Below, piece after piece: positions 1 to 64,000 of a stretch of 64,000 bases of DNA. The notes beneath the pieces are model-generated. The model had not been told where the DNA came from. It worked only from the letters and a program-made list of their open reading frames with translations, and made no database searches. How positions within the stretch are numbered: the first letter of the stretch is position 1; every line of letters begins with the position of its first letter. Made by a program: the position numbers and the translations under genes. Location of the stretch: the NCBI RefSeq assembly GCF_900143015.1, contig NZ_FSRT01000001.1, positions 1,736,001-1,800,000 on the forward strand, read 5' to 3'. This DNA is from Fibrobacter sp. UWB11 (GTDB lineage: Bacteria > Fibrobacterota > Fibrobacteria > Fibrobacterales > Fibrobacteraceae).

Positions 1-356
1 ACGATTCCACCCTCTACACGTGCAATTCTATCGAAAGCGCACAGAGCCTTTTGGAATCTGCACTCATCATCGGTCAATCACCGGCGCTCATCATCTTTGA
101 TCATGCGAACCATGCGACCGAGAAGAACCTTGCATTCAGCAAGGAACTCCACAACGGCATACCGGAATCGTGGATTATCGAAATCATTCCAGACGACATG
201 CCGCTCCCCGAAGATTCCAGAGACGAAAGCACGTTCTGGATCAGGCGCCCTGTAAGCGAAGAAGAATGGTGCGCCACGCTCGAAAACGTTCTGCACAAGA
301 ACGGTTGTCCGCAATGGGCCAAGTGGACCCAGCACAAGAGCTACAGAGGATTTTAA
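1..356 (+). CDS. receiver-like domain protein, 5' end outside window
   Basis: The reading frame is open from base 3 to the stop at 354-356 and has no start in the window, so the gene begins upstream. The visible ~117 residues resemble the second half of a response-regulator receiver fold. A hydrophobic strand ends in an Asp (LIIFDHAN), a helix follows, then a strand (WIIEIIPDD), and then FWIRRPVSEEEW, where receiver domains usually have Lys-Pro. Here Arg-Pro replaces it, so phosphorylation is doubtful and a pseudo-receiver is possible. It lies 15 bp upstream of a TIM-barrel protein gene on the same strand and may be co-transcribed with it. Function unknown; the fold assignment is by eye. Confidence 0.55.
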   Translation, partial: DSTLYTCNSIESAQSLLESALIIGQSPALIIFDHANHATEKNLAFSKELHNGIPESWIIEIIPDDMPLPEDSRDESTFWIRRPVSEEEWCATLENVLHKNGCPQWAKWTQHKSYRGF

Positions 357-371
357 CAGAGGTTTTTAACC

Positions 372-1358
372 GTGATTAAAGGCGTCAGCTATTTTGGTGT
401 GCGCTCTCCAGAGCTCGCACGCATCGACCTTGTACATATAAAAGAAGCAGGATTCAACGCTGTGCTCCACACATGGAGCGAAGAAGACCTGCAATACTAT
501 TACGACACCATGAAGCAAATCGTGAACGAGTCTGCCGCAATGGGCCTTAGCGTTTATGTGAACCCGTGGGGTGTCGGTCGAGTTTTTGGCGGAGAAGCTT
601 ATTCGGAACTCACAGCCAGAAATCACGATATGTGCCAAGTGGCGCTCGACGGAAAGCCGAAAGTGGCGGCCTGCCCGAACCATCCGGAATTCAGAGCGTT
701 CATGCACAAGTGGATTGCAACGGTTTGCGATACGAACGTTTCTACAATCTTTTGGGACGAGCCGCATTTTTACTTTGAAAAGGGCGGGCTCAGCAACTGG
801 AGCTGCCGTTGCGAAAAATGCCGCCATTTATTTAGAACAAAGTTCGGGTACGAAATGCCCGCCGAGCTTACGGATGACGTAAAGCAGTTCCGCGAAGAAA
901 GTTTGATTGAATTCTTGGACGAGATGACGAAAGACGTTCACGACCGCGGCAAACGCAACTGCGTTTGCATGCTCCCGCCGTGGTTCCCGGCGGGGCTCGA
1001 CGACTGGGGACGCGTCGCCAGTCTCGCCGCGGTCGATGAAATCGCGAGCGACCCGTACTGGGAACGGGGAGCGAGCGAAGAGTGGGTTCGCGAAAAATAT
1101 CGCGAAACCGCAAACAAGCTTGTGGAAGTCGCGGCCCGCTACGGGAAATCCGTACAGATGTGGATCAAGGCGTACCAAATTGAAGCGGGCCGAGAAAACG
1201 ACCTCGCCATCGCTGTCGAAGAAAGCCGTGCCGCAGGCATCAAGAACATCTTTGCATGGAGCTACCGCGGTACAGAAACCTTAAGCTGGCTCAAAAGCGA
1301 CAACCCGGATGATGTCGCGAGAGTTTTCCGCCGCGCCGTTGGTGCCACGAAGCCCTAA
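372..1358 (+). CDS. TIM-barrel glycoside-hydrolase-like protein
   Basis: A 328-residue protein with GTG start preceded by AGAGG. It opens with MIKGVSYFGVRSPE, runs through HIKEAGFNAVLHTWSEED and carries a cluster FWDEPHFYF followed by a Cys-rich segment (SCRCEKCRHLF, about residues 140-150). The arrangement of an acidic pair after a beta strand and a C-x-C-x2-C segment is seen in many glycosidase-like TIM barrels; the Cys could bind a metal. There is no signal peptide, so it is probably cytoplasmic. Substrate cannot be named. It follows the receiver-like gene closely and ends in a clear terminator. Catalytic function is inference. Confidence 0.6.
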   Translation: MIKGVSYFGVRSPELARIDLVHIKEAGFNAVLHTWSEEDLQYYYDTMKQIVNESAAMGLSVYVNPWGVGRVFGGEAYSELTARNHDMCQVALDGKPKVAACPNHPEFRAFMHKWIATVCDTNVSTIFWDEPHFYFEKGGLSNWSCRCEKCRHLFRTKFGYEMPAELTDDVKQFREESLIEFLDEMTKDVHDRGKRNCVCMLPPWFPAGLDDWGRVASLAAVDEIASDPYWERGASEEWVREKYRETANKLVEVAARYGKSVQMWIKAYQIEAGRENDLAIAVEESRAAGIKNIFAWSYRGTETLSWLKSDNPDDVARVFRRAVGATKP

Positions 1359-1401
1359 CAATATTCCAATCCCCTTGCACTAAAAAAGGTTATATACAGA
1401 A

Positions 1402-1429
1402 AAAGCTCCCGTTTCACGGGAGCCTTTTT
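1402..1429 (+). terminator. rho-independent terminator
   Basis: Perfect 7-bp stem GCTCCCG/CGGGAGC (1405-1411 with 1417-1423), loop TTTCA, flanked by AAAA and TTTTT. It ends the transcript of the glycosidase-like gene and could also act on the opposite strand for efp. Confidence 0.85.
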
Positions 1430-1434
1430 CACTA

Positions 1435-1551
1435 GCATAAGAGCCGAGCGGTCTTATAGTGAGCAACAAACGCCCGGTATTAACCGAGCGTGGTTGCGAG
1501 AGCGAGGCGAAGACGGAGTCCCCGCCTTGCATAAGAGCCGAGCGGTCTTAT
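1435..1551. repeat. stop-codon-abutting 92-bp repeat, copy 1, with extra end duplication
   Basis: The core 1459-1550 matches 51053-51144 over 92 bp with only five differences, all inside one hairpin (stem arms 1471-1477 and 1484-1490 around TATTAA). The 23-bp end of the unit is also present a second time: 1435-1457 and 1529-1551 are perfect direct repeats, as if a second unit had been joined and truncated by the terminator. The gene-proximal end touches the efp stop codon (1551-1553). No coding potential seen. Confidence 0.85.
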
Positions 1552-2135
1552 TACTTTGCGCGTTCGAGGTAAGAACCGTCGCGGGTATCCACGCGGATCT
1601 TGGTGTTGTTTTCGATGAAGAGCGGAATCATCACCTTGGCGCCAGTTTCGAGAGTAGCTTCACGCATCACGTTACCGCTAGTGTTGCCCTGAACTGCCGG
1701 AGGAGCGTCAACGATCATCAAGTCAACGAAGGTCGGCGGGATAACTTCGATCGGAAGTGTAGCCATCGTCTTCGGATCCTTCCACCAAGTGACTTCGACA
1801 GTAGCGCCATCGAGGAGCCAAACTTCGCAGCCATTGAGAGCTTCCTTGGAGATTTCTTCAGTTTCCTGAGTTTCGCTGTTGAGGAAGTACCAAGTAGAAC
1901 CGTCGTTGTAGAGGTAGGTCATTTCGGTGTAGGTCACATCAGCTTCTTCCACCGTATCACCGCTCTTCCAGGTGCGTTCGAGAGTACGGCCAGTCACCAA
2001 GTTCTTGATACGAACGCGGTTGAAAGCCTGACCCTTACCCGGCTTCACAAACTGGTTTTCGATGATTTCATACGGCTGACCATCAACCATGATTTTCAAT
2101 TTTTTACGGAATTCGTTGGTGCTTACAGTACCCAT
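1551..2135 (-). CDS. efp: elongation factor P
   Basis: A 194-residue protein of standard EF-P length. The N-terminal KOW-like domain carries the exposed loop KPGKGQ with Lys34, the residue that is beta-lysylated in many bacteria to let EF-P relieve ribosomes stalled at polyproline stretches. Two OB-fold domains follow, ending in VDTRDGSYLERAK, typical of the family. The ATG start is preceded by AGAGGA. The divergently transcribed neighbour is an EpmB-type aminomutase, so the Lys34 modification pathway is probably present. The stop codon is contacted directly by the 92-bp repeat. Confidence 0.97.
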   Translation of the reverse strand: MGTVSTNEFRKKLKIMVDGQPYEIIENQFVKPGKGQAFNRVRIKNLVTGRTLERTWKSGDTVEEADVTYTEMTYLYNDGSTWYFLNSETQETEEISKEALNGCEVWLLDGATVEVTWWKDPKTMATLPIEVIPPTFVDLMIVDAPPAVQGNTSGNVMREATLETGAKVMIPLFIENNTKIRVDTRDGSYLERAK

Positions 2136-2176
2136 ATTATCCTCTTTTGGTTTTTGATTCTAAATTTAGCAATATA

Positions 2177-3145
2177 ATGGAAAATTCTGTTAAAACTTTC
2201 ACGCATATTTCTGATTTTTTAGACTATTTGGGCAAAGATTTTACAGGTTTGACAAGCGAAATGCAAGCAAACCTAGACCACAACCCTTCGTTTGCCTTTA
2301 ACTGTTCCAAGCATTACGCCGACCTTATCAAGAAATCAAACGAGCCCGTCAAACTGCTACGCGAGGTTCTACCTTCTACAGACGAACTCACGGATGCTCC
2401 GGGATTCGTCGATGATCCCGTTGGAGACCTCCCTGCGGGCAAGTCCGAATGCATTTTGCAAAAGTACGAGAACCGCGCCCTTATCGTTTCGACATCAGCC
2501 TGCGGTGTGCGTTGCCGTTTCTGTTTCAGGCGCAACTACCCCTTCCAGGACACACAGAATATTGCAAGTGAAGTTTCGAACTGGCTGGACGTTCATACAA
2601 ACATTTGGGAAGTCATTCTTTCGGGCGGAGACCCGCTCACACTTGGGCCAGGGCCGTTCCGCGACCTTGTGGAAGCAATTGCATTCCACCCTTCCGTCAC
2701 GACACTCCGCATCCACACAAGACTCCCCGTGATGCGTCCCGACCTTGTAATGCAGCATTTTGAACTTTTGCGTGAACTCCCCGCACGATTCAATTGCGTA
2801 CTCGTGGTGCACGTGAACCATCCCGACGAACTCGATGAAAAATCTGCCGCCGTCTTTGCGCAGCTCAAATTTAGCGGTTGGACGCTTTTAAACCAGAGCG
2901 TGATGCTGAAAGGCGTGAACGACGATGCAGAAACGTTGGAACGTTTGTGCCGCAAGCTTTTTGAACAAGGTGTACTCCCCTACTATTTGCATCAACTCGA
3001 CCATGCAAAGGGGGTCGCCCATTTTGAAATCAGTGATGAACACGCCCGCGAACTCATCGCGCAAATACGCAAAAAACTCCCCGGCTACCTCGTACCGAAA
3101 CTCGTTCGTGAGATTGCCGGGGAAAAGAGCAAAACGCCCGTTTAA
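2177..3145 (+). CDS. epmB: EF-P (R)-beta-lysylation aminomutase, radical SAM
   Basis: About 322 residues from ATG 2177; an in-frame TTG at 2147 would add ten residues and neither start has a good ribosome site. The radical-SAM cluster motif CGVRCRFC (C-x3-C-x2-C) sits in TSACGVRCRFCFRR, followed by SGGDPL, and the end GYLVPKLVREIAGEKSKTP matches EpmB closely. EpmB turns L-alpha-lysine into (R)-beta-lysine, which EpmA attaches to EF-P. The gene is divergent from efp with only ~40 bp between starts. EpmA is not in this window. The 3' end overlaps the convergent barrel gene by 4 bp. Confidence 0.93.
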   Translation: MENSVKTFTHISDFLDYLGKDFTGLTSEMQANLDHNPSFAFNCSKHYADLIKKSNEPVKLLREVLPSTDELTDAPGFVDDPVGDLPAGKSECILQKYENRALIVSTSACGVRCRFCFRRNYPFQDTQNIASEVSNWLDVHTNIWEVILSGGDPLTLGPGPFRDLVEAIAFHPSVTTLRIHTRLPVMRPDLVMQHFELLRELPARFNCVLVVHVNHPDELDEKSAAVFAQLKFSGWTLLNQSVMLKGVNDDAETLERLCRKLFEQGVLPYYLHQLDHAKGVAHFEISDEHARELIAQIRKKLPGYLVPKLVREIAGEKSKTPV

Positions 3146-3948
3146 AACCAGTAGCCGATGCCGAGCTGGATTTTGTTTATCAAGAAATACGAACCCACTT
3201 CAATTTTTTGGATATAATCAAAATCCTTCTCATTGATGGTCTCCCCCGTCTCCGGATTGAGATAAGTCTTCCACGCAGTAACAGTATAACTGCTACAGCT
3301 CTTATCAATAGACACAAGATCCGTCAATTGGAACGACAAATGGGCATCAATGAAAAAGCCCGATGAAAAAACGTGCCCGAAACCTACAGATAAGCCAGCT
3401 CCAGCAATGCGGTCTTCTTGGCATTTATCTTCACGAATTTCTCTATCAAAGTAGTCTTTTTTCCGCATGAGTTTAAAATCAAAAACAGGCCCCGCCTCGA
3501 AATAGAGAATATTCGGAATATGAAATTGCACCAACATCGGGATTTCTAGATAAAGCAAATAGTCTTTATTTGAACCGGACCAAAAACATTCACTACGAGA
3601 CGAACCTTCTACATCTAGATCAATTACTGTATTTTCCGTTTCACATCCCAAAAATTGGTGATCTGAACCAAAATAGCGGTAATCCACGCCCACACTAGAA
3701 TGGAGCGAAAACCGAGGTGAAATACGGTACAACACATCAAACGAAAGCGTTCCGCCATACCCCACCCCATCGGCATAAATCCCCCAAGGAGCATCGGTAA
3801 CTTCGTTAACTTTGTTTACGCCAGCGTGAACGCCCAAACGCAGAGGTTTATCCGCCGCATCAGTCGCAAAACCGGAAGCGTAAACAAGCAACGGCATGGA
3901 AGCCAACAGGGTCACCACCAATTTGCCCATTCTATTTTTTAACCACAT
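3142..3948 (-). CDS. outer-membrane beta-barrel protein
   Basis: A 268-residue protein with ATG start and a strong site (AGGAGG). A signal peptide covers roughly residues 1-27 (hydrophobic core VVTLLASMPLLVYASG). The rest alternates hydrophobic and polar residues in strand-like segments such as GYGGTLSFDVLYRISPRFSLHSS and ends in the aromatic C-terminus IGYWF, as expected for a barrel recognised by the Bam machinery. Four Cys lie in extracellular-loop-like segments. Ligand unknown. It follows the TIGR02147-lipoprotein pair on the same strand. Confidence 0.75.
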   Translation of the reverse strand: MWLKNRMGKLVVTLLASMPLLVYASGFATDAADKPLRLGVHAGVNKVNEVTDAPWGIYADGVGYGGTLSFDVLYRISPRFSLHSSVGVDYRYFGSDHQFLGCETENTVIDLDVEGSSRSECFWSGSNKDYLLYLEIPMLVQFHIPNILYFEAGPVFDFKLMRKKDYFDREIREDKCQEDRIAGAGLSVGFGHVFSSGFFIDAHLSFQLTDLVSIDKSCSSYTVTAWKTYLNPETGETINEKDFDYIQKIEVGSYFLINKIQLGIGYWF

Positions 3949-3973
3949 ATTTTCCTCCTAACACAATTTATTT

Positions 3974-4966
3974 TCATTTTTTTTCAATGCCTTGGATTCT
4001 GTTAATACAAGAACCGAATTCCTCGTAATTGTTATTTTTATAGTTCCATACATAAGTATCAAAGCTATACCAATAAGTGCTATACAGATACTCTTCAAAT
4101 TCTTCACGGCATAATTCTTGAAAAGAACTCTTTTTCTCACGGAAGTGCCATTGACAGGTGGCGTCACCAGACGAGAGACTCACAACCGCAGAATCAGACC
4201 TACTGACATAATCAACATTCAAAGTCCAGGATCTACCTTCATACGTAAAAGTCATGTTTCTATTTGTTTTATTATTAATAACAAAGTTATCTTGAGTAGT
4301 CCAATATTCCAAATCCATTGAATGCGCAAATATATCAGCTTGACTCAATACTGAATAATCAATCCGCGGTTTTCTATCAATAAAAGAAAAGAGATTATAA
4401 ACAAAACCTGAACTCATATAATCAAAATTATCTTGAGATTCACGGAATTCTATTTTATCGCCATCAATTTGAATAAACGTCGTTACGCCATCATCCCAAC
4501 ATACAAGATCACCTTGAAATGAAACACACGGAGACACCATCCAAATGCCATCTAGCACACCATTAGTTCCTCCGACAAAAAAGAACGATGTATAAGTAGG
4601 CAAACCTGTATCATGATTTATAGAAGAATCCGTAAGAACAAGAGTATCGCCCTTGAAACTGCAATAATATTTTATCGTATCTCCCCAATAGAATGATTCA
4701 TCCCATTTAAATACACTATCTTTCTTAACGCATGCACCAATCTGTTCGTGAATAATAGTTATCGTGCTTTCCGTTTCGCCTACATCCACTTTTCCAATCT
4801 GAGTGGTGCGAGCCGCAGCAAATTGACTTTCTAAATTAATATCAATTGAGTTATTTGTTTCTAAAGAATTTCCATCTTCGGTAAAGCCAGCACACCCTGC
4901 AAAAACAATTAAGCAAGCAAAGCAAATTGACAAAACACTTTGTATAGAGTATTTATTCTTTTTCAT
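3974..4966 (-). CDS. hypothetical lipoprotein
   Basis: About 330 residues. An N-terminal membrane segment ends in a lipobox (VFAGC), so the mature protein is probably lipid-anchored. The remainder is beta-rich and has no family I recognise. The first ATG (4972) directly follows the AAGGTGG site, with no spacing; the second ATG (4966) has a normal 6-nt spacing and is preferred. The start lies inside the upstream TIGR02147 gene, so translation is probably coupled. The region is more AT-rich than its neighbours. A role in envelope or surface binding is only inferred. Confidence 0.75.
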   Translation of the reverse strand: MKKNKYSIQSVLSICFACLIVFAGCAGFTEDGNSLETNNSIDINLESQFAAARTTQIGKVDVGETESTITIIHEQIGACVKKDSVFKWDESFYWGDTIKYYCSFKGDTLVLTDSSINHDTGLPTYTSFFFVGGTNGVLDGIWMVSPCVSFQGDLVCWDDGVTTFIQIDGDKIEFRESQDNFDYMSSGFVYNLFSFIDRKPRIDYSVLSQADIFAHSMDLEYWTTQDNFVINNKTNRNMTFTYEGRSWTLNVDYVSRSDSAVVSLSSGDATCQWHFREKKSSFQELCREEFEEYLYSTYWYSFDTYVWNYKNNNYEEFGSCINRIQGIEKK

Positions 4967-5786
4967 TTTCATCCACCTTTTTGCTCAATGGAAAGAGCTG
5001 TAAATTCATTCGATAAACGCGGTCGTAACTTTTCACGTTAGACACAATTTCTGCAACTTTTTTGCGGAAAGCATCAAGTTCACAAGCCAAGCGTTCATAC
5101 GCTTCACGGTCTAGCCCCATCGTCATTCCAGAGATGTGGCGGTAATCGCGCGTATAACGTTCTAAAGCATCAGCAGCTAGTTGCGCATACTGCTTTTGCA
5201 TACTGACAACCGTTGCCGACACCATTTCGCGGGTACTTGAAACACCTTCACTCGTTTGATGATAATTTCCACATTCGTCTTTTTTCAAGAGGCCAAGCGA
5301 TTCCTGAAGTTCCAAAGATTCGCGAGCGTCTGCAGCAGAAATTGCAGGGACAAGCGCATGCCCCATTTCAAGCGGAGTTGCGCCCTTCATAATCGGGGCA
5401 AGTTCCCTCAACGCGGGATTTGTCCACGACGAAAAATACGCGAACGACTTCGCTTCCAGAAATTCCACGCGATTTTCTTGCGCAATCTTCATCATTTTTT
5501 CAAACGATGAACTGCGAACTTCAGGTTGTTGCGAATCGCAGAACGAAACCATCAAGCGGAAATATTCAGCCTGTTCCCCAGACAAATTCATCGCAGGCAA
5601 GACCTTTTCTACTGCCACTTTCGAGAGTCGGGTTTTACCGTCACAGACAAGCTTTAAAAATCCCGAAGAAGAAAAACCAGCCTGCTTGGCAAATTCGCGC
5701 CAAGTGAACGCGGAACATCTTTTACGACTCTCGTAAAAGTCTCGAATGTACTCGCGGTAGTTTCTGTATTCAAAAACGGATTTCAT
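4953..5786 (-). CDS. TIGR02147/DUF4423 family protein, probable HTH regulator
   Basis: 277 residues. It opens FEYRNYREYIRDFYESRK, the signature of the Fibrobacter second paralogous family. Residues ~27-60 (FTWREFAKQAGFSSSGFLKL and following) read as a helix-turn-helix. The C-terminal part is helical (DUF4423-like) and ends in RMNLQLFPLSKK, nearly shared with the second member at 54322-55272 (LGMQLFPLSD). The family is named as a Fibrobacter expansion; a regulatory role is inferred from the HTH. The 3' end overlaps the downstream lipoprotein gene, the same arrangement as in the second copy. Confidence 0.85.
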   Translation of the reverse strand: MKSVFEYRNYREYIRDFYESRKRCSAFTWREFAKQAGFSSSGFLKLVCDGKTRLSKVAVEKVLPAMNLSGEQAEYFRLMVSFCDSQQPEVRSSSFEKMMKIAQENRVEFLEAKSFAYFSSWTNPALRELAPIMKGATPLEMGHALVPAISAADARESLELQESLGLLKKDECGNYHQTSEGVSSTREMVSATVVSMQKQYAQLAADALERYTRDYRHISGMTMGLDREAYERLACELDAFRKKVAEIVSNVKSYDRVYRMNLQLFPLSKKVDENEKE

Positions 5787-5877
5787 TTTTACATGTAACC
5801 TTTACACCAATAAAGATAAATTACGCAACCCAATAATTCAACATTGATGAAACAAATTTTTCAAATTTTATAAAATT

Positions 5878-5909
5878 TTAGCAATTTTTGTTAAAAATTA
5901 GCAATTTTT
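5878..5909. promoter_or_regulatory. 12-bp direct repeats, possible operator
   Basis: TTAGCAATTTTT occurs at 5878-5889 and 5898-5909, a 20-bp offset (about two helical turns), roughly 90-125 bp upstream of the TIGR02147 gene. The surrounding 5787-5930 is very AT-rich. A binding site is inference. Confidence 0.4.
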
Positions 5910-5935
5910 AGTCACTCATAAGAAACATCGCGTTT

Positions 5936-6017
5936 CATAAAGGCGATGCCCGTTCAAGGCGGGCATGACAAAATAATTCGTGAAATTACTGGATCCTTCG
6001 CCCTGCTCAGGATGACG
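5936..6017. repeat. two palindromic intergenic repeats
   Basis: The first contains GCCCG-loop-CGGGC (5948-5964) in an AGGCGATGCC...GGCATGACA frame; the second, 5991-6017, is GGATCCTTCG...CTCAGGATGACG. Relatives of the second lie at 7349-7372, 50988-51014 and 63842-63882. Both sit just past the stop of the 6018-7079 gene. Confidence 0.7.
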
Positions 6018-7079
6018 TCAAGAACACGCGAGTACGGATTCGATAAACTTCCTTTCTAGGAAATCATCAAATGACGTCGGTGCCATCACACGTAAATTAT
6101 CGCCTTTGCTATACACCAAGCAATTTCCTTCAAGCCCGCCATACCATTTCATCCCCTTGAATACAAGAGTCATCCAGTCATCGACGGCGTAATCAATGGC
6201 ATCGTATTCGGTCTCGGTTGCGACATCCTCACCATTGAGGTACGGGTGGAAAAGTGCGGCATTATACTTGGGCTTGAATTTTTCGGTAAAAACGTTCTCG
6301 GCCGCCACTGCAAGCAAATCGATTGAAGGCAAGGCAAGACCGTTTAAAGGGAGTTGAAATTCATTAATCGAAACCGCATTGCCGATCAAAAGGCTATTAT
6401 CCCGTTCTTCCACATCAAAGAACAGAAATACAACGTCATTGCAGATATCCTCGCAATCTTCAATTTCAGATTCGAGCATATCAAGGATTGTCTCGCGTGC
6501 ATGGCGCGTTTCTGCATTTTTAACAACAGGACGCACCACCTTCCCGATAAACATCGGTTCGTAATTCCAAAGGAAACACTTGGTTTTATCCAAATTCGGA
6601 ATTCGAATCAACCGATTCGAATAAAGGTACAAAAGTCTTTCGGGCGTCAGCCACGCCACAAAGGAGTCTTCGTCCAAGCACTTTTTCAGTTCCTTGTCGC
6701 TAGCCTTTTCAAAGAACGCCGTATCAACTTCATAGAATTTTATTCCATGAGTTTTTGCAACAATTTCATCTTTAGCGAGAACATGCGGTGCGTCAGTACC
6801 AACATCGACTACAAGCGTTTTCTTTTCACTCGGCTTAAAAAGCGGTTCATCGGTAGGGATAGAAACGCTTACGCGACCACATTCGCTCACGAGGTCAAAA
6901 TCAATTTTACGCCCCGCAAATTTCACATTGCAAAAATCAACGCGGGGCTTTTTAGCAACCATATAGACGCGTGCTTTAGCAAGCGATTTACGATAGTCGA
7001 CATCGCTTTTAGCCCACGTAATATCGCAGAAAGCTAAAGGGCTACACGCCAACTTCAATGTCGTAGAAATCACTTTCAT
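6018..7079 (-). CDS. hypothetical protein
   Basis: About 353 residues from ATG 7079, preceded by GAGG; an upstream in-frame TTG (7112) is less likely. No signal peptide or transmembrane segment is evident, so it is probably cytoplasmic. The sequence is rich in acidic residues, with segments such as FLFFDVEERDNSLLIGNAVS and AIDYAVDDWMTLVFKGMKWY, and has no motif I recognise. It stands alone between an AT-rich regulatory region and a repeat-rich gap. Function unknown. Confidence 0.65.
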   Translation of the reverse strand: MKVISTTLKLACSPLAFCDITWAKSDVDYRKSLAKARVYMVAKKPRVDFCNVKFAGRKIDFDLVSECGRVSVSIPTDEPLFKPSEKKTLVVDVGTDAPHVLAKDEIVAKTHGIKFYEVDTAFFEKASDKELKKCLDEDSFVAWLTPERLLYLYSNRLIRIPNLDKTKCFLWNYEPMFIGKVVRPVVKNAETRHARETILDMLESEIEDCEDICNDVVFLFFDVEERDNSLLIGNAVSINEFQLPLNGLALPSIDLLAVAAENVFTEKFKPKYNAALFHPYLNGEDVATETEYDAIDYAVDDWMTLVFKGMKWYGGLEGNCLVYSKGDNLRVMAPTSFDDFLERKFIESVLACS

Positions 7080-7548
7080 CACGGCCTCGCTAAAACACCC
7101 ACATCGAGGCAAAACATAAAACTTTTATAAGAAATAACTTAATATGCAGGACGTATATTTATACGTTAAATATCTCACAAAATAAGGATTCTTTACAAAA
7201 AATGGCGAAACCGAAGTTTCGCCGCATTTCTATTTACAAAATGTGAAACACGCTTGACAAACGAGAAATTATGGATGGGGCATGCCCCAACCTCTTTGGC
7301 TCGGTCTTATCCATACGAGTATGGCTGTGACTCTCGCCTTATGAGGTTGTCTTCGCTTCGCTCAGAATGACGTAATAAAAAAGGCGATGCCGTCCCCATA
7401 CGCGGATCATGACCACGTAAGAACTAAAGTTCTAAGTGGTCAAAGAGAACGGAGTCCGGCATGACAATAAAGATAAAGCCCGCTTTCGCGGGCATGACAA
7501 GTTCGGCAATTCTCGCGCTTTTCAACCGCGACGATTCTCGCGACCTTA
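7080..7548. other. 469-bp gap rich in nested palindromes
   Basis: No gene seen. It holds an 8-bp stem GGCGAAAC/GTTTCGCC (7204-7223) that on the minus strand closes a C(TTCG)G loop and is followed by a T run; a GGGGCATGCCCC palindrome (7277-7288); a CTTCGCTTCGCTCAGAATGACG repeat near 7350; an AAGAACT/AGTTCTA palindrome around 7410-7440 nested in a larger GACCAC/GTGGTC pair; and the hisB terminator at 7478-7493. Confidence 0.7.
7474..7497 (-). terminator. terminator after hisB
   Basis: On the minus strand a 6-bp stem GCCCGC/GCGGGC with GAAA loop (7478-7493) is followed by TTTATCTTT. It lies 55 bp past the hisB stop and is built on a palindromic repeat ending in GGCATGACA. Confidence 0.65.
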
Positions 7549-8133
7549 CTACAGAACGCCTTTGCTGCTGGGGATGCCTTTCACGTTACGCGAAGGAGCC
7601 ACAGCCATAGCAACGGCACGAGCAAAAGCCTTGAAAATCGATTCCAGGCAATGGTGGTTGTCATTGCCGTAGAACAGTTCCACATGCAAGTTCATGCGTG
7701 CATTTTCGCAAAGGCTCTTGAAGAAGTGCTCGAACATGCTGGCTTCGATTCCGCCTGCAGTTGCAGCAGGGAGCTTTACATTCCAGACAAAGCCGATGCG
7801 GTTGCTAAAGTCAATGCAAACGCGGCTCAAGGCTTCATCCATCGGAACAAAGTAAAAACCGTAGCGTTCGATTCCCTTCTTGTCGCCCAAAGCTTCAACG
7901 AGAGCCTGGCCAAGCACAATGGCGATGTCTTCCATGCTGTGGTGCATATCGACTTCAGTATCGCCCTTGCAGGTCAAGTCGAGATGGAAACCGCCATGCA
8001 CTTGGAACAAGTTAAGCATATGATCCAAGAATCCCGAACCCGAACTGATTTTTCCTCTTGAGCAATCATCCAAATTCAAGAAAAGCTGAATATCGGTTTC
8101 ACCCGTCTTGCGAGAAATCTTAGAAGAACGCAT
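7549..8133 (-). CDS. hisB: imidazoleglycerol-phosphate dehydratase
   Basis: 194 residues, the usual length of monofunctional HisB. It dehydrates imidazole glycerol phosphate in histidine biosynthesis. The two metal-binding repeats are visible as DMHHSMED (residues ~63-70) and NDNHHCLE (~157-164), with GSGFLDHML near the start and the typical end IPSSKGVL. ATG start with AGAGGTG upstream. It is the last gene of a maf-rodZ-hisB run, 11 bp after the rodZ-like gene; no other his gene is in the window. Confidence 0.96.
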   Translation of the reverse strand: MRSSKISRKTGETDIQLFLNLDDCSRGKISSGSGFLDHMLNLFQVHGGFHLDLTCKGDTEVDMHHSMEDIAIVLGQALVEALGDKKGIERYGFYFVPMDEALSRVCIDFSNRIGFVWNVKLPAATAGGIEASMFEHFFKSLCENARMNLHVELFYGNDNHHCLESIFKAFARAVAMAVAPSRNVKGIPSSKGVL

Positions 8134-8144
8134 CTTAGCACCTC

Positions 8145-9083
8145 TTATTTAAGGACACGACCGTCATAAACGCTAAAGCGAGCCACACGGCCAAACTTCG
8201 GCACAGGAACCGGGGTTTCCACTCCGTTCAAATACATCTTGCCAATAGCACGCGGTTCGCCAATCACGATATACAACGTGCCGCTAGCCGTATAGACCAG
8301 CTTGTTATCGACCGTTGCAATATTCGCTTCTTTCACAAATTCATCATCATCTTCGTCGCGCTTGATGCCGACCCAGGAACGCATTTCGCCGGAACCGACA
8401 AGTTCAATCTTCGTGCGGCCATTGTCCGAAACCGGACCCGTCACGGTATCTTTCTTAGAAGATGCCGAAATGAAAATCGTTGCAGATGCCGGGAGGTTTT
8501 CAGACTTTTTCATAGCCTTATCGACATCGGCTTGCGTCACCTTTTCATTCTTTTCGTCCTTGATGGAATCTGCAGGAACAGCTTCGGCTCCTTCAGGCAT
8601 ATCCTGACTGATTTCCGAAGAATCTTCAGCAGCAACCACCGCCGGCGGATTGGCGTTACTATCAGTAGTAGCGTCACCCTTCGTTACAAAATGGAGCCCG
8701 ACAATGAAAAAAGCCACAATGACAACAATGGCAATAGGCACGGCCTTGCTGCGCGGCTTACTTTCTTCTTCCGTGATCGGAGCGATATTCTTCATCGGTT
8801 CCGTGTCGCGCGTAGCGAAGCTTGAACCAGCTTCTTCAGCATAAAGTTTAAGGACAGCCTTTGTATCCAAGCCAAGCTTAGTACTTACAGAATTCAGGTA
8901 ACTACGGACATAAGCGTCTACCGGCAAAGACTTCCAGTCGCTTGCTTCAATAAAACGAAGCATCTTCACCGAGATTTTCGTACGTTCCGAAAGATCGTCA
9001 ATAGAAAGCCCTTGAGATTCGCGAACGCGGGCCAAAAAATCGCCGAGACGTTCGTTGGGATTTTTCTCATCCAATTGAATCAT
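8145..9083 (-). CDS. RodZ-like HTH membrane protein
   Basis: 312 residues. The N-terminus (RLGDFLARVRESQGLSIDDL...) is the HTH_25 domain of RodZ-type proteins. A single transmembrane segment (AVPIAIVVIVAFFIVGLHFV, ~residues 114-133) separates it from a periplasmic part with a low-complexity linker and a C-terminal DUF4115-like beta domain. RodZ links MreB to the elongation machinery and helps set rod shape. Start follows the maf stop by 3 bp with AAGG upstream, so translation is probably coupled. The assignment is by architecture. Confidence 0.85.
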   Translation of the reverse strand: MIQLDEKNPNERLGDFLARVRESQGLSIDDLSERTKISVKMLRFIEASDWKSLPVDAYVRSYLNSVSTKLGLDTKAVLKLYAEEAGSSFATRDTEPMKNIAPITEEESKPRSKAVPIAIVVIVAFFIVGLHFVTKGDATTDSNANPPAVVAAEDSSEISQDMPEGAEAVPADSIKDEKNEKVTQADVDKAMKKSENLPASATIFISASSKKDTVTGPVSDNGRTKIELVGSGEMRSWVGIKRDEDDDEFVKEANIATVDNKLVYTASGTLYIVIGEPRAIGKMYLNGVETPVPVPKFGRVARFSVYDGRVLK

Positions 9084-9086
9084 TTG

Positions 9087-9659
9087 CTATACCTTAACTT
9101 GTAAACCATCCAACATTTCCAGTGTACGTGCAACTGGTAACCCAACCACGTTGTAGTAACAGCCGTTGATAGACTTTATTAGGCGCGCACCATTCGTTTG
9201 AATACCGTAGGCACCCGCCTTATCCATCGGGTCTTTAGAATTTACATAATCTTTAAGTTCCTGTAAGGAACAGTTTCTAAAAAAGACCTCTGTTTTCTCT
9301 TCAGAAGCACAAAGGACTTCGCCGTTGCGGGCAATTGCAACACCGGTTATGACAACGTGGCCCCGATTATTTAGCTTGCTTAGCATTTCAAGGGCGTTTT
9401 CTTCGGATTTCGGCTTGCCGAGCGGCATGTTGTCCAAAAAAACAAGCGTATCAAAGCCGAGCACGTAGGCATCGCGTTCCTGGCGCGATACAGACAAAGC
9501 CTTGATGCATGCGTTTTCACGCGGGAAATCGAGCGGATTTGTGCTTGTGGGTTTTTCGTCTTCGCCAGAGACCACAACGCGAAAATGGACACCCAACTGT
9601 TTTAAAATTTCAGAACGGCGCGGAGAACCGCTAGCAAGAACTATTTCAGATTTTGTCAT
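9087..9659 (-). CDS. maf: Maf-family nucleotide pyrophosphatase
   Basis: 190 residues, the normal Maf length. The N-terminal motif LASGSPRRSEIL is diagnostic, followed by ENACIKA, GFDTLVFLD, the conserved GKPKSEENALEMLSKLNNR and DKAGAYGIQ. Maf proteins hydrolyse canonical or modified nucleoside triphosphates to monophosphates; which substrate is preferred cannot be read here. It heads the maf-rodZ-hisB run and lies 90 bp after the lptD-like gene. Confidence 0.95.
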   Translation of the reverse strand: MTKSEIVLASGSPRRSEILKQLGVHFRVVVSGEDEKPTSTNPLDFPRENACIKALSVSRQERDAYVLGFDTLVFLDNMPLGKPKSEENALEMLSKLNNRGHVVITGVAIARNGEVLCASEEKTEVFFRNCSLQELKDYVNSKDPMDKAGAYGIQTNGARLIKSINGCYYNVVGLPVARTLEMLDGLQVKV

Positions 9660-9667
9660 AATATCTT

Positions 9668-9722
9668 TTTAGTTACTAGTTAATATCACAAATTATTGAC
9701 GAGATGGCGATCCGGGATGACA
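9668..9722. repeat. short heptamer remnant and GGCGAT...GGGATGAC repeat
   Basis: AGTTACT-AGTTAAT (9671-9684) matches the first two units of the heptamer element at 23779. It is followed by a single GGCGATCCGGGATGACA palindromic-type repeat. Only two units, so weak. Confidence 0.4.
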
Positions 9723-9749
9723 CTGCAACACAAACATCTTTCGTCTAAC

Positions 9750-12281
9750 TTAATCATAAACCTTCGTGTCGGTGCTACCGGCATTCAGCTTGATATCCGG
9801 CAAGTCACGCACATACACAGAGAAGCTCCAGCCAGCGGCAGGACCTGTCGGCGTCCATGTAAAATCGAGCTGCCAGCAATGCAGCACACGCTTGAACGTG
9901 AATTCATGCGAAACAAACTTACCTTCATTATAATCGTATCGGGTGCTGTAAGAAACATCCCAGTTGACAGTCGGTTGGAACGATGCCGAAATACCCGTCG
10001 AATGAGAAATGTTGTCTTTGAACAAATTCTTTGCCACGCGCGTACTGCTGAACGAATAGCGGTAATCCAAGCTCAAAGACCAATTCAGCATTTCGTACTT
10101 TTCAAGCTGCGAAGGCAAGCCTCCATTAAACGTACCGCTCCAATGGAAATTCTTTGAAAGTTCATACCCCCAGTATGTGAGTTCCGGGAACTTGACTTTA
10201 TTCGGATTCGAATCGTACTTGTGGTAGAAGCTATGGCGGGTATTGATGGTAAACATGTAATCCGGCAGAACCTGGAATCCAAACGATGAAGAAATATCCG
10301 AGAAGTTCAGAGAATCCGCTGCAAAGTTGTACGAAAAACTATGCCTTGTGGTAAGCAAGCGGCGTGTGCCGTACTGGTCCTCAACGGCCTTGGCCTTTTT
10401 CGAGGAATCACCGCGAGTCGTATCGACTTTTGCAGCCACCTTGAGATACTTGATATCAAAATCGTTACTCAAGCTAAAGCCAATCGTCTGTTGCTTTTGC
10501 TGGTACGGATATTGTCCGAGATACGGATGCGGAGCAAACTTTTTGACCGTATCGATTTCAGGCGCATACGTGTAAGAAACGCTTGGAGAAAGCACATGGC
10601 GAATACCAGTGAACCGCCCGATTTCAGGAACCCAGATACCATATAGTTTTGTATCGGCGGTCAAGCTGTAGCTATGGTTGTAAGCAACGTTACCATAAGT
10701 TCCTTCTTCAGGATTAAAGCTCACATAACGCTTTCTTTTGTACAAAGAATCGTTCGGATTGCGCCAAGAAGTACCCGTCCAATATCCCGTAAACGTTGCT
10801 CGCGGCGTAATGTTGATAACGTCAAAAAGGCGGCCGGAATAATCGAGCGTATAAGTACCCGTGTAACCCAAATAATGCGCCGTCGTATCCTTGTTCTGCA
10901 ACGTGTCGCGTTCACGGTGCGACTTATAGTTAAAGCGGTTCGTAAAGCTGTAGTTGAACTTTTCAAGGAACGACTGGAACGAGCCGTCTTCGGCAGCAAT
11001 TTCGCCTTCATCCAATTCAAAATTGAAAAGGTTTCCGCTCATGCGGTACTGGATATCGGGCAAGTCGCGTTCAAGCATGCCCGTCGTGAGGTTATGATTC
11101 TGAGAAATCTTGACCGTCAGACTCTTGTTATTGCCGAACTTTCCAGAATAAGCAAGTGAAGCATTTGCCTGCTGGTTCAAAATCGTACTCGATTCCAGCG
11201 AGTTGTTCTTACGGATTCCCCTATCGCTCACAAAGGAGCCCTGACCACTCAACGTGTGCTTTGCATCGGGAGTCAAGTTCTGGTTATGCGAAAATTCAAT
11301 ATCGTAACCGCTGTTGCTAAAATCGAATTCTTCGAGGTAGCTCGTATAGCGCAAGTAACCATCGAGCAAATAACGTTTCTTATAGCGGATCTCGCCCATC
11401 AACGTCGAACGTTCAAAACGCGCTTCGTCACCTTCAATCACGTCTGCAGAAATCGTAGCATCCCAGTAATCATTGGCAGCGTAATAAAAACCGATATTGC
11501 GCAAGTAATAGCCCTGCTTTTGGTCGCCACCGAACTTGGGCGTCAAAATACCGGACTTACGACCACTCTTGAGCGGAGCCACAATCATCGGGAGAACTGC
11601 CACAGGCACATCGGCAATATTCAACACCACCGGTCTTGCGGTAATCGTCTCCTTGGGCTTTACCACCATGCGGCGTCCATAAAAGTAGAAGTGCTGGTGA
11701 GTTGTATCGTTACATGTACTAAAGTCACCGCGCGCAATCTGGATTCGCGTATCCGGCAAACGGCGGACTTCCATACCGTTCAACTGCTGGTTGTCCTGGA
11801 ACGTCGTTGCGTAATAGACCTCGCCTATTTTAGACTTGAGGTTGTACTTGAGACGCATACCCGAAAGCGAAGGATTCTTGGTTTCGCGAAGTACGGGATT
11901 TCCAGAAGCGGCCAAAATCTGATTCTTTTGGTCCATCCAGATGGTATCGGATTCAAGTGTTGCGGTTCGGTACTTGAGTTGAGCAGACTTGTTCAAGTTG
12001 AATGTCGATGTTTCTACATCGTACACCAGGTCAACCGCATGATATTCAATGGTATCGACGCCTGTCGTATCGTTCATCCAATCGACCTCGGTCGTATCTT
12101 CTACAGGCTGCTCGCGCTCTTCGAGTTCAAAGCGGGTCATGTCCTCGCCATAAGAGCAAGGAGCAAAGACCGCAGCGACAAGCAATGCAAAAACGGCCCA
12201 CAGATAACGATGGGTTTTGGACAAAATCACGGTTCCACAAGATAGAAAAAAAGAACGCTCCAAATATGAAGCGTTCCTCAA
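9750..12281 (-). CDS. lptD: LptD-like LPS assembly outer-membrane protein
   Basis: 843 residues from 12281; an in-frame GTG at 12230, just before the signal-peptide-like segment (YLWAVFALLVAAVFAPCSYG), is an alternative start. A periplasmic OstA-like domain (residues ~75-220: TATLESDTIWMDQKNQILAA and following) precedes a large beta-barrel with PVVLNIADVPVAVLPMIVAPL and KSGILTPKFG, as in LptD. LptD with LptE inserts lipopolysaccharide in the outer membrane. It follows the PDZ protein gene closely. Family assignment is firm; the exact partner set is not in the window. Confidence 0.88.
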   Translation of the reverse strand: MRNASYLERSFFLSCGTVILSKTHRYLWAVFALLVAAVFAPCSYGEDMTRFELEEREQPVEDTTEVDWMNDTTGVDTIEYHAVDLVYDVETSTFNLNKSAQLKYRTATLESDTIWMDQKNQILAASGNPVLRETKNPSLSGMRLKYNLKSKIGEVYYATTFQDNQQLNGMEVRRLPDTRIQIARGDFSTCNDTTHQHFYFYGRRMVVKPKETITARPVVLNIADVPVAVLPMIVAPLKSGRKSGILTPKFGGDQKQGYYLRNIGFYYAANDYWDATISADVIEGDEARFERSTLMGEIRYKKRYLLDGYLRYTSYLEEFDFSNSGYDIEFSHNQNLTPDAKHTLSGQGSFVSDRGIRKNNSLESSTILNQQANASLAYSGKFGNNKSLTVKISQNHNLTTGMLERDLPDIQYRMSGNLFNFELDEGEIAAEDGSFQSFLEKFNYSFTNRFNYKSHRERDTLQNKDTTAHYLGYTGTYTLDYSGRLFDVINITPRATFTGYWTGTSWRNPNDSLYKRKRYVSFNPEEGTYGNVAYNHSYSLTADTKLYGIWVPEIGRFTGIRHVLSPSVSYTYAPEIDTVKKFAPHPYLGQYPYQQKQQTIGFSLSNDFDIKYLKVAAKVDTTRGDSSKKAKAVEDQYGTRRLLTTRHSFSYNFAADSLNFSDISSSFGFQVLPDYMFTINTRHSFYHKYDSNPNKVKFPELTYWGYELSKNFHWSGTFNGGLPSQLEKYEMLNWSLSLDYRYSFSSTRVAKNLFKDNISHSTGISASFQPTVNWDVSYSTRYDYNEGKFVSHEFTFKRVLHCWQLDFTWTPTGPAAGWSFSVYVRDLPDIKLNAGSTDTKVYD

Positions 12282-12302
12282 ATTTTTGATTATAGCGGAA
12301 TA

Positions 12303-13112
12303 TTACTTCAGCAGGGCGTTGGCGCCGCTTACAGAACCATTGTGGTCAATGGAAATAACGTAGCGACCGCTCGGGAGCTGAGAACCATTCCAGTTAATCG
12401 TATTCACGCCAGCAACAGCATTGTCGAGGCCAAGCTTTGCGACCTGTTCGCCATCGGCATTCATGATCGTCACTGCAACACGACCCGTAGACTTAACCGT
12501 GAACGAGAGAGCCTTGCGATTGAAAAGGCGGAGGCTTGCATCACCCGAGCGAACCGGAGTCGTCTTGGTGAACTTCGGAGCGGTCTTAGCCTTTTCCACA
12601 TAAACGCCATTCACATCAGCAGAAGCAACAGCGACATCGTTCTTGACAAGGTTACCACGGCTGAGCACAGCAACGAGCTGCTTGTCATTTTCAGTTGCAC
12701 TTGCAAACGTTTCGAGTTCCTGAGCGTTCACGCGTTCCTTGTCGCCATACCAGCTCTTGACGGCCTTGTTGTCCAAGTCCTTCACGGTAATCTGGGCGCG
12801 ACGAATCACGGTAGAATATGTTTCGCCATTGCTCGTATAAGTAATCTCGAGCGGCTTATTGACCTGGCCGCGGAGTTTTGCCTTAGAAAATTCAATATTC
12901 TGACCCTTGAGGCTTACACCATCAACAGCGGTAATAACATCACCGGCACGGAGATTGGTTTCTGCTGCTGGAGTGCCCGGGATGACTTCGGCCACATGAA
13001 CGCCTTCGCCCACCTGATAAATGGTAATGCCGACACCACCAAAAGATTCGTCAGCCATAAGCGGAGCCGTCATCATTGCGGCAATCAAAGAAGCCTTAAC
13101 AAAACTATTCAT
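12303..13112 (-). CDS. secreted PDZ-domain protein with C-terminal sorting-like domain
   Basis: 269 residues from ATG 13112, chosen because AAGGAG lies 7 nt upstream. A signal peptide (~1-19) is followed by a PDZ domain (~20-90: VAEVIPGTPAAETNLRAGDV). The last ~70 residues (VAVTIMNADGEQVAKLG..., LPSGRYVISIDHNG) resemble the FlgD-like/T9SS type A C-terminal fold found on many secreted Fibrobacter proteins. No protease triad is present, so it is probably an adaptor or scaffold. It is separated from the lptD-like gene by ~20 bp and may be co-transcribed. Confidence 0.8.
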   Translation of the reverse strand: MNSFVKASLIAAMMTAPLMADESFGGVGITIYQVGEGVHVAEVIPGTPAAETNLRAGDVITAVDGVSLKGQNIEFSKAKLRGQVNKPLEITYTSNGETYSTVIRRAQITVKDLDNKAVKSWYGDKERVNAQELETFASATENDKQLVAVLSRGNLVKNDVAVASADVNGVYVEKAKTAPKFTKTTPVRSGDASLRLFNRKALSFTVKSTGRVAVTIMNADGEQVAKLGLDNAVAGVNTINWNGSQLPSGRYVISIDHNGSVSGANALLK

Positions 13113-13210
13113 AATAATCTCCTTAAATTTCTTCCATAATATATAATAAAAAGTTCTTATTTCAAACGGATTCAGGCCGAAATATACGGAATAAAACGGC
13201 AAAAACACCC

Positions 13211-13246
13211 TTCAATGCAACGGATGGGCACATAAGCGGTCTTTTT
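13211..13246 (-). pseudogene. vestigial FISUMP C-terminus
   Basis: On the minus strand, 12 codons read KKTAYVPIRCIE, matching the end shared by intact FISUMP proteins (ELVPIRCVKE at 13260, TYVPVRCIKE at 15429). It lies directly past the stop of the 13260-15407 gene, is preceded by an in-frame stop and has lost its own. It looks like the residue of a deleted or recombined tandem copy. Confidence 0.55.
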
Positions 13247-13259
13247 TGGCTAATGCAAA

Positions 13260-15407
13260 CTACTCTTTGACGCAACGAATAGGGACTAGCTCATCCTCAT
13301 CCACATAATAAAACGTCATGTAATTGAAACCAAAGCCAAACGCCCAAATATCACCTGGATTTTTGTAGCTATAAGCCCAGTACTTGGTATTTTCCGGTCC
13401 TCTTTCGGTATGCGGCTTTTTACTTGTTCCTAAAGGCAAAAATGAAGTTCCTTTAGTATTACAATCAAATCCATTACAGCGAGAACCTATATCAGACACA
13501 AATTGTTCATTATAACAATTTTGCAAAAATGGAGAAAGATAGTCATATTCCCTTGTTTTTAACGAATAAGCAGCCATCGAATCAGGTAATTTCCAGCCTG
13601 CAGGGCAAGCGGTTAGAGCGGCTTCCTTCGAATAAAATCTACCAGCAATTTCGCACCCTTCTTCAACAGGGATGCTTTGCGAAGCGTCTGCCGTCACATA
13701 TCTCAAATTTTCAGCCATCCACGTGTATCCGTTATGAACAACAGTCCTGTAAGTTTCTCCGTCGCGTTCATCAATTAACGTTCCATACTCGATATCAGGA
13801 TTGAAGTAATACTCCTTCGGGAACTCACAACTCCATTCCATCATAGAATGCCATTTGCCGTTATAACAGATATATTGGTTTTCACCCCCGGCACTGCGAT
13901 TGTAAAGCCTTTTGTTATCTGTATCGCAAGGAGCTTCATTGAAATCGACCCAAACATTTTGGAAACATACATAGAACATCAAAGTATCGCGTAAGCCCTG
14001 GATCGTTTTCCCTTCTGCATCACAGGCTCTATCGCCAATGTCCCTTTCTCTATAAGTAGCCTGGTCCCAGCCTGATTCATGGCAGATGTAAAAGATACCA
14101 CCATTACTTTGGTTACTCCATTCACTTTCTATCATTTTTCCGATACGGTCGCAAGGAATTCCAGTCGTTTCCTTTTCTAATTGAGTAGCAATTTTCCATT
14201 CCGAATTTTTGCACAGATAGAACCTAGTCGTATCCGTCGGACTTTGAATAACTTTTGCTGAATCGCCGCACGGAATATCCTTAGTCTCGTAATCCATTTT
14301 TGTAGCGACATTCCAGCCGTTTTCCTTGCAAACATAATAATGTTCACTTAAAGAAGCACTCTTGAACATTTTGCCAATTTCGTCACAAGGCATATCCTTG
14401 GTATCATCTTCATAATTCATCAAAAGCGTCCAGCCGCTTGTACCGCAATAGTAAAGCGTGTCAGCTATGATATTTTTAAGACCAGCTTGTTCGATAATAC
14501 CAAATTGTTTACCGTCGCAATAAGGGAGTCCAATACATTTCCGATAAACGTTGTTTAAAATATAAGTAGGTGGAACAGATTCATAACCGGTAGCGGCACA
14601 TCCTGGTTGACCGATTGTTCTTGCCCACAACGAAATGTTTCTATAAGGGATAAAAGCATTTTCTTCGCCTCCCCAGCTATTGCTTGGAGAAACATTCCAT
14701 ATGCCGCAATATTCGGAACGATCTAAAGTTCCCTTTTCAGAAAACGACTTGACAATGTTATAGGTCACAACAGTATCACGATCAAAGAAATAATTCAATG
14801 TATTTTCAACGTCAGCCCTCGAAAAATTAGCCGGCCTATCCATCAACGGGTTTTGGACAAACAAAGTATCCAACCCCAATGCCGCAACGAGTTCACTCTT
14901 TGCAATCTTTTCGGCATCTTCCGCAGCAACTCCATCCGCAATCAACTTTACAGCACGTCCTTCGATAAGCAACTGATAGCCGTTAATCGAACGAGGAAGT
15001 TCTTCAGGACGAAAACCGCCCGTTCCCCACGTATAATCAGGAAAAGCAGTAGCACCATTCGATGCAGATAAAGAGGCAACACAGCCTCCGCCAGCACCTC
15101 TGCCCGGAATTCCAGTATCTAAAAAGTCCAAATAATACGAGCTTGAAGAAAGCAGCTTATCTTTAGCATCAGAAGACTGTGCAACTAGAGAAGAACTAGA
15201 AGCTACTACATCTTTCGAGTCACTAGACAAGGTTGTACAAAATAAAGAGGAACTTGAAGATTGAGTATCATCCGTAGCAGACAGATTTTCATCACTAGAA
15301 GAGCTATCCTCCTGAGCGATAGCGCCACTATCAAAATCCGCGATATTTTCGGATTCCGAGCACGCGACTAACGCGACGACCGACAGCAAACAAGCAAATT
15401 TTTTCAT
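13260..15407 (-). CDS. FISUMP lipoprotein with Cys-repeat array
   Basis: About 715 residues from ATG 15407 (GGGAGAAGG upstream). A lipobox (ALVAC) and a Ser-rich linker (to ~residue 95) anchor the protein. Then comes a region with few landmarks, then ~six units of ~40 residues with the pattern CD-x2-GK...Y-x-C-x4-W (~residues 290-530). The C-terminus is the Fibrobacter major paralogous domain: DERDGETYRTVVHNGYTW, MAENLRY, CPAGWKLPD and VPIRCVKE. The family is known as a Fibrobacter expansion without a proven function. Second gene of a two-gene unit, 21 bp after a paralogue. Confidence 0.88.
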   Translation of the reverse strand: MKKFACLLSVVALVACSESENIADFDSGAIAQEDSSSSDENLSATDDTQSSSSSLFCTTLSSDSKDVVASSSSLVAQSSDAKDKLLSSSSYYLDFLDTGIPGRGAGGGCVASLSASNGATAFPDYTWGTGGFRPEELPRSINGYQLLIEGRAVKLIADGVAAEDAEKIAKSELVAALGLDTLFVQNPLMDRPANFSRADVENTLNYFFDRDTVVTYNIVKSFSEKGTLDRSEYCGIWNVSPSNSWGGEENAFIPYRNISLWARTIGQPGCAATGYESVPPTYILNNVYRKCIGLPYCDGKQFGIIEQAGLKNIIADTLYYCGTSGWTLLMNYEDDTKDMPCDEIGKMFKSASLSEHYYVCKENGWNVATKMDYETKDIPCGDSAKVIQSPTDTTRFYLCKNSEWKIATQLEKETTGIPCDRIGKMIESEWSNQSNGGIFYICHESGWDQATYRERDIGDRACDAEGKTIQGLRDTLMFYVCFQNVWVDFNEAPCDTDNKRLYNRSAGGENQYICYNGKWHSMMEWSCEFPKEYYFNPDIEYGTLIDERDGETYRTVVHNGYTWMAENLRYVTADASQSIPVEEGCEIAGRFYSKEAALTACPAGWKLPDSMAAYSLKTREYDYLSPFLQNCYNEQFVSDIGSRCNGFDCNTKGTSFLPLGTSKKPHTERGPENTKYWAYSYKNPGDIWAFGFGFNYMTFYYVDEDELVPIRCVKE

Positions 15408-15428
15408 CAAGCCTTCTCCCTCTTAATT

Positions 15429-17513
15429 TTATTCCTTGATGCAACGAACCGGCACGTAAGTTGTATAGTCGTATTCCTTACCTGCGTACATTTCTCTAAG
15501 ATCTTCGCCCCACCAAAAATCAACATCAATCCCATTAATGTAGGCGATACGGCGTTTCTTTTCTTGAGTCGGGCTCATCCACATAAGATAGGATCCTCCT
15601 TGCCCACCATATAAACTAAAGTCAGGTTGGTTCATGATTCTTCCTGTCGGAATAAAACTCAAGCCGTGAGGGTCATTCGTTCCTCTAGAATAAAGCAGCG
15701 AAAATAAATTTCTAACATCCAATGGCGAACCTCTAAAATCTTCAATATCGCTAGAATCAGGGAGCCGCCACCCCTCGGGGCAAACTTCTGCGGCAGTGTA
15801 TAAATCGTAGAAACGCCCCAAATTTTTACAGCTGTCTTGGAGACAAGTTGTCGATTGAGGATTGTCCGTCAAGAATGTTCCCTCGTACTTCATGTTTTCG
15901 GCCATCCAAGTTTTGCCTTTAAAAACAGTCGTACGGTAAATGCGATGGTCGCGTGGGTCTTCGAAACTTCCGTAATCAAAATCGGGATTGAAATAATATT
16001 CAGTGGGGAAATCCGTGTGCCATTCGCCTGCGCGCCGCCATGTTTTGTTATAACAAATGTATCGATCGAAGCCTGGGTTAACATTTTCATTTTTAACGGT
16101 GACACGCATATTGTCGGTATCGCAAGGCATATTGAAAAACTTGGTCCACATTCCGTCATGGCAAACGTAGTACAAGTTCGAATCCGACGGACTTTGGTAC
16201 GTCTTGCCCTCGCTATCACATTGTGCGTTCAATGTTTCAAAATCCATTTGCTGGGCATAATCCCAGCCGCGGTCAGCAAAACAAGGAGCTTCTTGATGAC
16301 CATTATGGGTTCTGCAAAACGCCGTCGTTCGGCAAACGTAGGTGACATTTGGTCTGTTCGGGCTTTTGTAAAGTTTACCATGTTCATCGCAGGGAACGTC
16401 AAAAGTTTCTGCATCGATGGTCATCGCCTTATGCCATCCCGAATCTAAACTGCAAACGAACGAAGTATCGGGACGTTTAGAATAAAATACGTATTTACCT
16501 TCTTTGTCACATGGATTTCCATCAGTTGCAAGTTCCATCTCATTCGGCGTATTCCAGCCATTTTCCCTGCAAACGAACGGAACTGTACCCAAATACGCAT
16601 AAATATGCTTTACCTCGACGACGGTCTCGCGATTGGACTGGTCGCAAATAGGAAGGTTCATGCACTTGCGTCTTGTCTCATTGACCAATTCTAGCGGGAT
16701 GGGGCGCGGTATGCCTCCAGCACATCCTTTCGATTCGAAAGCACTGTTGTCGTATAAAGAGTAACGGGGATAGGTGTTAAAAATATTGGGATAATATCTT
16801 CCGTTTTTTCTTTCACTTTTGTAGTTGTCCAAATCCTCAAAATTGCAGTAATGCTCGAATAAAAGCGTGCCGTTCTCTGCAAAATAATCGTTCACACCCT
16901 TATAAAAATCGCTTTGCGTCGTGCCGCCAAAAATATAGTCGAGAGCTCGACTGACGGTGAGCTTTGTCACGCCTGATTTTTTATTGATAACGGAATCGAT
17001 TCCCAAAGCCTCGAACAGTTCCGTTTGTGCGATGCATTCAGCCTGCTGCTTTGGTGCAATTCCCGATTCGGAAAGTTTTTGGATACGCTTTTCGAGAATC
17101 GTGTCGAGCGCAACCATGTGCGCGGGAGGATTGCGTGCAAGGAGAGTATCGTAATAGGAGGCGTAATCACTCGCCCCAATTCTGCTAACGCCAGAACCTT
17201 TGACAAACGCGGCTACACCGCAGCCAGCTCCGCCGCCCTTATCCCAAGAAAAGTCTTCGCTGGACGCAATGGAGTCAAGACCATCCGTGATGATCATTGA
17301 CACACAATTTTGAATGAGCATGGGCGCAGACGAACTCGACAACAACACATCGCTACTGCTAGCGGCAATTTCCGAAGAGCTTGATAGTTCCTCGAAGCTC
17401 GAAGAGCTCCCCTCCTGAGCGGTGAGGTCGCTATCATTGAAAAACGCAACATTTTCCGACTCGGAGCAGGCAAACAACACCAGCACCGAAAACAGAAATG
17501 CAAAAAATTTCAT
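15429..17513 (-). CDS. FISUMP lipoprotein with Cys-repeat array, paralogue
   Basis: About 694 residues from ATG 17513, preceded by a GGGGGA site; upstream in-frame starts are poor. Signal and lipobox (VLFAC) lead into a Ser-rich linker, an intermediate region (CVSMIITDGLDSIASSEDFS...), five or six Cys/Trp units such as CDEHGKLYKSPNRPNVTYVC, and a C-terminal FISUMP domain (DPRDHRIYRTTVFKGKTWMA...VPVRCIKE). It shares this architecture with the downstream gene, so the pair arose by duplication. A 27-bp palindrome lies ~50 bp upstream. Surface role is inferred. Confidence 0.88.
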   Translation of the reverse strand: MKFFAFLFSVLVLFACSESENVAFFNDSDLTAQEGSSSSFEELSSSSEIAASSSDVLLSSSSAPMLIQNCVSMIITDGLDSIASSEDFSWDKGGGAGCGVAAFVKGSGVSRIGASDYASYYDTLLARNPPAHMVALDTILEKRIQKLSESGIAPKQQAECIAQTELFEALGIDSVINKKSGVTKLTVSRALDYIFGGTTQSDFYKGVNDYFAENGTLLFEHYCNFEDLDNYKSERKNGRYYPNIFNTYPRYSLYDNSAFESKGCAGGIPRPIPLELVNETRRKCMNLPICDQSNRETVVEVKHIYAYLGTVPFVCRENGWNTPNEMELATDGNPCDKEGKYVFYSKRPDTSFVCSLDSGWHKAMTIDAETFDVPCDEHGKLYKSPNRPNVTYVCRTTAFCRTHNGHQEAPCFADRGWDYAQQMDFETLNAQCDSEGKTYQSPSDSNLYYVCHDGMWTKFFNMPCDTDNMRVTVKNENVNPGFDRYICYNKTWRRAGEWHTDFPTEYYFNPDFDYGSFEDPRDHRIYRTTVFKGKTWMAENMKYEGTFLTDNPQSTTCLQDSCKNLGRFYDLYTAAEVCPEGWRLPDSSDIEDFRGSPLDVRNLFSLLYSRGTNDPHGLSFIPTGRIMNQPDFSLYGGQGGSYLMWMSPTQEKKRRIAYINGIDVDFWWGEDLREMYAGKEYDYTTYVPVRCIKE

Positions 17514-17560
17514 CCGTCCCCCTTCTACACAATTGTAGTGCACCCAAACACTCGTCTTAA

Positions 17561-17587
17561 AATACATTCAAATTATTTGAATGTATT
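17561..17587. promoter_or_regulatory. 27-bp perfect palindrome, possible operator
   Basis: Arms of 13 bp (AATACATTCAAAT and its complement) around one central T, 48-74 bp upstream of the FISUMP pair. No T run follows, so it reads more as a dimeric-regulator site than a terminator. Confidence 0.55.
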
Positions 17588-17588
17588 T

Positions 17589-17618
17589 AAAAAAAATCAA
17601 CGCCCAGAATAAGCGTTG
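17589..17618 (-). terminator. terminator before the FISUMP pair
   Basis: Minus-strand stem CAACGC/GCGTTG (17598-17603 with 17613-17618) followed by eight T. It would end transcripts coming from the 17772-18884 gene. A further 10-bp inverted repeat GCATTTTTCA/TGAAAAATGC lies at 17627-17654. Confidence 0.65.
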
Positions 17619-17726
17619 AGAGTTACGCATTTTTCAAAATCAAGTGAAAAATGCCGAAAAATATTGCAAAGTAGCATTTTTATACTTTAAATTATATTGA
17701 AAAGTTTCAAAATTGGCGAAATCAAA

Positions 17727-17762
17727 TAAAAAAGGCGACCCCGGCACGGAGGCCGAGGTGAC
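17727..17762 (-). terminator. palindromic repeat acting as terminator
   Basis: Minus strand: CCTCGGC-loop-GCCGGGG then TCGCC and a T6 run, ~10 bp past the stop of the 17772 gene. It belongs to the GGCGACCCCGG...GGTGACA repeat class also seen at 24127. Confidence 0.6.
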
Positions 17763-17771
17763 AACTCAAAA

Positions 17772-18884
17772 TTATTCCGTCAGTTCGCGGGATTCTTCGT
17801 AAGACGGGCGATCGTCTTCGTAGTCCTTGATGCTCTTGTCGCCAGGAACAACGATAAGGCCAAGCGTTACAGGTTCACCCTTCAAATTGATGTAGGCTTC
17901 AAGATAAAGTGTCGTAGAGAGGCGAATAAGACGCAAATCCATCATCGTGCCACCCTTGTGGATACTCATCGGATTGCGATTGAAGAAGAGGAACTTTTTG
18001 TTGATGTATTCAAAGCGGTCTTTTTCATAATTGATGGACCATTCGGTATCGCCATCATTTTCTTGGCGGTAGGTGCAGCGGTCATTATCGATATCACATT
18101 CGAAGCTAGCACTTTCCTGGTAGCGCTTGTTCCATTCGCGGCTGAAGGCGCACGACTGCACACGGGAACCGCCATTGCGGTGCTTGTTCAATTGATCGTT
18201 GATGACAACGTAGTCCATCTTCATTTTCTTGACTTGATTATAGACATTCATGAGGATGATGTAGGCTTCGATATCCTTGGGGCATTTGCCGGTAAGGTTC
18301 ACATCTTCATGAGCTTTCAAAAGAGTCTGTTGCAAATCGATATCGATTGCATCCGGGATTTCACTTTTCTTGATTTTATCAAGAACTTCCTTGGGCGGGA
18401 CACGTACGATTTTGTCACCCTTCTTGATAGCGTAACCGAGCTGGTCACGAACATAGTCCAAGCACTGCTGCACGTGAATATGCACGGTATTCGAACCTGC
18501 CGAAACAAAGTCCGCACCGATACGCACGTTCCATTCATCTGCCGTATTTTTTGCGTCTTTATCGAGTTCGCAGAACGGGTCTTCGCGAGTACCGTCCACA
18601 AAAATCAAATTGACGTGAAGCTTTGTCACGAGGGATTCTTCTTTGTTGATGGCACTGCCCAAACTCCAGAAATTCGGATTCAAGCGGAGCACTTCTGCAA
18701 AGGCCTTGTCGCCATCGAAAGCAGGCAGCAAGGAATCGTTACGGGCATTCTTTTCTTGCAACAGTTCAGAATAAGATGTCTTGACATCCATGTTGTCAAA
18801 CGAATTACGGGCAACGGCAGAGAATGCCGAAGTTGCCATAAACGAGCACAAGAAAGCGATCGAAATACGCCATTTAGAAAACAT
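17772..18884 (-). CDS. secreted hypothetical protein
   Basis: 370 residues, ATG with GGAGAGGG upstream. A signal peptide (ISIAFLCSFMATSAFSAVA) suggests export to the periplasm or beyond. The mature part is mixed alpha/beta with several Cys (PFCELDKD, QQCLDYV, GKCPKD, QSCAFSREW, SFECDIDNDRCTYR), so disulfides are likely. No family recognised. It follows the metal ABC permease by 10 bp and could be co-transcribed with it, but shares no visible metal-binding motif. Confidence 0.7.
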   Translation of the reverse strand: MFSKWRISIAFLCSFMATSAFSAVARNSFDNMDVKTSYSELLQEKNARNDSLLPAFDGDKAFAEVLRLNPNFWSLGSAINKEESLVTKLHVNLIFVDGTREDPFCELDKDAKNTADEWNVRIGADFVSAGSNTVHIHVQQCLDYVRDQLGYAIKKGDKIVRVPPKEVLDKIKKSEIPDAIDIDLQQTLLKAHEDVNLTGKCPKDIEAYIILMNVYNQVKKMKMDYVVINDQLNKHRNGGSRVQSCAFSREWNKRYQESASFECDIDNDRCTYRQENDGDTEWSINYEKDRFEYINKKFLFFNRNPMSIHKGGTMMDLRLIRLSTTLYLEAYINLKGEPVTLGLIVVPGDKSIKDYEDDRPSYEESRELTE

Positions 18885-18894
18885 TTTCCCTCTC

Positions 18895-19701
18895 CTATTT
18901 TTTCACAATCTTTTTTACAGCAAAGTTGAGCAAGTACATGACAACTCCACCCGCAATAATCGTGGGGCCCACGACAAAATTGAACTGGCATGCAACCAAA
19001 AGCCCAAGCACAACGAGCACAAGCGAAACCAGAACCGAAATCACCATCATCTGGAGCAAGTTCTTGGCATAACATTCCGCGATATACGCAGGAATTGTCA
19101 AAAGCGCAATCACAAGAATCATGCCCACCGCCTGCACAGCAATCACAACCGTGAGCGCAATCAGCGCAATCAAAAGCATGTAATAGTTCAGCACGGGAAT
19201 GCCGCGGACACGCGCAAATTCCGGATCATATGAAATCGATAGAAAGTTACGGTAGCAAATAGAAACTGATGCCAATATGAACACAAGCAACGCGCCCATC
19301 CACCAAAGAAGTTCCGTCGGCACGGTCAACAGGCTACCAAACAAGAAACTCATCATTTCACTGCTATAACCCGGCGTTAAATCCGTGAGAATCACGCCAA
19401 GCGCCATACCCGCAGCCCAGATAATCCCGATAAACGTATCGGCATGTTTGCGGTCACGCCAAGTAAGCGAGCCCATGAGCATCGCACAAGCCAAAGCAAA
19501 ACCTAGCGCGCCAAGCATCGGTGAAAAACCGATAAAGCAAGCAAGCCCAACACCGCCAAATGAAGCATGCGCCACACCGCCCGAAAGCGAAACGAGGCGG
19601 TTCACGACGACATACGTTCCCATCACGCCGCAAGCAATGGCCACAAGCACCGCTGCAATCAGGGCGTTCTGCATAAAATCCATGGAAAGTAAGTCGAGCA
19701 T
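18895..19701 (-). CDS. metal ABC transporter permease (ZnuB/MntB type)
   Basis: 268 residues with about eight hydrophobic helices. The N-terminal stretch ALIAAVLVAIACGVMGTYVV followed by NRLVSLSGGVAHASFGGVG is typical of the ABC-3 permease family that imports Zn2+, Mn2+ or Fe2+. Neither the ATPase nor the solute-binding protein lies next to it, so its partners must be elsewhere. The upstream gap is entirely filled by a heptamer inverted element. The metal cannot be told from sequence. Confidence 0.9.
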   Translation of the reverse strand: MLDLLSMDFMQNALIAAVLVAIACGVMGTYVVVNRLVSLSGGVAHASFGGVGLACFIGFSPMLGALGFALACAMLMGSLTWRDRKHADTFIGIIWAAGMALGVILTDLTPGYSSEMMSFLFGSLLTVPTELLWWMGALLVFILASVSICYRNFLSISYDPEFARVRGIPVLNYYMLLIALIALTVVIAVQAVGMILVIALLTIPAYIAECYAKNLLQMMVISVLVSLVLVVLGLLVACQFNFVVGPTIIAGGVVMYLLNFAVKKIVKK

Positions 19702-19713
19702 ATTTTTAGCTTT

Positions 19714-19816
19714 TGGTTATTAGTTATTGGTTATTAGTCAATAGACTTTTGTTTAATAATCGCGTCCAAGGCGTCTTATAAAAACTAAAGACCAATGACT
19801 ATTGACTAAAGACCTC
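19714..19816. repeat. heptamer inverted-arm element A
   Basis: Left arm 19715-19756 reads in perfect 7-nt phase GGTTATT, AGTTATT, GGTTATT, AGTCAAT, AGACTTT; right arm 19782-19816 reads AAACTAA, AGACCAA, TGACTAT, TGACTAA, AGACCTC and is largely complementary. It fills the gap between the permease start and the HAD gene stop. Confidence 0.8.
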
Positions 19817-19818
19817 TG

Positions 19819-20517
19819 TTATAGATTCGTAATTAACTTCTCCCGTAAATTTAGTAAATGCGGGATGTGAAAATCCACCCAATCGGGCGCTTGTATGTTA
19901 GGATTTACAAGAACTGTAGTCCAGCCGCGTTCGTGAGCGGGTTCCAAATTGCGGAGTGAATCTTCGAGCAGCACAATTTGCGACTTTTCTTTGGCATTTG
20001 CATCCAAAACGCCTCGCGCCACAAGCCAGTTTTCAATCTTTTCGTATGCGCTTACGTGCGGTTTACCTTCCCAATCCATTAGCTTGAGGTCAAAAACATC
20101 CTCAATGGCAGGCGCAATTTCCATGCGGGCCATACCGGCGCGGCTCCAGTCCCCTCGCCCATTCGTAAACACAAAGCGGTGCCCCACAAGCGATTTTAGT
20201 AGAGCAAACTTTTCAGGCGATACTTTGGGGTAAACTAAGTATTCCGGTTCATGAATAAAGTCAAAGAAATCATCAGGCGCTATTCCGTTCATTGCCATGA
20301 GGCCCGAAAGCGTTGTTCCAAAACGATGCAGATAATCCTTGCGGATTTCCGTTGCACTTTCGAACGTACCGCCCACAGTCTTTTGGACAAACTCAGCAAT
20401 GCGGTGATCGAGCGAATTTAAGACAAAACGTTCCTCTTCGCCATAAAGCGTCAGGTCGTAATCGAACAACCAAATTTTAGAAGCATCGTTTTTTATGCCG
20501 TCGTTCAACGCACTCAC
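19819..20517 (-). CDS. HAD-family hydrolase, pyrimidine 5'-nucleotidase-like
   Basis: 232 residues from a GTG start with AAGG just upstream. Motif I is WLFDYDLTLYGEE (nucleophile and general-acid Asp), motif II FTNGR, and the motif III/IV region includes GKPHVSAYEK and LLEDSLRNLEPAHERGW. The helical cap insertion after motif I and the DYDLTLY form fit the pyrimidine 5'-nucleotidase/SDT1-like branch. Substrate is uncertain, but its place 5 bp after dgt and near thyA suggests nucleotide turnover. Confidence 0.85.
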   Translation of the reverse strand: MSALNDGIKNDASKIWLFDYDLTLYGEEERFVLNSLDHRIAEFVQKTVGGTFESATEIRKDYLHRFGTTLSGLMAMNGIAPDDFFDFIHEPEYLVYPKVSPEKFALLKSLVGHRFVFTNGRGDWSRAGMARMEIAPAIEDVFDLKLMDWEGKPHVSAYEKIENWLVARGVLDANAKEKSQIVLLEDSLRNLEPAHERGWTTVLVNPNIQAPDWVDFHIPHLLNLREKLITNL

Positions 20518-20522
20518 CTTGA

Positions 20523-21830
20523 TTAATATCCCATGGCAAGGCCGCCAATTTGACGAGCCAAGTACGTTGCATAATTATCCGTCATGCCGCTCACAAAGTC
20601 AAGTACCTGGTGGTACGCTTCGGCAGTCGTGACACTCTGCCCAATTTTAGCCTGCCCGATAAGGCGTACAATTCTGTTTGCACGGTACGAGTTGCGACCG
20701 TTTTGACGATAATCGTAAACGCCGTTGATAAATGCATCAAGCACGGTGCTAAGCGTCGTGTAACTACCGACTTCAAGTTCCGTCTTGCGGCGGTCAGGAT
20801 AAATGCGTTCCACGCCCAAACGCTTTGCAATGCGAATGCCTTCCATCGTATCGGAACGGGAAAGGTCAATCAAATGCTTGTCGAGCGTTCCTTCCATGAT
20901 GCGGTCGTAATGCTTCACAAAAAGCACAGCCACGTCATCAATCAAATTCTGGATAGCACGTCCACGAATGCTGCTGAGGAAGTCTCTGAAGTTCTGGCCA
21001 TTTTCTTCAAACTCGCGATCGATATCCACGTCCGGACCGCACAAGAAACTAAACATATTGCGCACATCGCCAAACGTCAAAATGCCAAGTTCAATTGCAT
21101 CTTCAACATCGAGGATGGAATAGCAAATGTCATCTGCAGCTTCCATCAAGTACACGAGCGGATGGCGAGCCCACACGCCGTTTTCAATTTCAGGAATACC
21201 AAGGATTTCTGCCGTTTCGCGGTAGAGTTCGGCTTCAGTTCTAAACAAACTTGTAGGGCAACCGTAATAAGCAAGTCGCGGATACTTGATCATCGAACCG
21301 ATCGTTGCGTACGTTAAGCGCATGCCACCATCGAGGAAATGGTATTCCAGTTTGCTCAAGATGCGATGGCCTTGTGCATTACCATCAAAATTTTCGAAGT
21401 CCGCAATTTCCTTGTCACTCATTTCGGACATCGGTGCGGAATGACGATTCTTGCGGAACCATTCGCGGATAGCGGCTTCGCCCGCATGGCCAAACGGAGG
21501 GTTACCGATATCGTGCGCCAAGCATGCCGACTGTACAATCGTTCCGAACTGGTATTCGTTCACATACTTCGGCAAATGCTTTTTAATCAAGTGATACACC
21601 GTAATCGCAAGGCTACGGCCCACGCTCGAAACTTCGAGGCTGTGCGTAAGACGGCTGTGAACATGGTCATTCACCGAGAACGGGTGAACCTGAGTCTTGC
21701 GGCCTAAGCGACGAAAAGCAGTAGAAAAAACGATGCGGTCGTAATCGCGATGGAAGTCAGAACGGTTCGGGTCCGGATCGGCCGGGTGACCGTAACGCGT
21801 TGCAGAAAGAAGCGTATCCCATTGTAGCAT
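20523..21830 (-). CDS. dgt: deoxyguanosinetriphosphate triphosphohydrolase-like protein
   Basis: 435 residues. It carries the HD signature of dNTP triphosphohydrolases: FRRLGRKTQV, HSRLTHSLEVSSVGR, CLAHDIGNPPFGHAGE, and MEAADDICYSILDVEDA. The enzyme releases tripolyphosphate from dGTP or other dNTPs, controlling dNTP pools. It starts 6 bp from a TATATTTT element, implying a very short leader, and is followed closely by the HAD gene. A heptamer element separates it from the metallophosphatase gene. Confidence 0.93.
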   Translation of the reverse strand: MLQWDTLLSATRYGHPADPDPNRSDFHRDYDRIVFSTAFRRLGRKTQVHPFSVNDHVHSRLTHSLEVSSVGRSLAITVYHLIKKHLPKYVNEYQFGTIVQSACLAHDIGNPPFGHAGEAAIREWFRKNRHSAPMSEMSDKEIADFENFDGNAQGHRILSKLEYHFLDGGMRLTYATIGSMIKYPRLAYYGCPTSLFRTEAELYRETAEILGIPEIENGVWARHPLVYLMEAADDICYSILDVEDAIELGILTFGDVRNMFSFLCGPDVDIDREFEENGQNFRDFLSSIRGRAIQNLIDDVAVLFVKHYDRIMEGTLDKHLIDLSRSDTMEGIRIAKRLGVERIYPDRRKTELEVGSYTTLSTVLDAFINGVYDYRQNGRNSYRANRIVRLIGQAKIGQSVTTAEAYHQVLDFVSGMTDNYATYLARQIGGLAMGY

Positions 21831-21847
21831 ATTATAAAATATAGAAA

Positions 21848-21963
21848 GGTTATAGGCTTTAGGTATTAGGCGTTAGGTAAAGAATCGCGGCTTCGCCGCC
21901 CTATACAGATGCATAAAATGCATGGATATTTCCTATTACCTATGACCTACAACCTAACTCCTA
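21848..21963. repeat. heptamer inverted-arm element C
   Basis: Left arm in 7-nt phase: GGTTATA, GGCTTTA, GGTATTA, GGCGTTA, GGTAAAG (21848-21882). Right arm: TTTCCTA, TTACCTA, TGACCTA, CAACCTA, ACTCCTA (21929-21963), whose last unit contains the stop codon of the metallophosphatase gene. The loop holds a GCGGC/GCCGC hairpin and an ATGCAT pair. Confidence 0.8.
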
Positions 21964-22950
21964 CATAGCGGCGACCGAGACGAACTTACGGTTATCCAGT
22001 TTCTGCTCGCCATCAAAACGGTAAGCAACGAGGCGCCCGTCACCGCGGTAACCAGCAACGCTGTAATCCAAGCAGCAAACGTTATCACGAATAAGTTCAG
22101 GGAGTCCCGTCAACCAATAATGTCCAAAGAAAACAGGACGTTCATTTTCGCCATAGAAATCGCGAGTCTGAATTTCAAGCGGCACTTCGAGCGGAGGCAA
22201 TTCCACACCCGGCTGGAAACTGAGTTCCTGCAAGTTGACGTTTTTCGGATTAATCCACCAACGGATTCGCGTACGCTTACGGAGTACACCTTCAGCATCT
22301 CGGAACGTCACGCCTTCCGGCAAATCCAATTCCGGGCCCTTTAAGAACAAACTTATCGGCCAATACAGCGAATCATCGTATTCGTCATTCTTGTCGTTCG
22401 CACGAGCAATCAGCTCATCGAAATTGCCATCCGTAAAAGAACGGATGCCTTCGGCTTTAAGCACTTCGGCGCATTTCAAGTCAAAGCAGGCGTGCTGCGC
22501 ACGGAACAAGTCCGTTTCCAAGTAAAACGGGAGCGTCTTGAGGAAATCGAGCATTTCCTGAAATTCAGCCTTGCGCCCGCGATAGCTTTCTACAGTCTTC
22601 ACGTGAATCGCTACTTTGTTAAAAGTATGTTCACGCAAATAGCCGCCATGAATTGCTTTTATAGGTCGCCCACCAGCTCCATTCTCTTGCCAAAAGCTAA
22701 GCGCATTGAATTCGTGATTGCCCATCAACGCAACTGCAGAACCCGCATCGCGCATGGCCCGCACAAGATTTACAGTTTCGCGAGCATGACTTCCACGGTC
22801 GATATAATCGCCTAAAAAGACAACCGTTCGAGCATTGCCCGGATAGCGATACGCGCCCCCCTGCTCTTGGTAGCCTAACTTTTTAAGGAGCACCACGAGT
22901 TCATCGTAGTGCCCATGAATATCGCCAATGAAGTCAATCGAAGCGTTCAT
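21961..22950 (-). CDS. calcineurin-like metallophosphatase (PPP type)
   Basis: About 329 residues from ATG 22950, chosen because it overlaps the thyA stop as TAATG; translation is probably coupled. The PPP-type motifs are clear: DFIGDIHGHYDEL (GDxHG), FLGDYIDRGSHARE (GDxxDRG) and ALMGNHEFNAL (GNHE), with later His residues. These enzymes hydrolyse phosphoesters, either phosphoproteins or dinucleotides such as Ap4A; which applies cannot be decided. A longer frame starting at 22983 is unlikely. Confidence 0.88.
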   Translation of the reverse strand: MNASIDFIGDIHGHYDELVVLLKKLGYQEQGGAYRYPGNARTVVFLGDYIDRGSHARETVNLVRAMRDAGSAVALMGNHEFNALSFWQENGAGGRPIKAIHGGYLREHTFNKVAIHVKTVESYRGRKAEFQEMLDFLKTLPFYLETDLFRAQHACFDLKCAEVLKAEGIRSFTDGNFDELIARANDKNDEYDDSLYWPISLFLKGPELDLPEGVTFRDAEGVLRKRTRIRWWINPKNVNLQELSFQPGVELPPLEVPLEIQTRDFYGENERPVFFGHYWLTGLPELIRDNVCCLDYSVAGYRGDGRLVAYRFDGEQKLDNRKFVSVAAM

Positions 22951-23762
22951 TAAACCGCAATCGGAGCCTTGATAGTCGGCCACGGATCATAATTCACAAG
23001 TTCAAAATCTTCGAACTTGAAATCGAACAAATCCTTGACATCAGGATTCATCTTCATCGTCGGGAGTGCACGCGGTGTACGCGAAAGCTGTTCACGAGCC
23101 TGGTCAAAGTGATTGCTGTACAAATGCAAGTCGCCGAAAGTATGGACAAACTCACCGGCTTCGTAACCGCAGACCTGAGCAAGCATCATCGTCAAGAGCG
23201 AGTACGATGCAATGTTGAACGGTACGCCGAGGAACATGTCGGCACTGCGCTGGTAAAGCTGACAGCTGAGCTTGCGCTTGCCACTAGCACCTACACCGCC
23301 CACGTAGAACTGGAACAGGCAATGGCACGGCGGCAAAGCCATCTTGTCGACTTCAGCGACGTTCCAGGCACAAACCAAGTGACGTCGAGAATCCGGATTG
23401 TTCTTAAGACTGTTAATGAGGTTTGCTATTTGGTCAATGTGTCCACCATCGGGAGTCGGCCAAGAACGCCACTGGTGACCGTAAACCGGACCCAAGTCGC
23501 CATTTTCATCGGCCCATTCGTCCCAAATCGTAACCTTGTTGTCGTGCAAGTACTTGATGTTCGTATCACCCTTCAAGAACCACAACAGTTCGTGAATGAT
23601 ACTGCGCAAGTGAAGTTTCTTGGTCGTAAGGCACGGGAAGCCTTTGGAAAGGTCAAAACGAGTCTGGCGGCCAAACACAGAACGAGTGCCGGTGCCAGTG
23701 CGGTCGGAACGGTCCACACCGTTATCGATAATATCTTTGAGAAGATCTAAGTATTGCTGCAT
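22950..23762 (-). CDS. thyA: thymidylate synthase
   Basis: 270 residues, the standard ThyA length. It methylates dUMP to dTMP with methylenetetrahydrofolate. Seen: [19 protein letters not shown] at the phosphate-binding loop, [20 protein letters not shown], the catalytic Cys in [29 protein letters not shown], and the C-terminal end IKAPIAV needed for closure. glyA, which supplies the folate C1 unit, is also in the window but far away. The upstream gap is a heptamer element; no ribosome site is evident. Confidence 0.97.
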
Positions 23763-23778
23763 ATTGTAATTATATAAA

Positions 23779-23862
23779 AGTTACTAGTTAATAGTTAGTA
23801 GTTACTAGAATTCTTAATATGAAATTTTCTAGTAACTAGTAACTCAGAACTCGAAACTCACT
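23779..23862. repeat. heptamer inverted-arm element D
   Basis: Left arm: AGTTACT, AGTTAAT, AGTTAGT, AGTTACT, AGAATTC (23779-23813); right arm: TCTAGTA, ACTAGTA, ACTCAGA, ACTCGAA, ACTCACT (23828-23862). It starts ~17 bp upstream of thyA and runs into the stop codon of the 23858 gene. Confidence 0.8.
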
Positions 23863-24100
23863 CCCCAAACAAATCCACGCGCTTGTACTGCTTGGCAACT
23901 TTGCCTTCGACTTCGGCGGCATTTTGCTGCAAGAGTTTGTTCAAAGCCTGCAATATTAAGTCCTGCGAGTGCTTGGGAACGGGCTTCTTGCCAAGGCGTG
24001 CCTTCTGCACCATCTTATGGTTCAAGTTCACTGGGAGCATCTCGACAAGGTCGTGATTGCTAAAGTTATTTGCGGTCAGAATTTCATCAAGTTTTGTCAT
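23858..24100 (-). CDS. small HTH-like protein
   Basis: 80 residues. The segment NHDLVEMLPVNLNHKMVQKA followed by RLGKKPVPKHSQDLILQAL has the look of a small DNA-binding helical fold: recognition helix, basic turn, then a longer helix. No family recognised. The C-terminus is charged (KVAKQYKRVDLFGE). A TACATTTG element lies only 4 bp before the ATG, suggesting a very short or absent leader. It is treated as real because it is bounded by a repeat on each side and has a coherent protein-like composition. Confidence 0.6.
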   Translation of the reverse strand: MTKLDEILTANNFSNHDLVEMLPVNLNHKMVQKARLGKKPVPKHSQDLILQALNKLLQQNAAEVEGKVAKQYKRVDLFGE

Positions 24101-24120
24101 ATTGCAAATGTAGAAATCTA

Positions 24121-24300
24121 AAAAAAAGGCGACCCCGGAAAGGCAAACGAGGCGAACGCTGCGTCAAAGAATTTATTTCTTTGACATAGCTGAGCCGAAG
24201 GGCATTGCGCTTGCGCAATAAATCCGGGGTGACAATGAAAGGCGACTCCGGAATCATGGAACTCGATGGATCGCCACGCATCTTCGATGCTCGCGATGAC
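24121..24300. repeat. cluster of palindromic intergenic repeats
   Basis: GGCGACCCCGG (24128) pairs with CCGGGGTGAC (24223-24232) around an insert that itself contains AAAGAAATA/TATTTCTTT-type and TTGCGC/GCGCAA pairs; a second GGCGACTCCGG...GCGATGAC unit follows (24241-24300). No coding potential seen. Confidence 0.6.
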
Positions 24301-24335
24301 GTTGTTTGGCGGAATACCTTGAATCTATTATATAA

Positions 24336-24366
24336 GAAAAGCCCCGGGCTTATGCCCGGGGCTTTG
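24336..24366 (-). terminator. terminator of the OmpA gene
   Basis: Perfect 9-bp stem GCCCCGGGC/GCCCGGGGC (24341-24349 with 24354-24362), followed on the minus strand by TTTTCTTA. It lies 24 bp past the stop of the 24386-26719 gene. Confidence 0.9.
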
Positions 24367-24385
24367 TTTGAGACTCTAAAAGGTA

Positions 24386-26719
24386 TTAGTCACCAACGTA
24401 GTTGCTTTCGCACTTCATACCGTCATTTTCCGGTGTGACGAAGTGCATTTCAATACGACGGTTCATTTCGCGACCATCTGCCGTAGAGTTATCGTCAACC
24501 GGGCAGGTAGAGCCGAGACCAACAGCCTTGATGCGGTTCTTGGCAACACCGAACTTCGTGAGCTGCTTCATAACAGCCTTAGCACGGCGGTCAGAGAGCT
24601 TGAGGTTCTTCTTTGCCTTACCGCGGTTGTCGGTATGACCCTGGATCACAATCTTGAGATCCTTATAAGCTTCGTCTTCCTTAAGCTTCTGAGCGATACC
24701 CTTAAGGATTCTCTTAGCGTTAGCGTTGACGGTTGCAGAACCGCTCTTGAAGGAGATACCTTCGAGCTTTTCTACCTTCTTCTTCGGGCAGCCGAAGCCA
24801 TCATCGCCAGCTTCATTCGGGCAGCGGTCAAGACCAGCGCAGACACCTTCGTAAAGGTTGAACATGTTCTTTTCGGTGACCCAAGCATCGCAGACGCCGT
24901 CCTTGTCAAGATCCGGATCCGGGAGCGGGCAGCCATCGTATGCAGGCACGCCGTGTTCGAGCGGGCACTTGTCAAGGCCCTTGCAGGACTTGCCAATGAA
25001 CCATTCCTTAGCGAGAGCTTCATCTTCGGCAGCCTTTTCGAAGTAGTAGCCGAGCTTCTTCTGTACAACCCATTCGTCGCAAACGCCGTCGCCGTCGCTA
25101 TCCGGGTCATCCCACGGGCAGCCCTTATTGCCGGCAGCACCTGCTTCACCCGGACACATGTCGTAGCCCTTGCAAACGCCAGTGTACTGATCAAGCTTGT
25201 TCTTGTCGGTAACCCACGGAGAGCAGAGACCGTCGCCATCCGGGTCCGGATTGTCTTCCGGGCAACCATTGTTGACAAGCGTACCAGCTTCAGCCGGGCA
25301 CTGGTCGATGCCTTCGCAAATATCCTTGAACTGATCAAGCTGACCCTTCTGGCTTACCCAAGAATCGCAAACGCCATCCTTATCCGGGTCCGGATCATCG
25401 GACGGGCAGCCATTGGAGTTGTTACCCTTTTCGGTCGGGCACTGGTCGATACCTTCGCAAACATTACGGAATTCGTCAAGCATACCCTTTTCGGAAACCC
25501 AAGCGTCGCAGACACCATCTTCGTCGCTATCCGGGTTACCCATCGGGCAGCCGCCGTTCAAACGATGACCATAGTCATCCGGGCAGCGGTCATCGGCATC
25601 AGCCACACCGTCGCCATCGCGGTCCTGCGGAGCAAGGAAGCCGGACCAAGTAAGACCACCGAACAAGGCGAGCTGCGGGTTCACGCGAGTCTTGGTAGCC
25701 TTGATACCGGTGAGGAAGTTTTCTTCGTTTTCCATCACGCGTGCAAAGTGAACCATGTTGTCATTACCAACATAGACAGATGCACCGAGCTGGATGTCAA
25801 GACCGATCGGCAAGTGGAACACGGCACCACCGGTCACCTGCTTCATGTCGAGCTTTTCCGGAATGACTGCACCATCGGTCGTCTGGCGGTTCCAGACGAA
25901 GTCTTCGGTCTGAATATCCATGTAGAATTCACCGAAGAAGGAAAGGAAGTCAAGCACATAGAATTCAAGAGCTGCACTTGCAAACGGGAAAGACATGTAA
26001 GCCTTGTCCATAGACATACGGTAACCACCGTTGACATGAACGAGGAGTGGCATAACGTCAATCTTGGAAAGGTCGAACGTCAAAGCGGCACCGACGGTCA
26101 TCACGGACTTAGCAGTACCGTACGGGAATGCCATGCCAACTTCCTTGGCAATGTATTCCGGTTCACGAATCCAGATACCCTGCTTGGAGTTCTTGGAAGT
26201 CTTGAAAGAATATCTGAAGAAAGCAGCGAAGTCGATAGGCACATCTGCCGGAATCGGAGCGCGAGCCTTCAAGCTAGCAGTCACGTTACCGATGTAGCCA
26301 ACCTTCGTACCGGCGAGAGGAGCGCCATTGCAGCCCGGTTCTTCACCGCAAACGGAGTTGCCGTTGAACTGGTCATAGAAGACCGGCAACGTTACACCGA
26401 TATCGAAATAGTCCAAAAGACCAATAGCGAGGCCGACATAGGCACTGATACCGCTATAGTTTGCAACTTCAGCCTTCTGAGCATAGTATTCGTTCTGCAT
26501 CACATAAGGAAATCCGTTCTCAGGATCAGCCTTGAACATGCTATTTCCAAATGTATAATCGCCCAAAGCTGTAAACACAAGCTTAGAATGACCAAGAGAC
26601 TGAGCTGACTGTGTCTTATTGACACCGACGAAGCCCGTCTTGTTAATCGTATTGGCGTGACCAGCGAAGGCGGATGATGCCGCCAAAGCCAGGGCCAATC
26701 CCATTGCTACTCGTTTCAT
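24386..26719 (-). CDS. OmpA-family protein with thrombospondin type 3 repeats
   Basis: 777 residues, ATG with AGGAG upstream. Signal peptide (~1-20), an N-terminal barrel-like region (~25-365), six TSP3 modules of 40-50 residues (~370-650) with Asp-rich calcium sites (DRDGDGVADADDRCP, DPDKDGVCDSWV) and Cys pairs, and a C-terminal OmpA domain (IVIQGHTDNRGKAKKNLKLS, DRRAKAV...NRRIEMHF) that binds peptidoglycan. The protein likely tethers outer membrane to cell wall across a long calcium-stiffened spacer. Monocistronic between a promoter region and a strong terminator, with a TATATTTC element 61 bp upstream. Confidence 0.92.
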   Translation of the reverse strand: MKRVAMGLALALAASSAFAGHANTINKTGFVGVNKTQSAQSLGHSKLVFTALGDYTFGNSMFKADPENGFPYVMQNEYYAQKAEVANYSGISAYVGLAIGLLDYFDIGVTLPVFYDQFNGNSVCGEEPGCNGAPLAGTKVGYIGNVTASLKARAPIPADVPIDFAAFFRYSFKTSKNSKQGIWIREPEYIAKEVGMAFPYGTAKSVMTVGAALTFDLSKIDVMPLLVHVNGGYRMSMDKAYMSFPFASAALEFYVLDFLSFFGEFYMDIQTEDFVWNRQTTDGAVIPEKLDMKQVTGGAVFHLPIGLDIQLGASVYVGNDNMVHFARVMENEENFLTGIKATKTRVNPQLALFGGLTWSGFLAPQDRDGDGVADADDRCPDDYGHRLNGGCPMGNPDSDEDGVCDAWVSEKGMLDEFRNVCEGIDQCPTEKGNNSNGCPSDDPDPDKDGVCDSWVSQKGQLDQFKDICEGIDQCPAEAGTLVNNGCPEDNPDPDGDGLCSPWVTDKNKLDQYTGVCKGYDMCPGEAGAAGNKGCPWDDPDSDGDGVCDEWVVQKKLGYYFEKAAEDEALAKEWFIGKSCKGLDKCPLEHGVPAYDGCPLPDPDLDKDGVCDAWVTEKNMFNLYEGVCAGLDRCPNEAGDDGFGCPKKKVEKLEGISFKSGSATVNANAKRILKGIAQKLKEDEAYKDLKIVIQGHTDNRGKAKKNLKLSDRRAKAVMKQLTKFGVAKNRIKAVGLGSTCPVDDNSTADGREMNRRIEMHFVTPENDGMKCESNYVGD

Positions 26720-26779
26720 AGAGTCTCCTTGATTTTGACCAACCCTTGTCTAGAGTTGTACTTATAGTAATGTATACGT

Positions 26780-26787
26780 GAAATATA
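26780..26787 (-). promoter_or_regulatory. -7/-10 element of the ompA-type gene
   Basis: TATATTTC on the minus strand, 61 bp upstream of the start, within an AT-rich 170-bp gap. Confidence 0.45.
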
Positions 26788-26889
26788 ACTCTTTAAAAAA
26801 AAGTCCGCACTTTTTCTAACGCAAATTAATGGATAAATAATACATAAAATTTAATTTTCGCCATTTGATTGATTTTTTTTTACACATTT

Positions 26890-27591
26890 TTATTTATAAA
26901 ACGTGCTTTCGAAGATTTCCGGATAACAACGGCATAGGCTTGTAAACCCACTTTTACCAATGATTATATGATCCAAAACCGGTATTTGCAAAATTTTACC
27001 TGATGCGCAGAGAACACGCGTAATCGACATGTCTTCGGGACTAGGTTCTAACGAGCCCGAGGGGTGATTGTGGACAAAAATCACAGATACGGCGCGGTCC
27101 TCGATAGCCAAAGCAAAGGCCTCACGCGGGTGCACAGGAGTCTGATTTACAAGTCCAGTCGTGAGTTCATGAACGCGAATGATGTAATTTGCCGAGTTTA
27201 ACGAGATAACAACCAGATGTTCCTGCGATTCGTATTTCATGTACGAGACACGCGAAAGTACATCTTCGGGAACAGAAACGGGAATCGCCTTGTCGCTTAA
27301 AATAAAGCGACCCGAAAGTTCCAGACACGCCAAAATTTGTGCGGCCTTGACTTTTCCAAGTCCACGAATTCGCTTAAGACTTGCAAGCGTAGGGACCGAA
27401 GTTTCTGTCGACAAGAATTGAGAAAGGCGCCGAGCAAGTTCAAAGACATCACAATCATGGCAACCACTCCCCAAAATAATTGCCAACAGTTCTTCGTTGC
27501 TCAAAGCGCTGACACCGGCGTATTCCATTTTTTCACGCGGCATCAAATTAAATTCGGGCCTTGCAAGCAAGGCCACCTGATTATGATTCAT
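26890..27591 (-). CDS. radC: RadC-family JAB-domain protein
   Basis: 233 residues. N-terminal helix-hairpin-helix-like segment (LASLKRIRGLGKVKAAQILACLE) and a C-terminal JAB/MPN metalloprotease-like domain with the motif VIFVHNHPSGSLEPSPEDMSITR (His-x-His plus Asp). The family is named for DNA repair, but its biochemical role is unsettled. ATG start with GGAG 8 nt upstream. It is single between the ompA-type gene promoter region and two barrel genes. Confidence 0.93.
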   Translation of the reverse strand: MNHNQVALLARPEFNLMPREKMEYAGVSALSNEELLAIILGSGCHDCDVFELARRLSQFLSTETSVPTLASLKRIRGLGKVKAAQILACLELSGRFILSDKAIPVSVPEDVLSRVSYMKYESQEHLVVISLNSANYIIRVHELTTGLVNQTPVHPREAFALAIEDRAVSVIFVHNHPSGSLEPSPEDMSITRVLCASGKILQIPVLDHIIIGKSGFTSLCRCYPEIFESTFYK

Positions 27592-27687
27592 CCATGTATC
27601 TCCTGTAAAAAGGGTTCTGCTATATAAACACGCTTTTTACAGGCTTTTGTACTAAAATTTTTTGAAAAAAAATTTTTTGATGCAGCC

Positions 27688-27716
27688 GTTACCGAAAGTT
27701 GAACCTTTCGGGGTTA
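27688..27716. other. hairpin upstream of radC
   Basis: CCGAAAG-TTGAAC-CTTTCGG inverted repeat between the barrel gene stop and radC. The nearest T run is ~15 nt away, so it is a weak terminator at best. Confidence 0.4.
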
Positions 27717-27720
27717 GGCA

Positions 27721-28650
27721 TTAAAAGAATACATTGAATACAAGCTGAAGAGCAAACAAGCTCGATTTGTTTTCAACAACCTTTGCTATGTGTATTGTAT
27801 TATTTGCAGAAGCATAGATTTCTGTGTCCCTGTCTTCAATTCCTCTAAGGTCCCAAATAAAGCGGAGGCCCAAATCACATTGCAACCCGCTAGCGGAGAA
27901 TGAAGTACCAATACCACCAACAACGGACGGAATGAACGTCTTGATTTTCCATTCATCTTCTGCAGCGCGCTTAACGGTCTTATATTCACCATCCTTAGGA
28001 TCATAATACTTCAGAGGTTCACCTGCCGCGTCCGTATATTCGTATTCATGGTCCGTGTCGAAATTGAAGCTAAGACGAATACCGCCTTCGAGATACACAT
28101 ACGAGGTATGCAAGCGCAACATGAGCGGGATATTGATATTGTAGAACGACTTTGCGTCATTTACCTTGTATTCACCCCAGAAATCATCGTCACCACCTGC
28201 ACCCTTGATTTCTTCAGAAAGATAGCCAAGCCCAAAATTCAATTCAGGAACAAAAGAAAGAATTGGATTTAAAGGCATCATGAAGATAAGACCGATATCC
28301 CCAGAGACACCGACCCATTCGTTATCGCCATACTGCTTTACGAAATCTTTATCGGTCGGATAATTTGCCACAAAGGCAACACCAAGACCAAGATGGACAC
28401 CCAAACGAGAACGCATGCCCTGGTTATTGCTACTGCTATTGCTGGGACTGCCATAAGACGAAGCACGAGCTTCTTCAAAGGTTTTGTACTCAGGTTCATT
28501 ACTTACCGGCAACTTGTTGCCATAGCCGTCATCGACAGTGCCTTCGGACCTTGCAGGCGGGATGTCGTTACCGTAGCCATCATCTTCGGCAAAGGCGTTT
28601 GCGCTAAGGCACATCATGGCTATAGCAGAAGCAATCATAAACTTTTTCAT
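27721..28650 (-). CDS. outer-membrane beta-barrel protein
   Basis: 309 residues with ATG and AAGGAG upstream. Signal peptide ends near AFAEDDGYGN; the DDGYGN motif appears twice in the first 45 mature residues, then a Ser/Asn-rich linker (~65-80), then a barrel-like domain (GVHLGLGVAFVANYP...PILSFVPELNFGLGYLSEE) ending in LQLVFNVFF. The aromatic terminus fits Bam recognition. The 28848-29543 gene upstream encodes a shorter relative (shared FVPELNFG/SVVPELNFGM, GVHLGLG/GVHVGMG). Ligand unknown. Confidence 0.78.
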   Translation of the reverse strand: MKKFMIASAIAMMCLSANAFAEDDGYGNDIPPARSEGTVDDGYGNKLPVSNEPEYKTFEEARASSYGSPSNSSSNNQGMRSRLGVHLGLGVAFVANYPTDKDFVKQYGDNEWVGVSGDIGLIFMMPLNPILSFVPELNFGLGYLSEEIKGAGGDDDFWGEYKVNDAKSFYNINIPLMLRLHTSYVYLEGGIRLSFNFDTDHEYEYTDAAGEPLKYYDPKDGEYKTVKRAAEDEWKIKTFIPSVVGGIGTSFSASGLQCDLGLRFIWDLRGIEDRDTEIYASANNTIHIAKVVENKSSLFALQLVFNVFF

Positions 28651-28791
28651 TTTTTCTCCTTAAAACAACATCCGGTGCTGTTATAAATTCGATTTTATTT
28701 GATAGGGTTTAAAATACAAAAAAGAAGAACAACATTTCCAGTCCCTTTTACAAAAAAGTTTCAAAAAAGTTCCATTCTTCTTCTACACCGC

Positions 28792-28816
28792 TAAATTTGC
28801 TCAAAAAAAGCAAATT
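28792..28816. other. 9-bp inverted repeat between barrel genes
   Basis: AAATTTGCT-CAAAAAA-AGCAAATTT, perfect arms, in the 197-bp gap between the two barrel genes; no T tail outside the stem, so terminator or operator is open. Confidence 0.4.
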
Positions 28817-28847
28817 TGGATGTATTAATCTTTTAATTTAAAAGCAA

Positions 28848-29543
28848 TTAGAGTCGTGAACCGAAATAATAATTGACAACAAGCTGTATATTCCACACCT
28901 TTGTCTTGTTTTTCACAACGCTATGTTCAACGTAAAATTCGTCATATTTTTCAATACCGCCAACATCAAGAACAAAGCGTGCACCAACATCAATATCATG
29001 ATGATCATCGGCCCTGAAGGTACCGCCAAGACCAAAGATAAGGGACGGCACAAAAGTCTTTGGTTCCCAGTTCCCTGATCTCGAAACCGAAATCGTATTG
29101 CCATCAATGTCCGATCCGCTAAAGGTATGAGAAGAGGCAAAGTTCAGGCTCACGCGGGCTCCAGATTCAAGATAAAATTGCCGATGCGGAGTAAAACGAA
29201 CGGCGACAGGAATTCTGAATCCATATGCACCGCGATTTTCAGAAACGTCATAATAAGAAACAGAACCAGCATCTCTAGAGCTTATAACCATGCCAAAATT
29301 CAATTCCGGCACAACGCTCAAATACCGGTTGACTCTGATGTTGAACGCGCAACCCAAATCAAAAGCCACGTTCATCCATTCATTGCTTCCCAAATATTCT
29401 GATGGATAATCCCAGTAGCCACCCAAGCCCATCCCCACATGGACACCGGTGATGAATTGTTCTACAGGGGGATCATCAACGGCAAACGCATTGGGGCATA
29501 AGCACATCAGCGCAACAGCCAACGTAGCTATAAAACGTTTCAT
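28848..29543 (-). CDS. outer-membrane beta-barrel protein, short paralogue
   Basis: About 231 residues from ATG 29543 (AAGGAG upstream; the longer frame from 29570 lacks a site). Signal peptide MKRFIATLAVALMCLCPNAFA, then a barrel domain with GVHVGMGLGGYWDYPSEYLG, SVVPELNFGMVISS and a terminal WNIQLVVNYYFGSRL. It resembles its downstream neighbour but lacks the DDGYGN linker, so the pair arose by duplication. Function unknown. Confidence 0.76.
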   Translation of the reverse strand: MKRFIATLAVALMCLCPNAFAVDDPPVEQFITGVHVGMGLGGYWDYPSEYLGSNEWMNVAFDLGCAFNIRVNRYLSVVPELNFGMVISSRDAGSVSYYDVSENRGAYGFRIPVAVRFTPHRQFYLESGARVSLNFASSHTFSGSDIDGNTISVSRSGNWEPKTFVPSLIFGLGGTFRADDHHDIDVGARFVLDVGGIEKYDEFYVEHSVVKNKTKVWNIQLVVNYYFGSRL

Positions 29544-29618
29544 TCTAACTCCTTTTTTAAACTTTCCCATAAAAGAAAATAATTCTTCTATGGTTCACAT
29601 AAAATAAAAAAAGGAGAA

Positions 29619-30458
29619 CTAGCTTCGAGAAAAGCGTTCCAAGAATGAGCTTAATCGTTTGTTTTGAGATTGATTGAACACAAAGTCTGGCGTTCCCTGT
29701 TCCACGACAACGCCCTGATCCATGAAAATGACTTTATTTGCGACATCGCGGGCAAACGCCATTTCGTGCGTCACGATGACCATCGTCATGCGGTCTTCTG
29801 CAAGTTTCTTGATAATCTTGAGAACTTCGCCCGTCAGTTCCGGATCCAGAGCACTAGTCGGTTCATCAAAGAAAAGAATCTTTGGCTTTAATGCAAGCGC
29901 ACGCGCAATGGAAACACGCTGTTGCTGACCACCCGAGAGTTCACACGGGTAAGATTTTTCCTTGCCTTCAAGGCCCATCTGTTTGAGCAAGAATCGAGCA
30001 AGCGCACGAGCATCTTCACGGGAATCGCCCAGCACGCGGATTGGCGCAAGCGTCAAGTTCTGGAGTACGGTCAAATGCGGGAACAAGTTAAAGTTCTGGA
30101 ACACAAGACCTGTCGAAAGACGAATTTCGCGCAAGACCTTTGCTGGAGCGTACTTAATGTTCCCGCCAATGCAAGAACCTGGAATAACCATATCCTTGCC
30201 ATCGACTTTAACCTCGCCCGCCTCGAACGATTCAAGCTGGGTAAGGCAACGGAGTAGCGTGCTTTTGCCAGAGCCGGATGGTCCAATAATCGAAAGCACC
30301 TCGCCCGCCTTAAGATCGAACGAAATATCCTTGAGCACATGCAAGTCGCCAAAAGATTTTTTTAAGTGCTTAACTTCGAGAATCGGAGTTTTCAAATCGA
30401 GAGCGGCATCGTTTATAATTACAGACTGAACATTAGCAGAATCCATGCTACGCCTCAC
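29619..30458 (-). CDS. polar amino-acid ABC transporter ATPase
   Basis: 279 residues. Walker A GPSGSGKST (~residues 60-68), Q-loop FQNFNLFPHLTVL, signature LSGGQQQR, Walker B ILFFDEPTSALDP and H-loop VTHEM are all present, in the GlnQ/HisP branch that energises polar amino-acid uptake. GTG start overlaps the permease stop; an ATG at 30446 with GAGG upstream is an alternative. Last gene of the operon SBP-SBP-permease-ATPase. Confidence 0.94.
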   Translation of the reverse strand: MRRSMDSANVQSVIINDAALDLKTPILEVKHLKKSFGDLHVLKDISFDLKAGEVLSIIGPSGSGKSTLLRCLTQLESFEAGEVKVDGKDMVIPGSCIGGNIKYAPAKVLREIRLSTGLVFQNFNLFPHLTVLQNLTLAPIRVLGDSREDARALARFLLKQMGLEGKEKSYPCELSGGQQQRVSIARALALKPKILFFDEPTSALDPELTGEVLKIIKKLAEDRMTMVIVTHEMAFARDVANKVIFMDQGVVVEQGTPDFVFNQSQNKRLSSFLERFSRS

Positions 30459-31117
30459 TTGTAATAATTGAGTTTGCGTTCAACGTAAGCAAAGACCATG
30501 CTCAAAAGCAAGTTCGCCACATAATAGAAAACGCCTGCCACAAACAACGGGTATATGCTTGCATAGGCCGCCTGCTGCTTTTTGGCAAGCGCAAAAAGTT
30601 CCGTCACGGCAATCACCTGCGCTAGCGAAGTATCTTTCACGAGCGTAATGACTTCGTTTGCACTTGCAGGCACAACACGTTTTGCAACTTGCGGGAGAAT
30701 AATGCGGTAAAAAGTCTGAGCACGAGTGAGTCCCAACATGTAGGCCGCTTCGTACTGACCTTTAGGAATCGACTGGATACCACCGCGAAAGATTTCGGCA
30801 AAATATGCAGCATAGTTTATCGAAAACGCGACAATCACTGCCGGAAAACGGTCAAACGAGAGATCCACGCCCGCATATTCGCTCAGGTAATACGAGCCAA
30901 AGTAAATCGCCACAATCTGCAAAAGCAGCGGAGTGCCACGCATCACCGAGATGTAGAACGACACCGGGTAACGCACGATGCGGTAACGGCTCATCTTGAG
31001 TACAGCAATAAGGAGCCCAAGAGGGATCGAGAACAGGAGCGTGAGCGCAAAAATTGCAAGCGTTGTGCAGAAGCCGCCCCAAAGGACCGGAAGTAAACTG
31101 TTTAAATCAGACATCAA
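30455..31117 (-). CDS. polar amino-acid ABC transporter permease
   Basis: 220 residues with about five transmembrane helices. LLPVLWGGFCTTLAIFAL and GTPLLLQIVAIYF are typical of the HisM/GlnP family, and the EAA loop that contacts the ATPase is ASANEVITLVKDTSLAQVIA-like. As only one permease is encoded, it probably works as a homodimer. It lies between the binding-protein genes and the ATPase gene, which it overlaps by 4 bp. Confidence 0.93.
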   Translation of the reverse strand: MMSDLNSLLPVLWGGFCTTLAIFALTLLFSIPLGLLIAVLKMSRYRIVRYPVSFYISVMRGTPLLLQIVAIYFGSYYLSEYAGVDLSFDRFPAVIVAFSINYAAYFAEIFRGGIQSIPKGQYEAAYMLGLTRAQTFYRIILPQVAKRVVPASANEVITLVKDTSLAQVIAVTELFALAKKQQAAYASIYPLFVAGVFYYVANLLLSMVFAYVERKLNYYK

Positions 31118-31141
31118 ACAAACAACCTCGCCGCCCCCAAC

Positions 31142-31924
31142 TTATTTACCAAACCACTTGGCCGAAATTGCTGCAAATTTGCCATCGTTTTTCATAGAAG
31201 CAAGAGCCGCATTCACAGAATCACGCAATGCCTGATCTTGCTTGCGGAAGCCAATTGCATAGACTTCTTTGTATTTACCTTCGTCAAGAATCGGATAGTT
31301 TGTACCATGCGTTACATTCCAGTATTTGGCAAAGACTTCGTCCATAAAGACGGCATCAACATTTCCGGCAACCAAAGCTTCAATAGCCAATTCCATACTT
31401 TCATACGCATTAACTTCGACCACCTTTCCTAATTCGGAATTCATCAACACGGGTTCAGAAGTCGATGCCTTCTGTACGGCAATCTTTTTTCCCTTGAGGG
31501 CGTCAAGATGTTCGATAGACTTATCCTTTACCATAAAAACCAAACGGTTCATAAGATAAGGATCGCTCAGGTTCATCGAAGCAGCACGGGCGCTATCCAC
31601 ACTCATGCCATTCCAAATACAATCAACATTACCAAAATTCAGTTCATTTTCCTTAATTTTCCAGGAAATCAATTGGGGTTTGAGCTTCACGCCCATGCGC
31701 GCACAGACTTCGGTTGCAACATCAATGTCAAAACCGACAACATTGCTATCCTTGTCATAAAAGCCCATCGGCGGGAACGCGCCCATATGCCCTAGAACCA
31801 ATACGCCGGCCGATTTTACCTTTTCATAAGACAAGTCGGAATTAAAAGAGACTTCCTTCTTTTCGCTGCATCCCCACAGCAAGGCAATAGCGAATACAGC
31901 TATCGGCGCAAATAATTTTTTCAT
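31142..31924 (-). CDS. amino-acid ABC transporter binding lipoprotein 1
   Basis: About 260 residues from ATG 31924 (AAGGAG upstream). Lipobox LLWGC anchors it; the rest is a family-3 solute-binding fold: GVLVLGHMGAFPPMGFYDKD, VVGFDIDVATEVCARMGVKL, CIWNGMSVD, and KKIAVQKAS. It is a close paralogue of the gene immediately upstream. Amino-acid specificity cannot be read by eye; DIDVATEV near the N-lobe contacts the alpha-amino group in this family. Confidence 0.92.
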   Translation of the reverse strand: MKKLFAPIAVFAIALLWGCSEKKEVSFNSDLSYEKVKSAGVLVLGHMGAFPPMGFYDKDSNVVGFDIDVATEVCARMGVKLKPQLISWKIKENELNFGNVDCIWNGMSVDSARAASMNLSDPYLMNRLVFMVKDKSIEHLDALKGKKIAVQKASTSEPVLMNSELGKVVEVNAYESMELAIEALVAGNVDAVFMDEVFAKYWNVTHGTNYPILDEGKYKEVYAIGFRKQDQALRDSVNAALASMKNDGKFAAISAKWFGK

Positions 31925-31972
31925 TTTATTCTCCTTATTCATCAAAATAAAAATATTTCAATAAATAAGGAT

Positions 31973-32764
31973 TTATTTGCCGAACCACTTGGCAGAAATT
32001 TCATCAAATTTGCCGTCTTTTTTCATTGCAGCGAGGACATTATTCACAGAGTCACGGAGAGCCTGGTCCTTCTTGCGGAAACCCACAGCGTAGACTTCGT
32101 CGGAGAGGCCTTCCTCGAGCACCGTGTAGTCCTTCGCGTTCGTCACAATCCAGTACTTGGCCACGATTTCGTCCAGGAACACGGCATCAACACCGCCCTT
32201 GTCCAAATCCATGAGAGCCGTCTGGTTGTCGTCAAACGGAACGATTTCCTTGGCAGCCTTACCAGCATCGGAAGCGTCCAAAAGCTTCTGGGCGGTAGAA
32301 CCGTTCTGCACGGCAATCTTCTTGCCAGCGAGAGCAGCGAGGTTCGTGATAGCCTTGTCCTTCACCGTGAAAATCATGCGGTTCTTGAGGTATGCATCGC
32401 TCAAGTTCATGACCCTAGCGCGATCAGAATCAACACTCATGCCGTTCCAGATGCAGTCAATCTTGCCGGTATTCAGTTCCTGTTCCTTGGCGTCCCAGGA
32501 AATCGGCTGGGTCTTGAGCTTGATGCCCAAGCGAGCGCAAACTTCTGTCGCGAGGTCAATATCAAAGCCCACGATGTTGTTGTCCTTGTCGCGGAAGCCC
32601 ATCGGCGGGAAAGAATCGTCGAGGCCGAGCACAAACACGCCCGCGGCCTTGACCTTATTGAAGGAGTCATCGGCGTTGGACTTTGTTTCGGACTTCTGTT
32701 CATTGCAGGCAGAGAGGAATGCGGCGCAAGCTACCGTCGCAAGAATTGCAAAAAATTTTTTCAT
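31973..32764 (-). CDS. amino-acid ABC transporter binding lipoprotein 2
   Basis: 263 residues with lipobox FLSAC. Same fold and most of the same motifs as its neighbour (GVFVLGLDDSFPPMGFRDKD, VGFDIDLATEVCARLGIKL, CIWNGMSVDSDRARVMNLSD), and both end in SAKWFGK. Differences concentrate between about residues 165 and 215, so the two could bind different amino acids for one permease. First gene of the operon, with a TATATTTC element 28 bp upstream. Confidence 0.93.
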   Translation of the reverse strand: MKKFFAILATVACAAFLSACNEQKSETKSNADDSFNKVKAAGVFVLGLDDSFPPMGFRDKDNNIVGFDIDLATEVCARLGIKLKTQPISWDAKEQELNTGKIDCIWNGMSVDSDRARVMNLSDAYLKNRMIFTVKDKAITNLAALAGKKIAVQNGSTAQKLLDASDAGKAAKEIVPFDDNQTALMDLDKGGVDAVFLDEIVAKYWIVTNAKDYTVLEEGLSDEVYAVGFRKKDQALRDSVNNVLAAMKKDGKFDEISAKWFGK

Positions 32765-32791
32765 CTTAGATTCCTTTTTTAATTTCTGAAG

Positions 32792-32799
32792 GAAATATA
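32792..32799 (-). promoter_or_regulatory. -7/-10 element of the amino-acid ABC operon
   Basis: CCTATATTTC on the minus strand 28 bp before the first binding-protein gene. Confidence 0.5.
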
Positions 32800-32913
32800 G
32801 GAAAGAGAGTGGTTATAAGGCGCCGCAAATGCCATCAGGCTACAATTTCTTTCAGAGATATCCCGAAAAAATGACCTTTTTCCGAGAATTTTGGACAATT
32901 GCAGTTTACATAC

Positions 32914-32946
32914 AAAAAAGGGCCGCATCGCTGCGGTCCTTTTTTG
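32914..32946. terminator. bidirectional terminator after frdB
   Basis: AAAAAA-GGGCCGCA-loop-TGCGGTCC-TTTTTT (stem 32920-32927 with 32932-32939, one mismatch). T runs on both strands; it ends the frd operon 24 bp past the frdB stop. Confidence 0.85.
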
Positions 32947-32969
32947 AATGGTTTGGTCAGGAGTAACTA

Positions 32970-33746
32970 TTAATCCTTGCCATAAACCTTTTCGGCGTAG
33001 GTGACTGTTGCGCCGAGGTATTCGCGGTTCATCTTGGCGATGTAATCGACGGTGATACCCTTCGGGCAGGCAGCCTGGCATTCGTAAAGGTTCGTGCAGT
33101 TGCCGAAGCCTTCCTTGTCCATCTGAGCGACCATGGCCAAAACGCGCTTCTTTGCTTCGACCTTGCCCTGCGGCAAGAAGCTGAGGTGAGAAACCTTAGC
33201 AGAGACGAAGAGCATAGCAGAGGCGTTCTTACATGCAGCGACGCAAGCACCGCAACCAATGCAAGCGGCAGCGTCGAATGCGCGGTCAGCATCAGCCTTC
33301 GGAACCGGAATCGTGGATGCTTCAGGAGCAGCACCAGTGTTGACGGAAACAAAGCCGCCAGCCTGGATGATGCGGTCGAAAGCGGAACGGTCCACAGCGC
33401 AGTCACGGATAACCGGGAATGCGGCAGCGCGCCACGGTTCGATCACGATGGTGTCGCCATCCTTAAACTTACGCATGTGAAGCTGGCAGGTAGTCGTTGC
33501 ATGGTCAGGACCGTGCGGCATACCGTTGATGACGAGAGAGCACATACCACAGATACCTTCGCGGCAGTCGTGGTCGAAAGCGAAGCCTTCCTTGCCCTGC
33601 TTCATCTGTTCTTCGTTCACAATGTCGAGCATTTCCAGGAAGGACATGTCCGGAGAAACATCGTTGATCTTGACAGTTTCGAACTGTCCCTTGGTCTTGG
33701 CATCCTTCTGACGCCAAATCTTCAAAGTCAAATTCAGTCCGCTCAT
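32970..33746 (-). CDS. frdB: fumarate reductase/succinate dehydrogenase iron-sulfur subunit
   Basis: 258 residues. The [2Fe-2S] ligands are in CREGICGMC and the later TTTCQ; the C-terminal clusters are held by [11 protein letters not shown] and [14 protein letters not shown]. The subunit carries electrons between the cytochrome b and the flavoprotein. Its start overlaps the frdA stop as TAATG. In Fibrobacter, whose main product is succinate, the complex most likely runs as fumarate reductase; direction is inferred, not visible. Confidence 0.95.
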
Positions 33747-35659
33747 TATTTGTAGCTCCTAGTAGCAAGGTGGACGTTATCAAAGGTAAGAGGTTCCTTG
33801 GAGAGTTCCGGTGCGATACCGTCGCCCTTGTATTCCCAAGCACCGACGTAGCAGAAGTTTTCGTCATCGCGCTTTGCTTCGCCTTCCGGAGTCTGGCTTT
33901 CTTCACGGAAGTGGCCACCGCAAGATTCTTTACGATGGAGAGCGTCGAGAGTGAGGACTTCGGCGAATTCGAGGAAGTCAGCAACGCGGCCAGCACGTTC
34001 GAGGTTCTGGTTGAAGGAACCTTCGGAGCCGAGCACGTTGACGTTTTCCCAGAATTCCTGACGGAGTGCCGGAATCTTTTCGAGAGCCGTCTTGAGGCCG
34101 GCTTCGTTACGAGCCATGCCAACGTATTCCCACATGATGTTACCGAGTTCACGATGGATATCGTTAACAGTGCGGTGACCCTTGATGGAGAGGAGCTTGT
34201 GGATGCGTTCTTCGGTCTGCTTCTTGCAGTCTTCGAAGGCGGCATCGGATTCAGAGACCTTTTCGAGCTTGGTACCTGCGAAGTAGCCACCGATGGTGAA
34301 CGGAATCACGAAGTAACCGTCGGAGAGGCCCTGCATAAGAGCAGATGCACCGAGGCGGTTTGCACCGTGGTCGGAGAAGTTAGCTTCACCGAGAACGAAG
34401 CAGCCCGGGATGGTGGACATCAAATCATAGTCAACCCAGAGACCACCCATAGTGTAGTGGATAGCCGGGAAGATACGCATCGGGACCTTGTACGGGTCTT
34501 CGTCTGTGATCTTTTCGTACATCTGGAAGAGGTTGCCGTACTTGGCAGAGACGCCTGCAACGCCCATACGCTGGATAGCGTCGGCGAAGTCAAGGTACAC
34601 AGCCTGCTTGGTGTTACCCACGCCGAGACCTGCATCGCAGACCTGCTTGGCGTTACGGGATGCCACGTCACGCGGGACGAGGTTACCGAAGCTCGGGTAC
34701 TTTTCTTCGAGGTAGTAGTAACGTTCTTCTTCCGGGATCTGGTCCGGGCTGCGGGTGTCGCCAGCCTTGCGCGGAACCCAAATACGACCGTCGTTACGGA
34801 GGGATTCACTCATCAAGGTGAGTTTCGACTGAAGGTCGCCATGGCGCGGAATGCAGGTCGGGTGGATCTGCGTGTAGCACGGGTTTGCAAAGAGAGCGCC
34901 GCGCTTGTAAGCACGGAATGCAGCCGTGACGTTGGAGCCCTGAGCGTTCGTGGAGAGGTAGTAGACGTTACCATAACCACCAGTGCAAAGGCAGACAGCG
35001 TCTGCAACGTGGCTTTCGAGTTCGCCAGTGATGAGGTTACGAACGATGATACCGCGAGCCTTGCCGTCGATCACGACGAGGTCCATCATTTCGCGACGCG
35101 GGAACATCTTGACCTTACCGGCTGCAACCTGGCGCATGAGAGCCTGGTATGCACCGAGCAAGAGCTGCTGACCCGTCTGGCCACGTGCGTAGAACGTACG
35201 GGAAACCTGCGTACCACCGAAAGAGCGGTTGTCCAAAAGTCCACCGTATTCACGACCGAACGGAACGCCCTGAGCGACGCACTGGTCGATGATGAGGTTC
35301 GAGTTTTCGGCCAAGCGGTGCACGTTAGCTTCGCGAGCACGGAAGTCACCACCCTTAACGGTATCGTAGAACAAACGATAAACGGAGTCGCCATCGTTCT
35401 TGTAGTTCTTAGCAGCGTTGATACCACCCTGAGCGGCAATAGAGTGTGCACGACGCGGACTGTCCTGGATGCAGAAAGACTTTACGTTGTATCCAAGTTC
35501 GCCGAGAGATGCGGCAGCAGAAGCACCTGCAAGGCCAGTACCCACGACGATGACCGTGAACTTGCGCTTGTTGGCCGGGTTCACGAGCTTGAGTTCGAAC
35601 TTGTGCTTGGTCCACTTTTCTTCGATGGAACCACCGGGGATTTTAGAATCAAGAATCAT
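33746..35659 (-). CDS. frdA: fumarate reductase/succinate dehydrogenase flavoprotein subunit
   Basis: 637 residues. FAD-binding [18 protein letters not shown] (~40-57) and [17 protein letters not shown], whose His is the usual covalent flavin site. Substrate-site motifs HPTCIP and MGGLWVDYD are present, with a C-terminal Arg/His-rich segment. Length and the insertion pattern fit the B-type (Bacteroides/Bacillus-like) enzymes with a single cytochrome b subunit. It lies between frdC and frdB in one operon and is preceded by a GGAG site. The complementary strand is also open over almost the full length, a codon-bias shadow. Confidence 0.96.
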
Positions 35660-35670
35660 TAGTGGGCTCC

Positions 35671-36516
35671 TTACTTTTCAATATTGAAAGAAACTTGTAC
35701 TTCGCCAACAGACGGAATGACGAAAGCAGCCTTGTCGGCCTTGGCCTTCTGCTGTTCGTACTGCTGCTGGAGGCTACGGGACTTTTCGATAAGAGCCTGG
35801 GTTTCAGGCTGGTTAGCGAGGTAGTAAGAGGCAACAGCGGTGATGCCGAAGCCAAGAGCAACGACGACGCTATAAACGATACCGGCGATATCGATAATCG
35901 GAGTCCACTTCTGGTGAGCGATACCCATCGTCTGGAATGCAGAGGAGATGGCGTGGAAGAGGTGCATACCGATCACGAACATGCTAACAACATAGAATGC
36001 AGCCCAGCCCGGGTTTGCAAACATCTGGATCGTGGTGAGCCACATGTCGCGGATGATTTCGCCCTTGTCGTTCACATAGAGATAGTGCTCACCGAACTTG
36101 AGCATCATGAGGTGCTGGATGAGGAAGCCGAGAATGAAGAGACCAGACCAGATCATGGTGAAAGTTGCGAAAGTCTTCTTGCCCTTGCGTGCATTGACTT
36201 CGTATTCAATTCCGCCACGAGCCTTCTTGTTTTCAATCTTCAGCTTGATAGCAAGGAAGATGTGAATGGCAAAGGCAGCCACGAGTACCAGTTCGACGAG
36301 GTAAATCATCTTCACCGGGAAGTGGAGCGGGTTGAATCCGGTCAGGAATTCGGTATAAGCGTTGTAGGACGCCTGTGCCGCAGCCTGGTCGAAGTTCAAG
36401 AGCTGGAAGTTACCACACATGTGGCCAAAGATGAACAAGGCGAGGAAAGCACCTGTGCATCCCATGATCTGCTTCTTACCAATGGAAGAAGTAAGATACG
36501 TGATGATCCATTTCAT
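35671..36516 (-). CDS. frdC: fumarate reductase/succinate dehydrogenase cytochrome b
   Basis: About 281 residues from ATG 36516 (AAGGAG upstream; a longer frame from 36573 runs into ndk). Five transmembrane helices with His in [27 protein letters not shown] and [10 protein letters not shown], the candidate ligands for two b haems, as in the b558-type family. A charged Gln/Lys-rich C-terminal tail ([19 protein letters not shown]) is unusual. It anchors the complex and exchanges electrons with menaquinol. Confidence 0.93.
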
Positions 36517-36557
36517 TTGAGTCTGTCTCCTTAGAAGGATTGTTTTATTGTTAAAAA

Positions 36558-37010
36558 TTAGAGGACGCAGCAAGCCTTGAGGCAGGGCATTTCGTAAGCG
36601 TAGCGTTCTTCCTTCTTGAACCAGAAGTCGAGTTCGCGTTCTGCAGATGCCGGGCTATCGGAGCTGTGAACGACGTTTTCAGTCATGGAAGGAGCAAAAT
36701 CGTAGCGGAGGGTACCCGGTTCCGCCTTGGCAGGATTGGTAGCACCGTTAATGGCGCGGACCTTTGCAATAGCGTTTTCGCCACCGAGAGCAAGCATGAC
36801 GGACGGGCCCTTGGTCATGTAGGCTTCGAGTTCCGGGAAGAACGGCTTCTCGACATGTTCTGCATAGAAACCGCGAGCATCTTCAGAAGTCATCTGATGC
36901 ATCTTCACGGCGCAGACAGAGAGACCGGCGCTGATGTAGCGATCAATAATACGGCCAACCAAGCCAGACTTGACAGCGTTCGGCTTGATCATTGCAAATG
37001 TCATTTCCAT
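36558..37010 (-). CDS. ndk: nucleoside diphosphate kinase
   Basis: 150 residues. TFAMIKPNAVKSGLVGRI, RGFYAEH, the nucleotide loop and the active-site His in NVVHSSDSPASAEREL are all present. The enzyme transfers the terminal phosphate between nucleoside triphosphates through phospho-His. The C-terminus ends in an unusual CLKACCVL. It precedes the frd genes by ~40 bp and shares their strand, so one transcript is possible. A TATATTTC element lies 28 bp before the start. Confidence 0.96.
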   Translation of the reverse strand: MEMTFAMIKPNAVKSGLVGRIIDRYISAGLSVCAVKMHQMTSEDARGFYAEHVEKPFFPELEAYMTKGPSVMLALGGENAIAKVRAINGATNPAKAEPGTLRYDFAPSMTENVVHSSDSPASAERELDFWFKKEERYAYEMPCLKACCVL

Positions 37011-37037
37011 AGTAGTACCTTTTAGTTAAAGATGTGA

Positions 37038-37045
37038 GAAATATA
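37038..37045 (-). promoter_or_regulatory. -7/-10 element of ndk
   Basis: TCTATATTTC on the minus strand, 28 bp upstream of the ndk start; it may drive ndk-frdCAB. Confidence 0.5.
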
Positions 37046-37051
37046 GATTTT

Positions 37052-39133
37052 TTACTCTTCGGATGCGATTTTCTTCATCAAATCATCGGCGAGTTTGCCG
37101 TTGCTCTTGATGTTCTGAATCAACCAATCAACCGATTCCATGAGTTCACTCTTCGGGTAAGTCTTCTTGAATTCTTCAAAGACCTTGAGCGCTTCTGCAT
37201 CCTTGTGCAAGTTTTCGTTCAGGATGAATCCGCGGCTGAACATTGCCTTTTCTGCATCCGGAGATTCCGGCCATGTTCTGTAGAATACGCGATATTCTCT
37301 CTGTGCCTTGTCGTAATCTTCCATATCGCTGTAGACATGGGCCAGTTCAAAAGTAGCCTTCTTTGCAACAGAGTCAATATCGGCATAGCGGTCACGGATA
37401 CCAGACCATGCAAGATAAGCCTTCTGGAGGCTCTTTGCCTGCGTATAAAGAGAATCCGCCGACCTCATAGCAAGTTCAACAGACCATTCCTGCGGCAAGA
37501 GCGTAATGTTGTCTGCAAAGAGATCGACCTTAGCCGTACCCCAAGAGGTCACGACTTCCTTGTCCCAACGGGCATTACGGAACACCAAATAAGCTTGTTC
37601 GAAAACACGATTCTTTGCCTGTTCATAAGTATCCGGCAAGAAGTCTTCTTCGGCATAGTAGTACGTTCTCTTCATGATATTTTCAGGAATTTCGAACCAG
37701 TCGTTCAATTCGGAACGGGACTGTTCGTAAGTCAAGGTCGGATGTGCCGGATTGCCCATACGTTCATAGAGAGCCTTGAGGGAATCTTCCGGAACAACAA
37801 TACGGCTGAGAACCTTGTTTCTATAAACCTTGATAATGTAATCTACATCGCTTTGGCGCTTCATGGCACGATATTCCCAAGAACGGTCAAGGCCAACTTC
37901 ACGGGCTTCGGTAGCAAAAGCAAGCTGGAGTGCCAGAGAACTTACAATCTGGTCATGAGTCTTGCGGGAACGGATCATCATACCATTATCGTTATATACA
38001 GCAAGAACATCCTTTTCACGGACTGCCGGTTCACCATTCATCGTCACGAGAACATAGGACGAATCCAATTCATAGTTCGCCGTTGTAGCAAGGTCACGTT
38101 CGATGGTCTTACGGACACGGTCAAGCGGTTTAACTTCGGCCGGAACCGCAGAAACACGATAGAACACATGGTAACGTCCAGTCGATTCCGAGCGGTGAAC
38201 CGCAGAAATCCCACCATCCGGCAAAGTATCGAGATCGGCGAACATGCTATTTACAAAGCCAATGCCATACGGGAGCGAATGGCCGATGAGGACCTTACCC
38301 ACCGAGCCCTTTCCCTTCTTCGTTTCCGGATTTTCGCTATACCTGGAGGCTAACGTTGCGAAAGAACCGAGATCCATTTTTCTGTGCTTAAAGCGCTTAG
38401 CAAGTTTAGCGGAGTCCGCAGATTCTACGTGAAAAACAACAAAGCCATTCGGAATCATGTACAAATTCTTGTGCTTTTCGTAGTATTCTTCCACGGAAGG
38501 CATCTGGATTTTAGTTTCCTGAATGTTGTACTTTTTCAAGAGAGCAGGACCCGTTTCACGAACAATCCTTTGGCGATGGTCCGAGACGAAACGTTCCTTT
38601 ATATCGTATGTAATCTTGACTTCGGCATTAGAATCGGCCAAATCTCTATGATGGAAAGCATAGGACTTCAGGGAATCGTAATTGGATTCGATATACTTTG
38701 CATCGGCGACCTTGTCACGAAGGTTCATGTACGAAAGCGAATCAGCAAACTGGTCACGGTGCTTGTCGTAATAGAAAGCCAGTTCGTCGTCACTGTACAT
38801 CAGGCGGTCCATCGTATAAAGACGCTGGTACACAAAAGTGAGCAGGTAATTTTCCAAGGCCGCGTTATGGGCTGCAAGCTGTTCCTTTAATTCCGGATAC
38901 TTCTGGAGAGCAACCGTATAGAGAGCCTTACGGCTAAACAAGGAACTCGAAGCCTTTCTCATCTGCTCTGTATTAGGGACAATGTTCCCCACACGCATGA
39001 TGAATGCGTAGTCTTCCTTAAAAATGGGTTCGCCATTCACCCTAGCAACGAGAGTATCCTTGTCTCCAATAGAATTACACCCTGTAAAAACAAGGGCACA
39101 GAAGGAAATAACAGCAAGCAAAGCCTTTTTCAT
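37052..39133 (-). CDS. SurA/PrsA-type peptidyl-prolyl isomerase lipoprotein
   Basis: About 693 residues from ATG 39133; lipobox VFTGC. After a long helical N-terminal chaperone-like region comes a parvulin-like domain (~230-330: VVFHVESADSAKLAKRFKHR, GSFATLASRYSENPETKKGK and following), a second degenerate part, and C-terminal TPR-like helices (ELAHVYSDMEDYDKAQREYR; EALKVFEEFKKTYPKSELME). The architecture suggests an outer-membrane-protein chaperone acting in the periplasm. It is divergent from tamB-tamA, which also serve envelope assembly. Catalytic activity is not certain. Confidence 0.82.
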   Translation of the reverse strand: MKKALLAVISFCALVFTGCNSIGDKDTLVARVNGEPIFKEDYAFIMRVGNIVPNTEQMRKASSSLFSRKALYTVALQKYPELKEQLAAHNAALENYLLTFVYQRLYTMDRLMYSDDELAFYYDKHRDQFADSLSYMNLRDKVADAKYIESNYDSLKSYAFHHRDLADSNAEVKITYDIKERFVSDHRQRIVRETGPALLKKYNIQETKIQMPSVEEYYEKHKNLYMIPNGFVVFHVESADSAKLAKRFKHRKMDLGSFATLASRYSENPETKKGKGSVGKVLIGHSLPYGIGFVNSMFADLDTLPDGGISAVHRSESTGRYHVFYRVSAVPAEVKPLDRVRKTIERDLATTANYELDSSYVLVTMNGEPAVREKDVLAVYNDNGMMIRSRKTHDQIVSSLALQLAFATEAREVGLDRSWEYRAMKRQSDVDYIIKVYRNKVLSRIVVPEDSLKALYERMGNPAHPTLTYEQSRSELNDWFEIPENIMKRTYYYAEEDFLPDTYEQAKNRVFEQAYLVFRNARWDKEVVTSWGTAKVDLFADNITLLPQEWSVELAMRSADSLYTQAKSLQKAYLAWSGIRDRYADIDSVAKKATFELAHVYSDMEDYDKAQREYRVFYRTWPESPDAEKAMFSRGFILNENLHKDAEALKVFEEFKKTYPKSELMESVDWLIQNIKSNGKLADDLMKKIASEE

Positions 39134-39174
39134 AAAGTCCTCATGAATATGTGCGTGTGAATATAACAATTTTT

Positions 39175-39301
39175 ATAGTTAATAGTTACTGGTTATTGGT
39201 CATTAGTTATTAGTTACTAGAGATTCTAAAAGTGAAGTTTTGGGAACTTGGGAAATAAAGCATTGCCGACCATTGACTAATGACCATTGACTAACGACTA
39301 G
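39175..39301. repeat. heptamer inverted-arm element B
   Basis: Seven phase-perfect units on the left (ATAGTTA, ATAGTTA, CTGGTTA, TTGGTCA, TTAGTTA, TTAGTTA, CTAGAGA; 39175-39223) and five on the right (CGACCAT, TGACTAA, TGACCAT, TGACTAA, CGACTAG; 39267-39301), largely complementary. It sits in the divergent gap between the PPIase gene and tamB. Confidence 0.85.
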
Positions 39302-39407
39302 CAACAAATTACTTTATCCTAAATAAATAATAATTTACAAATCGTCATATTCTGTATACTTTCACACCACAAGTTCCACGTCAGCAATCATTTAACAAAA
39401 GGCAACA

Positions 39408-39418
39408 TTAACTATATT
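39408..39418 (+). promoter_or_regulatory. putative promoter element of tamB
   Basis: TTAACTATATT ends 8 nt before the TTG start, implying a near-leaderless transcript; the same 11 bp occur 11 nt before the yihY-type gene at 62192. Confidence 0.4.
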
Positions 39419-39426
39419 AGGGGCAC

Positions 39427-42400
39427 TTGAAGAGCATACTCTCAATCTTTTTTATAAAAGCCGTCATAACGACGGCGATTGTAGGCGCTGTGGCACTTGG
39501 CGTCTGGTATGTTCATTTTGCCATCGAAGAGATTCTTTCGACCCCGCACACGTTCGGGAACCTCACAATTACCCCATACGGGCACCGTCAAAACAACCTC
39601 CTAGAACATTTCTACGATTCAGTCCACGTTCAACAGGGTGAGTCCTCTTACATGATTCGAGGGCCGCATTTGGACATCACCCCATTCGGTAACAACAGGG
39701 GGATTCTCCTCGAAGCAGACGAGGTGTCTGCAAATTTTGTCGCCGACACAACAAGCAAGGACAAAGGACCAAACGCCGCCCCTCCAAAAAAGCTTGAACC
39801 CATTGAATTTCCTGACAATATCAGAATACCGTTCCCGGCCAGGGTCCGCCTAGGAAAGCTCGACTTCAACATGGGAGATATGGGTTGGAGCGCCCAAAAC
39901 ATCGATTTGCAAAACGACGATGAAAAGGTTGTCACTTTAAGCGCCGACAGCATCAAGGGCGACTTCATCAAGGATGCCGCAGGATTGCAGCTCGATGTAG
40001 ACTTCACGAACAAGAATGTCATTGTCAATGGCAAAATCAAGACGCAAAACGACTACATAAATCTGAGCGCCTCGGCCCCCAAAAACGACCTCACCCAGTT
40101 AAAGGCTTCGACGAATATAAACGTCAAGGATCCTCTCAAGTGGGTTCCGATGAAGCTTTCGAAAGCGATTCCAGCAATCACGAACCTCAATCTCAACGGC
40201 AACGTTTCTACTTCGCTCACCAAAAAATCTCTACAATACAACTTTACGCTTAAAACGCATATCGGTGAATACTGGCCGTTCTTGCCGCTCGACGCTACAA
40301 TCAAGGTGAACGGCACCCCCAAGCAGACCAATATCGAAACGTTCTTCAAGAACAACGAAGGCGGCACCATCAGTCTCGACGGAACCATCGATGACAAGCT
40401 CGACTTTGACTTTTCTGGCGAAATCGCAAACATGAGCGCCATGTACGGCCCGCAAATGATGCCCATGGACATGGATATCCAGTCCATCACCAAATCAGGG
40501 GACAACATCGACGCATCCATCGAAACACGCGAAGGCTCCGTCGTCAGGGCTCACGTGAAAACAAAGGACAGCCTCAAAGTATTCTTTGCAGCAAACCTTT
40601 CGGCCATGGAACCTTGGGCGCTGGACTGGGTCAGGGGTAACGTCGAAATCGGGAAGAATCCAAAAATCATCGGTTCCTTCCAAAACAACAAATTGCGCGC
40701 TTACGTAAAAATTGATTCCATCATCAACGCCTATCACCTGAAGGCAGACTCGCTCCGCATGCAGCTAGTCCTTGACCTCGGACGACGCTTCATTGATTTC
40801 CCGAAAGCAACTATATACACACCCAACGAAGAATTTTCCATTACAGGCGATGTAGACTACCACGATCCCACGCTCCGTACATCTTGGCATCTCAAGCAAA
40901 AGAACGGAGGTTCTGCATCAACGACGGTACATGTGGGCGACTCACTCATGATCTGGGCAGAAGCGGACCACGCCGAAATTTCGACCATTCCGTTCTCTGA
41001 CATCGAAATAAGCGACCAATTCAAAGGTTCTGTTACAGGTTCCGTTGCCTACAATCTTGATTCAAGAGTTGGCGAAGCGGAGCTCGATATCGACGGAAAC
41101 GTGGAACCGTTTATTGTTCACGGGCACACCAAGATTAGGGAAAGTGGCGACACTATCGTCATTGACACCGCTGTCTTTATGCACAACAGCAACAAGGTTG
41201 CCATGGAAGCAACGTTTGTGCTCCCGAACGATTCGAACCCAGCCTACAAGCCCACCGCCATGCTCCCCATCCAAATTTTGCACGCATGGGCTTCGGCAGA
41301 AGACTTCAACTTGCCGATTCTTTTGGAACCGCTTGGCGACACAACGCTTGCCTCGGGTAGTTTCAATGGTGAAATTTCGTTCGAAGAAGAAAGTGGTTTG
41401 CTCGGCAACATCGATTTCAAGAATCTGAAATTCAACAACATTCCCCCAGAGCTCTTGAAGATCCAACAAATGAACGTTTCGGCAAAGAAGAACAAGATTG
41501 AACTTCTTACCGACTTCGAAATTTTGAACGGCACATGGACCGGCAATACAAACATTGTCGTCGATGATATTTTCGAACCCACAAGAAAAGTCAAGCTCAC
41601 TTATTTAAGCCCCAACAGCGGGTATATCAAGAGCGAAGGCATCTTGAACAACGATTTCGATTTCTTGGGCACCATCAATTTGGGAGGCATGTGGCTCATC
41701 CCCGAAACGCGTGCTGAAATTGCAAAGACCGACCTCAAGATTGACGTTCAGGCAACGCTCCGCGAAGGTTTGAAAGGCATCAAGGCCCAAATTTGGTCGG
41801 ACTCTACCATACTCAAGTATTCAACGCTCCCGACAGACTTCCCGCTCCGCGTGAGAGGCGACCTCAAAGACGGCATGCTCGCCATCAACGAGATTTCTAC
41901 GCAAAACGAATTTGGCGATTTGCTCATTGCCACGTTGCTTTACGATTTGCAACAAATGCGATTGGAAGCCATCGATATCAGTACCGAAAAGTACACGCTT
42001 GAAATGGACAGCCATATCATCACCTTGCGAAACGTCACAAGCCACTTGGAAGATTCCGAAGACCAGATGTCCATTGTCACGAACATTCCAACCATTCAAT
42101 ACAAGTTTAATGACGAAACATTTGGTACTGCAAACTTGATTGGCAAGAGCGACATCACGCTCAACATTCCGCACACGCAAGAAAGACAAATCAAGAACAA
42201 GAGCGTCAGCGGCAATTTCATTATCGACAAGCTCGTCTATAGAAAAGACCTGGACATCGAAATCACGCCAAGTTCTCTCGACAAACTTTTGTCGCTACTG
42301 AACAACGCTATTGCAAACCTGCGCAATAAAGAAAAGACCGAAGCAAAGATTTCTGTTTCGAGCCCCATCGACTTGTCGTTCCATGTCAGCGATTCGCAAA

Positions 42401-43398
42401 GCGACTCCGTCGAAATCATCACGCCGTTCGCATCATTCCCGCTTACGCTTGACATTTGGGTTCTCGGTACAACAAACAGACCGCTCTTGCGCGGTGATGT
42501 TACCAACGCCGACAACGGATTCATTGGCGTGAAAGACATCTACGAATTTGACCTGAACGCATTCAACATCTCTTGGAATGACGTTCCATGGCAACACGGC
42601 ATCATCGATGTTTCGAGTACGCAGGAACTCCCCTACTGTTCTGAAACAGAAGACAAAGAGAAAGAAACCTGCCCTGTCAACCTAGACATTCAGGGAACGA
42701 TTACAAACCCGCAACCCATTCCGAGTTCGAACTGCGGAACAGAATCTACGGCTGCCGACACGTACCGCAACATATTCCTGGGATGCGTCGCTACAGAATC
42801 CGGCGTTTCCGCCGACTGGAACAAGCTTGCGGGTAAAGCAATCGGTAAGTTCATTTCTTCGACCGCAAACAAGACTTTGGGCGGCGATTACATTGGCGAT
42901 ATCGACATGAAGGTGATGTTGTTCGACAATTCCGGCAACGACAAGGATTCTTCTTACGTCAAGGTTCCGATTTCACTTGACCGCTGGGTGAAAAACTTGA
43001 GCCTCATCTTCGGTTATACGCAAGACCAGAGCCAGAGCCCGACATACGACCAGGCTTTGCAATTCGGTGCCAGCTACACGCTCCCTGTATTCCAAGATAA
43101 GGAATACTCGCACAAGAACCATTTCTCACCGTCGCTTTCCTTGAACGGTCAAATTGTCAGAAAGCAATACCAGTTCAGCACAGGCGAAGACAACGACAGC
43201 CGTATCGAAAAGAACATCGGTGTGAACTACACGTACAAGTTCTGGAATCCCTGCATTTTAGGCATCGGCCATTGCGAAACGGTTCGTCCGCCAAGAGCAA
43301 TGCTCCAGCCCAACGACCCGAACGCCGTTGATTCGACAAGCACAAAGAACAACGAAATCAAGCCGAACGGAACCAAGCCAACGGAGAAAGCAAAATGA
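39427..43398 (+). CDS. tamB: TamB-family translocation and assembly protein
   Basis: 1323 residues from a TTG start with AGGGG upstream; no other start precedes the N-terminal membrane anchor (~9-31). The long middle is repetitive beta-strand sequence, as expected for a hydrophobic-groove protein, and the C-terminal third holds the DUF490/TamB domain (GDVTNADNGFIGVKDIYEFD, NISWNDVPWQHGIIDVSSTQ). TamB spans the periplasm and works with TamA in inserting outer-membrane proteins or moving phospholipids. The tail after ~1290 is low-complexity. It overlaps tamA by 4 bp (ATGA). Confidence 0.9.
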   Translation: MKSILSIFFIKAVITTAIVGAVALGVWYVHFAIEEILSTPHTFGNLTITPYGHRQNNLLEHFYDSVHVQQGESSYMIRGPHLDITPFGNNRGILLEADEVSANFVADTTSKDKGPNAAPPKKLEPIEFPDNIRIPFPARVRLGKLDFNMGDMGWSAQNIDLQNDDEKVVTLSADSIKGDFIKDAAGLQLDVDFTNKNVIVNGKIKTQNDYINLSASAPKNDLTQLKASTNINVKDPLKWVPMKLSKAIPAITNLNLNGNVSTSLTKKSLQYNFTLKTHIGEYWPFLPLDATIKVNGTPKQTNIETFFKNNEGGTISLDGTIDDKLDFDFSGEIANMSAMYGPQMMPMDMDIQSITKSGDNIDASIETREGSVVRAHVKTKDSLKVFFAANLSAMEPWALDWVRGNVEIGKNPKIIGSFQNNKLRAYVKIDSIINAYHLKADSLRMQLVLDLGRRFIDFPKATIYTPNEEFSITGDVDYHDPTLRTSWHLKQKNGGSASTTVHVGDSLMIWAEADHAEISTIPFSDIEISDQFKGSVTGSVAYNLDSRVGEAELDIDGNVEPFIVHGHTKIRESGDTIVIDTAVFMHNSNKVAMEATFVLPNDSNPAYKPTAMLPIQILHAWASAEDFNLPILLEPLGDTTLASGSFNGEISFEEESGLLGNIDFKNLKFNNIPPELLKIQQMNVSAKKNKIELLTDFEILNGTWTGNTNIVVDDIFEPTRKVKLTYLSPNSGYIKSEGILNNDFDFLGTINLGGMWLIPETRAEIAKTDLKIDVQATLREGLKGIKAQIWSDSTILKYSTLPTDFPLRVRGDLKDGMLAINEISTQNEFGDLLIATLLYDLQQMRLEAIDISTEKYTLEMDSHIITLRNVTSHLEDSEDQMSIVTNIPTIQYKFNDETFGTANLIGKSDITLNIPHTQERQIKNKSVSGNFIIDKLVYRKDLDIEITPSSLDKLLSLLNNAIANLRNKEKTEAKISVSSPIDLSFHVSDSQSDSVEIITPFASFPLTLDIWVLGTTNRPLLRGDVTNADNGFIGVKDIYEFDLNAFNISWNDVPWQHGIIDVSSTQELPYCSETEDKEKETCPVNLDIQGTITNPQPIPSSNCGTESTAADTYRNIFLGCVATESGVSADWNKLAGKAIGKFISSTANKTLGGDYIGDIDMKVMLFDNSGNDKDSSYVKVPISLDRWVKNLSLIFGYTQDQSQSPTYDQALQFGASYTLPVFQDKEYSHKNHFSPSLSLNGQIVRKQYQFSTGEDNDSRIEKNIGVNYTYKFWNPCILGIGHCETVRPPRAMLQPNDPNAVDSTSTKNNEIKPNGTKPTEKAK

Positions 43399-45368
43399 TT
43401 TTACTGATTTGCGCATTATTGTTTTTTTCGTCGTTTGCGTTTGCTGATAATGATGACAAGAATCCTTGGTCCGTCAACATCAGCGGAAATAAGATTTTCT
43501 CGAAATTCCAGCTGAACGAACAGCTCGACATTCCCGATGAATTCGGACAGCTTGATACGATTAAGCAAGACTTTTTGATGCGCCTTTCTTCGGAAAACGT
43601 ACGAGCGCTTTATTATTCCCGTGGTTATTACAGCCTCGATTTAAAGCTGATTATTCAACGCGAGCAGTTATCGAACGGTTCCATCCAACGCAACTACTAC
43701 ATTTCTGTTAGCGAAGGAGAATGTTACCGATTTAACGAAGCAAAAATTATTTCTGCAAGCGACGATTCTATTCCCATCGACTTGAGCACGCTAAAGATTA
43801 CAAAGCACCAGTACTACAACCAAGAAGACCTTTCTGAAGATTTGCAGGACATTCAAAAAGCGTACCGCAAACAAGGTAATTTACACGTTTATATTTCATC
43901 GGAAGAACTTGTCGATACTACCGCCAAAGTTGTCAATGTAAACATCAATGTCAATCCGGGGCCAAAAGTTTTGATGGGCAACATCGTCACCACGACACAG
44001 CGCATCATGAACAAAAACGAGAAAAAGACTGAGCCGGAACAAGGCCTCACCGACACCGCATGGCTTTCTTCTCTTTGGCGAATCAAAAAAGGCGATATCA
44101 TTGACGGTAACCAGTATTTCAACTTCAAGAGCAAACTTTACTCCACCCAGCTATTTACGCAAGTCAAGCTAAACGACGAACTTCGCGAAGACGGTCTCTC
44201 TGACGTTCACTTGGATGTTATCGAACGCGTCCCCGGCGAAGCGAGATACGGCTTTTTCTTCGAAGAAGTTTACGGTTTTGGAGCTTTATTCTACGCCGAC
44301 CATAAAAACTTCTTTGGGAAGTTCAACGAATTTTCAACGAACTTCCAAATTGCACAAAACAAGCAAGAAATCACGCTCGGCTATGCAAACCCGCTTTTGT
44401 TCGGAACTGCATTTACATTCATTCCGACAGCAATCCGCTTTGTAGACCGTCTCTCGTTCAACCATGAAAAAATCACCCCGCCCGCCTACCCCGACAGTGT
44501 TGAAGAACGTTACGAAATCATCAACCGCGGCGACTTGACATTCGGCATCACAAACAACATTAAATTCCGTAGTTCCATCGATACGCGATACGTGAACAAA
44601 AATCACGATGAACTTTTCAAGCTCAAAGGCGAAATCGGTCTGACTTTCGACTACACCAACGATTACTTCAATCCGACCAAAGGATTCCGCTTTATGCCTA
44701 CGGTGGGTCTTGGCACAAACTTTAACGTGAAATCAGACAACAGCGGATATTCGGACGACCAAGATGGCCACATTTATACTTATAGCGAAGCTACATTAAA
44801 CATCTACGTTCCCTTATTCTGGACTCTTTATGGAGCGCTCAGCGGAAGTATCGGTAGCTTTTTCAACAAAGCTATCGAAGACGACGCCCGCATGTTCTAT
44901 CAAGGCGGTTCCCGTTCTGTACGCGGTTACCGATTCCGCAGCGTTTTCGCAAGCTACACGACAAAAGACACGGTTGCAGTCAAGACCGAAAGTGGCAGCG
45001 ATTCCTCGGAAGTTAAAGACAACATCCATACAGCTCTAACGCCGATGTATTTCCGCATCAACGAAGAACTTCGTTGGACACTTCCTTGGAAATCGTTAAG
45101 AAGCTGGCAAATTGTGCAATTCTTTGACTGGGCCAAAGTTGTAGATATAAAAGACAACACTTACGAAGATGGTCAAGAAGCAAGTATTGGCTTAGGCATA
45201 CGCTATCAATGGCAATTCCTGACGTTCCGCCTTGATTATGCAATAGTAAAAGGCCTCATGACCAACGAAAACTGTAGTGACAGCGAAAGCACCAACTGCA
45301 GAAATCACAAGAAGAAAAAAGGCTTTGATTGGAATAGAATCGCCTTTGACCTTTCGCAGGCATTCTAG
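43395..45368 (+). CDS. tamA: TamA/BamA (Omp85) family outer-membrane protein
   Basis: 657 residues. Signal peptide (~1-17), POTRA-like repeats (~25-280: WSVNISGNKIFSKFQLNEQL, VNVNINVNPGPKVLMGNIVT and following), then a 16-strand-like barrel with the Omp85 motif GGSRSVRGYRF, the VRGF/Y of loop 6. The N-terminal start overlaps the tamB stop. The pair is the inner- and outer-membrane halves of one assembly machine. Convergent with the ABC ATPase gene, overlapping it by 4 bp at the stops. Confidence 0.92.
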   Translation: MILLICALLFFSSFAFADNDDKNPWSVNISGNKIFSKFQLNEQLDIPDEFGQLDTIKQDFLMRLSSENVRALYYSRGYYSLDLKLIIQREQLSNGSIQRNYYISVSEGECYRFNEAKIISASDDSIPIDLSTLKITKHQYYNQEDLSEDLQDIQKAYRKQGNLHVYISSEELVDTTAKVVNVNINVNPGPKVLMGNIVTTTQRIMNKNEKKTEPEQGLTDTAWLSSLWRIKKGDIIDGNQYFNFKSKLYSTQLFTQVKLNDELREDGLSDVHLDVIERVPGEARYGFFFEEVYGFGALFYADHKNFFGKFNEFSTNFQIAQNKQEITLGYANPLLFGTAFTFIPTAIRFVDRLSFNHEKITPPAYPDSVEERYEIINRGDLTFGITNNIKFRSSIDTRYVNKNHDELFKLKGEIGLTFDYTNDYFNPTKGFRFMPTVGLGTNFNVKSDNSGYSDDQDGHIYTYSEATLNIYVPLFWTLYGALSGSIGSFFNKAIEDDARMFYQGGSRSVRGYRFRSVFASYTTKDTVAVKTESGSDSSEVKDNIHTALTPMYFRINEELRWTLPWKSLRSWQIVQFFDWAKVVDIKDNTYEDGQEASIGLGIRYQWQFLTFRLDYAIVKGLMTNENCSDSESTNCRNHKKKKGFDWNRIAFDLSQAF

Positions 45369-46192
45369 TGAATTAAATCTCTATAAATTTTCGATAGAGA
45401 CGTTTGCACAGAATTAACGTCTGCGGAGATTCCGGCTGCAGCAAGAGCAGCGCGGATTTGTTCAAGCGATACACCTGCGGCATTGATTTTGAACGATGCA
45501 ACATCAGCACCGATATCGGCGACTCGCCCACTTTTCAAGACGCGACCGCAATCGATAATGGCATAATCCGTAGCCCATTCATCCATTTCTGCAAGCACGT
45601 GCGAGCAAACAATTGCAGTTCCGTGAGTTTCTTGGCGCCATTCGTCAAGCAAATGCCAAACAGAATCTCTCGAAATCGGATCAAGATTTGCCACAGGCTC
45701 ATCGAGAATCAAGAGCTTGGGATTATGCAAAAGCGCGCGGACAATTTGCACTTTTTGGCGGTTCCCAAGCGAAAGCGTTTCCAAGCGCTTATCAAGAGCC
45801 GGCAGATTCAATCGATCCGCCAAAAGCTTGCAGCGGTTCAACATATCACCGTTTTCACGCCAAGAATCTTCGCCAAAGCCGTAGAAACCCGTAAAATACT
45901 GGAGGTATTCCTTAATGGAAAGTTTCGGATAAACGCCTGGATTTTCTAGCAAGACGCCATATTTTTCGGCATTCAAAAAGCCTTCGGAATTGCACAAAGC
46001 ATCTTCAATTTTGATAGAACCTTGAAAAGAACCCAAACGCCCACAAAGCAAACGCAATAGAGTCGTTTTTCCGGCACCATTAGGGCCTATCAAGGCAAAA
46101 AAAGAACCCTGCGGAATACAAAGCGAAATATTCGACAATGCATCCGATGTTGATTTCGGATAACGAAATGTTACCGAAGAGAGTTCAATCAC
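45365..46192 (-). CDS. ABC transporter ATP-binding protein
   Basis: About 275 residues. Walker A GPNGAGKTTLLRLL, signature LSLGNRQKVQIVRAL, Walker B LLILDEPVANLDP and H-loop VCSHVLAEMDE. It resembles exporter-type or ABC-2 ATPases (CcmA-like). GTG at 46192 overlaps the stop of the upstream gene (GTGA) with AAGGA 9 nt before; TTG at 46198 is the alternative. No permease gene is adjacent, so it is an orphan or has a distant partner. Confidence 0.88.
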   Translation of the reverse strand: MIELSSVTFRYPKSTSDALSNISLCIPQGSFFALIGPNGAGKTTLLRLLCGRLGSFQGSIKIEDALCNSEGFLNAEKYGVLLENPGVYPKLSIKEYLQYFTGFYGFGEDSWRENGDMLNRCKLLADRLNLPALDKRLETLSLGNRQKVQIVRALLHNPKLLILDEPVANLDPISRDSVWHLLDEWRQETHGTAIVCSHVLAEMDEWATDYAIIDCGRVLKSGRVADIGADVASFKINAAGVSLEQIRAALAAAGISADVNSVQTSLSKIYRDLIH

Positions 46193-46887
46193 GCGCAAAA
46201 GTCCTTGACTGCTTGAGCAGGATTTTTAATGAGCTTGAGTGCATCCTTGGACTGGCGAACGGCTTCCATCTGCACGTTTTCGCTTGCACGTTGCAAATAC
46301 TGGATGCAACGCCAATCGGTACGCACTGCAGCAAGTTGCACTTGTTCTGTACGGCGACGAATGCTCACATATTCAAACGCATGGAAATCCTGTTTGACAG
46401 CCGCAACAACAACAGCCGCCGTCGGATTTTCGATTTCCTGGATGTACTTCCAGTCACGTTCAACAGCGGCAATAAGCACCTTTTCGCCAGGATTACGGAT
46501 AAACTTCAACGCATCTTCGCATTGACGAACGGCCTCGGCCCAAAGTTCATCAGAAGCGCCATCGATTTTGCGGACAATTCTCCAGTCCTGCGACACCGCA
46601 GCCTTGAGAAGCACCGGATTCGTAATAAACTTGAGCAAATTCGGTTCAGCCTTGAACGAAGCTAGGAACTTAGCCTCGTCCATAGCGTTGAGCGCTTGTT
46701 TCAAGGATTCGCACGGGCCGCATTTTACATAAAGAATGGCCTGCTCATTTTTTTCAAAAGCAGCCTTTTGAACCTTTTCTGTCGGATTCTGAATTAAGCT
46801 GATTGCGTACCAGTTAAGCCCGATAGCTTCCAATTGTTGTTCTTCGGTGGGGTTCTCAATGTTCTTTATTTCGGTCCAGGACTGCAT
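46189..46887 (-). CDS. DUF4116-like repeat protein
   Basis: 232 residues made of ~25-residue helical repeats: NPTEKVQKAAFEKNEQAILY, SDELWAEAVRQCEDALKFIR, RTEQVQLAAVRTDWRCIQYL and SENVQMEAVRQSKDALKLIK, each with a hydrophobic pattern and Asn-Pro turns. This is the look of DUF4116 solenoids, otherwise common in large bacterial and giant-virus proteins; probably a binding scaffold. The stop overlaps the start of the ABC ATPase gene, so they are likely translated together. Confidence 0.7.
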   Translation of the reverse strand: MQSWTEIKNIENPTEEQQLEAIGLNWYAISLIQNPTEKVQKAAFEKNEQAILYVKCGPCESLKQALNAMDEAKFLASFKAEPNLLKFITNPVLLKAAVSQDWRIVRKIDGASDELWAEAVRQCEDALKFIRNPGEKVLIAAVERDWKYIQEIENPTAAVVVAAVKQDFHAFEYVSIRRRTEQVQLAAVRTDWRCIQYLQRASENVQMEAVRQSKDALKLIKNPAQAVKDFCA

Positions 46888-46907
46888 AAAACCTCGTATT
46901 TATGATA

Positions 46908-46915
46908 CAAAGATA
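46908..46915 (-). promoter_or_regulatory. -7 element before the DUF4116-ABC pair
   Basis: TATCTTTG on the minus strand, 20 bp upstream of the start, matching TAnnTTTG. Confidence 0.4.
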
Positions 46916-46928
46916 GGTTTTATTTTTG

Positions 46929-46963
46929 AGTAGGAAGTAGAAAGAGGAAAACAGGAAGTTGTT
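46929..46963. repeat. heptamer element H, single arm
   Basis: Five units in phase: AGTAGGA, AGTAGAA, AGAGGAA, AACAGGA, AGTTGTT, directly upstream of the TATCTTTG element. Confidence 0.6.
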
Positions 46964-46970
46964 TTTCCGT

Positions 46971-49118
46971 CTATTCCTTAACGCAGCGAACCGAGAAGGC
47001 TAAATTATATGTATCGATAGAATAAGGGGAACGAAGCGCCCAAGAAACGGATTCATTAAATCCTGACACATCAACAGAAAAACACGCATGAGCCCCATTA
47101 GCATTTTCACCATCGACCCAATATTCAGCATTTATCCTCACGCCTACGTTGCCATATCCTTTAGGAGCATTACAGAATTCATCGATAAGCACAGAGTTTG
47201 TATCTAAACGGAAATGCATTTCACCCGCAGGAACAGCACTAAATCCGAATGTATTGTAGCCTTCTTTATATTCCCAACCTACAGTATCCTTTAAAAAATT
47301 TTCAGCATAATCAAAACCACCCAAGTCGTATTTAGCTTGAGCGGCAAGCATCAATAAATGATTAGCCTCTTCTACAGAAGGCAAACGCCAACCAGCAGGA
47401 CACGCATTTTTCGCCACATTCCAAGGATACAAGCGACCACGGCTATCACACGATGTCGTATCGGCACAATTGCAAAAAGACAACGCATTCGGAACTTCAT
47501 ATTTTAAGTTATCTGCAAACCAAACGGTACCATCAATATCAACAGTCCTATAGACATTGCCATCTCGTTCATCCGTAAACTTACCATACTCGCCAGAATA
47601 AGTTGCTGGTTTTTCGGGCTTTATAGAAAAACCTAAAGGAGACGAAGACGTTTGCATTTGGCTTTCATCATCTTTGAGACAACGAACATAAGCCTCATAG
47701 GAATTTCCAATTCCATCTGTTTCTAACCCGGCACTGTCAGCACCAATTTTCAAAACGATATTGCCGAACCAATCCCCCCTAGTGGGCGCATTCGACGAAG
47801 ACCAAAAGCGAATCTGATCTTTTCCTTCGGGAGGCTTAGCTCCAAAGCCGTATGCATCAAGACCATTTTTTCCATCAGGCCAACCACTCGTTGATTTCAG
47901 CATCGGTCCCGTAAAAGTTCCTTCTACAAAATTTGTCGCATTGTTTAAACCATTTACAAAAGCACTAAGGACTCTCCATTCATAATAACTCGGTACATGC
48001 CAGCCATCAGGACAAATTCCCTGAATCGGTTGTTTAGCAGAGCAATAGTTCCACATTCCATAATCATCGCCCCATATTAAACTATCCAAATAGCACCCCG
48101 TAACTGGAGCATTTATCATTTCTTCATAAGTGTAAGTTTCTTTGGAACCATAAGATAAATTTTCGGCCATCCAGACCCAACCGCCAATATCGACTGTTTT
48201 ATAAACATGCCCATCGCGGGAATCTGTAAACGATTCAAAAGGCCCAGTGTAAGTTTTCTCGGCACGGTCCATCGGTAAATCTAAACCGTAATTTCCATCC
48301 CCCTGAATACAACGGACTACATATCCGCTCGCTTCATAAGTTGTCACAGAAGTAAAATACGCAAAAGCATTTTCATAAGACATGTACAACGCTTTGGGTT
48401 CATCAGTCAGAATATGCAAATCTTCATGGAGACCAGTTGCATAATCCTTACTATAGGACGGCAAAGCACTGAAGCCAAAACAATCTACCCCGTTTCCAAC
48501 ACCACTCCATCCAGTAGTTGATTTCAGATACTTACCTGCATATCTCGAGCCCCCAGCATAATCAAGCAATGTTTGAACATCATCCGTAGTTGGGATGCGC
48601 CAGCCATCAGGGCATAGGCCACGAGCAGGCCGTGCAATAGGGCAATTTTCAAATGTTACACCGTCATAGACAAAATGATTTTTATAAACATACTCCCCGA
48701 TATATAAAGCAGGACGTTCGCCAGAGCAACCCGCAGCTATTCCCCCAACAGCATCAACCCAGGAATAATAATACTTCGAATCACCCGTATATCTTTCACG
48801 ATTATACTCCAAGTTTTCCGCCATCCAAACTTGATCCCCAATTTTAACGGTCTTATAAACATGCCCGTCACGAACATCCGTAAATTCACCAAAAATTTTT
48901 GTAGAATCGGAGCACACAAATTTCGGATCCTCATCATAAACGACTGGAACCCGCGAACTAGACGTTGTGAAATCAATTTTTCTAGGAGTAGAATCAACAG
49001 CTTTAGGGGTTGAATCAATAACCGAAGATGAATTATCTTGGCAAGCCGTAAAAACAAGCAATGCGCCACAAATCACACAAAATCTGAGGCCGGAAATTTT
49101 GCAACAAAACAACTTCAT
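46971..49118 (-). CDS. lipoprotein with three FISUMP domains
   Basis: 715 residues, ATG with GGGGAT upstream. Lipobox VFTAC and a short Ser/Thr linker lead to three tandem Fibrobacter major paralogous domains (~70-270, ~290-490, ~515-715). Each begins FTD-x-RDG-x-VY-x-TV, continues with WMAENL or WFADNL and GWR-x-P or GWHVP, and closes near RC-[IL/VK]. The third differs in being shorter around the SAVPAGE segment. The protein is probably exposed at the surface, but no activity is proven for the domain. The next two upstream genes encode single-domain versions. Confidence 0.9.
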   Translation of the reverse strand: MKLFCCKISGLRFCVICGALLVFTACQDNSSSVIDSTPKAVDSTPRKIDFTTSSSRVPVVYDEDPKFVCSDSTKIFGEFTDVRDGHVYKTVKIGDQVWMAENLEYNRERYTGDSKYYYSWVDAVGGIAAGCSGERPALYIGEYVYKNHFVYDGVTFENCPIARPARGLCPDGWRIPTTDDVQTLLDYAGGSRYAGKYLKSTTGWSGVGNGVDCFGFSALPSYSKDYATGLHEDLHILTDEPKALYMSYENAFAYFTSVTTYEASGYVVRCIQGDGNYGLDLPMDRAEKTYTGPFESFTDSRDGHVYKTVDIGGWVWMAENLSYGSKETYTYEEMINAPVTGCYLDSLIWGDDYGMWNYCSAKQPIQGICPDGWHVPSYYEWRVLSAFVNGLNNATNFVEGTFTGPMLKSTSGWPDGKNGLDAYGFGAKPPEGKDQIRFWSSSNAPTRGDWFGNIVLKIGADSAGLETDGIGNSYEAYVRCLKDDESQMQTSSSPLGFSIKPEKPATYSGEYGKFTDERDGNVYRTVDIDGTVWFADNLKYEVPNALSFCNCADTTSCDSRGRLYPWNVAKNACPAGWRLPSVEEANHLLMLAAQAKYDLGGFDYAENFLKDTVGWEYKEGYNTFGFSAVPAGEMHFRLDTNSVLIDEFCNAPKGYGNVGVRINAEYWVDGENANGAHACFSVDVSGFNESVSWALRSPYSIDTYNLAFSVRCVKE

Positions 49119-49249
49119 GACGTAATCCCCTTTAAACTATCCATTAATATATATTCTAAATAAGATAAAGGAACACAACCAAGTTCATTTTGAAGCAAAC
49201 GGATTATGATTTTGTTGCATCCGTTGCATAGAACATTCTTTCGTCTAAT

Positions 49250-50074
49250 TTAATCCTTAATGCAACGGACTGAAAAGGCATAGTCCTTTTCGAACCCCCA
49301 TTGGGCCCCATCTCCATTGTGTTTTTGCAACCCTACATAGCGAGCTTTATACCAATCATGTTCGGTTGCACTCCAAAAAAACGCTTCGGTACAATCTCCA
49401 TAGAAACTACCAAGAAAATCTCTGTAACCTGCAGGAAGCGCCGAGAAGCCGAATAAATCTGAGCCATTTTCACTGCCACGATTCCAGCCCCATGCAGATT
49501 TAAGTTTCGCCCCTATGGAATCGCTCGCCATCGCAAACAAGCTGTTCCATTCACTAGCATCAGGAATATGCCATCCATTAAAGCAAATCCCACGCACCGG
49601 ATATGTCGGCGAACATTCCTTGTCATAACCGCAGCCTTTGCCATTTTCACTGAATACACCGGCACTATCTATTGCAGTCGACCAAGTATAAAGTCGTCCA
49701 TACTTAGAGCAATATTTGTCGTTATTGTTATAGCAATAGCTATTTACAGTTTTGTAGTTCAGGTTCTCCGCCATCCAAACCTGATTACCTATTTTCACCG
49801 TTTTGTACGTTTGTCCATCGCGCAAATCTTTGAGCGTATTTGTCTCTGCATCATACACACTGCCATCATCAACTTTTTTTGAGGACTCACTTAATAAAGG
49901 TTTTACAGAACTGCTTGATTTTGCGGAACTGCTACTAGACTTTTCTTGTTTATTAGATGAAGAAGTTAGAGAGGAACTCATTTCATCACTCGGATTCACA
50001 GATGAATCATTTTCGCTGCACGCAGCAAAGAAAAACATCGCGATAGACAAAACAAGTGCATAAGTATTATTCAT
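49250..50074 (-). CDS. FISUMP lipoprotein
   Basis: About 274 residues from ATG 50074; an upstream frame start at 50128 has no site. Lipobox FFAAC, then a Ser-rich linker (~20-65) of the kind seen on Fibrobacter surface lipoproteins, then one FISUMP domain: DLRDGQTYKTVKIGNQVW, MAENLNYK, CSKYGRLYTWSTA, GWHIPDASEWNSL, and FSVRCIKD at the end. It lies between two other FISUMP genes but is separated from each by ~120 bp and a terminator on one side, so probably its own unit. Confidence 0.88.
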   Translation of the reverse strand: MNNTYALVLSIAMFFFAACSENDSSVNPSDEMSSSLTSSSNKQEKSSSSSAKSSSSVKPLLSESSKKVDDGSVYDAETNTLKDLRDGQTYKTVKIGNQVWMAENLNYKTVNSYCYNNNDKYCSKYGRLYTWSTAIDSAGVFSENGKGCGYDKECSPTYPVRGICFNGWHIPDASEWNSLFAMASDSIGAKLKSAWGWNRGSENGSDLFGFSALPAGYRDFLGSFYGDCTEAFFWSATEHDWYKARYVGLQKHNGDGAQWGFEKDYAFSVRCIKD

Positions 50075-50131
50075 TCCACAACTCATTACAAATAAACCAA
50101 ATTTACTTGTTCGCAATATACAAAACAAGCT

Positions 50132-50170
50132 ATAAAAAAAGCAAAAGCCCCCGGCTTTGAACCGAGGGCC
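50132..50170 (-). terminator. terminator between FISUMP genes
   Basis: Minus-strand stem GCCCTCGG-loop-CCGGGGGC (with one G-T pair) followed by TTTTGCTTTTTTT, just past the 50192-50863 gene. Confidence 0.85.
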
Positions 50171-50191
50171 AATTTACTTTAGCCTATTTGG

Positions 50192-50863
50192 TCAAAAAAG
50201 GTATTTTAGACACCACAATATACATTGACAGAATGATATAAAAATCCCTACGAGCGTCGTTCTTTTTTTCACCTCTAAACCTTTGATACAACGGACAGAG
50301 TGTCCGGTGTCCTTGTGGCCGTAACCCAGGCCTGCAATGTCGTCGTGGTAGCGCAAGTGCATACTGTACGCGATACCATCATCAGTAGAACCCCAGAAGA
50401 ACGCATAAAGGCCCTCTTCACGGTAAATCCCACCGTTGTCGGACCATTCGCCAGCAGGCAACGCCGTGAACAAGTAGGCATCCGTACCATTGCCGCTTTC
50501 CCCTTCATCATCATCCCAGCCGCTAGTGGACTTGAGCATCTTGCCTGCTGTACTAGAACCACCAACAGTAGCAACTAGCTCTTTAAATTCGACCTCTGTC
50601 GGCAAATGCCAGCCGCTCGGACAAGCGGTTTTCGCAGCAGCCCAAGTGTAAAGGCGACCGTACTTGGTGCAGTTGGACACGCTATCCTTGTAGCAGTAGG
50701 AATTTGCGGTCTCGTAGTTGAGATTTTCCGCCATCCATTCCTGATTGCCGATTTTCACCGTCCTGTAAGTTTGACCATCACGAGAATCAGTCAAGATGCC
50801 GCAAAAAGCGTCCGTCGCAAACGACAACGCAAGCAACACAAAGATGGCAAAAGAACGATTCAT
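50192..50863 (-). CDS. exported FISUMP protein with extended C-terminus
   Basis: About 223 residues from ATG 50863 (AGG 6 nt upstream; ATG 50875 is possible). A signal peptide (SFAIFVLLALSFATDAFCG) without a clear lipobox is followed almost at once by one FISUMP domain (DSRDGQTYRTVKIGNQEW, MAENLNYE, CTKYGRLYTWAAAK, GWHLPTEVEF, HSVRCIKG). Relatives stop here; this one continues for ~29 residues into a hydrophobic tail (TLVGIFISFCQCILWCLKYLF), probably after loss of the usual stop. Confidence 0.85.
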   Translation of the reverse strand: MNRSFAIFVLLALSFATDAFCGILTDSRDGQTYRTVKIGNQEWMAENLNYETANSYCYKDSVSNCTKYGRLYTWAAAKTACPSGWHLPTEVEFKELVATVGGSSTAGKMLKSTSGWDDDEGESGNGTDAYLFTALPAGEWSDNGGIYREEGLYAFFWGSTDDGIAYSMHLRYHDDIAGLGYGHKDTGHSVRCIKGLEVKKRTTLVGIFISFCQCILWCLKYLF

Positions 50864-50943
50864 AGAAAGCCTCATGAATTCTATAATTATACATTTTTTT
50901 GGTTGGTTCACCGCCACTTTGGCAATTTTGCGCTTTTTCTATA

Positions 50944-50974
50944 TAAAAAAAGCGACCCGTTTTAACGGGCCGCC
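50944..50974 (-). terminator. terminator after glyA
   Basis: Minus-strand stem GCGGCCCGTT/AACGGGTCGC followed by TTTTTTT, ~170 bp past the glyA stop, beyond the 92-bp repeat. Confidence 0.8.
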
Positions 50975-50987
50975 AATATTCTGGTCT

Positions 50988-51014
50988 GGATCCTTCGCTA
51001 CGCTCAGGATGACG
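50988..51014. repeat. GGATCCTTCGCTACGCTCAGGATGACG intergenic repeat class
   Basis: Inverted-repeat unit of the same class as 5991-6017 and 63842-63882, between the glyA terminator and the 92-bp repeat. Confidence 0.65.
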
Positions 51015-51044
51015 CAACACGCGGAGCGTTTGCCCCGCTACACT

Positions 51045-51149
51045 TTACTTGTGTGAGCAACAAACGCCTCGTATTAACGAGGCGTGGTTGCGAGAGCGAG
51101 GCGAAGACGGAGTCCCCGCCTTGCATAAGAGCCGAGCGGTCTTACTTGT
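51045..51149. repeat. stop-codon-abutting 92-bp repeat, copy 2, with 8-bp flanking duplication
   Basis: The core 51053-51144 equals 1459-1550 except inside the hairpin (arms 51065-51071 and 51078-51084, loop TATTAA), which here pairs perfectly. TTACTTGT flanks it on both sides (51045-51052 and 51142-51149); the right copy contains the glyA stop and last Lys codon. This is what an insertion with target duplication would leave. Confidence 0.85.
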
Positions 51150-52425
51150 ACAGCGGGTGCTTCTTGCAGAGAGCGACGATGTCTTCGCGGATCTTGGCGA
51201 GAGCTGCTTCGTCGTCCTTAGCCTGGATAGCGCGGTCGATGATGCGGGCCACTTCGCGGGTGTCTTCTTCGTCGAAGCCACGGGTCGTGATAGCGGCAGT
51301 ACCAAGACGGACACCAGACGGGTCCATCGGCTTGCGCGGATCGAACGGAATCGTAGAACGGCTGCAAGAGATGCCGACCTTTTCCATAGCGACTTCGGCT
51401 TCCTTACCGGAAACGCCCTTAGAAGTCATATCGACAACGATGAGGTGGTTGTCGGTGCCATCGCTGATGACCTTGTAGCCGAGCTTCTGCATTTCGGCGC
51501 ACATAGCCTGAGCGTTCTTGATAACATTCTTTGCATAGACCTGGAATTCCGGCTGCAAAGCTTCGAGGAATGCAACAGCCTTACCAGCGTTCACGTGGTC
51601 GTGCGGACCACCCTGCATACCCGGGAACACGCCCTTGTCGATTTCCTTAGCCAAGGAAACTTCCTTGAGTTCGCCCTTCACGAGCTTCTGGATGGTACGG
51701 TCCTTGCACATAATGATAGCAGAACGCGGGCCACGGAGAGTCTTGTGGGTGGTGGTCGTCACGATGTCGAAATACGGCACCGGAGAATCAATAGCCTTAC
51801 CGGCGATGAGACCTGCAATGTGAGAAATGTCGGCCATGGTGAGGGCGCCGACTTCGTCTGCGATTTCCTTGAAGCGCTTCCAGTCGAGGTTGCGGCTGTA
51901 GGCAGAGAAACCAGCGAGAATCATCTTCGGCTTTTCGCGGAGAGCAATTTCGCGAACCTTGTCCATGTCGATGCGGCCAGTTTCCTTATCGACTTCGTAC
52001 TGCACGAAGTTATAGAGCATACCGGAGAAGTTCACCGGATGGCCGTGAGAAAGGTGTCCACCGTGGTCGAGCTTGAGGCCGAGGACCTTGTCACCCGGTT
52101 TGAGAACGGCGAAATAAACAGCAGCGTTAGCCGGAGAACCGGAAAGCGGCTGGATGTTCACGTGGTCGCAACCAAAGAGCTTCTTGCAACGATCGATAGC
52201 GAGAGCTTCCATTTCGTCGATAACTTCGTTACCGCCATAGTAGCGCTTGCCAACGTAACCTTCACTATACTTGTTGGTGAGGACGGAACCCATGGCTTCC
52301 ATCACAGCCTTGGAAGTGTAGTTTTCAGAAGCGATAAGTTCGATACCATATTCCTGGCGTTCGGCTTCCTTCTGGATAATGTTATAGATTTCCGGATCTG
52401 TCTGTTGCAATGTAGATTTAAGCAT
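51142..52425 (-). CDS. glyA: serine hydroxymethyltransferase
   Basis: 427 residues, typical GlyA length. It converts serine and tetrahydrofolate to glycine and methylenetetrahydrofolate. Seen: IELIASENYTSKAVMEAMGS, NKYSEGYVGKRYYGG, the PLP-binding Lys in VTTTTHKTLRGPR, and the C-terminal domain. AAAGGAG precedes the ATG. A TATATTTG element lies 26 bp upstream, and its 3' end carries the 92-bp repeat. Monocistronic as far as visible. Confidence 0.97.
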   Translation of the reverse strand: MLKSTLQQTDPEIYNIIQKEAERQEYGIELIASENYTSKAVMEAMGSVLTNKYSEGYVGKRYYGGNEVIDEMEALAIDRCKKLFGCDHVNIQPLSGSPANAAVYFAVLKPGDKVLGLKLDHGGHLSHGHPVNFSGMLYNFVQYEVDKETGRIDMDKVREIALREKPKMILAGFSAYSRNLDWKRFKEIADEVGALTMADISHIAGLIAGKAIDSPVPYFDIVTTTTHKTLRGPRSAIIMCKDRTIQKLVKGELKEVSLAKEIDKGVFPGMQGGPHDHVNAGKAVAFLEALQPEFQVYAKNVIKNAQAMCAEMQKLGYKVISDGTDNHLIVVDMTSKGVSGKEAEVAMEKVGISCSRSTIPFDPRKPMDPSGVRLGTAAITTRGFDEEDTREVARIIDRAIQAKDDEAALAKIREDIVALCKKHPLYK

Positions 52426-52450
52426 TATAGCTCCTTTAAAGTTCGCGCTG

Positions 52451-52458
52451 CAAATATA
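52451..52458 (-). promoter_or_regulatory. -7 element of glyA (TATATTTG)
   Basis: Matches the TAnnTTTG form known from Bacteroidetes promoters; 25 bp before the start, with a heptamer tract directly upstream. Confidence 0.5.
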
Positions 52459-52466
52459 GCTTTTTT

Positions 52467-52501
52467 AGACGAAAGACGAGAGACGAGAGACGAGAGATTT
52501 T
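52467..52501. repeat. heptamer element F, single arm
   Basis: AGACGAA, AGACGAG, AGACGAG, AGACGAG, AGATTTT in perfect 7-nt phase upstream of the glyA promoter. The rest of the gap to 52630 shows nothing else recognisable. Confidence 0.75.
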
Positions 52502-52630
52502 TCTTAAAACTAGCGCAAAGTGCAGTCTTTTTATGGAAGGGGGATGTATCCCCCTGGTTCGCACGTTGTTACTCTCCACCCCCTCTACGGGCTTCAAACG
52601 CCAGCCCGTAACGCCCGGCTTAGCAAGATT

Positions 52631-54325
52631 CTACCGGGGACCGGCTTCGTTTTTCACACGAACGGCAAGTTCTGCACCAGCTTCATCAACAGAAACCTTG
52701 TAATCGGGCTTATAGCCCTGGGCATCGCCAGCAAGTTCCTCGCCACCACGACCAAACGTATTCGAATCCATGTAGACAAATCCAACCGTTGATTCGTCCA
52801 GCGAGCCATCTTCGTTTTTCAGGCGATATCCCCGAACTGGCACATCGTTATTGTAGACATTGCCCTCGATGTAGCAAGCCGCATAATCAGAACATTCCAT
52901 TCCGGCATCGCCCACGCCGTAAATGAAATTGTTGTAGGCGTGGATTTTACCACGACGAGCAAGCACACCACGAAGTTCCAAATTCGAGAAATAATTGTGG
53001 TGCAAAGTCAATGTCTGCGCAGAATCGATGAAAATGTCCGGTTCAAGCCCAAATAAAATGCCGGACTGTGCATTTTCAAAACGGTTCCACGAGAGCGTGA
53101 CCGCATTCGAGCCTCGCTTGACATCAACCAAGATTAGCGGATACTCTTCAAACGTGCAATGGTCCACCCAGACATGGTGCGTGCGGTTATGAATCGAGAG
53201 AGCGCGACGGCTTGTTGTATCATGAGCTGTTATCGCAGGCGCCGTAAAAGTCAAGTTTTCAAAAATAAGATTGGACGATTCATTTGTCAAAACCCCCATG
53301 CCCGTAATGCGAATATCACGCCCACGACCATCCACAGTTTTATCAGACTTTATGCGCAATGGCGAACGCAAATTGTACGTTCCATCTTTTTCAAAGAGAA
53401 TCCAGACTGGAGTATCCTTCTCGGCGCATTCACGGAAAGAGCCCTGGGACAAGGCGACCTTAGTTCCGTAATTTCCCAACGAATCCACCTTTGAAGAGTC
53501 GACAACATCAATTAAATCTTCAGTTGTCGTGACAATGCAAACTTCGCCTTCCACTTTCTCAATTTTTCCCGTGCTGTCGGTTTTTCCAGTAGCACCAAGC
53601 GTTCCAACTGCATAGCCTTGAATTTGTTTGAGCAAGGCTTCATGAGCACTCCAGTCGCTCTCGGGATATTCTGTTGCTGTTGCGATTTCAGGCTTTACGA
53701 CCTTGATGTCCGAAGCCACATCGGAGCCGTCAACAAATAAAGTATCACCTGCATTGGACTGCACTAACGTCGAATGAACTTCATCAGGGTCACCAATTTG
53801 CACATCGAAACTCCCCTGCGGAAGCGAGTCAATTACAAAATGTCCTGTACTATCAGGAACAACATAACGGTCAAGACCCGCCACGCGGACAACAGGCGAT
53901 TCACCAAGGACTACATAGCCTTCAATAGACGTTAGTTCGCCCAACTTGATGGTATCAACCTTGGAATCGGCCTTGGCATCAAGCGCTATAGAATGCACTG
54001 CACCCGAGGCATCTGTTTCGCTCACATTGCGAGCTTCAATGGTGTAGCGACCTTTGCGGACTTCGAACAAAACGTGCCCATCCTCATTGGTTTCGTTCCA
54101 AGTTTGTTCCGCAGGGCCGCTAGAAAGGTAGTCATCAGGCAAAATGCGGACGCGCGCCATCGAAGCGGGCGTTCCATCCGCCATTTGTATGTACAAAGCA
54201 ATTGTCGATTCGGCTTCTGTTCCACCGGCAACTTTATTGTCACCACAAGCAGCAAGGAATACAGCCAATGCACCGAATAAAACGTATGCACGCATTCGAG
54301 CAACCATCATCCATTCCTTTTTCAT
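52631..54325 (-). CDS. polysaccharide lyase family 1 pectate lyase lipoprotein
   Basis: 564 residues. Lipobox FLAAC; two N-terminal Ig-like/carboxypeptidase-regulatory-like modules (~40-130 and ~130-200); then the right-handed beta-helix lyase domain (~260-530) with HHVWVDHCTFEEYP, VDVKRGSNAVTLSWNRFENA and RGVLARRGKIHAYNNFIYGV, where the Arg before GKIHAYNN fits the PL1 catalytic base. It cleaves polygalacturonate by beta-elimination; the usual DGLxD calcium ligands are only partly kept. The start overlaps the TIGR02147 stop (ATGA) with AGGGAGG upstream. Confidence 0.9.
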   Translation of the reverse strand: MKKEWMMVARMRAYVLFGALAVFLAACGDNKVAGGTEAESTIALYIQMADGTPASMARVRILPDDYLSSGPAEQTWNETNEDGHVLFEVRKGRYTIEARNVSETDASGAVHSIALDAKADSKVDTIKLGELTSIEGYVVLGESPVVRVAGLDRYVVPDSTGHFVIDSLPQGSFDVQIGDPDEVHSTLVQSNAGDTLFVDGSDVASDIKVVKPEIATATEYPESDWSAHEALLKQIQGYAVGTLGATGKTDSTGKIEKVEGEVCIVTTTEDLIDVVDSSKVDSLGNYGTKVALSQGSFRECAEKDTPVWILFEKDGTYNLRSPLRIKSDKTVDGRGRDIRITGMGVLTNESSNLIFENLTFTAPAITAHDTTSRRALSIHNRTHHVWVDHCTFEEYPLILVDVKRGSNAVTLSWNRFENAQSGILFGLEPDIFIDSAQTLTLHHNYFSNLELRGVLARRGKIHAYNNFIYGVGDAGMECSDYAACYIEGNVYNNDVPVRGYRLKNEDGSLDESTVGFVYMDSNTFGRGGEELAGDAQGYKPDYKVSVDEAGAELAVRVKNEAGPR

Positions 54326-55272
54326 GATTGCCTCCCTTGAACTTCGGCAGGTTTGCGTGACTCATCCACAATTTCACGAGACGCACCCTCGCCCGAAGAT
54401 TGTTGCATTTCAGCACCGCGAATACGGCGTTTGCGCCCGCGCCTTTGCGGCGGCGGATACGGGTCCGAAAGCGGGAAAAGCTGCATGCCCAGTTGGAAAA
54501 CGCGATTCGGCTTTTGGCAAGCCCCAACCTTCGCTAAGACCTCTCGACGGAACCGGCGAACCATTTCCACAAGTTCTTTATAAGTCGTTTCATCACAACC
54601 AAACGCAAGCGTCGAAAGATTGCGCTCACTACGATCAAAACGGTCCATAGCCGTCTGCGCCACGTCCAGATTCTGTTGAATGTAAGCGTTCACCGCCGTA
54701 TTGTACGATTCAAAACCACTTGAAACCAAGCCTTGCGTTTGTTCATAAAAGCCAGTCGTCTCGTTTTTCTTAATCATTGAAAGGCGTTCCAAAAGCGCAA
54801 TCGAAGACTTGACCTGACTTGCAGAAATCGGCGGACGCACCATGAGCCCCAAGGCTGCATCGTCACCCACATACGGATAAAACGTCACCAGTTCACGAAC
54901 AACGGCGTGGTACCAGTGGTCAAAATATTCAAACTGGTCCTTTGCCAAGTTTTCGACCTTGCATTCCTTAGAAGCCACAAGCTTTTCTAAGAACAGGCGA
55001 CTTTCGGTATGCGTTTTCGCCTGGTTAAAAGCGACCATGTCAGCAAAGTACGCTTTTTCGCGTTCATCACTGCAAAAGATAGACGCAAAGACCTCGACAA
55101 TGCGGTCGGTCAAATTGCGCTTGCCTTGCAAAATCTTATTGAACATCGATGAATCAAAACCTGCTTTATCGGCGATATAACGATGGCTAAAACGCCAATC
55201 ACTCGCATGGCGTTCTTCGTATGCGTCCTTCAAAAATTCGCGATAATTCAGATATTCAAAGATGTTGATCAT
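54322..55272 (-). CDS. TIGR02147/DUF4423 family protein, probable HTH regulator of the PL1 gene
   Basis: 316 residues. Same family as 4953-5786: NIFEYLNYREFLKDAYEERH, a helix-turn-helix-like segment (FSHRYIADKAGFDSSMFNKI, ~30-50), helical DUF4423 part, and LGMQLFPLSD. The C-terminal ~50 residues are a Pro/Arg/Glu-rich extension (PPPQRRGRKRRIRGAEMQQS) lacking in the other member. It overlaps the PL1 gene by 4 bp, again pairing a family member with a downstream lipoprotein. Two GTCCACA sites and a heptamer tract lie upstream. Confidence 0.87.
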   Translation of the reverse strand: MINIFEYLNYREFLKDAYEERHASDWRFSHRYIADKAGFDSSMFNKILQGKRNLTDRIVEVFASIFCSDEREKAYFADMVAFNQAKTHTESRLFLEKLVASKECKVENLAKDQFEYFDHWYHAVVRELVTFYPYVGDDAALGLMVRPPISASQVKSSIALLERLSMIKKNETTGFYEQTQGLVSSGFESYNTAVNAYIQQNLDVAQTAMDRFDRSERNLSTLAFGCDETTYKELVEMVRRFRREVLAKVGACQKPNRVFQLGMQLFPLSDPYPPPQRRGRKRRIRGAEMQQSSGEGASREIVDESRKPAEVQGRQS

Positions 55273-55273
55273 G

Positions 55274-55308
55274 TTTTAGTAGGCTGTTAGAAGTAGACAG
55301 TAGGCAGA
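55274..55308. repeat. heptamer element G, single arm
   Basis: TTTTAGT, AGGCTGT, TAGAAGT, AGACAGT, AGGCAGA in 7-nt phase, in the leader between the TIGR02147 start and the TATATT element at 55322. Confidence 0.6.
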
Positions 55309-55321
55309 AACTGCATAACTT

Positions 55322-55364
55322 AATATACATTATTGTCCACAGTTTTGCAAATTTAAAGTCCACA
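55322..55364 (-). promoter_or_regulatory. putative promoter and two GTCCACA sites, TIGR02147-PL1 operon
   Basis: TATATT (55322-55327, minus strand) with TGTGGAC at 55335-55341 and 55358-55364, 23 bp apart. The same heptanucleotide occurs three times upstream of the PL11-CE12 operon and was noticed in no other intergenic stretch. Confidence 0.55.
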
Positions 55365-55684
55365 TTATTTTGTAAAAAAACGATTTTTCGCGAAAAAAAT
55401 TTTAAGAGGCGTTTTTTACGGGAAAAAGAGCGTTTTTCGTTCATATTTCCCGCAAAATCACAAACAAATTCGCCAAATTTTACAATATCGCCACTACAAA
55501 CAAAAACAAAAAAGGACTTTTTATCTTTAAAAAGCCCTTTTCAGTTCGATTTTTGCAGAGACACGCCCTAAATTTGCGCCATCGTTACATACAACATTAA
55601 AATTTCACGTGAAAAGCGATAGAATTTCTCGATTTTTCACGTAAATTTCGGCATTATTTTTGTTTTCCGCTTCTAGCAGACTTT
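55365..55684. other. AT-rich gap with palindromes
   Basis: No gene seen. It contains a 14-bp palindrome TTTTTCGCGAAAAA (55384-55397), the terminator of the CE12 operon (55500-55540), a 12-bp palindrome TTTCACGTGAAA (55603-55614) and a half copy TTTCACGT 31 bp further on. Confidence 0.6.
55500..55540 (-). terminator. terminator of the PL11-CE12 operon
   Basis: Minus-strand stem GGGCTTTTTA/TAAAAAGTCC with AAGA loop (55514-55537), then TTTTTTGTTTTTG. Confidence 0.8.
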
Positions 55685-57433
55685 TTAATAGCGGAAGTAG
55701 TTGCCTTTGGGCAAGTTTCGCAAGTCCGACTGGTCACGCACATTCTGCACCTTCTGGCCAAGCGCATTGACCGTGATACCGCTAGCTCGCGGCTTAGTCA
55801 CAATTTTTTTCGAAGCAACCGAAACAGGTCCCTGCTGTTTTTCGCGGACAGCCTTGCAACCCGTACGGTAAACGTCCTTCATGTCAAAGGCAATCATGTC
55901 CACATTCGGGCCGCCATCAGCTGTCGCCGACTGCAGAACCACCTTGAAATCCAAGGCATCCACCCAGACATTGTCGATATAGACCGTGTCCCATTTGTCC
56001 CAGCTGCCTGTCGGCGGAAACACAACATCGTAAGTGCCGTTATCGACTGTAACTTTCATATCGCGGTTTGCATTCCCCGCAAACGAATAGCGGATCATCA
56101 CACGGGCATGTTCTGCCGACTGGTCCGACGTTACCATGTACGTAGCCTTGCTGTAAGCGGAATTATCAAGATTGAAGAATCCACCGCCGGTATAGCTTTC
56201 ATGGTTCTTTTCGGTCCAGCCATCACCAAATTCTGGTTCAGCCATATCAATCACAGAGGGCCAAGCATCCGTTCCGGCATCAAGCGAGCACAGAGCTTCG
56301 TCAAGTTCCTTGACTTCCACTTCACCGCTTGAACTGCTCGAACCGCCACCAGGACCTTCTTCGTAAGAATCTTCCGAAGCATGAGAAATCGGCGTGCAAG
56401 CGGCACCGCCCTTGAACATCGCCGTGTACGTGATGTCGCGAGCCTTCGTCTTGAAGCCGTAATAAATCATGTCCTTCGAGAGCTCGTTGCAGTCATCATC
56501 GACCCACTTTTCAAACGTCTGGCCATTCGGTGTCACGCGGAGCGTCATCGGGGAACCCGCCGGGAAATACTGCGTCTGCGTAATGAGGCCGTTGTAATTC
56601 GAGAGGTTCGTCTTGACCTTGATGGTATAGCGCTTCTTAATCGCCGACACAAGCGTCGTAAGAGCAGTCTTAGCTTCGGCAGAAAGGTTCGTGTTGGACT
56701 TGAGATTATCTGCAAGTTCTTCGCAAATCATCTGAGCGTGCCCCATGGAACCCATTTCCTGGAAATGTGTTGTTCCGTCATTCACGCCATCCGGGAAATT
56801 AGGATATTCGCCCTTTTCAAGCTTTTTATAAAGATAACGGGTCACATAATCCGCCATTCCTTTATACGTATTATTATACGTGTTGTACGATTTCATGTTC
56901 AAATCGACAAACGGAATCTTGTTGTTCTTGGCGACAGTCTGCATCATGCCACGGGCATCGTAGTTGTTGCTTCCCGTCGAGAACACGTTGCGGCTACCGT
57001 TCAAGTTCATCGGCGAAACGAGAATGACATTTGCGCCCTTCGCCTTACCCGCATCTACATACTTCTGGATGTAGCCTGAAAATTGCGATGGTTCCACATA
57101 GCGGGCAGCCTTGCTGTAGTCACGGTCGTTGTGTCCGAACTGCACAAAGAGGTAATCGCCCTTTTGGAGTTTACCCTTGACTTCGTCAAGACGGCCTTCT
57201 TCGATAAACGTTCTGGAGCTGCGACCGCCAATAGCGTAATTGTTCACTTTGACACGAGAGGCATCAAAGAAGTAGCCGAGAACTTGGCCCCAGCCGGTTT
57301 GCGGATAAACGTTATCCTTATAAGTCTGGACTGTAGAATCGCCCACCACGTAAATCGAAAAACTCGTGGAATCGCTCACGGCAACACCCGTGAACACAGC
57401 AGCAGCAAGGAGATACTTTAGTATAGGTTTCAT
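55685..57433 (-). CDS. CE12 rhamnogalacturonan acetylesterase with CBM35-like domain
   Basis: About 582 residues from ATG 57433 (GGAGGAA upstream). Signal peptide; SGNH esterase domain (~20-260) with the nucleophile in VVGDSTVQ, VQFGHNDRD and the Asp/His pair in DGTTHFQEMG; a linker module; a CBM35-like domain (~400-535: GGGFFNLDNSAYSKATYMVT and following). CE12 enzymes remove acetyl groups from rhamnogalacturonan I. The last ~45 residues look like a sorting-type C-terminal domain cut short (LPKGNYFRY at the very end). Third gene after PL11 and a paralogue. Confidence 0.9.
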   Translation of the reverse strand: MKPILKYLLAAAVFTGVAVSDSTSFSIYVVGDSTVQTYKDNVYPQTGWGQVLGYFFDASRVKVNNYAIGGRSSRTFIEEGRLDEVKGKLQKGDYLFVQFGHNDRDYSKAARYVEPSQFSGYIQKYVDAGKAKGANVILVSPMNLNGSRNVFSTGSNNYDARGMMQTVAKNNKIPFVDLNMKSYNTYNNTYKGMADYVTRYLYKKLEKGEYPNFPDGVNDGTTHFQEMGSMGHAQMICEELADNLKSNTNLSAEAKTALTTLVSAIKKRYTIKVKTNLSNYNGLITQTQYFPAGSPMTLRVTPNGQTFEKWVDDDCNELSKDMIYYGFKTKARDITYTAMFKGGAACTPISHASEDSYEEGPGGGSSSSSGEVEVKELDEALCSLDAGTDAWPSVIDMAEPEFGDGWTEKNHESYTGGGFFNLDNSAYSKATYMVTSDQSAEHARVMIRYSFAGNANRDMKVTVDNGTYDVVFPPTGSWDKWDTVYIDNVWVDALDFKVVLQSATADGGPNVDMIAFDMKDVYRTGCKAVREKQQGPVSVASKKIVTKPRASGITVNALGQKVQNVRDQSDLRNLPKGNYFRY

Positions 57434-57456
57434 AATACGGTTCCTCCCCCCCATTG

Positions 57457-59298
57457 CTATTTCACCTTCGCCCATGTTGTAGCGTAATTGGTTTTACCTT
57501 GGCGAACCATCACTCGGTAGAGGCCATTTGCACGCACGATAGAAGACAAATCCATCACGCCAGCCGAGGCGACCTTACGCACCACCATGCGACCGCTCAT
57601 ATCGAATACGCTTACTTCGGCACGATCCGTCAGCGAGAGCAAATCACCGCGAAGTTTCAAGCCAGCTTCGGTTTTAACAGTTTGCAATTTCGTTGTTTGG
57701 CAATCGACACCCACGCGACAAACGCCATCCAAGCTAAAGCCAAACGCATCAAGGTTCGGAGCACCATCAGACGTAATCGACATGAACTTGAGTTCTGCTT
57801 CGCCCTGCGGCACGTCCAAAACAACATAAGCAGTATCCCACTTGTCCCAGCCACCTGTTGGAGGAGCACTCAGATAGTAGTCATGGTCAAGATAAGCGTT
57901 GAACATGCGGTCTGAGGAGCCGCCATTGGCGTAGCGAACCGCAAGCGTCACGTAACCTGCGCCAGGGAACTTCATATTGAAAGCGGCAAACGAAGCGTTC
58001 GTGTTATCCAAGTTGTAGTAACCATCGCCCGTAAATCCGGACCATTCGTCTTGAGTCCAACCGATTCCGGCATCATCCGGTTTAGCGGCATCAAAGAACT
58101 TCTTGATGTTCTTATCCACCTTGAGAGTTATATCTTTCGGGCCATCAATCGGCGTAAACGGTTCGAACGTCACGTCATCAAGACTCTTCGGAGTCGTGGT
58201 CGGGAAAGCGGTCAAAGCCTTGCCATCGCCTTCGTACTTCTGAGCGGTACCGCCTTCGTAAACTGCAGTGTACTGCGTCGAGGCATCACCCATGACAAAC
58301 GTATGGATATACGGAGACTTCACATTGGAACGGCTCGGAGCTCCAACCTTGTTGCCTTTACCATCATACCAACCGAGGAACTTCTTGCCGGACTTCGGGA
58401 TGGTCTTAAGCATCACGGTCATGCCCTTCGGGTAGTAAGCGCTAATGGATGTCGCTTCGGCAGCGCCTTCCGGGCTCACCTTGACGTCAACCTGATACAT
58501 GGGGGCCATGTAGTCGCCAAGCTTTTTCACAATCGGGTCCTTGTGGGCGCGCATCTGTTCGGTGATGATACGGCCAAAAGCGTTTGCACCGTTCATCTGC
58601 AGATGCACAGCGTCCGTTTGGTCGCCGCCAAGATTGCTGTATTCAGACTTGCTCGCATAATTGAAGACATACTGTTCAGCATAGCGTTCACCCACAGAAA
58701 TCATGTAGTTCGCGACCATTTCGCTCATGTCGATAAACGGCACGTTGAGCTCTTCGGAAAGCTTTTGGTTCAGCGCCGGATAGCCACGATAGCTGTTATG
58801 AATCTGCGTCGGAGAATCGTAATACTTACGACGAATCGGACTCATAATAATCGGATAAGCGCCTTTCGCACGGACATCGCTCACAAGCTTTTTCATATTG
58901 GAGGCAAAGAATTCCTCTGTACTGTAGTTCACGTCGTTGATGCCGAACTGGACAACCACATAGTCGCCTGCCTGGAGTTTATCCGCAATGCAGTTGCCCG
59001 CACTGCAGCCTTTCCTAAAGAACATATCGTAGTAGCCGACTGCGGTATTGCCCTTTTTGTCTTTACCACCGCCACCAAGCGACATGCCTCCCTGGCCACG
59101 ATTCACCACCACAGCCTTGTTCACATCGAACCAGTAATGAAAATCCTGGCCCTGTCCCTGCTTGGGGTAATAACCTTCGGCCCAATCTTGCATGGTGGAG
59201 TCACCACACATATAAATAGTGACCTTAGCCATCGCAATCGGTGCGGCCAACATAGAAGCCGTAACAACTCCTTGCCAAACTTTGCTAAACATTCCCAT
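57457..59298 (-). CDS. CE12 rhamnogalacturonan acetylesterase with CBM35 and sorting-like domain
   Basis: About 613 residues from ATG 59298, chosen because AAGGGG lies 7 nt upstream; TTG 59304 is possible. Signal peptide (~1-24), SGNH domain with MCGDSTMQDW, VVQFGINDVN and DAVHLQMNG, an InlB-like repeat region (~280-350), a CBM35-like domain (~400-540) and a complete FlgD/T9SS-like C-terminal domain (VSVFDMSGRMVVRKVASAG, ANGLYRVMVRQG). Only ~35% similar by eye to its neighbour, so the two may act on different acetyl positions. 11 bp after the PL11 gene. Confidence 0.9.
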   Translation of the reverse strand: MGMFSKVWQGVVTASMLAAPIAMAKVTIYMCGDSTMQDWAEGYYPKQGQGQDFHYWFDVNKAVVVNRGQGGMSLGGGGKDKKGNTAVGYYDMFFRKGCSAGNCIADKLQAGDYVVVQFGINDVNYSTEEFFASNMKKLVSDVRAKGAYPIIMSPIRRKYYDSPTQIHNSYRGYPALNQKLSEELNVPFIDMSEMVANYMISVGERYAEQYVFNYASKSEYSNLGGDQTDAVHLQMNGANAFGRIITEQMRAHKDPIVKKLGDYMAPMYQVDVKVSPEGAAEATSISAYYPKGMTVMLKTIPKSGKKFLGWYDGKGNKVGAPSRSNVKSPYIHTFVMGDASTQYTAVYEGGTAQKYEGDGKALTAFPTTTPKSLDDVTFEPFTPIDGPKDITLKVDKNIKKFFDAAKPDDAGIGWTQDEWSGFTGDGYYNLDNTNASFAAFNMKFPGAGYVTLAVRYANGGSSDRMFNAYLDHDYYLSAPPTGGWDKWDTAYVVLDVPQGEAELKFMSITSDGAPNLDAFGFSLDGVCRVGVDCQTTKLQTVKTEAGLKLRGDLLSLTDRAEVSVFDMSGRMVVRKVASAGVMDLSSIVRANGLYRVMVRQGKTNYATTWAKVK

Positions 59299-59309
59299 TT
59301 TCAAACCCC

Positions 59310-61940
59310 TTACTTCAAAGCGTTGTGCTTGGATTTCGAGATTACATGGCCATTCAGCTTCACGACCATCATGTAGGCACCACGCGGGAGCATTTCACGA
59401 TCAAACATGACCTTAGACGTTCCGGCAGTTACGTTGCGGGAAATTCCGCTAACAAGCTTACCCGTCATATCGTAAGCGTAAATTTCTGCAAGCCCGGCTT
59501 CACGAGTCTTGAGAATTCCCGTCACCGGATTGTAGACATTCGGCATAAACATCTGCGGAGCAATCGACACAGGCTTATCGAGAACCTGCGTTCCGTCATA
59601 AAGTTCTACACCATCGATACCAAACGTGAACATATCAACATTCGGGCCACCATCGCTTGTCATCGACGTAAGCTTGAGCGTATTGACGCCAGCCTTCAGC
59701 TTCACATCTACAGAGGCCTCTTTATACGTTGTCCATCCTGTAGCCGGGAAACTAACCGTACCTGCCGACTTGCCATTCACGCTAACAGCCATGCTACGAT
59801 CAGCATTTCCACCATTGGCGTAACGGATTGTCAAAGTCGTCTTAGCCTCGGTCTTCGAGAAGATTTCCCAAACACCATAGCTAGAAAGTGTGTTATCAAA
59901 ATTGAAGTAACCGTTCTTGAGGAACCCTTCGTTTGTTTTTTCGGTCCACCCCACACCATCCTTCGGCGTAGAAGCATCGAGCATAGACAAACCGTCGTTC
60001 ACAACCGGAGTCGTATCGACCGGCACTACGACATTTTCACCGACCACGTAAATATCCGGCTGCTTGAGAGATTTCGCCATATCGGGCAAGAAGTATCCCG
60101 GATGCGGTGGCTGGTTGTAAGCTGTATTTTCGGAAGCGACTGCCGTGCGGTAGGTGGCATCGTGCATCAGCGTATAAAGGCGATACGGAGATGTCACCGG
60201 AGTAGAGACAATGTACATCGTGGTCGGGTCCTTTTCGCTACGCACCACCAGTTCTTCGCGCCAGTCGCCGAAGAGATCTGCCACGAGGCTCGGCGTATTC
60301 TTGGTGCCATTGCAACCCGTCACGCCAAGCGCGGCAGGGCCATCAAAGTAAACTTCTGCCTTGATATCCTTAGAATTGAACTTGGTCACGTAGGCGCCAT
60401 CCAAGAGTTCATCCTGCAGGTCACCGTCAAAATAAATGCGGAAATTCTGCGAAACAGCCGGAGAACCGATTTTTTCGTGCTTTACGGTAAACATTCCACC
60501 GCCCTTCGCAGACCACATTTCGTAACCGCGATGGGTCGAATCTACGTCAGCAGCCATGCCACGGCCGTTGTCTACGCCAGGGTTCGGCTGAGGCGTTCCC
60601 CAGATAATCGTGCCATCGTTTGCACGAAGTTCATCGGTATATTTGGCATCCTTGTGTTCGTGTACGTCCCAGGATTCAAGCCCCGGACGGTCCGGATCCA
60701 TATCGGCAATATGGTGGGCATCGCCATGACCAAGGCCAGTGCGGTAACGCAGGGTGCCATCGTGATTCAAGGCTGCGGCACCGAAAAACACTTCATCATA
60801 ACCATCGCCATCGAGGTCAGCCGCCTGAAGACTGTGGTTACCCTGTTCATAAAGACCCATGCCAGGATCTTCGGACTTATGCAACCAGCGGAGTTTCAAG
60901 TCTTTTCCATCAAAATCGTAAGCAGCTACATACGCAGAGCTATAGTAACCACGGGCAAAAATGGCACTCGGATGTACGCCATCCAGATAACCCGTCGCCG
61001 CCAAGTAGCGTTCGCAGCGGTTGCCGTAGTTGTCCCCCCACTTGCCTTTAGCCTGCGGAGAAGAATGGCTCAAGATGTTTCGGCTGGGTGTATATTCGAT
61101 TGTCGTAATAGCAGCACCATCAGTGCCACGGAACACCGTCAGATATTCAGGCCCCTTGAGGATAATTCCGTTACCATCGCGATAATCCGCAGACTTGTCA
61201 CCAATCACCTTGCCAGTTCCGTCGATTGTTCCATCGGCAGTCTTCACAATCATTTCGGCCTTGCCGTCGCCATCGTAGTCAAATACCTGGAACTGCGTGT
61301 AGTGTGCACCGGCACGAATATTCTTGCCGAGGTCGATACGCCACAAGCGCTTGCCGTCGAGCTTGTAAGCATCGATAAACACCGTGCCCGTGTAACCCGT
61401 TTGCGAGTTATCGTGAGCATTGCTCGGATCCCACTTCAAAATCAATTCATATTCGCCGTCACCATCAAGGTCGGCTGCACTCATGTCGTTCGGAGTGTAC
61501 GTGCAAGTTTCGCCATTCGGCATTTTCTGACTTGCAGGAACTTCTAGTTTAATCGCCTTATACGGGAAAGATTTACCGCTGTTCGAAACCGTTTTATCTA
61601 AAACGAGCGACAAACCAACCTGAGATTGCTCCTTGCCATCGACAACGGCAGCCACCGTGTACTTGGAGGTAGCGGTGCCAGCAGCATCAAGGTAGCTCGT
61701 GCCGGCAGACTTGCCAATCGAGGCAAGTTTCTTGCCATCGCGATAGAGAACGAATTCCGTCGTTGGGTCATCGGTGCCAAGCAAGCGCCAGCTGACAAGC
61801 ATACCCTTGCCCACATTTGATGCGACTAGGCCGCGCGTCAAGTTTTCCATTTGACGCGGTGCGGCAAAAGACGGAACAGACAAGCCCGCAGCCAACAACG
61901 AACTTGCCAAAATAGCTTTGATATTACGGTTATATCCCAT
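59310..61940 (-). CDS. PL11 rhamnogalacturonan lyase with CBM35-like and sorting-like domains
   Basis: About 876 residues from ATG 61940 (TAGGAG upstream). Signal peptide ends at FAAPRQ. The catalytic eight-bladed propeller (~30-640) is the YesW/PL11 type: NLTRGLVASNVGKGMLVSWR, Ca-binding AADLDGDGEYELILKWDPSN, FDYDGDGKAEMIVKTADGT, AADLDGDGYDEVFFGA. A CBM35-like module follows (~670-800), then a FlgD/T9SS-like C-terminal domain (IYAYDMTGKLVSGISRNVTA, LPRGAYMMVVKLNG). It cleaves rhamnogalacturonan I backbones. First gene of the operon with the two CE12 esterases. Confidence 0.93.
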   Translation of the reverse strand: MGYNRNIKAILASSLLAAGLSVPSFAAPRQMENLTRGLVASNVGKGMLVSWRLLGTDDPTTEFVLYRDGKKLASIGKSAGTSYLDAAGTATSKYTVAAVVDGKEQSQVGLSLVLDKTVSNSGKSFPYKAIKLEVPASQKMPNGETCTYTPNDMSAADLDGDGEYELILKWDPSNAHDNSQTGYTGTVFIDAYKLDGKRLWRIDLGKNIRAGAHYTQFQVFDYDGDGKAEMIVKTADGTIDGTGKVIGDKSADYRDGNGIILKGPEYLTVFRGTDGAAITTIEYTPSRNILSHSSPQAKGKWGDNYGNRCERYLAATGYLDGVHPSAIFARGYYSSAYVAAYDFDGKDLKLRWLHKSEDPGMGLYEQGNHSLQAADLDGDGYDEVFFGAAALNHDGTLRYRTGLGHGDAHHIADMDPDRPGLESWDVHEHKDAKYTDELRANDGTIIWGTPQPNPGVDNGRGMAADVDSTHRGYEMWSAKGGGMFTVKHEKIGSPAVSQNFRIYFDGDLQDELLDGAYVTKFNSKDIKAEVYFDGPAALGVTGCNGTKNTPSLVADLFGDWREELVVRSEKDPTTMYIVSTPVTSPYRLYTLMHDATYRTAVASENTAYNQPPHPGYFLPDMAKSLKQPDIYVVGENVVVPVDTTPVVNDGLSMLDASTPKDGVGWTEKTNEGFLKNGYFNFDNTLSSYGVWEIFSKTEAKTTLTIRYANGGNADRSMAVSVNGKSAGTVSFPATGWTTYKEASVDVKLKAGVNTLKLTSMTSDGGPNVDMFTFGIDGVELYDGTQVLDKPVSIAPQMFMPNVYNPVTGILKTREAGLAEIYAYDMTGKLVSGISRNVTAGTSKVMFDREMLPRGAYMMVVKLNGHVISKSKHNALK

Positions 61941-61982
61941 ATACAACGCTCCTAACGGTATAAAAACCAAACTCTTGTTTCT

Positions 61983-61990
61983 TTCAAATA
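61983..61990 (-). promoter_or_regulatory. -7 element of the PL11-CE12 operon (TATATTTG)
   Basis: Matches TAnnTTTG, 42 bp before the PL11 start, with a GTCCACA site 18 bp upstream of it. Confidence 0.5.
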
Positions 61991-62008
61991 TAATCTCTTT
62001 TAAATAAA

Positions 62009-62094
62009 AAGTCCACATTTTTTAGTATATTTTAATCTTTCAATCCGCAATTCACCGAAAAAAGTCCACAAACTTATTTTATTAATTGTCCACA
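62009..62094 (-). promoter_or_regulatory. three GTCCACA sites upstream of PL11
   Basis: TGTGGAC on the minus strand at 62009-62015, 62064-62070 and 62088-62094 (last two 24 bp apart), in AT-rich context. The pair spacing matches the 23 bp upstream of the PL1 operon. Confidence 0.55.
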
Positions 62095-62191
62095 TTAATA
62101 GACCTATTCCAAGGAAATTTTGACCACCAAAGTACGTTTTTTCGTAAAAAATTGAATGGATGGGCATTATAGGGGCTCGTAAGTCATTCCT

Positions 62192-62202
62192 TTAACTATA
62201 TT
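62192..62202 (+). promoter_or_regulatory. putative promoter element of the yihY-type gene
   Basis: TTAACTATATT, identical to the element before tamB, 11 nt before the ATG. Confidence 0.4.
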
Positions 62203-62213
62203 TAACGGCGAGT

Positions 62214-63179
62214 ATGCCGCATTGGTGGGAAAATTTTTCGTGGGAATGGTTGTTCGATAACATCGCAGCCCGGTCCCCCACATTTGTGAAAGTCATGATT
62301 GTCACGGGTAAGTCGTTCCTGTATTATCACGGAATGACTCGTGCGGCGTCTTTGACCTATACGACGCTAGTGGCAGTCGTCCCCCTGCTTATCATGCTCA
62401 CATCTATTTCGCTTGCAGTTGGGTTCGGTAATTTCATTTCGGACTACCTCCCCATCGTCATCGAAATGCTCAATTTGGACTGGCCGACCGAGCAAATTAT
62501 GGATCTTGTGGAAAATGCCGAGCATATTCCCATCAGAAAGCTCGGGTTTATCGGTGCCGGTGGTCTTTTTGTCACGTTCATCCTCGCATTTGGGAGCCTC
62601 GAAACGAACTTCAACGTAGTCTGGGAGAACAAGACTTCAAGAACATTGGTGCGCCAAATTAAGGTTTACACGCCGTTTTTGCTCATCGGAGCGATTGTCG
62701 TCGGGATGTTCGCCGGGTTCGTGAACCACGTGCAAAACGTACTCTCAGTTATTATTGTCGACGGTTTCCATTTTTCGCCAGAAGTCATCAAGGCAATCAT
62801 TACGGCATTCTGGTATTCCGCGTTCCACATTGCGGTCCTCCTCGTCATTTTCATTATGCTTTACTTGCTGCCCGCACGCCCCGCAGGACACAAGCCCTAC
62901 ACCCGCAAAAAACTGTTCCTGGCATCGATGCTTTCGACCTTGATTTCTTGGCTGGCCATCAATATTTACGTGAAAATTTTGATGCTCATCCAAACCGCGA
63001 TGGTCACGCGCATGTCCATTTTCTATGGATCGTTAGCTTTTATTCCACTATTCCTCTTCTTGCTCTTTGGCGTTTGGTCTATCATTTTGTGCGGCAACAG
63101 TCTCGTGTGGACAATTTGCCACTGGCCAGCAGTCAGCACAAAGAGCTGGAGATGGGAAGGTCAATCGGAGGATTTATAA
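62214..63179 (+). CDS. YihY/UPF0761-family inner-membrane protein
   Basis: 321 residues with six transmembrane helices. GMTRAASLTYTTLVAVVPLL near helix 1, FVTFILAFGSLETNFNVVWE, and SIFYGSLAFIPLFLFLLFGVW are typical of the family once misnamed RNase BN. Function is not settled; a transport or envelope role is supposed. The stop overlaps the start of the downstream barrel gene as TAATG, so the two are translated together. Confidence 0.9.
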   Translation: MPHWWENFSWEWLFDNIAARSPTFVKVMIVTGKSFLYYHGMTRAASLTYTTLVAVVPLLIMLTSISLAVGFGNFISDYLPIVIEMLNLDWPTEQIMDLVENAEHIPIRKLGFIGAGGLFVTFILAFGSLETNFNVVWENKTSRTLVRQIKVYTPFLLIGAIVVGMFAGFVNHVQNVLSVIIVDGFHFSPEVIKAIITAFWYSAFHIAVLLVIFIMLYLLPARPAGHKPYTRKKLFLASMLSTLISWLAINIYVKILMLIQTAMVTRMSIFYGSLAFIPLFLFLLFGVWSIILCGNSLVWTICHWPAVSTKSWRWEGQSEDL

Positions 63180-63781
63180 TGAAAACAAAACTTTTGACAT
63201 CACTCCTTATGGCACTCACGCTCGCCGTAAGTTCCCACGCAGAACTCCAAGGCTCCAAGGATTACGAACCGGGCAAGGTCGAATCGTCTGAATGGAGCGC
63301 ACTTTTGGGCGTTAGTGGCGGCAACTCCCTGATTGCTCGCGACGGCACCATTTTCATGAACCTCCGCGTCGGTGTCGTGTTGAACCCGCACATTAGCCTG
63401 GGCGCATACTTTTCCACCATCCTCAGCGACGTGAAAAACCCGAAGGTTCGCCACCCGCAAATGCTCGACTACCATTCTTACGGCATTTTCGCTGAACCGG
63501 TCGTTTTCCGCAATGGACTTTTCTCTATTTCGCTCCCGGTGAGCATCGGTGGCGGCAGCGTGAATTTCTTGAACAAGGGCGACGAAGACGGCTTCAAGTC
63601 TGACGACGCTTTCTTTACCTCTGACTTTTCGGCACAGTTCAACTTCCGCGTAACCAAATTGCTTGAAGTTTCTGTTGGCGGCGGCTACAGGCTGTTTGCA
63701 GGCATCGAAGAAAACAACCTCAAGAACAAGGATTTCCGCACGCCGTTCGGCGAACTGAGATTCACGTTTAAGGAATTTTAG
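63179..63781 (+). CDS. outer-membrane beta-barrel protein
   Basis: 200 residues from ATG 63179 with GGAGGA upstream. Signal peptide (LLTSLLMALTLAVSSHAE), then a small barrel-like domain: TIFMNLRVGVVLNPHISLGA, FSISLPVSIGGGSVNFL, LLEVSVGGGYRLFAG, ending GELRFTFKEF. The aromatic end fits an outer-membrane protein. A longer in-frame reading from 62948 is inside the upstream gene and rejected. Coupled to the YihY-type gene; ligand unknown. Confidence 0.8.
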   Translation: MKTKLLTSLLMALTLAVSSHAELQGSKDYEPGKVESSEWSALLGVSGGNSLIARDGTIFMNLRVGVVLNPHISLGAYFSTILSDVKNPKVRHPQMLDYHSYGIFAEPVVFRNGLFSISLPVSIGGGSVNFLNKGDEDGFKSDDAFFTSDFSAQFNFRVTKLLEVSVGGGYRLFAGIEENNLKNKDFRTPFGELRFTFKEF

Positions 63782-63841
63782 CTCAGAACAGGAATGCGCG
63801 CCGCATCCGCAATCGGAGCTGCGCGAGGATTCCTTGCCTCT

Positions 63842-63882
63842 GTCATCCTGAGTGAAGTGCGAAGCACGAAATCGAAGGATCT
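63842..63882. repeat. TCATCCTGAG...GGATCT palindromic repeat
   Basis: Inverse orientation of the GGATCCTTCG...CAGGATGAC class seen at 5991 and 50988, with an enlarged centre. Confidence 0.6.
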
Positions 63883-63897
63883 AGTGAAATTAGAAAC

Positions 63898-63937
63898 GCC
63901 CGGCAGAAGTGAACTGCACGGGCTTTTCGTTTTTTAG
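63898..63937 (+). terminator. terminator after the barrel gene
   Basis: GCCCGGCAG-loop-CTGCACGGGC with one bulged A, followed by TTTTCGTTTTTT. It lies beyond the palindromic repeat, ~120 bp past the stop. Confidence 0.75.
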
Positions 63938-63969
63938 AGGCTAGTGGACTCCTACGGAGTCCCTCGCTG

Positions 63970-64000
63970 TTAATCCTTCAAGCAACGAACACTAAACCCG
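63970..64000 (-). CDS. FISUMP gene, 3' end only
   Basis: The last nine codons before the edge read, on the minus strand, GFSVRCLKD then TAA (63970-63972). This is the conserved end of the Fibrobacter major paralogous domain (compare FSVRCIKD at 49250 and FSVRCVKE at 46971). The gene therefore continues beyond the window and is convergent with the YihY-barrel pair. Confidence 0.75.
   Translation of the reverse strand, partial: GFSVRCLKD

Follow-up and report, generated by a model that had tools for sequence, protein, structure and literature searches.

Repeats built of seven-nucleotide units are known from several bacterial groups. The heptanucleotide STRRs of Calothrix and Nostoc, reportedly described by Elhai in 2008 (a study cited in PMC3116915), are tandem arrays of degenerate heptamers found at many intergenic loci, and small dispersed repeats (SDR) are said to be embedded in them. 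Inverted repeats that are themselves built from short tandem repeats characterize the FB foldback elements of Drosophila, while the REP/BIME/REPIN sequences and the MITEs are short, palindromic, dispersed, intergenic and non-autonomous. In the tRNA-Leu intron of Nostoc, two arms of degenerate heptamers form a hairpin whose length varies with the copy number of the unit (PMC3488679). The heptamer arrays of Xanthomonas and Nostoc, with units such as GGGAATC or GGGGA(C/T)T, are G-rich and G-quadruplex-forming, and those of Xanthomonas point away from the gene edge; the consulted part of that account makes no mention of paired inverted arms (PMC4692102). TAACTGA direct repeats occur in Beggiatoaceae, Cyanobacteria and Bacteroidetes, mostly just upstream of start codons, and one Beggiatoaceae genome bears 169 direct sets and a single indirect one (PMC4679880). 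Heptanucleotide elements have been described in Geobacter as well (PMC2700814). The open-access literature that we searched yielded no account of heptamer elements in Fibrobacter, nor did it present the pairing of inverted heptamer arms as a general design of intergenic repeats.

Such elements are present in Fibrobacter sp. UWB11 (genome G000, a 3.76-Mb assembly), where we analyzed a window of 64,000 nucleotides (C1:1736001-1800000). A preliminary description of this window pointed to degenerate heptamers in exact 7-nt register in two inverted arms at 39175-39301, with comparable structures at 19714-19816, 21848-21963 and 23779-23862. Direct reading of the sequence agrees with it at all four places (Table 1). 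The loci do not all have the same unit, however: TRGTYAN (TRACYAN on the opposite strand) is found at some of them only, and the units are TAGGTNN at 21848, AGACGAG at 52467 and TAGRMRG at 55274. Of the three single arms that it listed, that at 46929 comprises only about two units of the TAGRMRG type.

Table 1. Heptamer elements and single arms in the window (position 1 is its first nucleotide).
Feature	Coordinates	Strand	Description
19714 element, left arm	19710..19745	+	TRGTYAN type
19714 element, core	19746..19781	-	imperfect GCGGC-family stem-loop, GACGCCTTGGACGCGATTATT on - strand
19714 element, right arm	19782..19816	-	end adjoins TAA stop (19819-19821) of gene 19819-20517(-)
21848 element, left arm	21847..21879	+	TAGGTNN type
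21848 element, core	21880..21930	-	two small stem-loops, GGGCGGCGAAGCCGCGATT + ATGCATTTTATGCAT
21848 element, right arm	21931..21963	-	TAGGTNN type
23779 element, left arm	23775..23812	+	AGTTANT (TRGTYA) type
23779 element, right arm	23826..23860	-	outermost triplet is TGA stop (23858-23860) of neighbouring - strand gene
39175 element, left arm	39175..39222	+	TRGTYAN type, 6-7 units
39175 element, spacer between arms	39223..39266	.	without GCGGC core
39175 element, right arm	39267..39301	-	reverse orientation (TRACYAN on + strand), 5 units
Short arm	46929..46945	+	about 2 units, TAGGAAG-like; weak, missed by lag-7 scan
Single arm	52465..52500	+	AGACGAG type; kept in G047, G004, G045
Single arm	55276..55310	+	TAGRMRG (GTAGGAAG-like) type; starts at edge of gene 54322-55272(-)

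The 39175 element lies between divergent genes. On one side, 37052-39169(-) encodes a peptidyl-prolyl isomerase/BamD-YbgF-like fusion protein; on the other, 39427-43398(+) encodes a 1323-aa protein with no NCBIfam match and is followed by 43395-45368(+), which encodes an Omp85 (BamA/TamA-like) protein; the two are perhaps a TamB-TamA pair. Further on, 46971-49118(-) encodes a FISUMP-domain protein (TIGR02145, E 3e-96), typical for Fibrobacter. Rfam gives no match above its gathering score within the window.

The heptamer arrays of this genome are not confined to the window. As the preliminary description had anticipated, the 7-nt periodicity extends to other intergenic DNA, and confirmed arrays are spread over the genome: 642 intergenic regions (1.26 Mb of G000) contain 101 segments periodic at lag 7, against 2-7 in ten dinucleotide-preserving shuffles and 0-13 at each of the other lags from 4 to 13 and at 15. 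Lag 14, which equals two units, gives 70 segments in the same regions. Within the first 800 kb, 54 of the 56 lag-7 segments are intergenic, and the segments at lags 6, 9, 12 and 15 are mostly coding. The pattern TRGTYANTRGTYANTRGTYA, three units long, is matched at 102 places in UWB11, where its reversed control finds nothing, and it occurs in 48 of the 61 genomes of the genus.

TRGTYAN is, however, just one of several words in which these arrays are written, and the amplified unit type differs genome by genome. UWB11 has 102 pattern matches of TRGTYA, 8 of TAGRMRG and 1 of AGACGAG; in G030, there are 229 TAGRMRG matches versus 5 of TRGTYA; in G010, 174 versus 1; and G013 has 70 of AGACGAG. 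The window itself holds TAGGTNN, AGACGAG and TAGRMRG besides TRGTYAN, and the relatives add further period-7 types, namely TTAGTGG, TATGGGG, TTCCGAA and TTCTAAG. Control-pattern counts also drew attention to G011, G012 and G033, where many AYTGRTN arrays replace or accompany TRGTYAN. A second abundant palindromic repeat, GTCATCCTGAGCGAAGTCGAAGGATC / GTCATTCCCG...CGGGAATCTCC, often occurs within or beside the heptamer elements, as at C1:517259, C1:697027 and many other intergenic regions.

Regarding the arrangement of the arms, all 14 pairs of TRGTYA arms lying up to 150 nt apart are inverted, with the G-strand first, and so are 36 of 45 pairs when all unit types in eight genomes are considered. 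In these eight genomes, again with all unit types, both arms of a locus tend to be of the same type (0.571, versus 0.520 for swapped arms), a value that none of 5,000 permutations reached (p<2e-4). The preliminary description had gone further, with arms complementary at each locus and able to fold into a long imperfect hairpin. The arms are indeed inverted and foldable, and the inverted arrangement is kept between genomes, but what is matched from one arm to the other is only the unit type. Among the 14 TRGTYA pairs, the duplex energy is -19.8 kcal/mol with the own partner and -22.3 kcal/mol with a swapped arm, no better pairing was seen within loci than between them (permutation p 0.996), and there is no sign of base-level compensation. 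Since swapped arms pair as well as the original ones or better, their complementarity follows from one consensus written in opposite orientation, and we rejected a base-by-base co-evolution of the arms on the basis of this swap test. The predicted RNA folding differs from locus to locus, with z-scores of -5.0 at 21848, -3.5 at 23779 and -2.6 at 19714, but only -1.9 at the focal 39175. In the fold predicted for 21848, a 2x2 internal loop interrupts the stem every 7 nt, leaving helices of 5-6 bp, and the tip carries two small stem-loops.

Between the arms of many elements there is a small stem-loop with the consensus GCGGCnnnGCCGCgATTATA. The best 24 matches to its profile (E up to 0.07) fall without exception in intergenic DNA and within heptamer-armed elements, visual inspection deciding on arms that the lag test did not detect, and the arms surrounding this core belong to three unit types (TRGTYA, TAGGT and TAGRMAG). 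The pattern used to search for the core left the fourth pair of the stem free, demanding no pairing there; among the 150 matches listed genus-wide, 145 are Watson-Crick (109 G-C, 31 C-G and 5 A-T at this fourth pair), compared with 88 expected if both sides were independent. In an alignment of 22 core sequences, the formal count is 97.3% paired and the covariation is 0.317 versus 0.117 after shuffling (0/500). All these counts ignore shared ancestry. Core and arms can also part company. At C1:1864856, G000 and G047 share the same core and the same loop, yet the arms are of the TAGGT type in one genome and of the TAGTC type in the other; this is a concerted change of two inverted arrays, and the change of type in both arms suggests an in-place arm conversion.

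The elements have a definite orientation with respect to their neighbouring genes, whose edges were set with a simple codon-usage caller, start positions being approximate. In UWB11, 25 of the 28 single TRGTYA arms have as their closer gene edge the one from which they point away, and an open-frame stop codon is found behind the arm in 31 cases versus ahead of it in 7. TAG accounts for 22 of those 31 stops, 18 of them in register with the units, and it is likewise enriched among the stops of genes that end no more than 15 nt from an array (20/32, versus 135/546 elsewhere; p=1.4e-5). At 21848, for instance, the TAG stop (21961-21963) of gene 21961-22950(-) is part of the first unit of the right arm. 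For complete elements, this polarity follows from their inverted ends, and the single arms may be remnants of them. A start codon in register with the unit was also considered and dropped, as the cases were too few. On the promoter side, the left arm of 21848 lies immediately upstream of the -10-like box (TATATT) of gene 20523-21830(-), and at most loci of the window a similar box abuts the left arm on its outer side (21831-21848, 39158-39170, 52459-52466, and the ndk promoter 5' of 36558-37010), so that the arrays fill the space between the stop of one gene and the core promoter of the next.

Some elements are dispersed copies of one another. Those at C1:588370 and C1:712947 are full-length, 79.7% identical over 118 nt and surrounded by unrelated flanks, and the 21848 element is 78% identical to the former over 120 nt. 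From one species to the next, an element is either kept almost unchanged or differs entirely: in 17 of 36 comparisons, an array-bearing intergenic region could not be aligned to its orthologue (no 80-nt window reaching 0.6 identity), versus 11 of 130 without arrays (p=6e-7). The 19714 region and its G047 orthologue share 99.4% identity, the figure for their coding flanks being 86%, and its element is 98.1% identical in G051 and absent from G014 and G045. We set aside such identity peaks at shared elements (1.00 in a background of 0.85) as proof of recent transfer, because 34 of the 130 regions without arrays also hold a window of at least 95% identity. One and the same site can bear different unit types in different species, so a simple insertion model needs hot spots or replacement. 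Thus, a TAGGAAG array takes the place of the AGACGAG arm at 52465..52500 in G053, and the BamD-like/ndk junction is, genus-wide, either empty or occupied by arrays of at least five unit types. Some alleles of this junction are flanked by TA, replacements blurring the junction elsewhere; a TA target duplication is suggestive at a few alleles only, and none of the orthologous regions compared contrasts an empty with a filled site in such a way that a clean target-site duplication can be seen. In several replacements, the last codons of the neighbouring gene are altered as well. In G045, the orthologue of 23763-23857 has three direct copies of a unit of about 50 bp (CTTCGTCCTCAGAATGACGTCATTACGTTTTCTCAAACCGAAG...) and no heptamer element.

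Where an array is conserved, it can gain or lose whole units, in line with the gain and loss put forward in the preliminary description. At 39175, the left arm is longer by exactly one unit, TTATTGG, in both G051 and G001, and 10 of the 27 indels inside conserved arrays measure 7 or 14 nt, a share far above that found outside (p=2e-5). As for substitutions, 23 of 30 fall on R, Y or N (p=2e-4, slightly favoured by an array recognition that tolerates one mismatch per unit), sparing T, G, T and A, and every change at an R or a Y is a transition.

Outside the genus, a four-unit TRGTYAN pattern run against 84,980 species finds at least 120 stretches in other genomes; among 80 matches listed, which are the first rows of the scan and not a random sample, 47 are cyanobacterial, 15 belong to Bacteroidota and 18 to others (e.g., Planctomycetes and Chloroflexi). 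In the stretches from these first rows, 73 of 95 arrays point away from the nearer gene edge (p=1.5e-7), and the stop codon lies behind the array in 55 and ahead in 16; of 107 loci, 61 have a second heptamer array no more than 160 nt ahead, inverted in 50 of them, and 7 have one behind. The claim of the preliminary description that the elements resemble cyanobacterial STRRs in unit length only is therefore wrong. Judging by these matches, the exact consensus is common in cyanobacterial genomes, where a second and usually inverted heptamer array comes after it, and small hairpin cores inside heptamer arrays are a further trait shared between Fibrobacter and the STRRs/SDR. What distinguishes the Fibrobacter arms is that they are short (3-7 units), often paired and type-matched around a covarying core, and that one core goes with three arm types. 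Contrary to the fixed intron locus of the Nostoc tRNA-Leu gene, they occupy many intergenic loci. They share with the TAACTGA repeats, to which the AYTGRTN word of some Fibrobacter genomes is related, their occurrence as intergenic arrays across distant phyla, but those repeats are direct. With MITEs they have in common terminal inverted repeats and dispersed homologous copies with unrelated flanks, whereas, unlike REPs and MITEs, no fixed terminal sequence or clean target duplication was found, nor any RAYT/Y1 gene in UWB11.

Taken as a whole, the loci are best explained as a class of heterogeneous, short (about 100-130 bp), palindromic, intergenic and dispersed elements. The reading that we favour, with a probability of roughly 55%, is that these are non-autonomous foldback elements of a MITE/REP/STRR-like kind with slippage-prone heptamer arms, and that they are mobilised. 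Each would consist of a heptamer array, a spacer often including one or two small GC stem-loops, and the same heptamer type inverted. The arms would lengthen and shorten by replication slippage; in single-stranded DNA or RNA, each unit would form a helix of 4-6 bp and leave its variable position(s) to an internal loop, whereby pairing would tolerate any whole-unit change. Copies would spread between sites and species by some transposase or recombination, and would persist where the neighbouring stop codon and -10 region stay usable. Both this movement and the folding in vivo are proposed from sequence comparison. Regarding the enzyme, the Y1 transposase (PF01797) is present in 20 of 61 congeners and has no match in G000, G014 or G051, all of them array-rich, and the reverse transcriptase RVT_1 (PF00078) has none in G000; on these searches for two families, mobilisation by RAYT/Y1 or a reverse transcriptase was rejected for UWB11. 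Several observations speak against this reading: no clean target-site duplication and, with these two families searched, no mobilising enzyme came to light, different unit types occupy one site in different species, and the arms at C1:1864856 seem to have been converted in place. Only tentatively, and with more doubt than confidence, would we extend this reading to a cross-phylum foldback class, with interchangeable type-matched arms written to a degenerate code, a conserved core, a machinery other than IS200/RAYT or reverse transcription, and a fixed polarity at gene edges.

An alternative in which nothing moves would have the arrays arise where they stand, by 7-nt polymerase slippage at gene edges, with the mirror arm made by template switching at quasi-palindromes. 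The 7-nt indels agree with it, as do the different unit types at one site and the two types joined in register in one array; moreover, among long SSRs of many bacteria a unit of seven is the most frequent, and slippage has been proposed for such repeats (PMC4679880, PMC4692102). However, template switching predicts a better pairing within than between loci, and the swap of arms reveals none. Together with the full-length dispersed copies, their shared covarying cores and the all-or-none turnover, this makes an entirely local origin rather improbable in our view. We find it less probable still that selection maintains these hairpins at the ends of genes because they function as RNA or DNA, for termination, for 3' mRNA protection or as the site of a repeat-binding protein. 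A TAG in every unit would give stops in three frames, arrays are found within 10 nt of a stop codon far more often than at random (36% versus 12%) and often supply the TAG, substitutions spare the constant bases, and 7-nt-periodic helices are predicted at 21848 (z -5.0). Against such a role, AGACGAG and TATGGGG, two of the main types, have no stop in the unit, and the opposite strand has stops too; all-frame stops are thus rejected as the general reason for 7 nt, and they do not explain the polarity, because the reverse orientation gives stops as well. The presence of the elements, in addition, varies among close species, and the focal one sits between divergent genes. An intrinsic terminator is disfavoured by the missing U-tract, of which there is none after the hairpin on either strand (A/T beside the arms being near background), and by the lack of an excess at convergent gene pairs (9/55 of the array-bearing intergenic regions versus 78/446 of all). 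Lastly, an artefact of chance or of AT-rich intergenic composition, for which the AT-richness of the units could speak, is practically negligible against the counts in the shuffled and reversed controls.

The Fibrobacter elements belong to a known kind of bacterial repeat, of which they are a more elaborate and more regular version, and they look more like a compact mobile element than like a passive microsatellite. So far, heptamer repeats have been reported one case at a time, from cyanobacteria, Xanthomonas, Geobacter and Beggiatoaceae, and have usually been ascribed to slippage. The Fibrobacter copies link these scattered cases by testable rules: the arms are inverted and of one type, the covarying core is separable from them, the polarity away from the gene edge holds across phyla, stop codons are captured, and turnover is all-or-none. 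They also supply concrete sequences with which to seek the mobilising enzyme.
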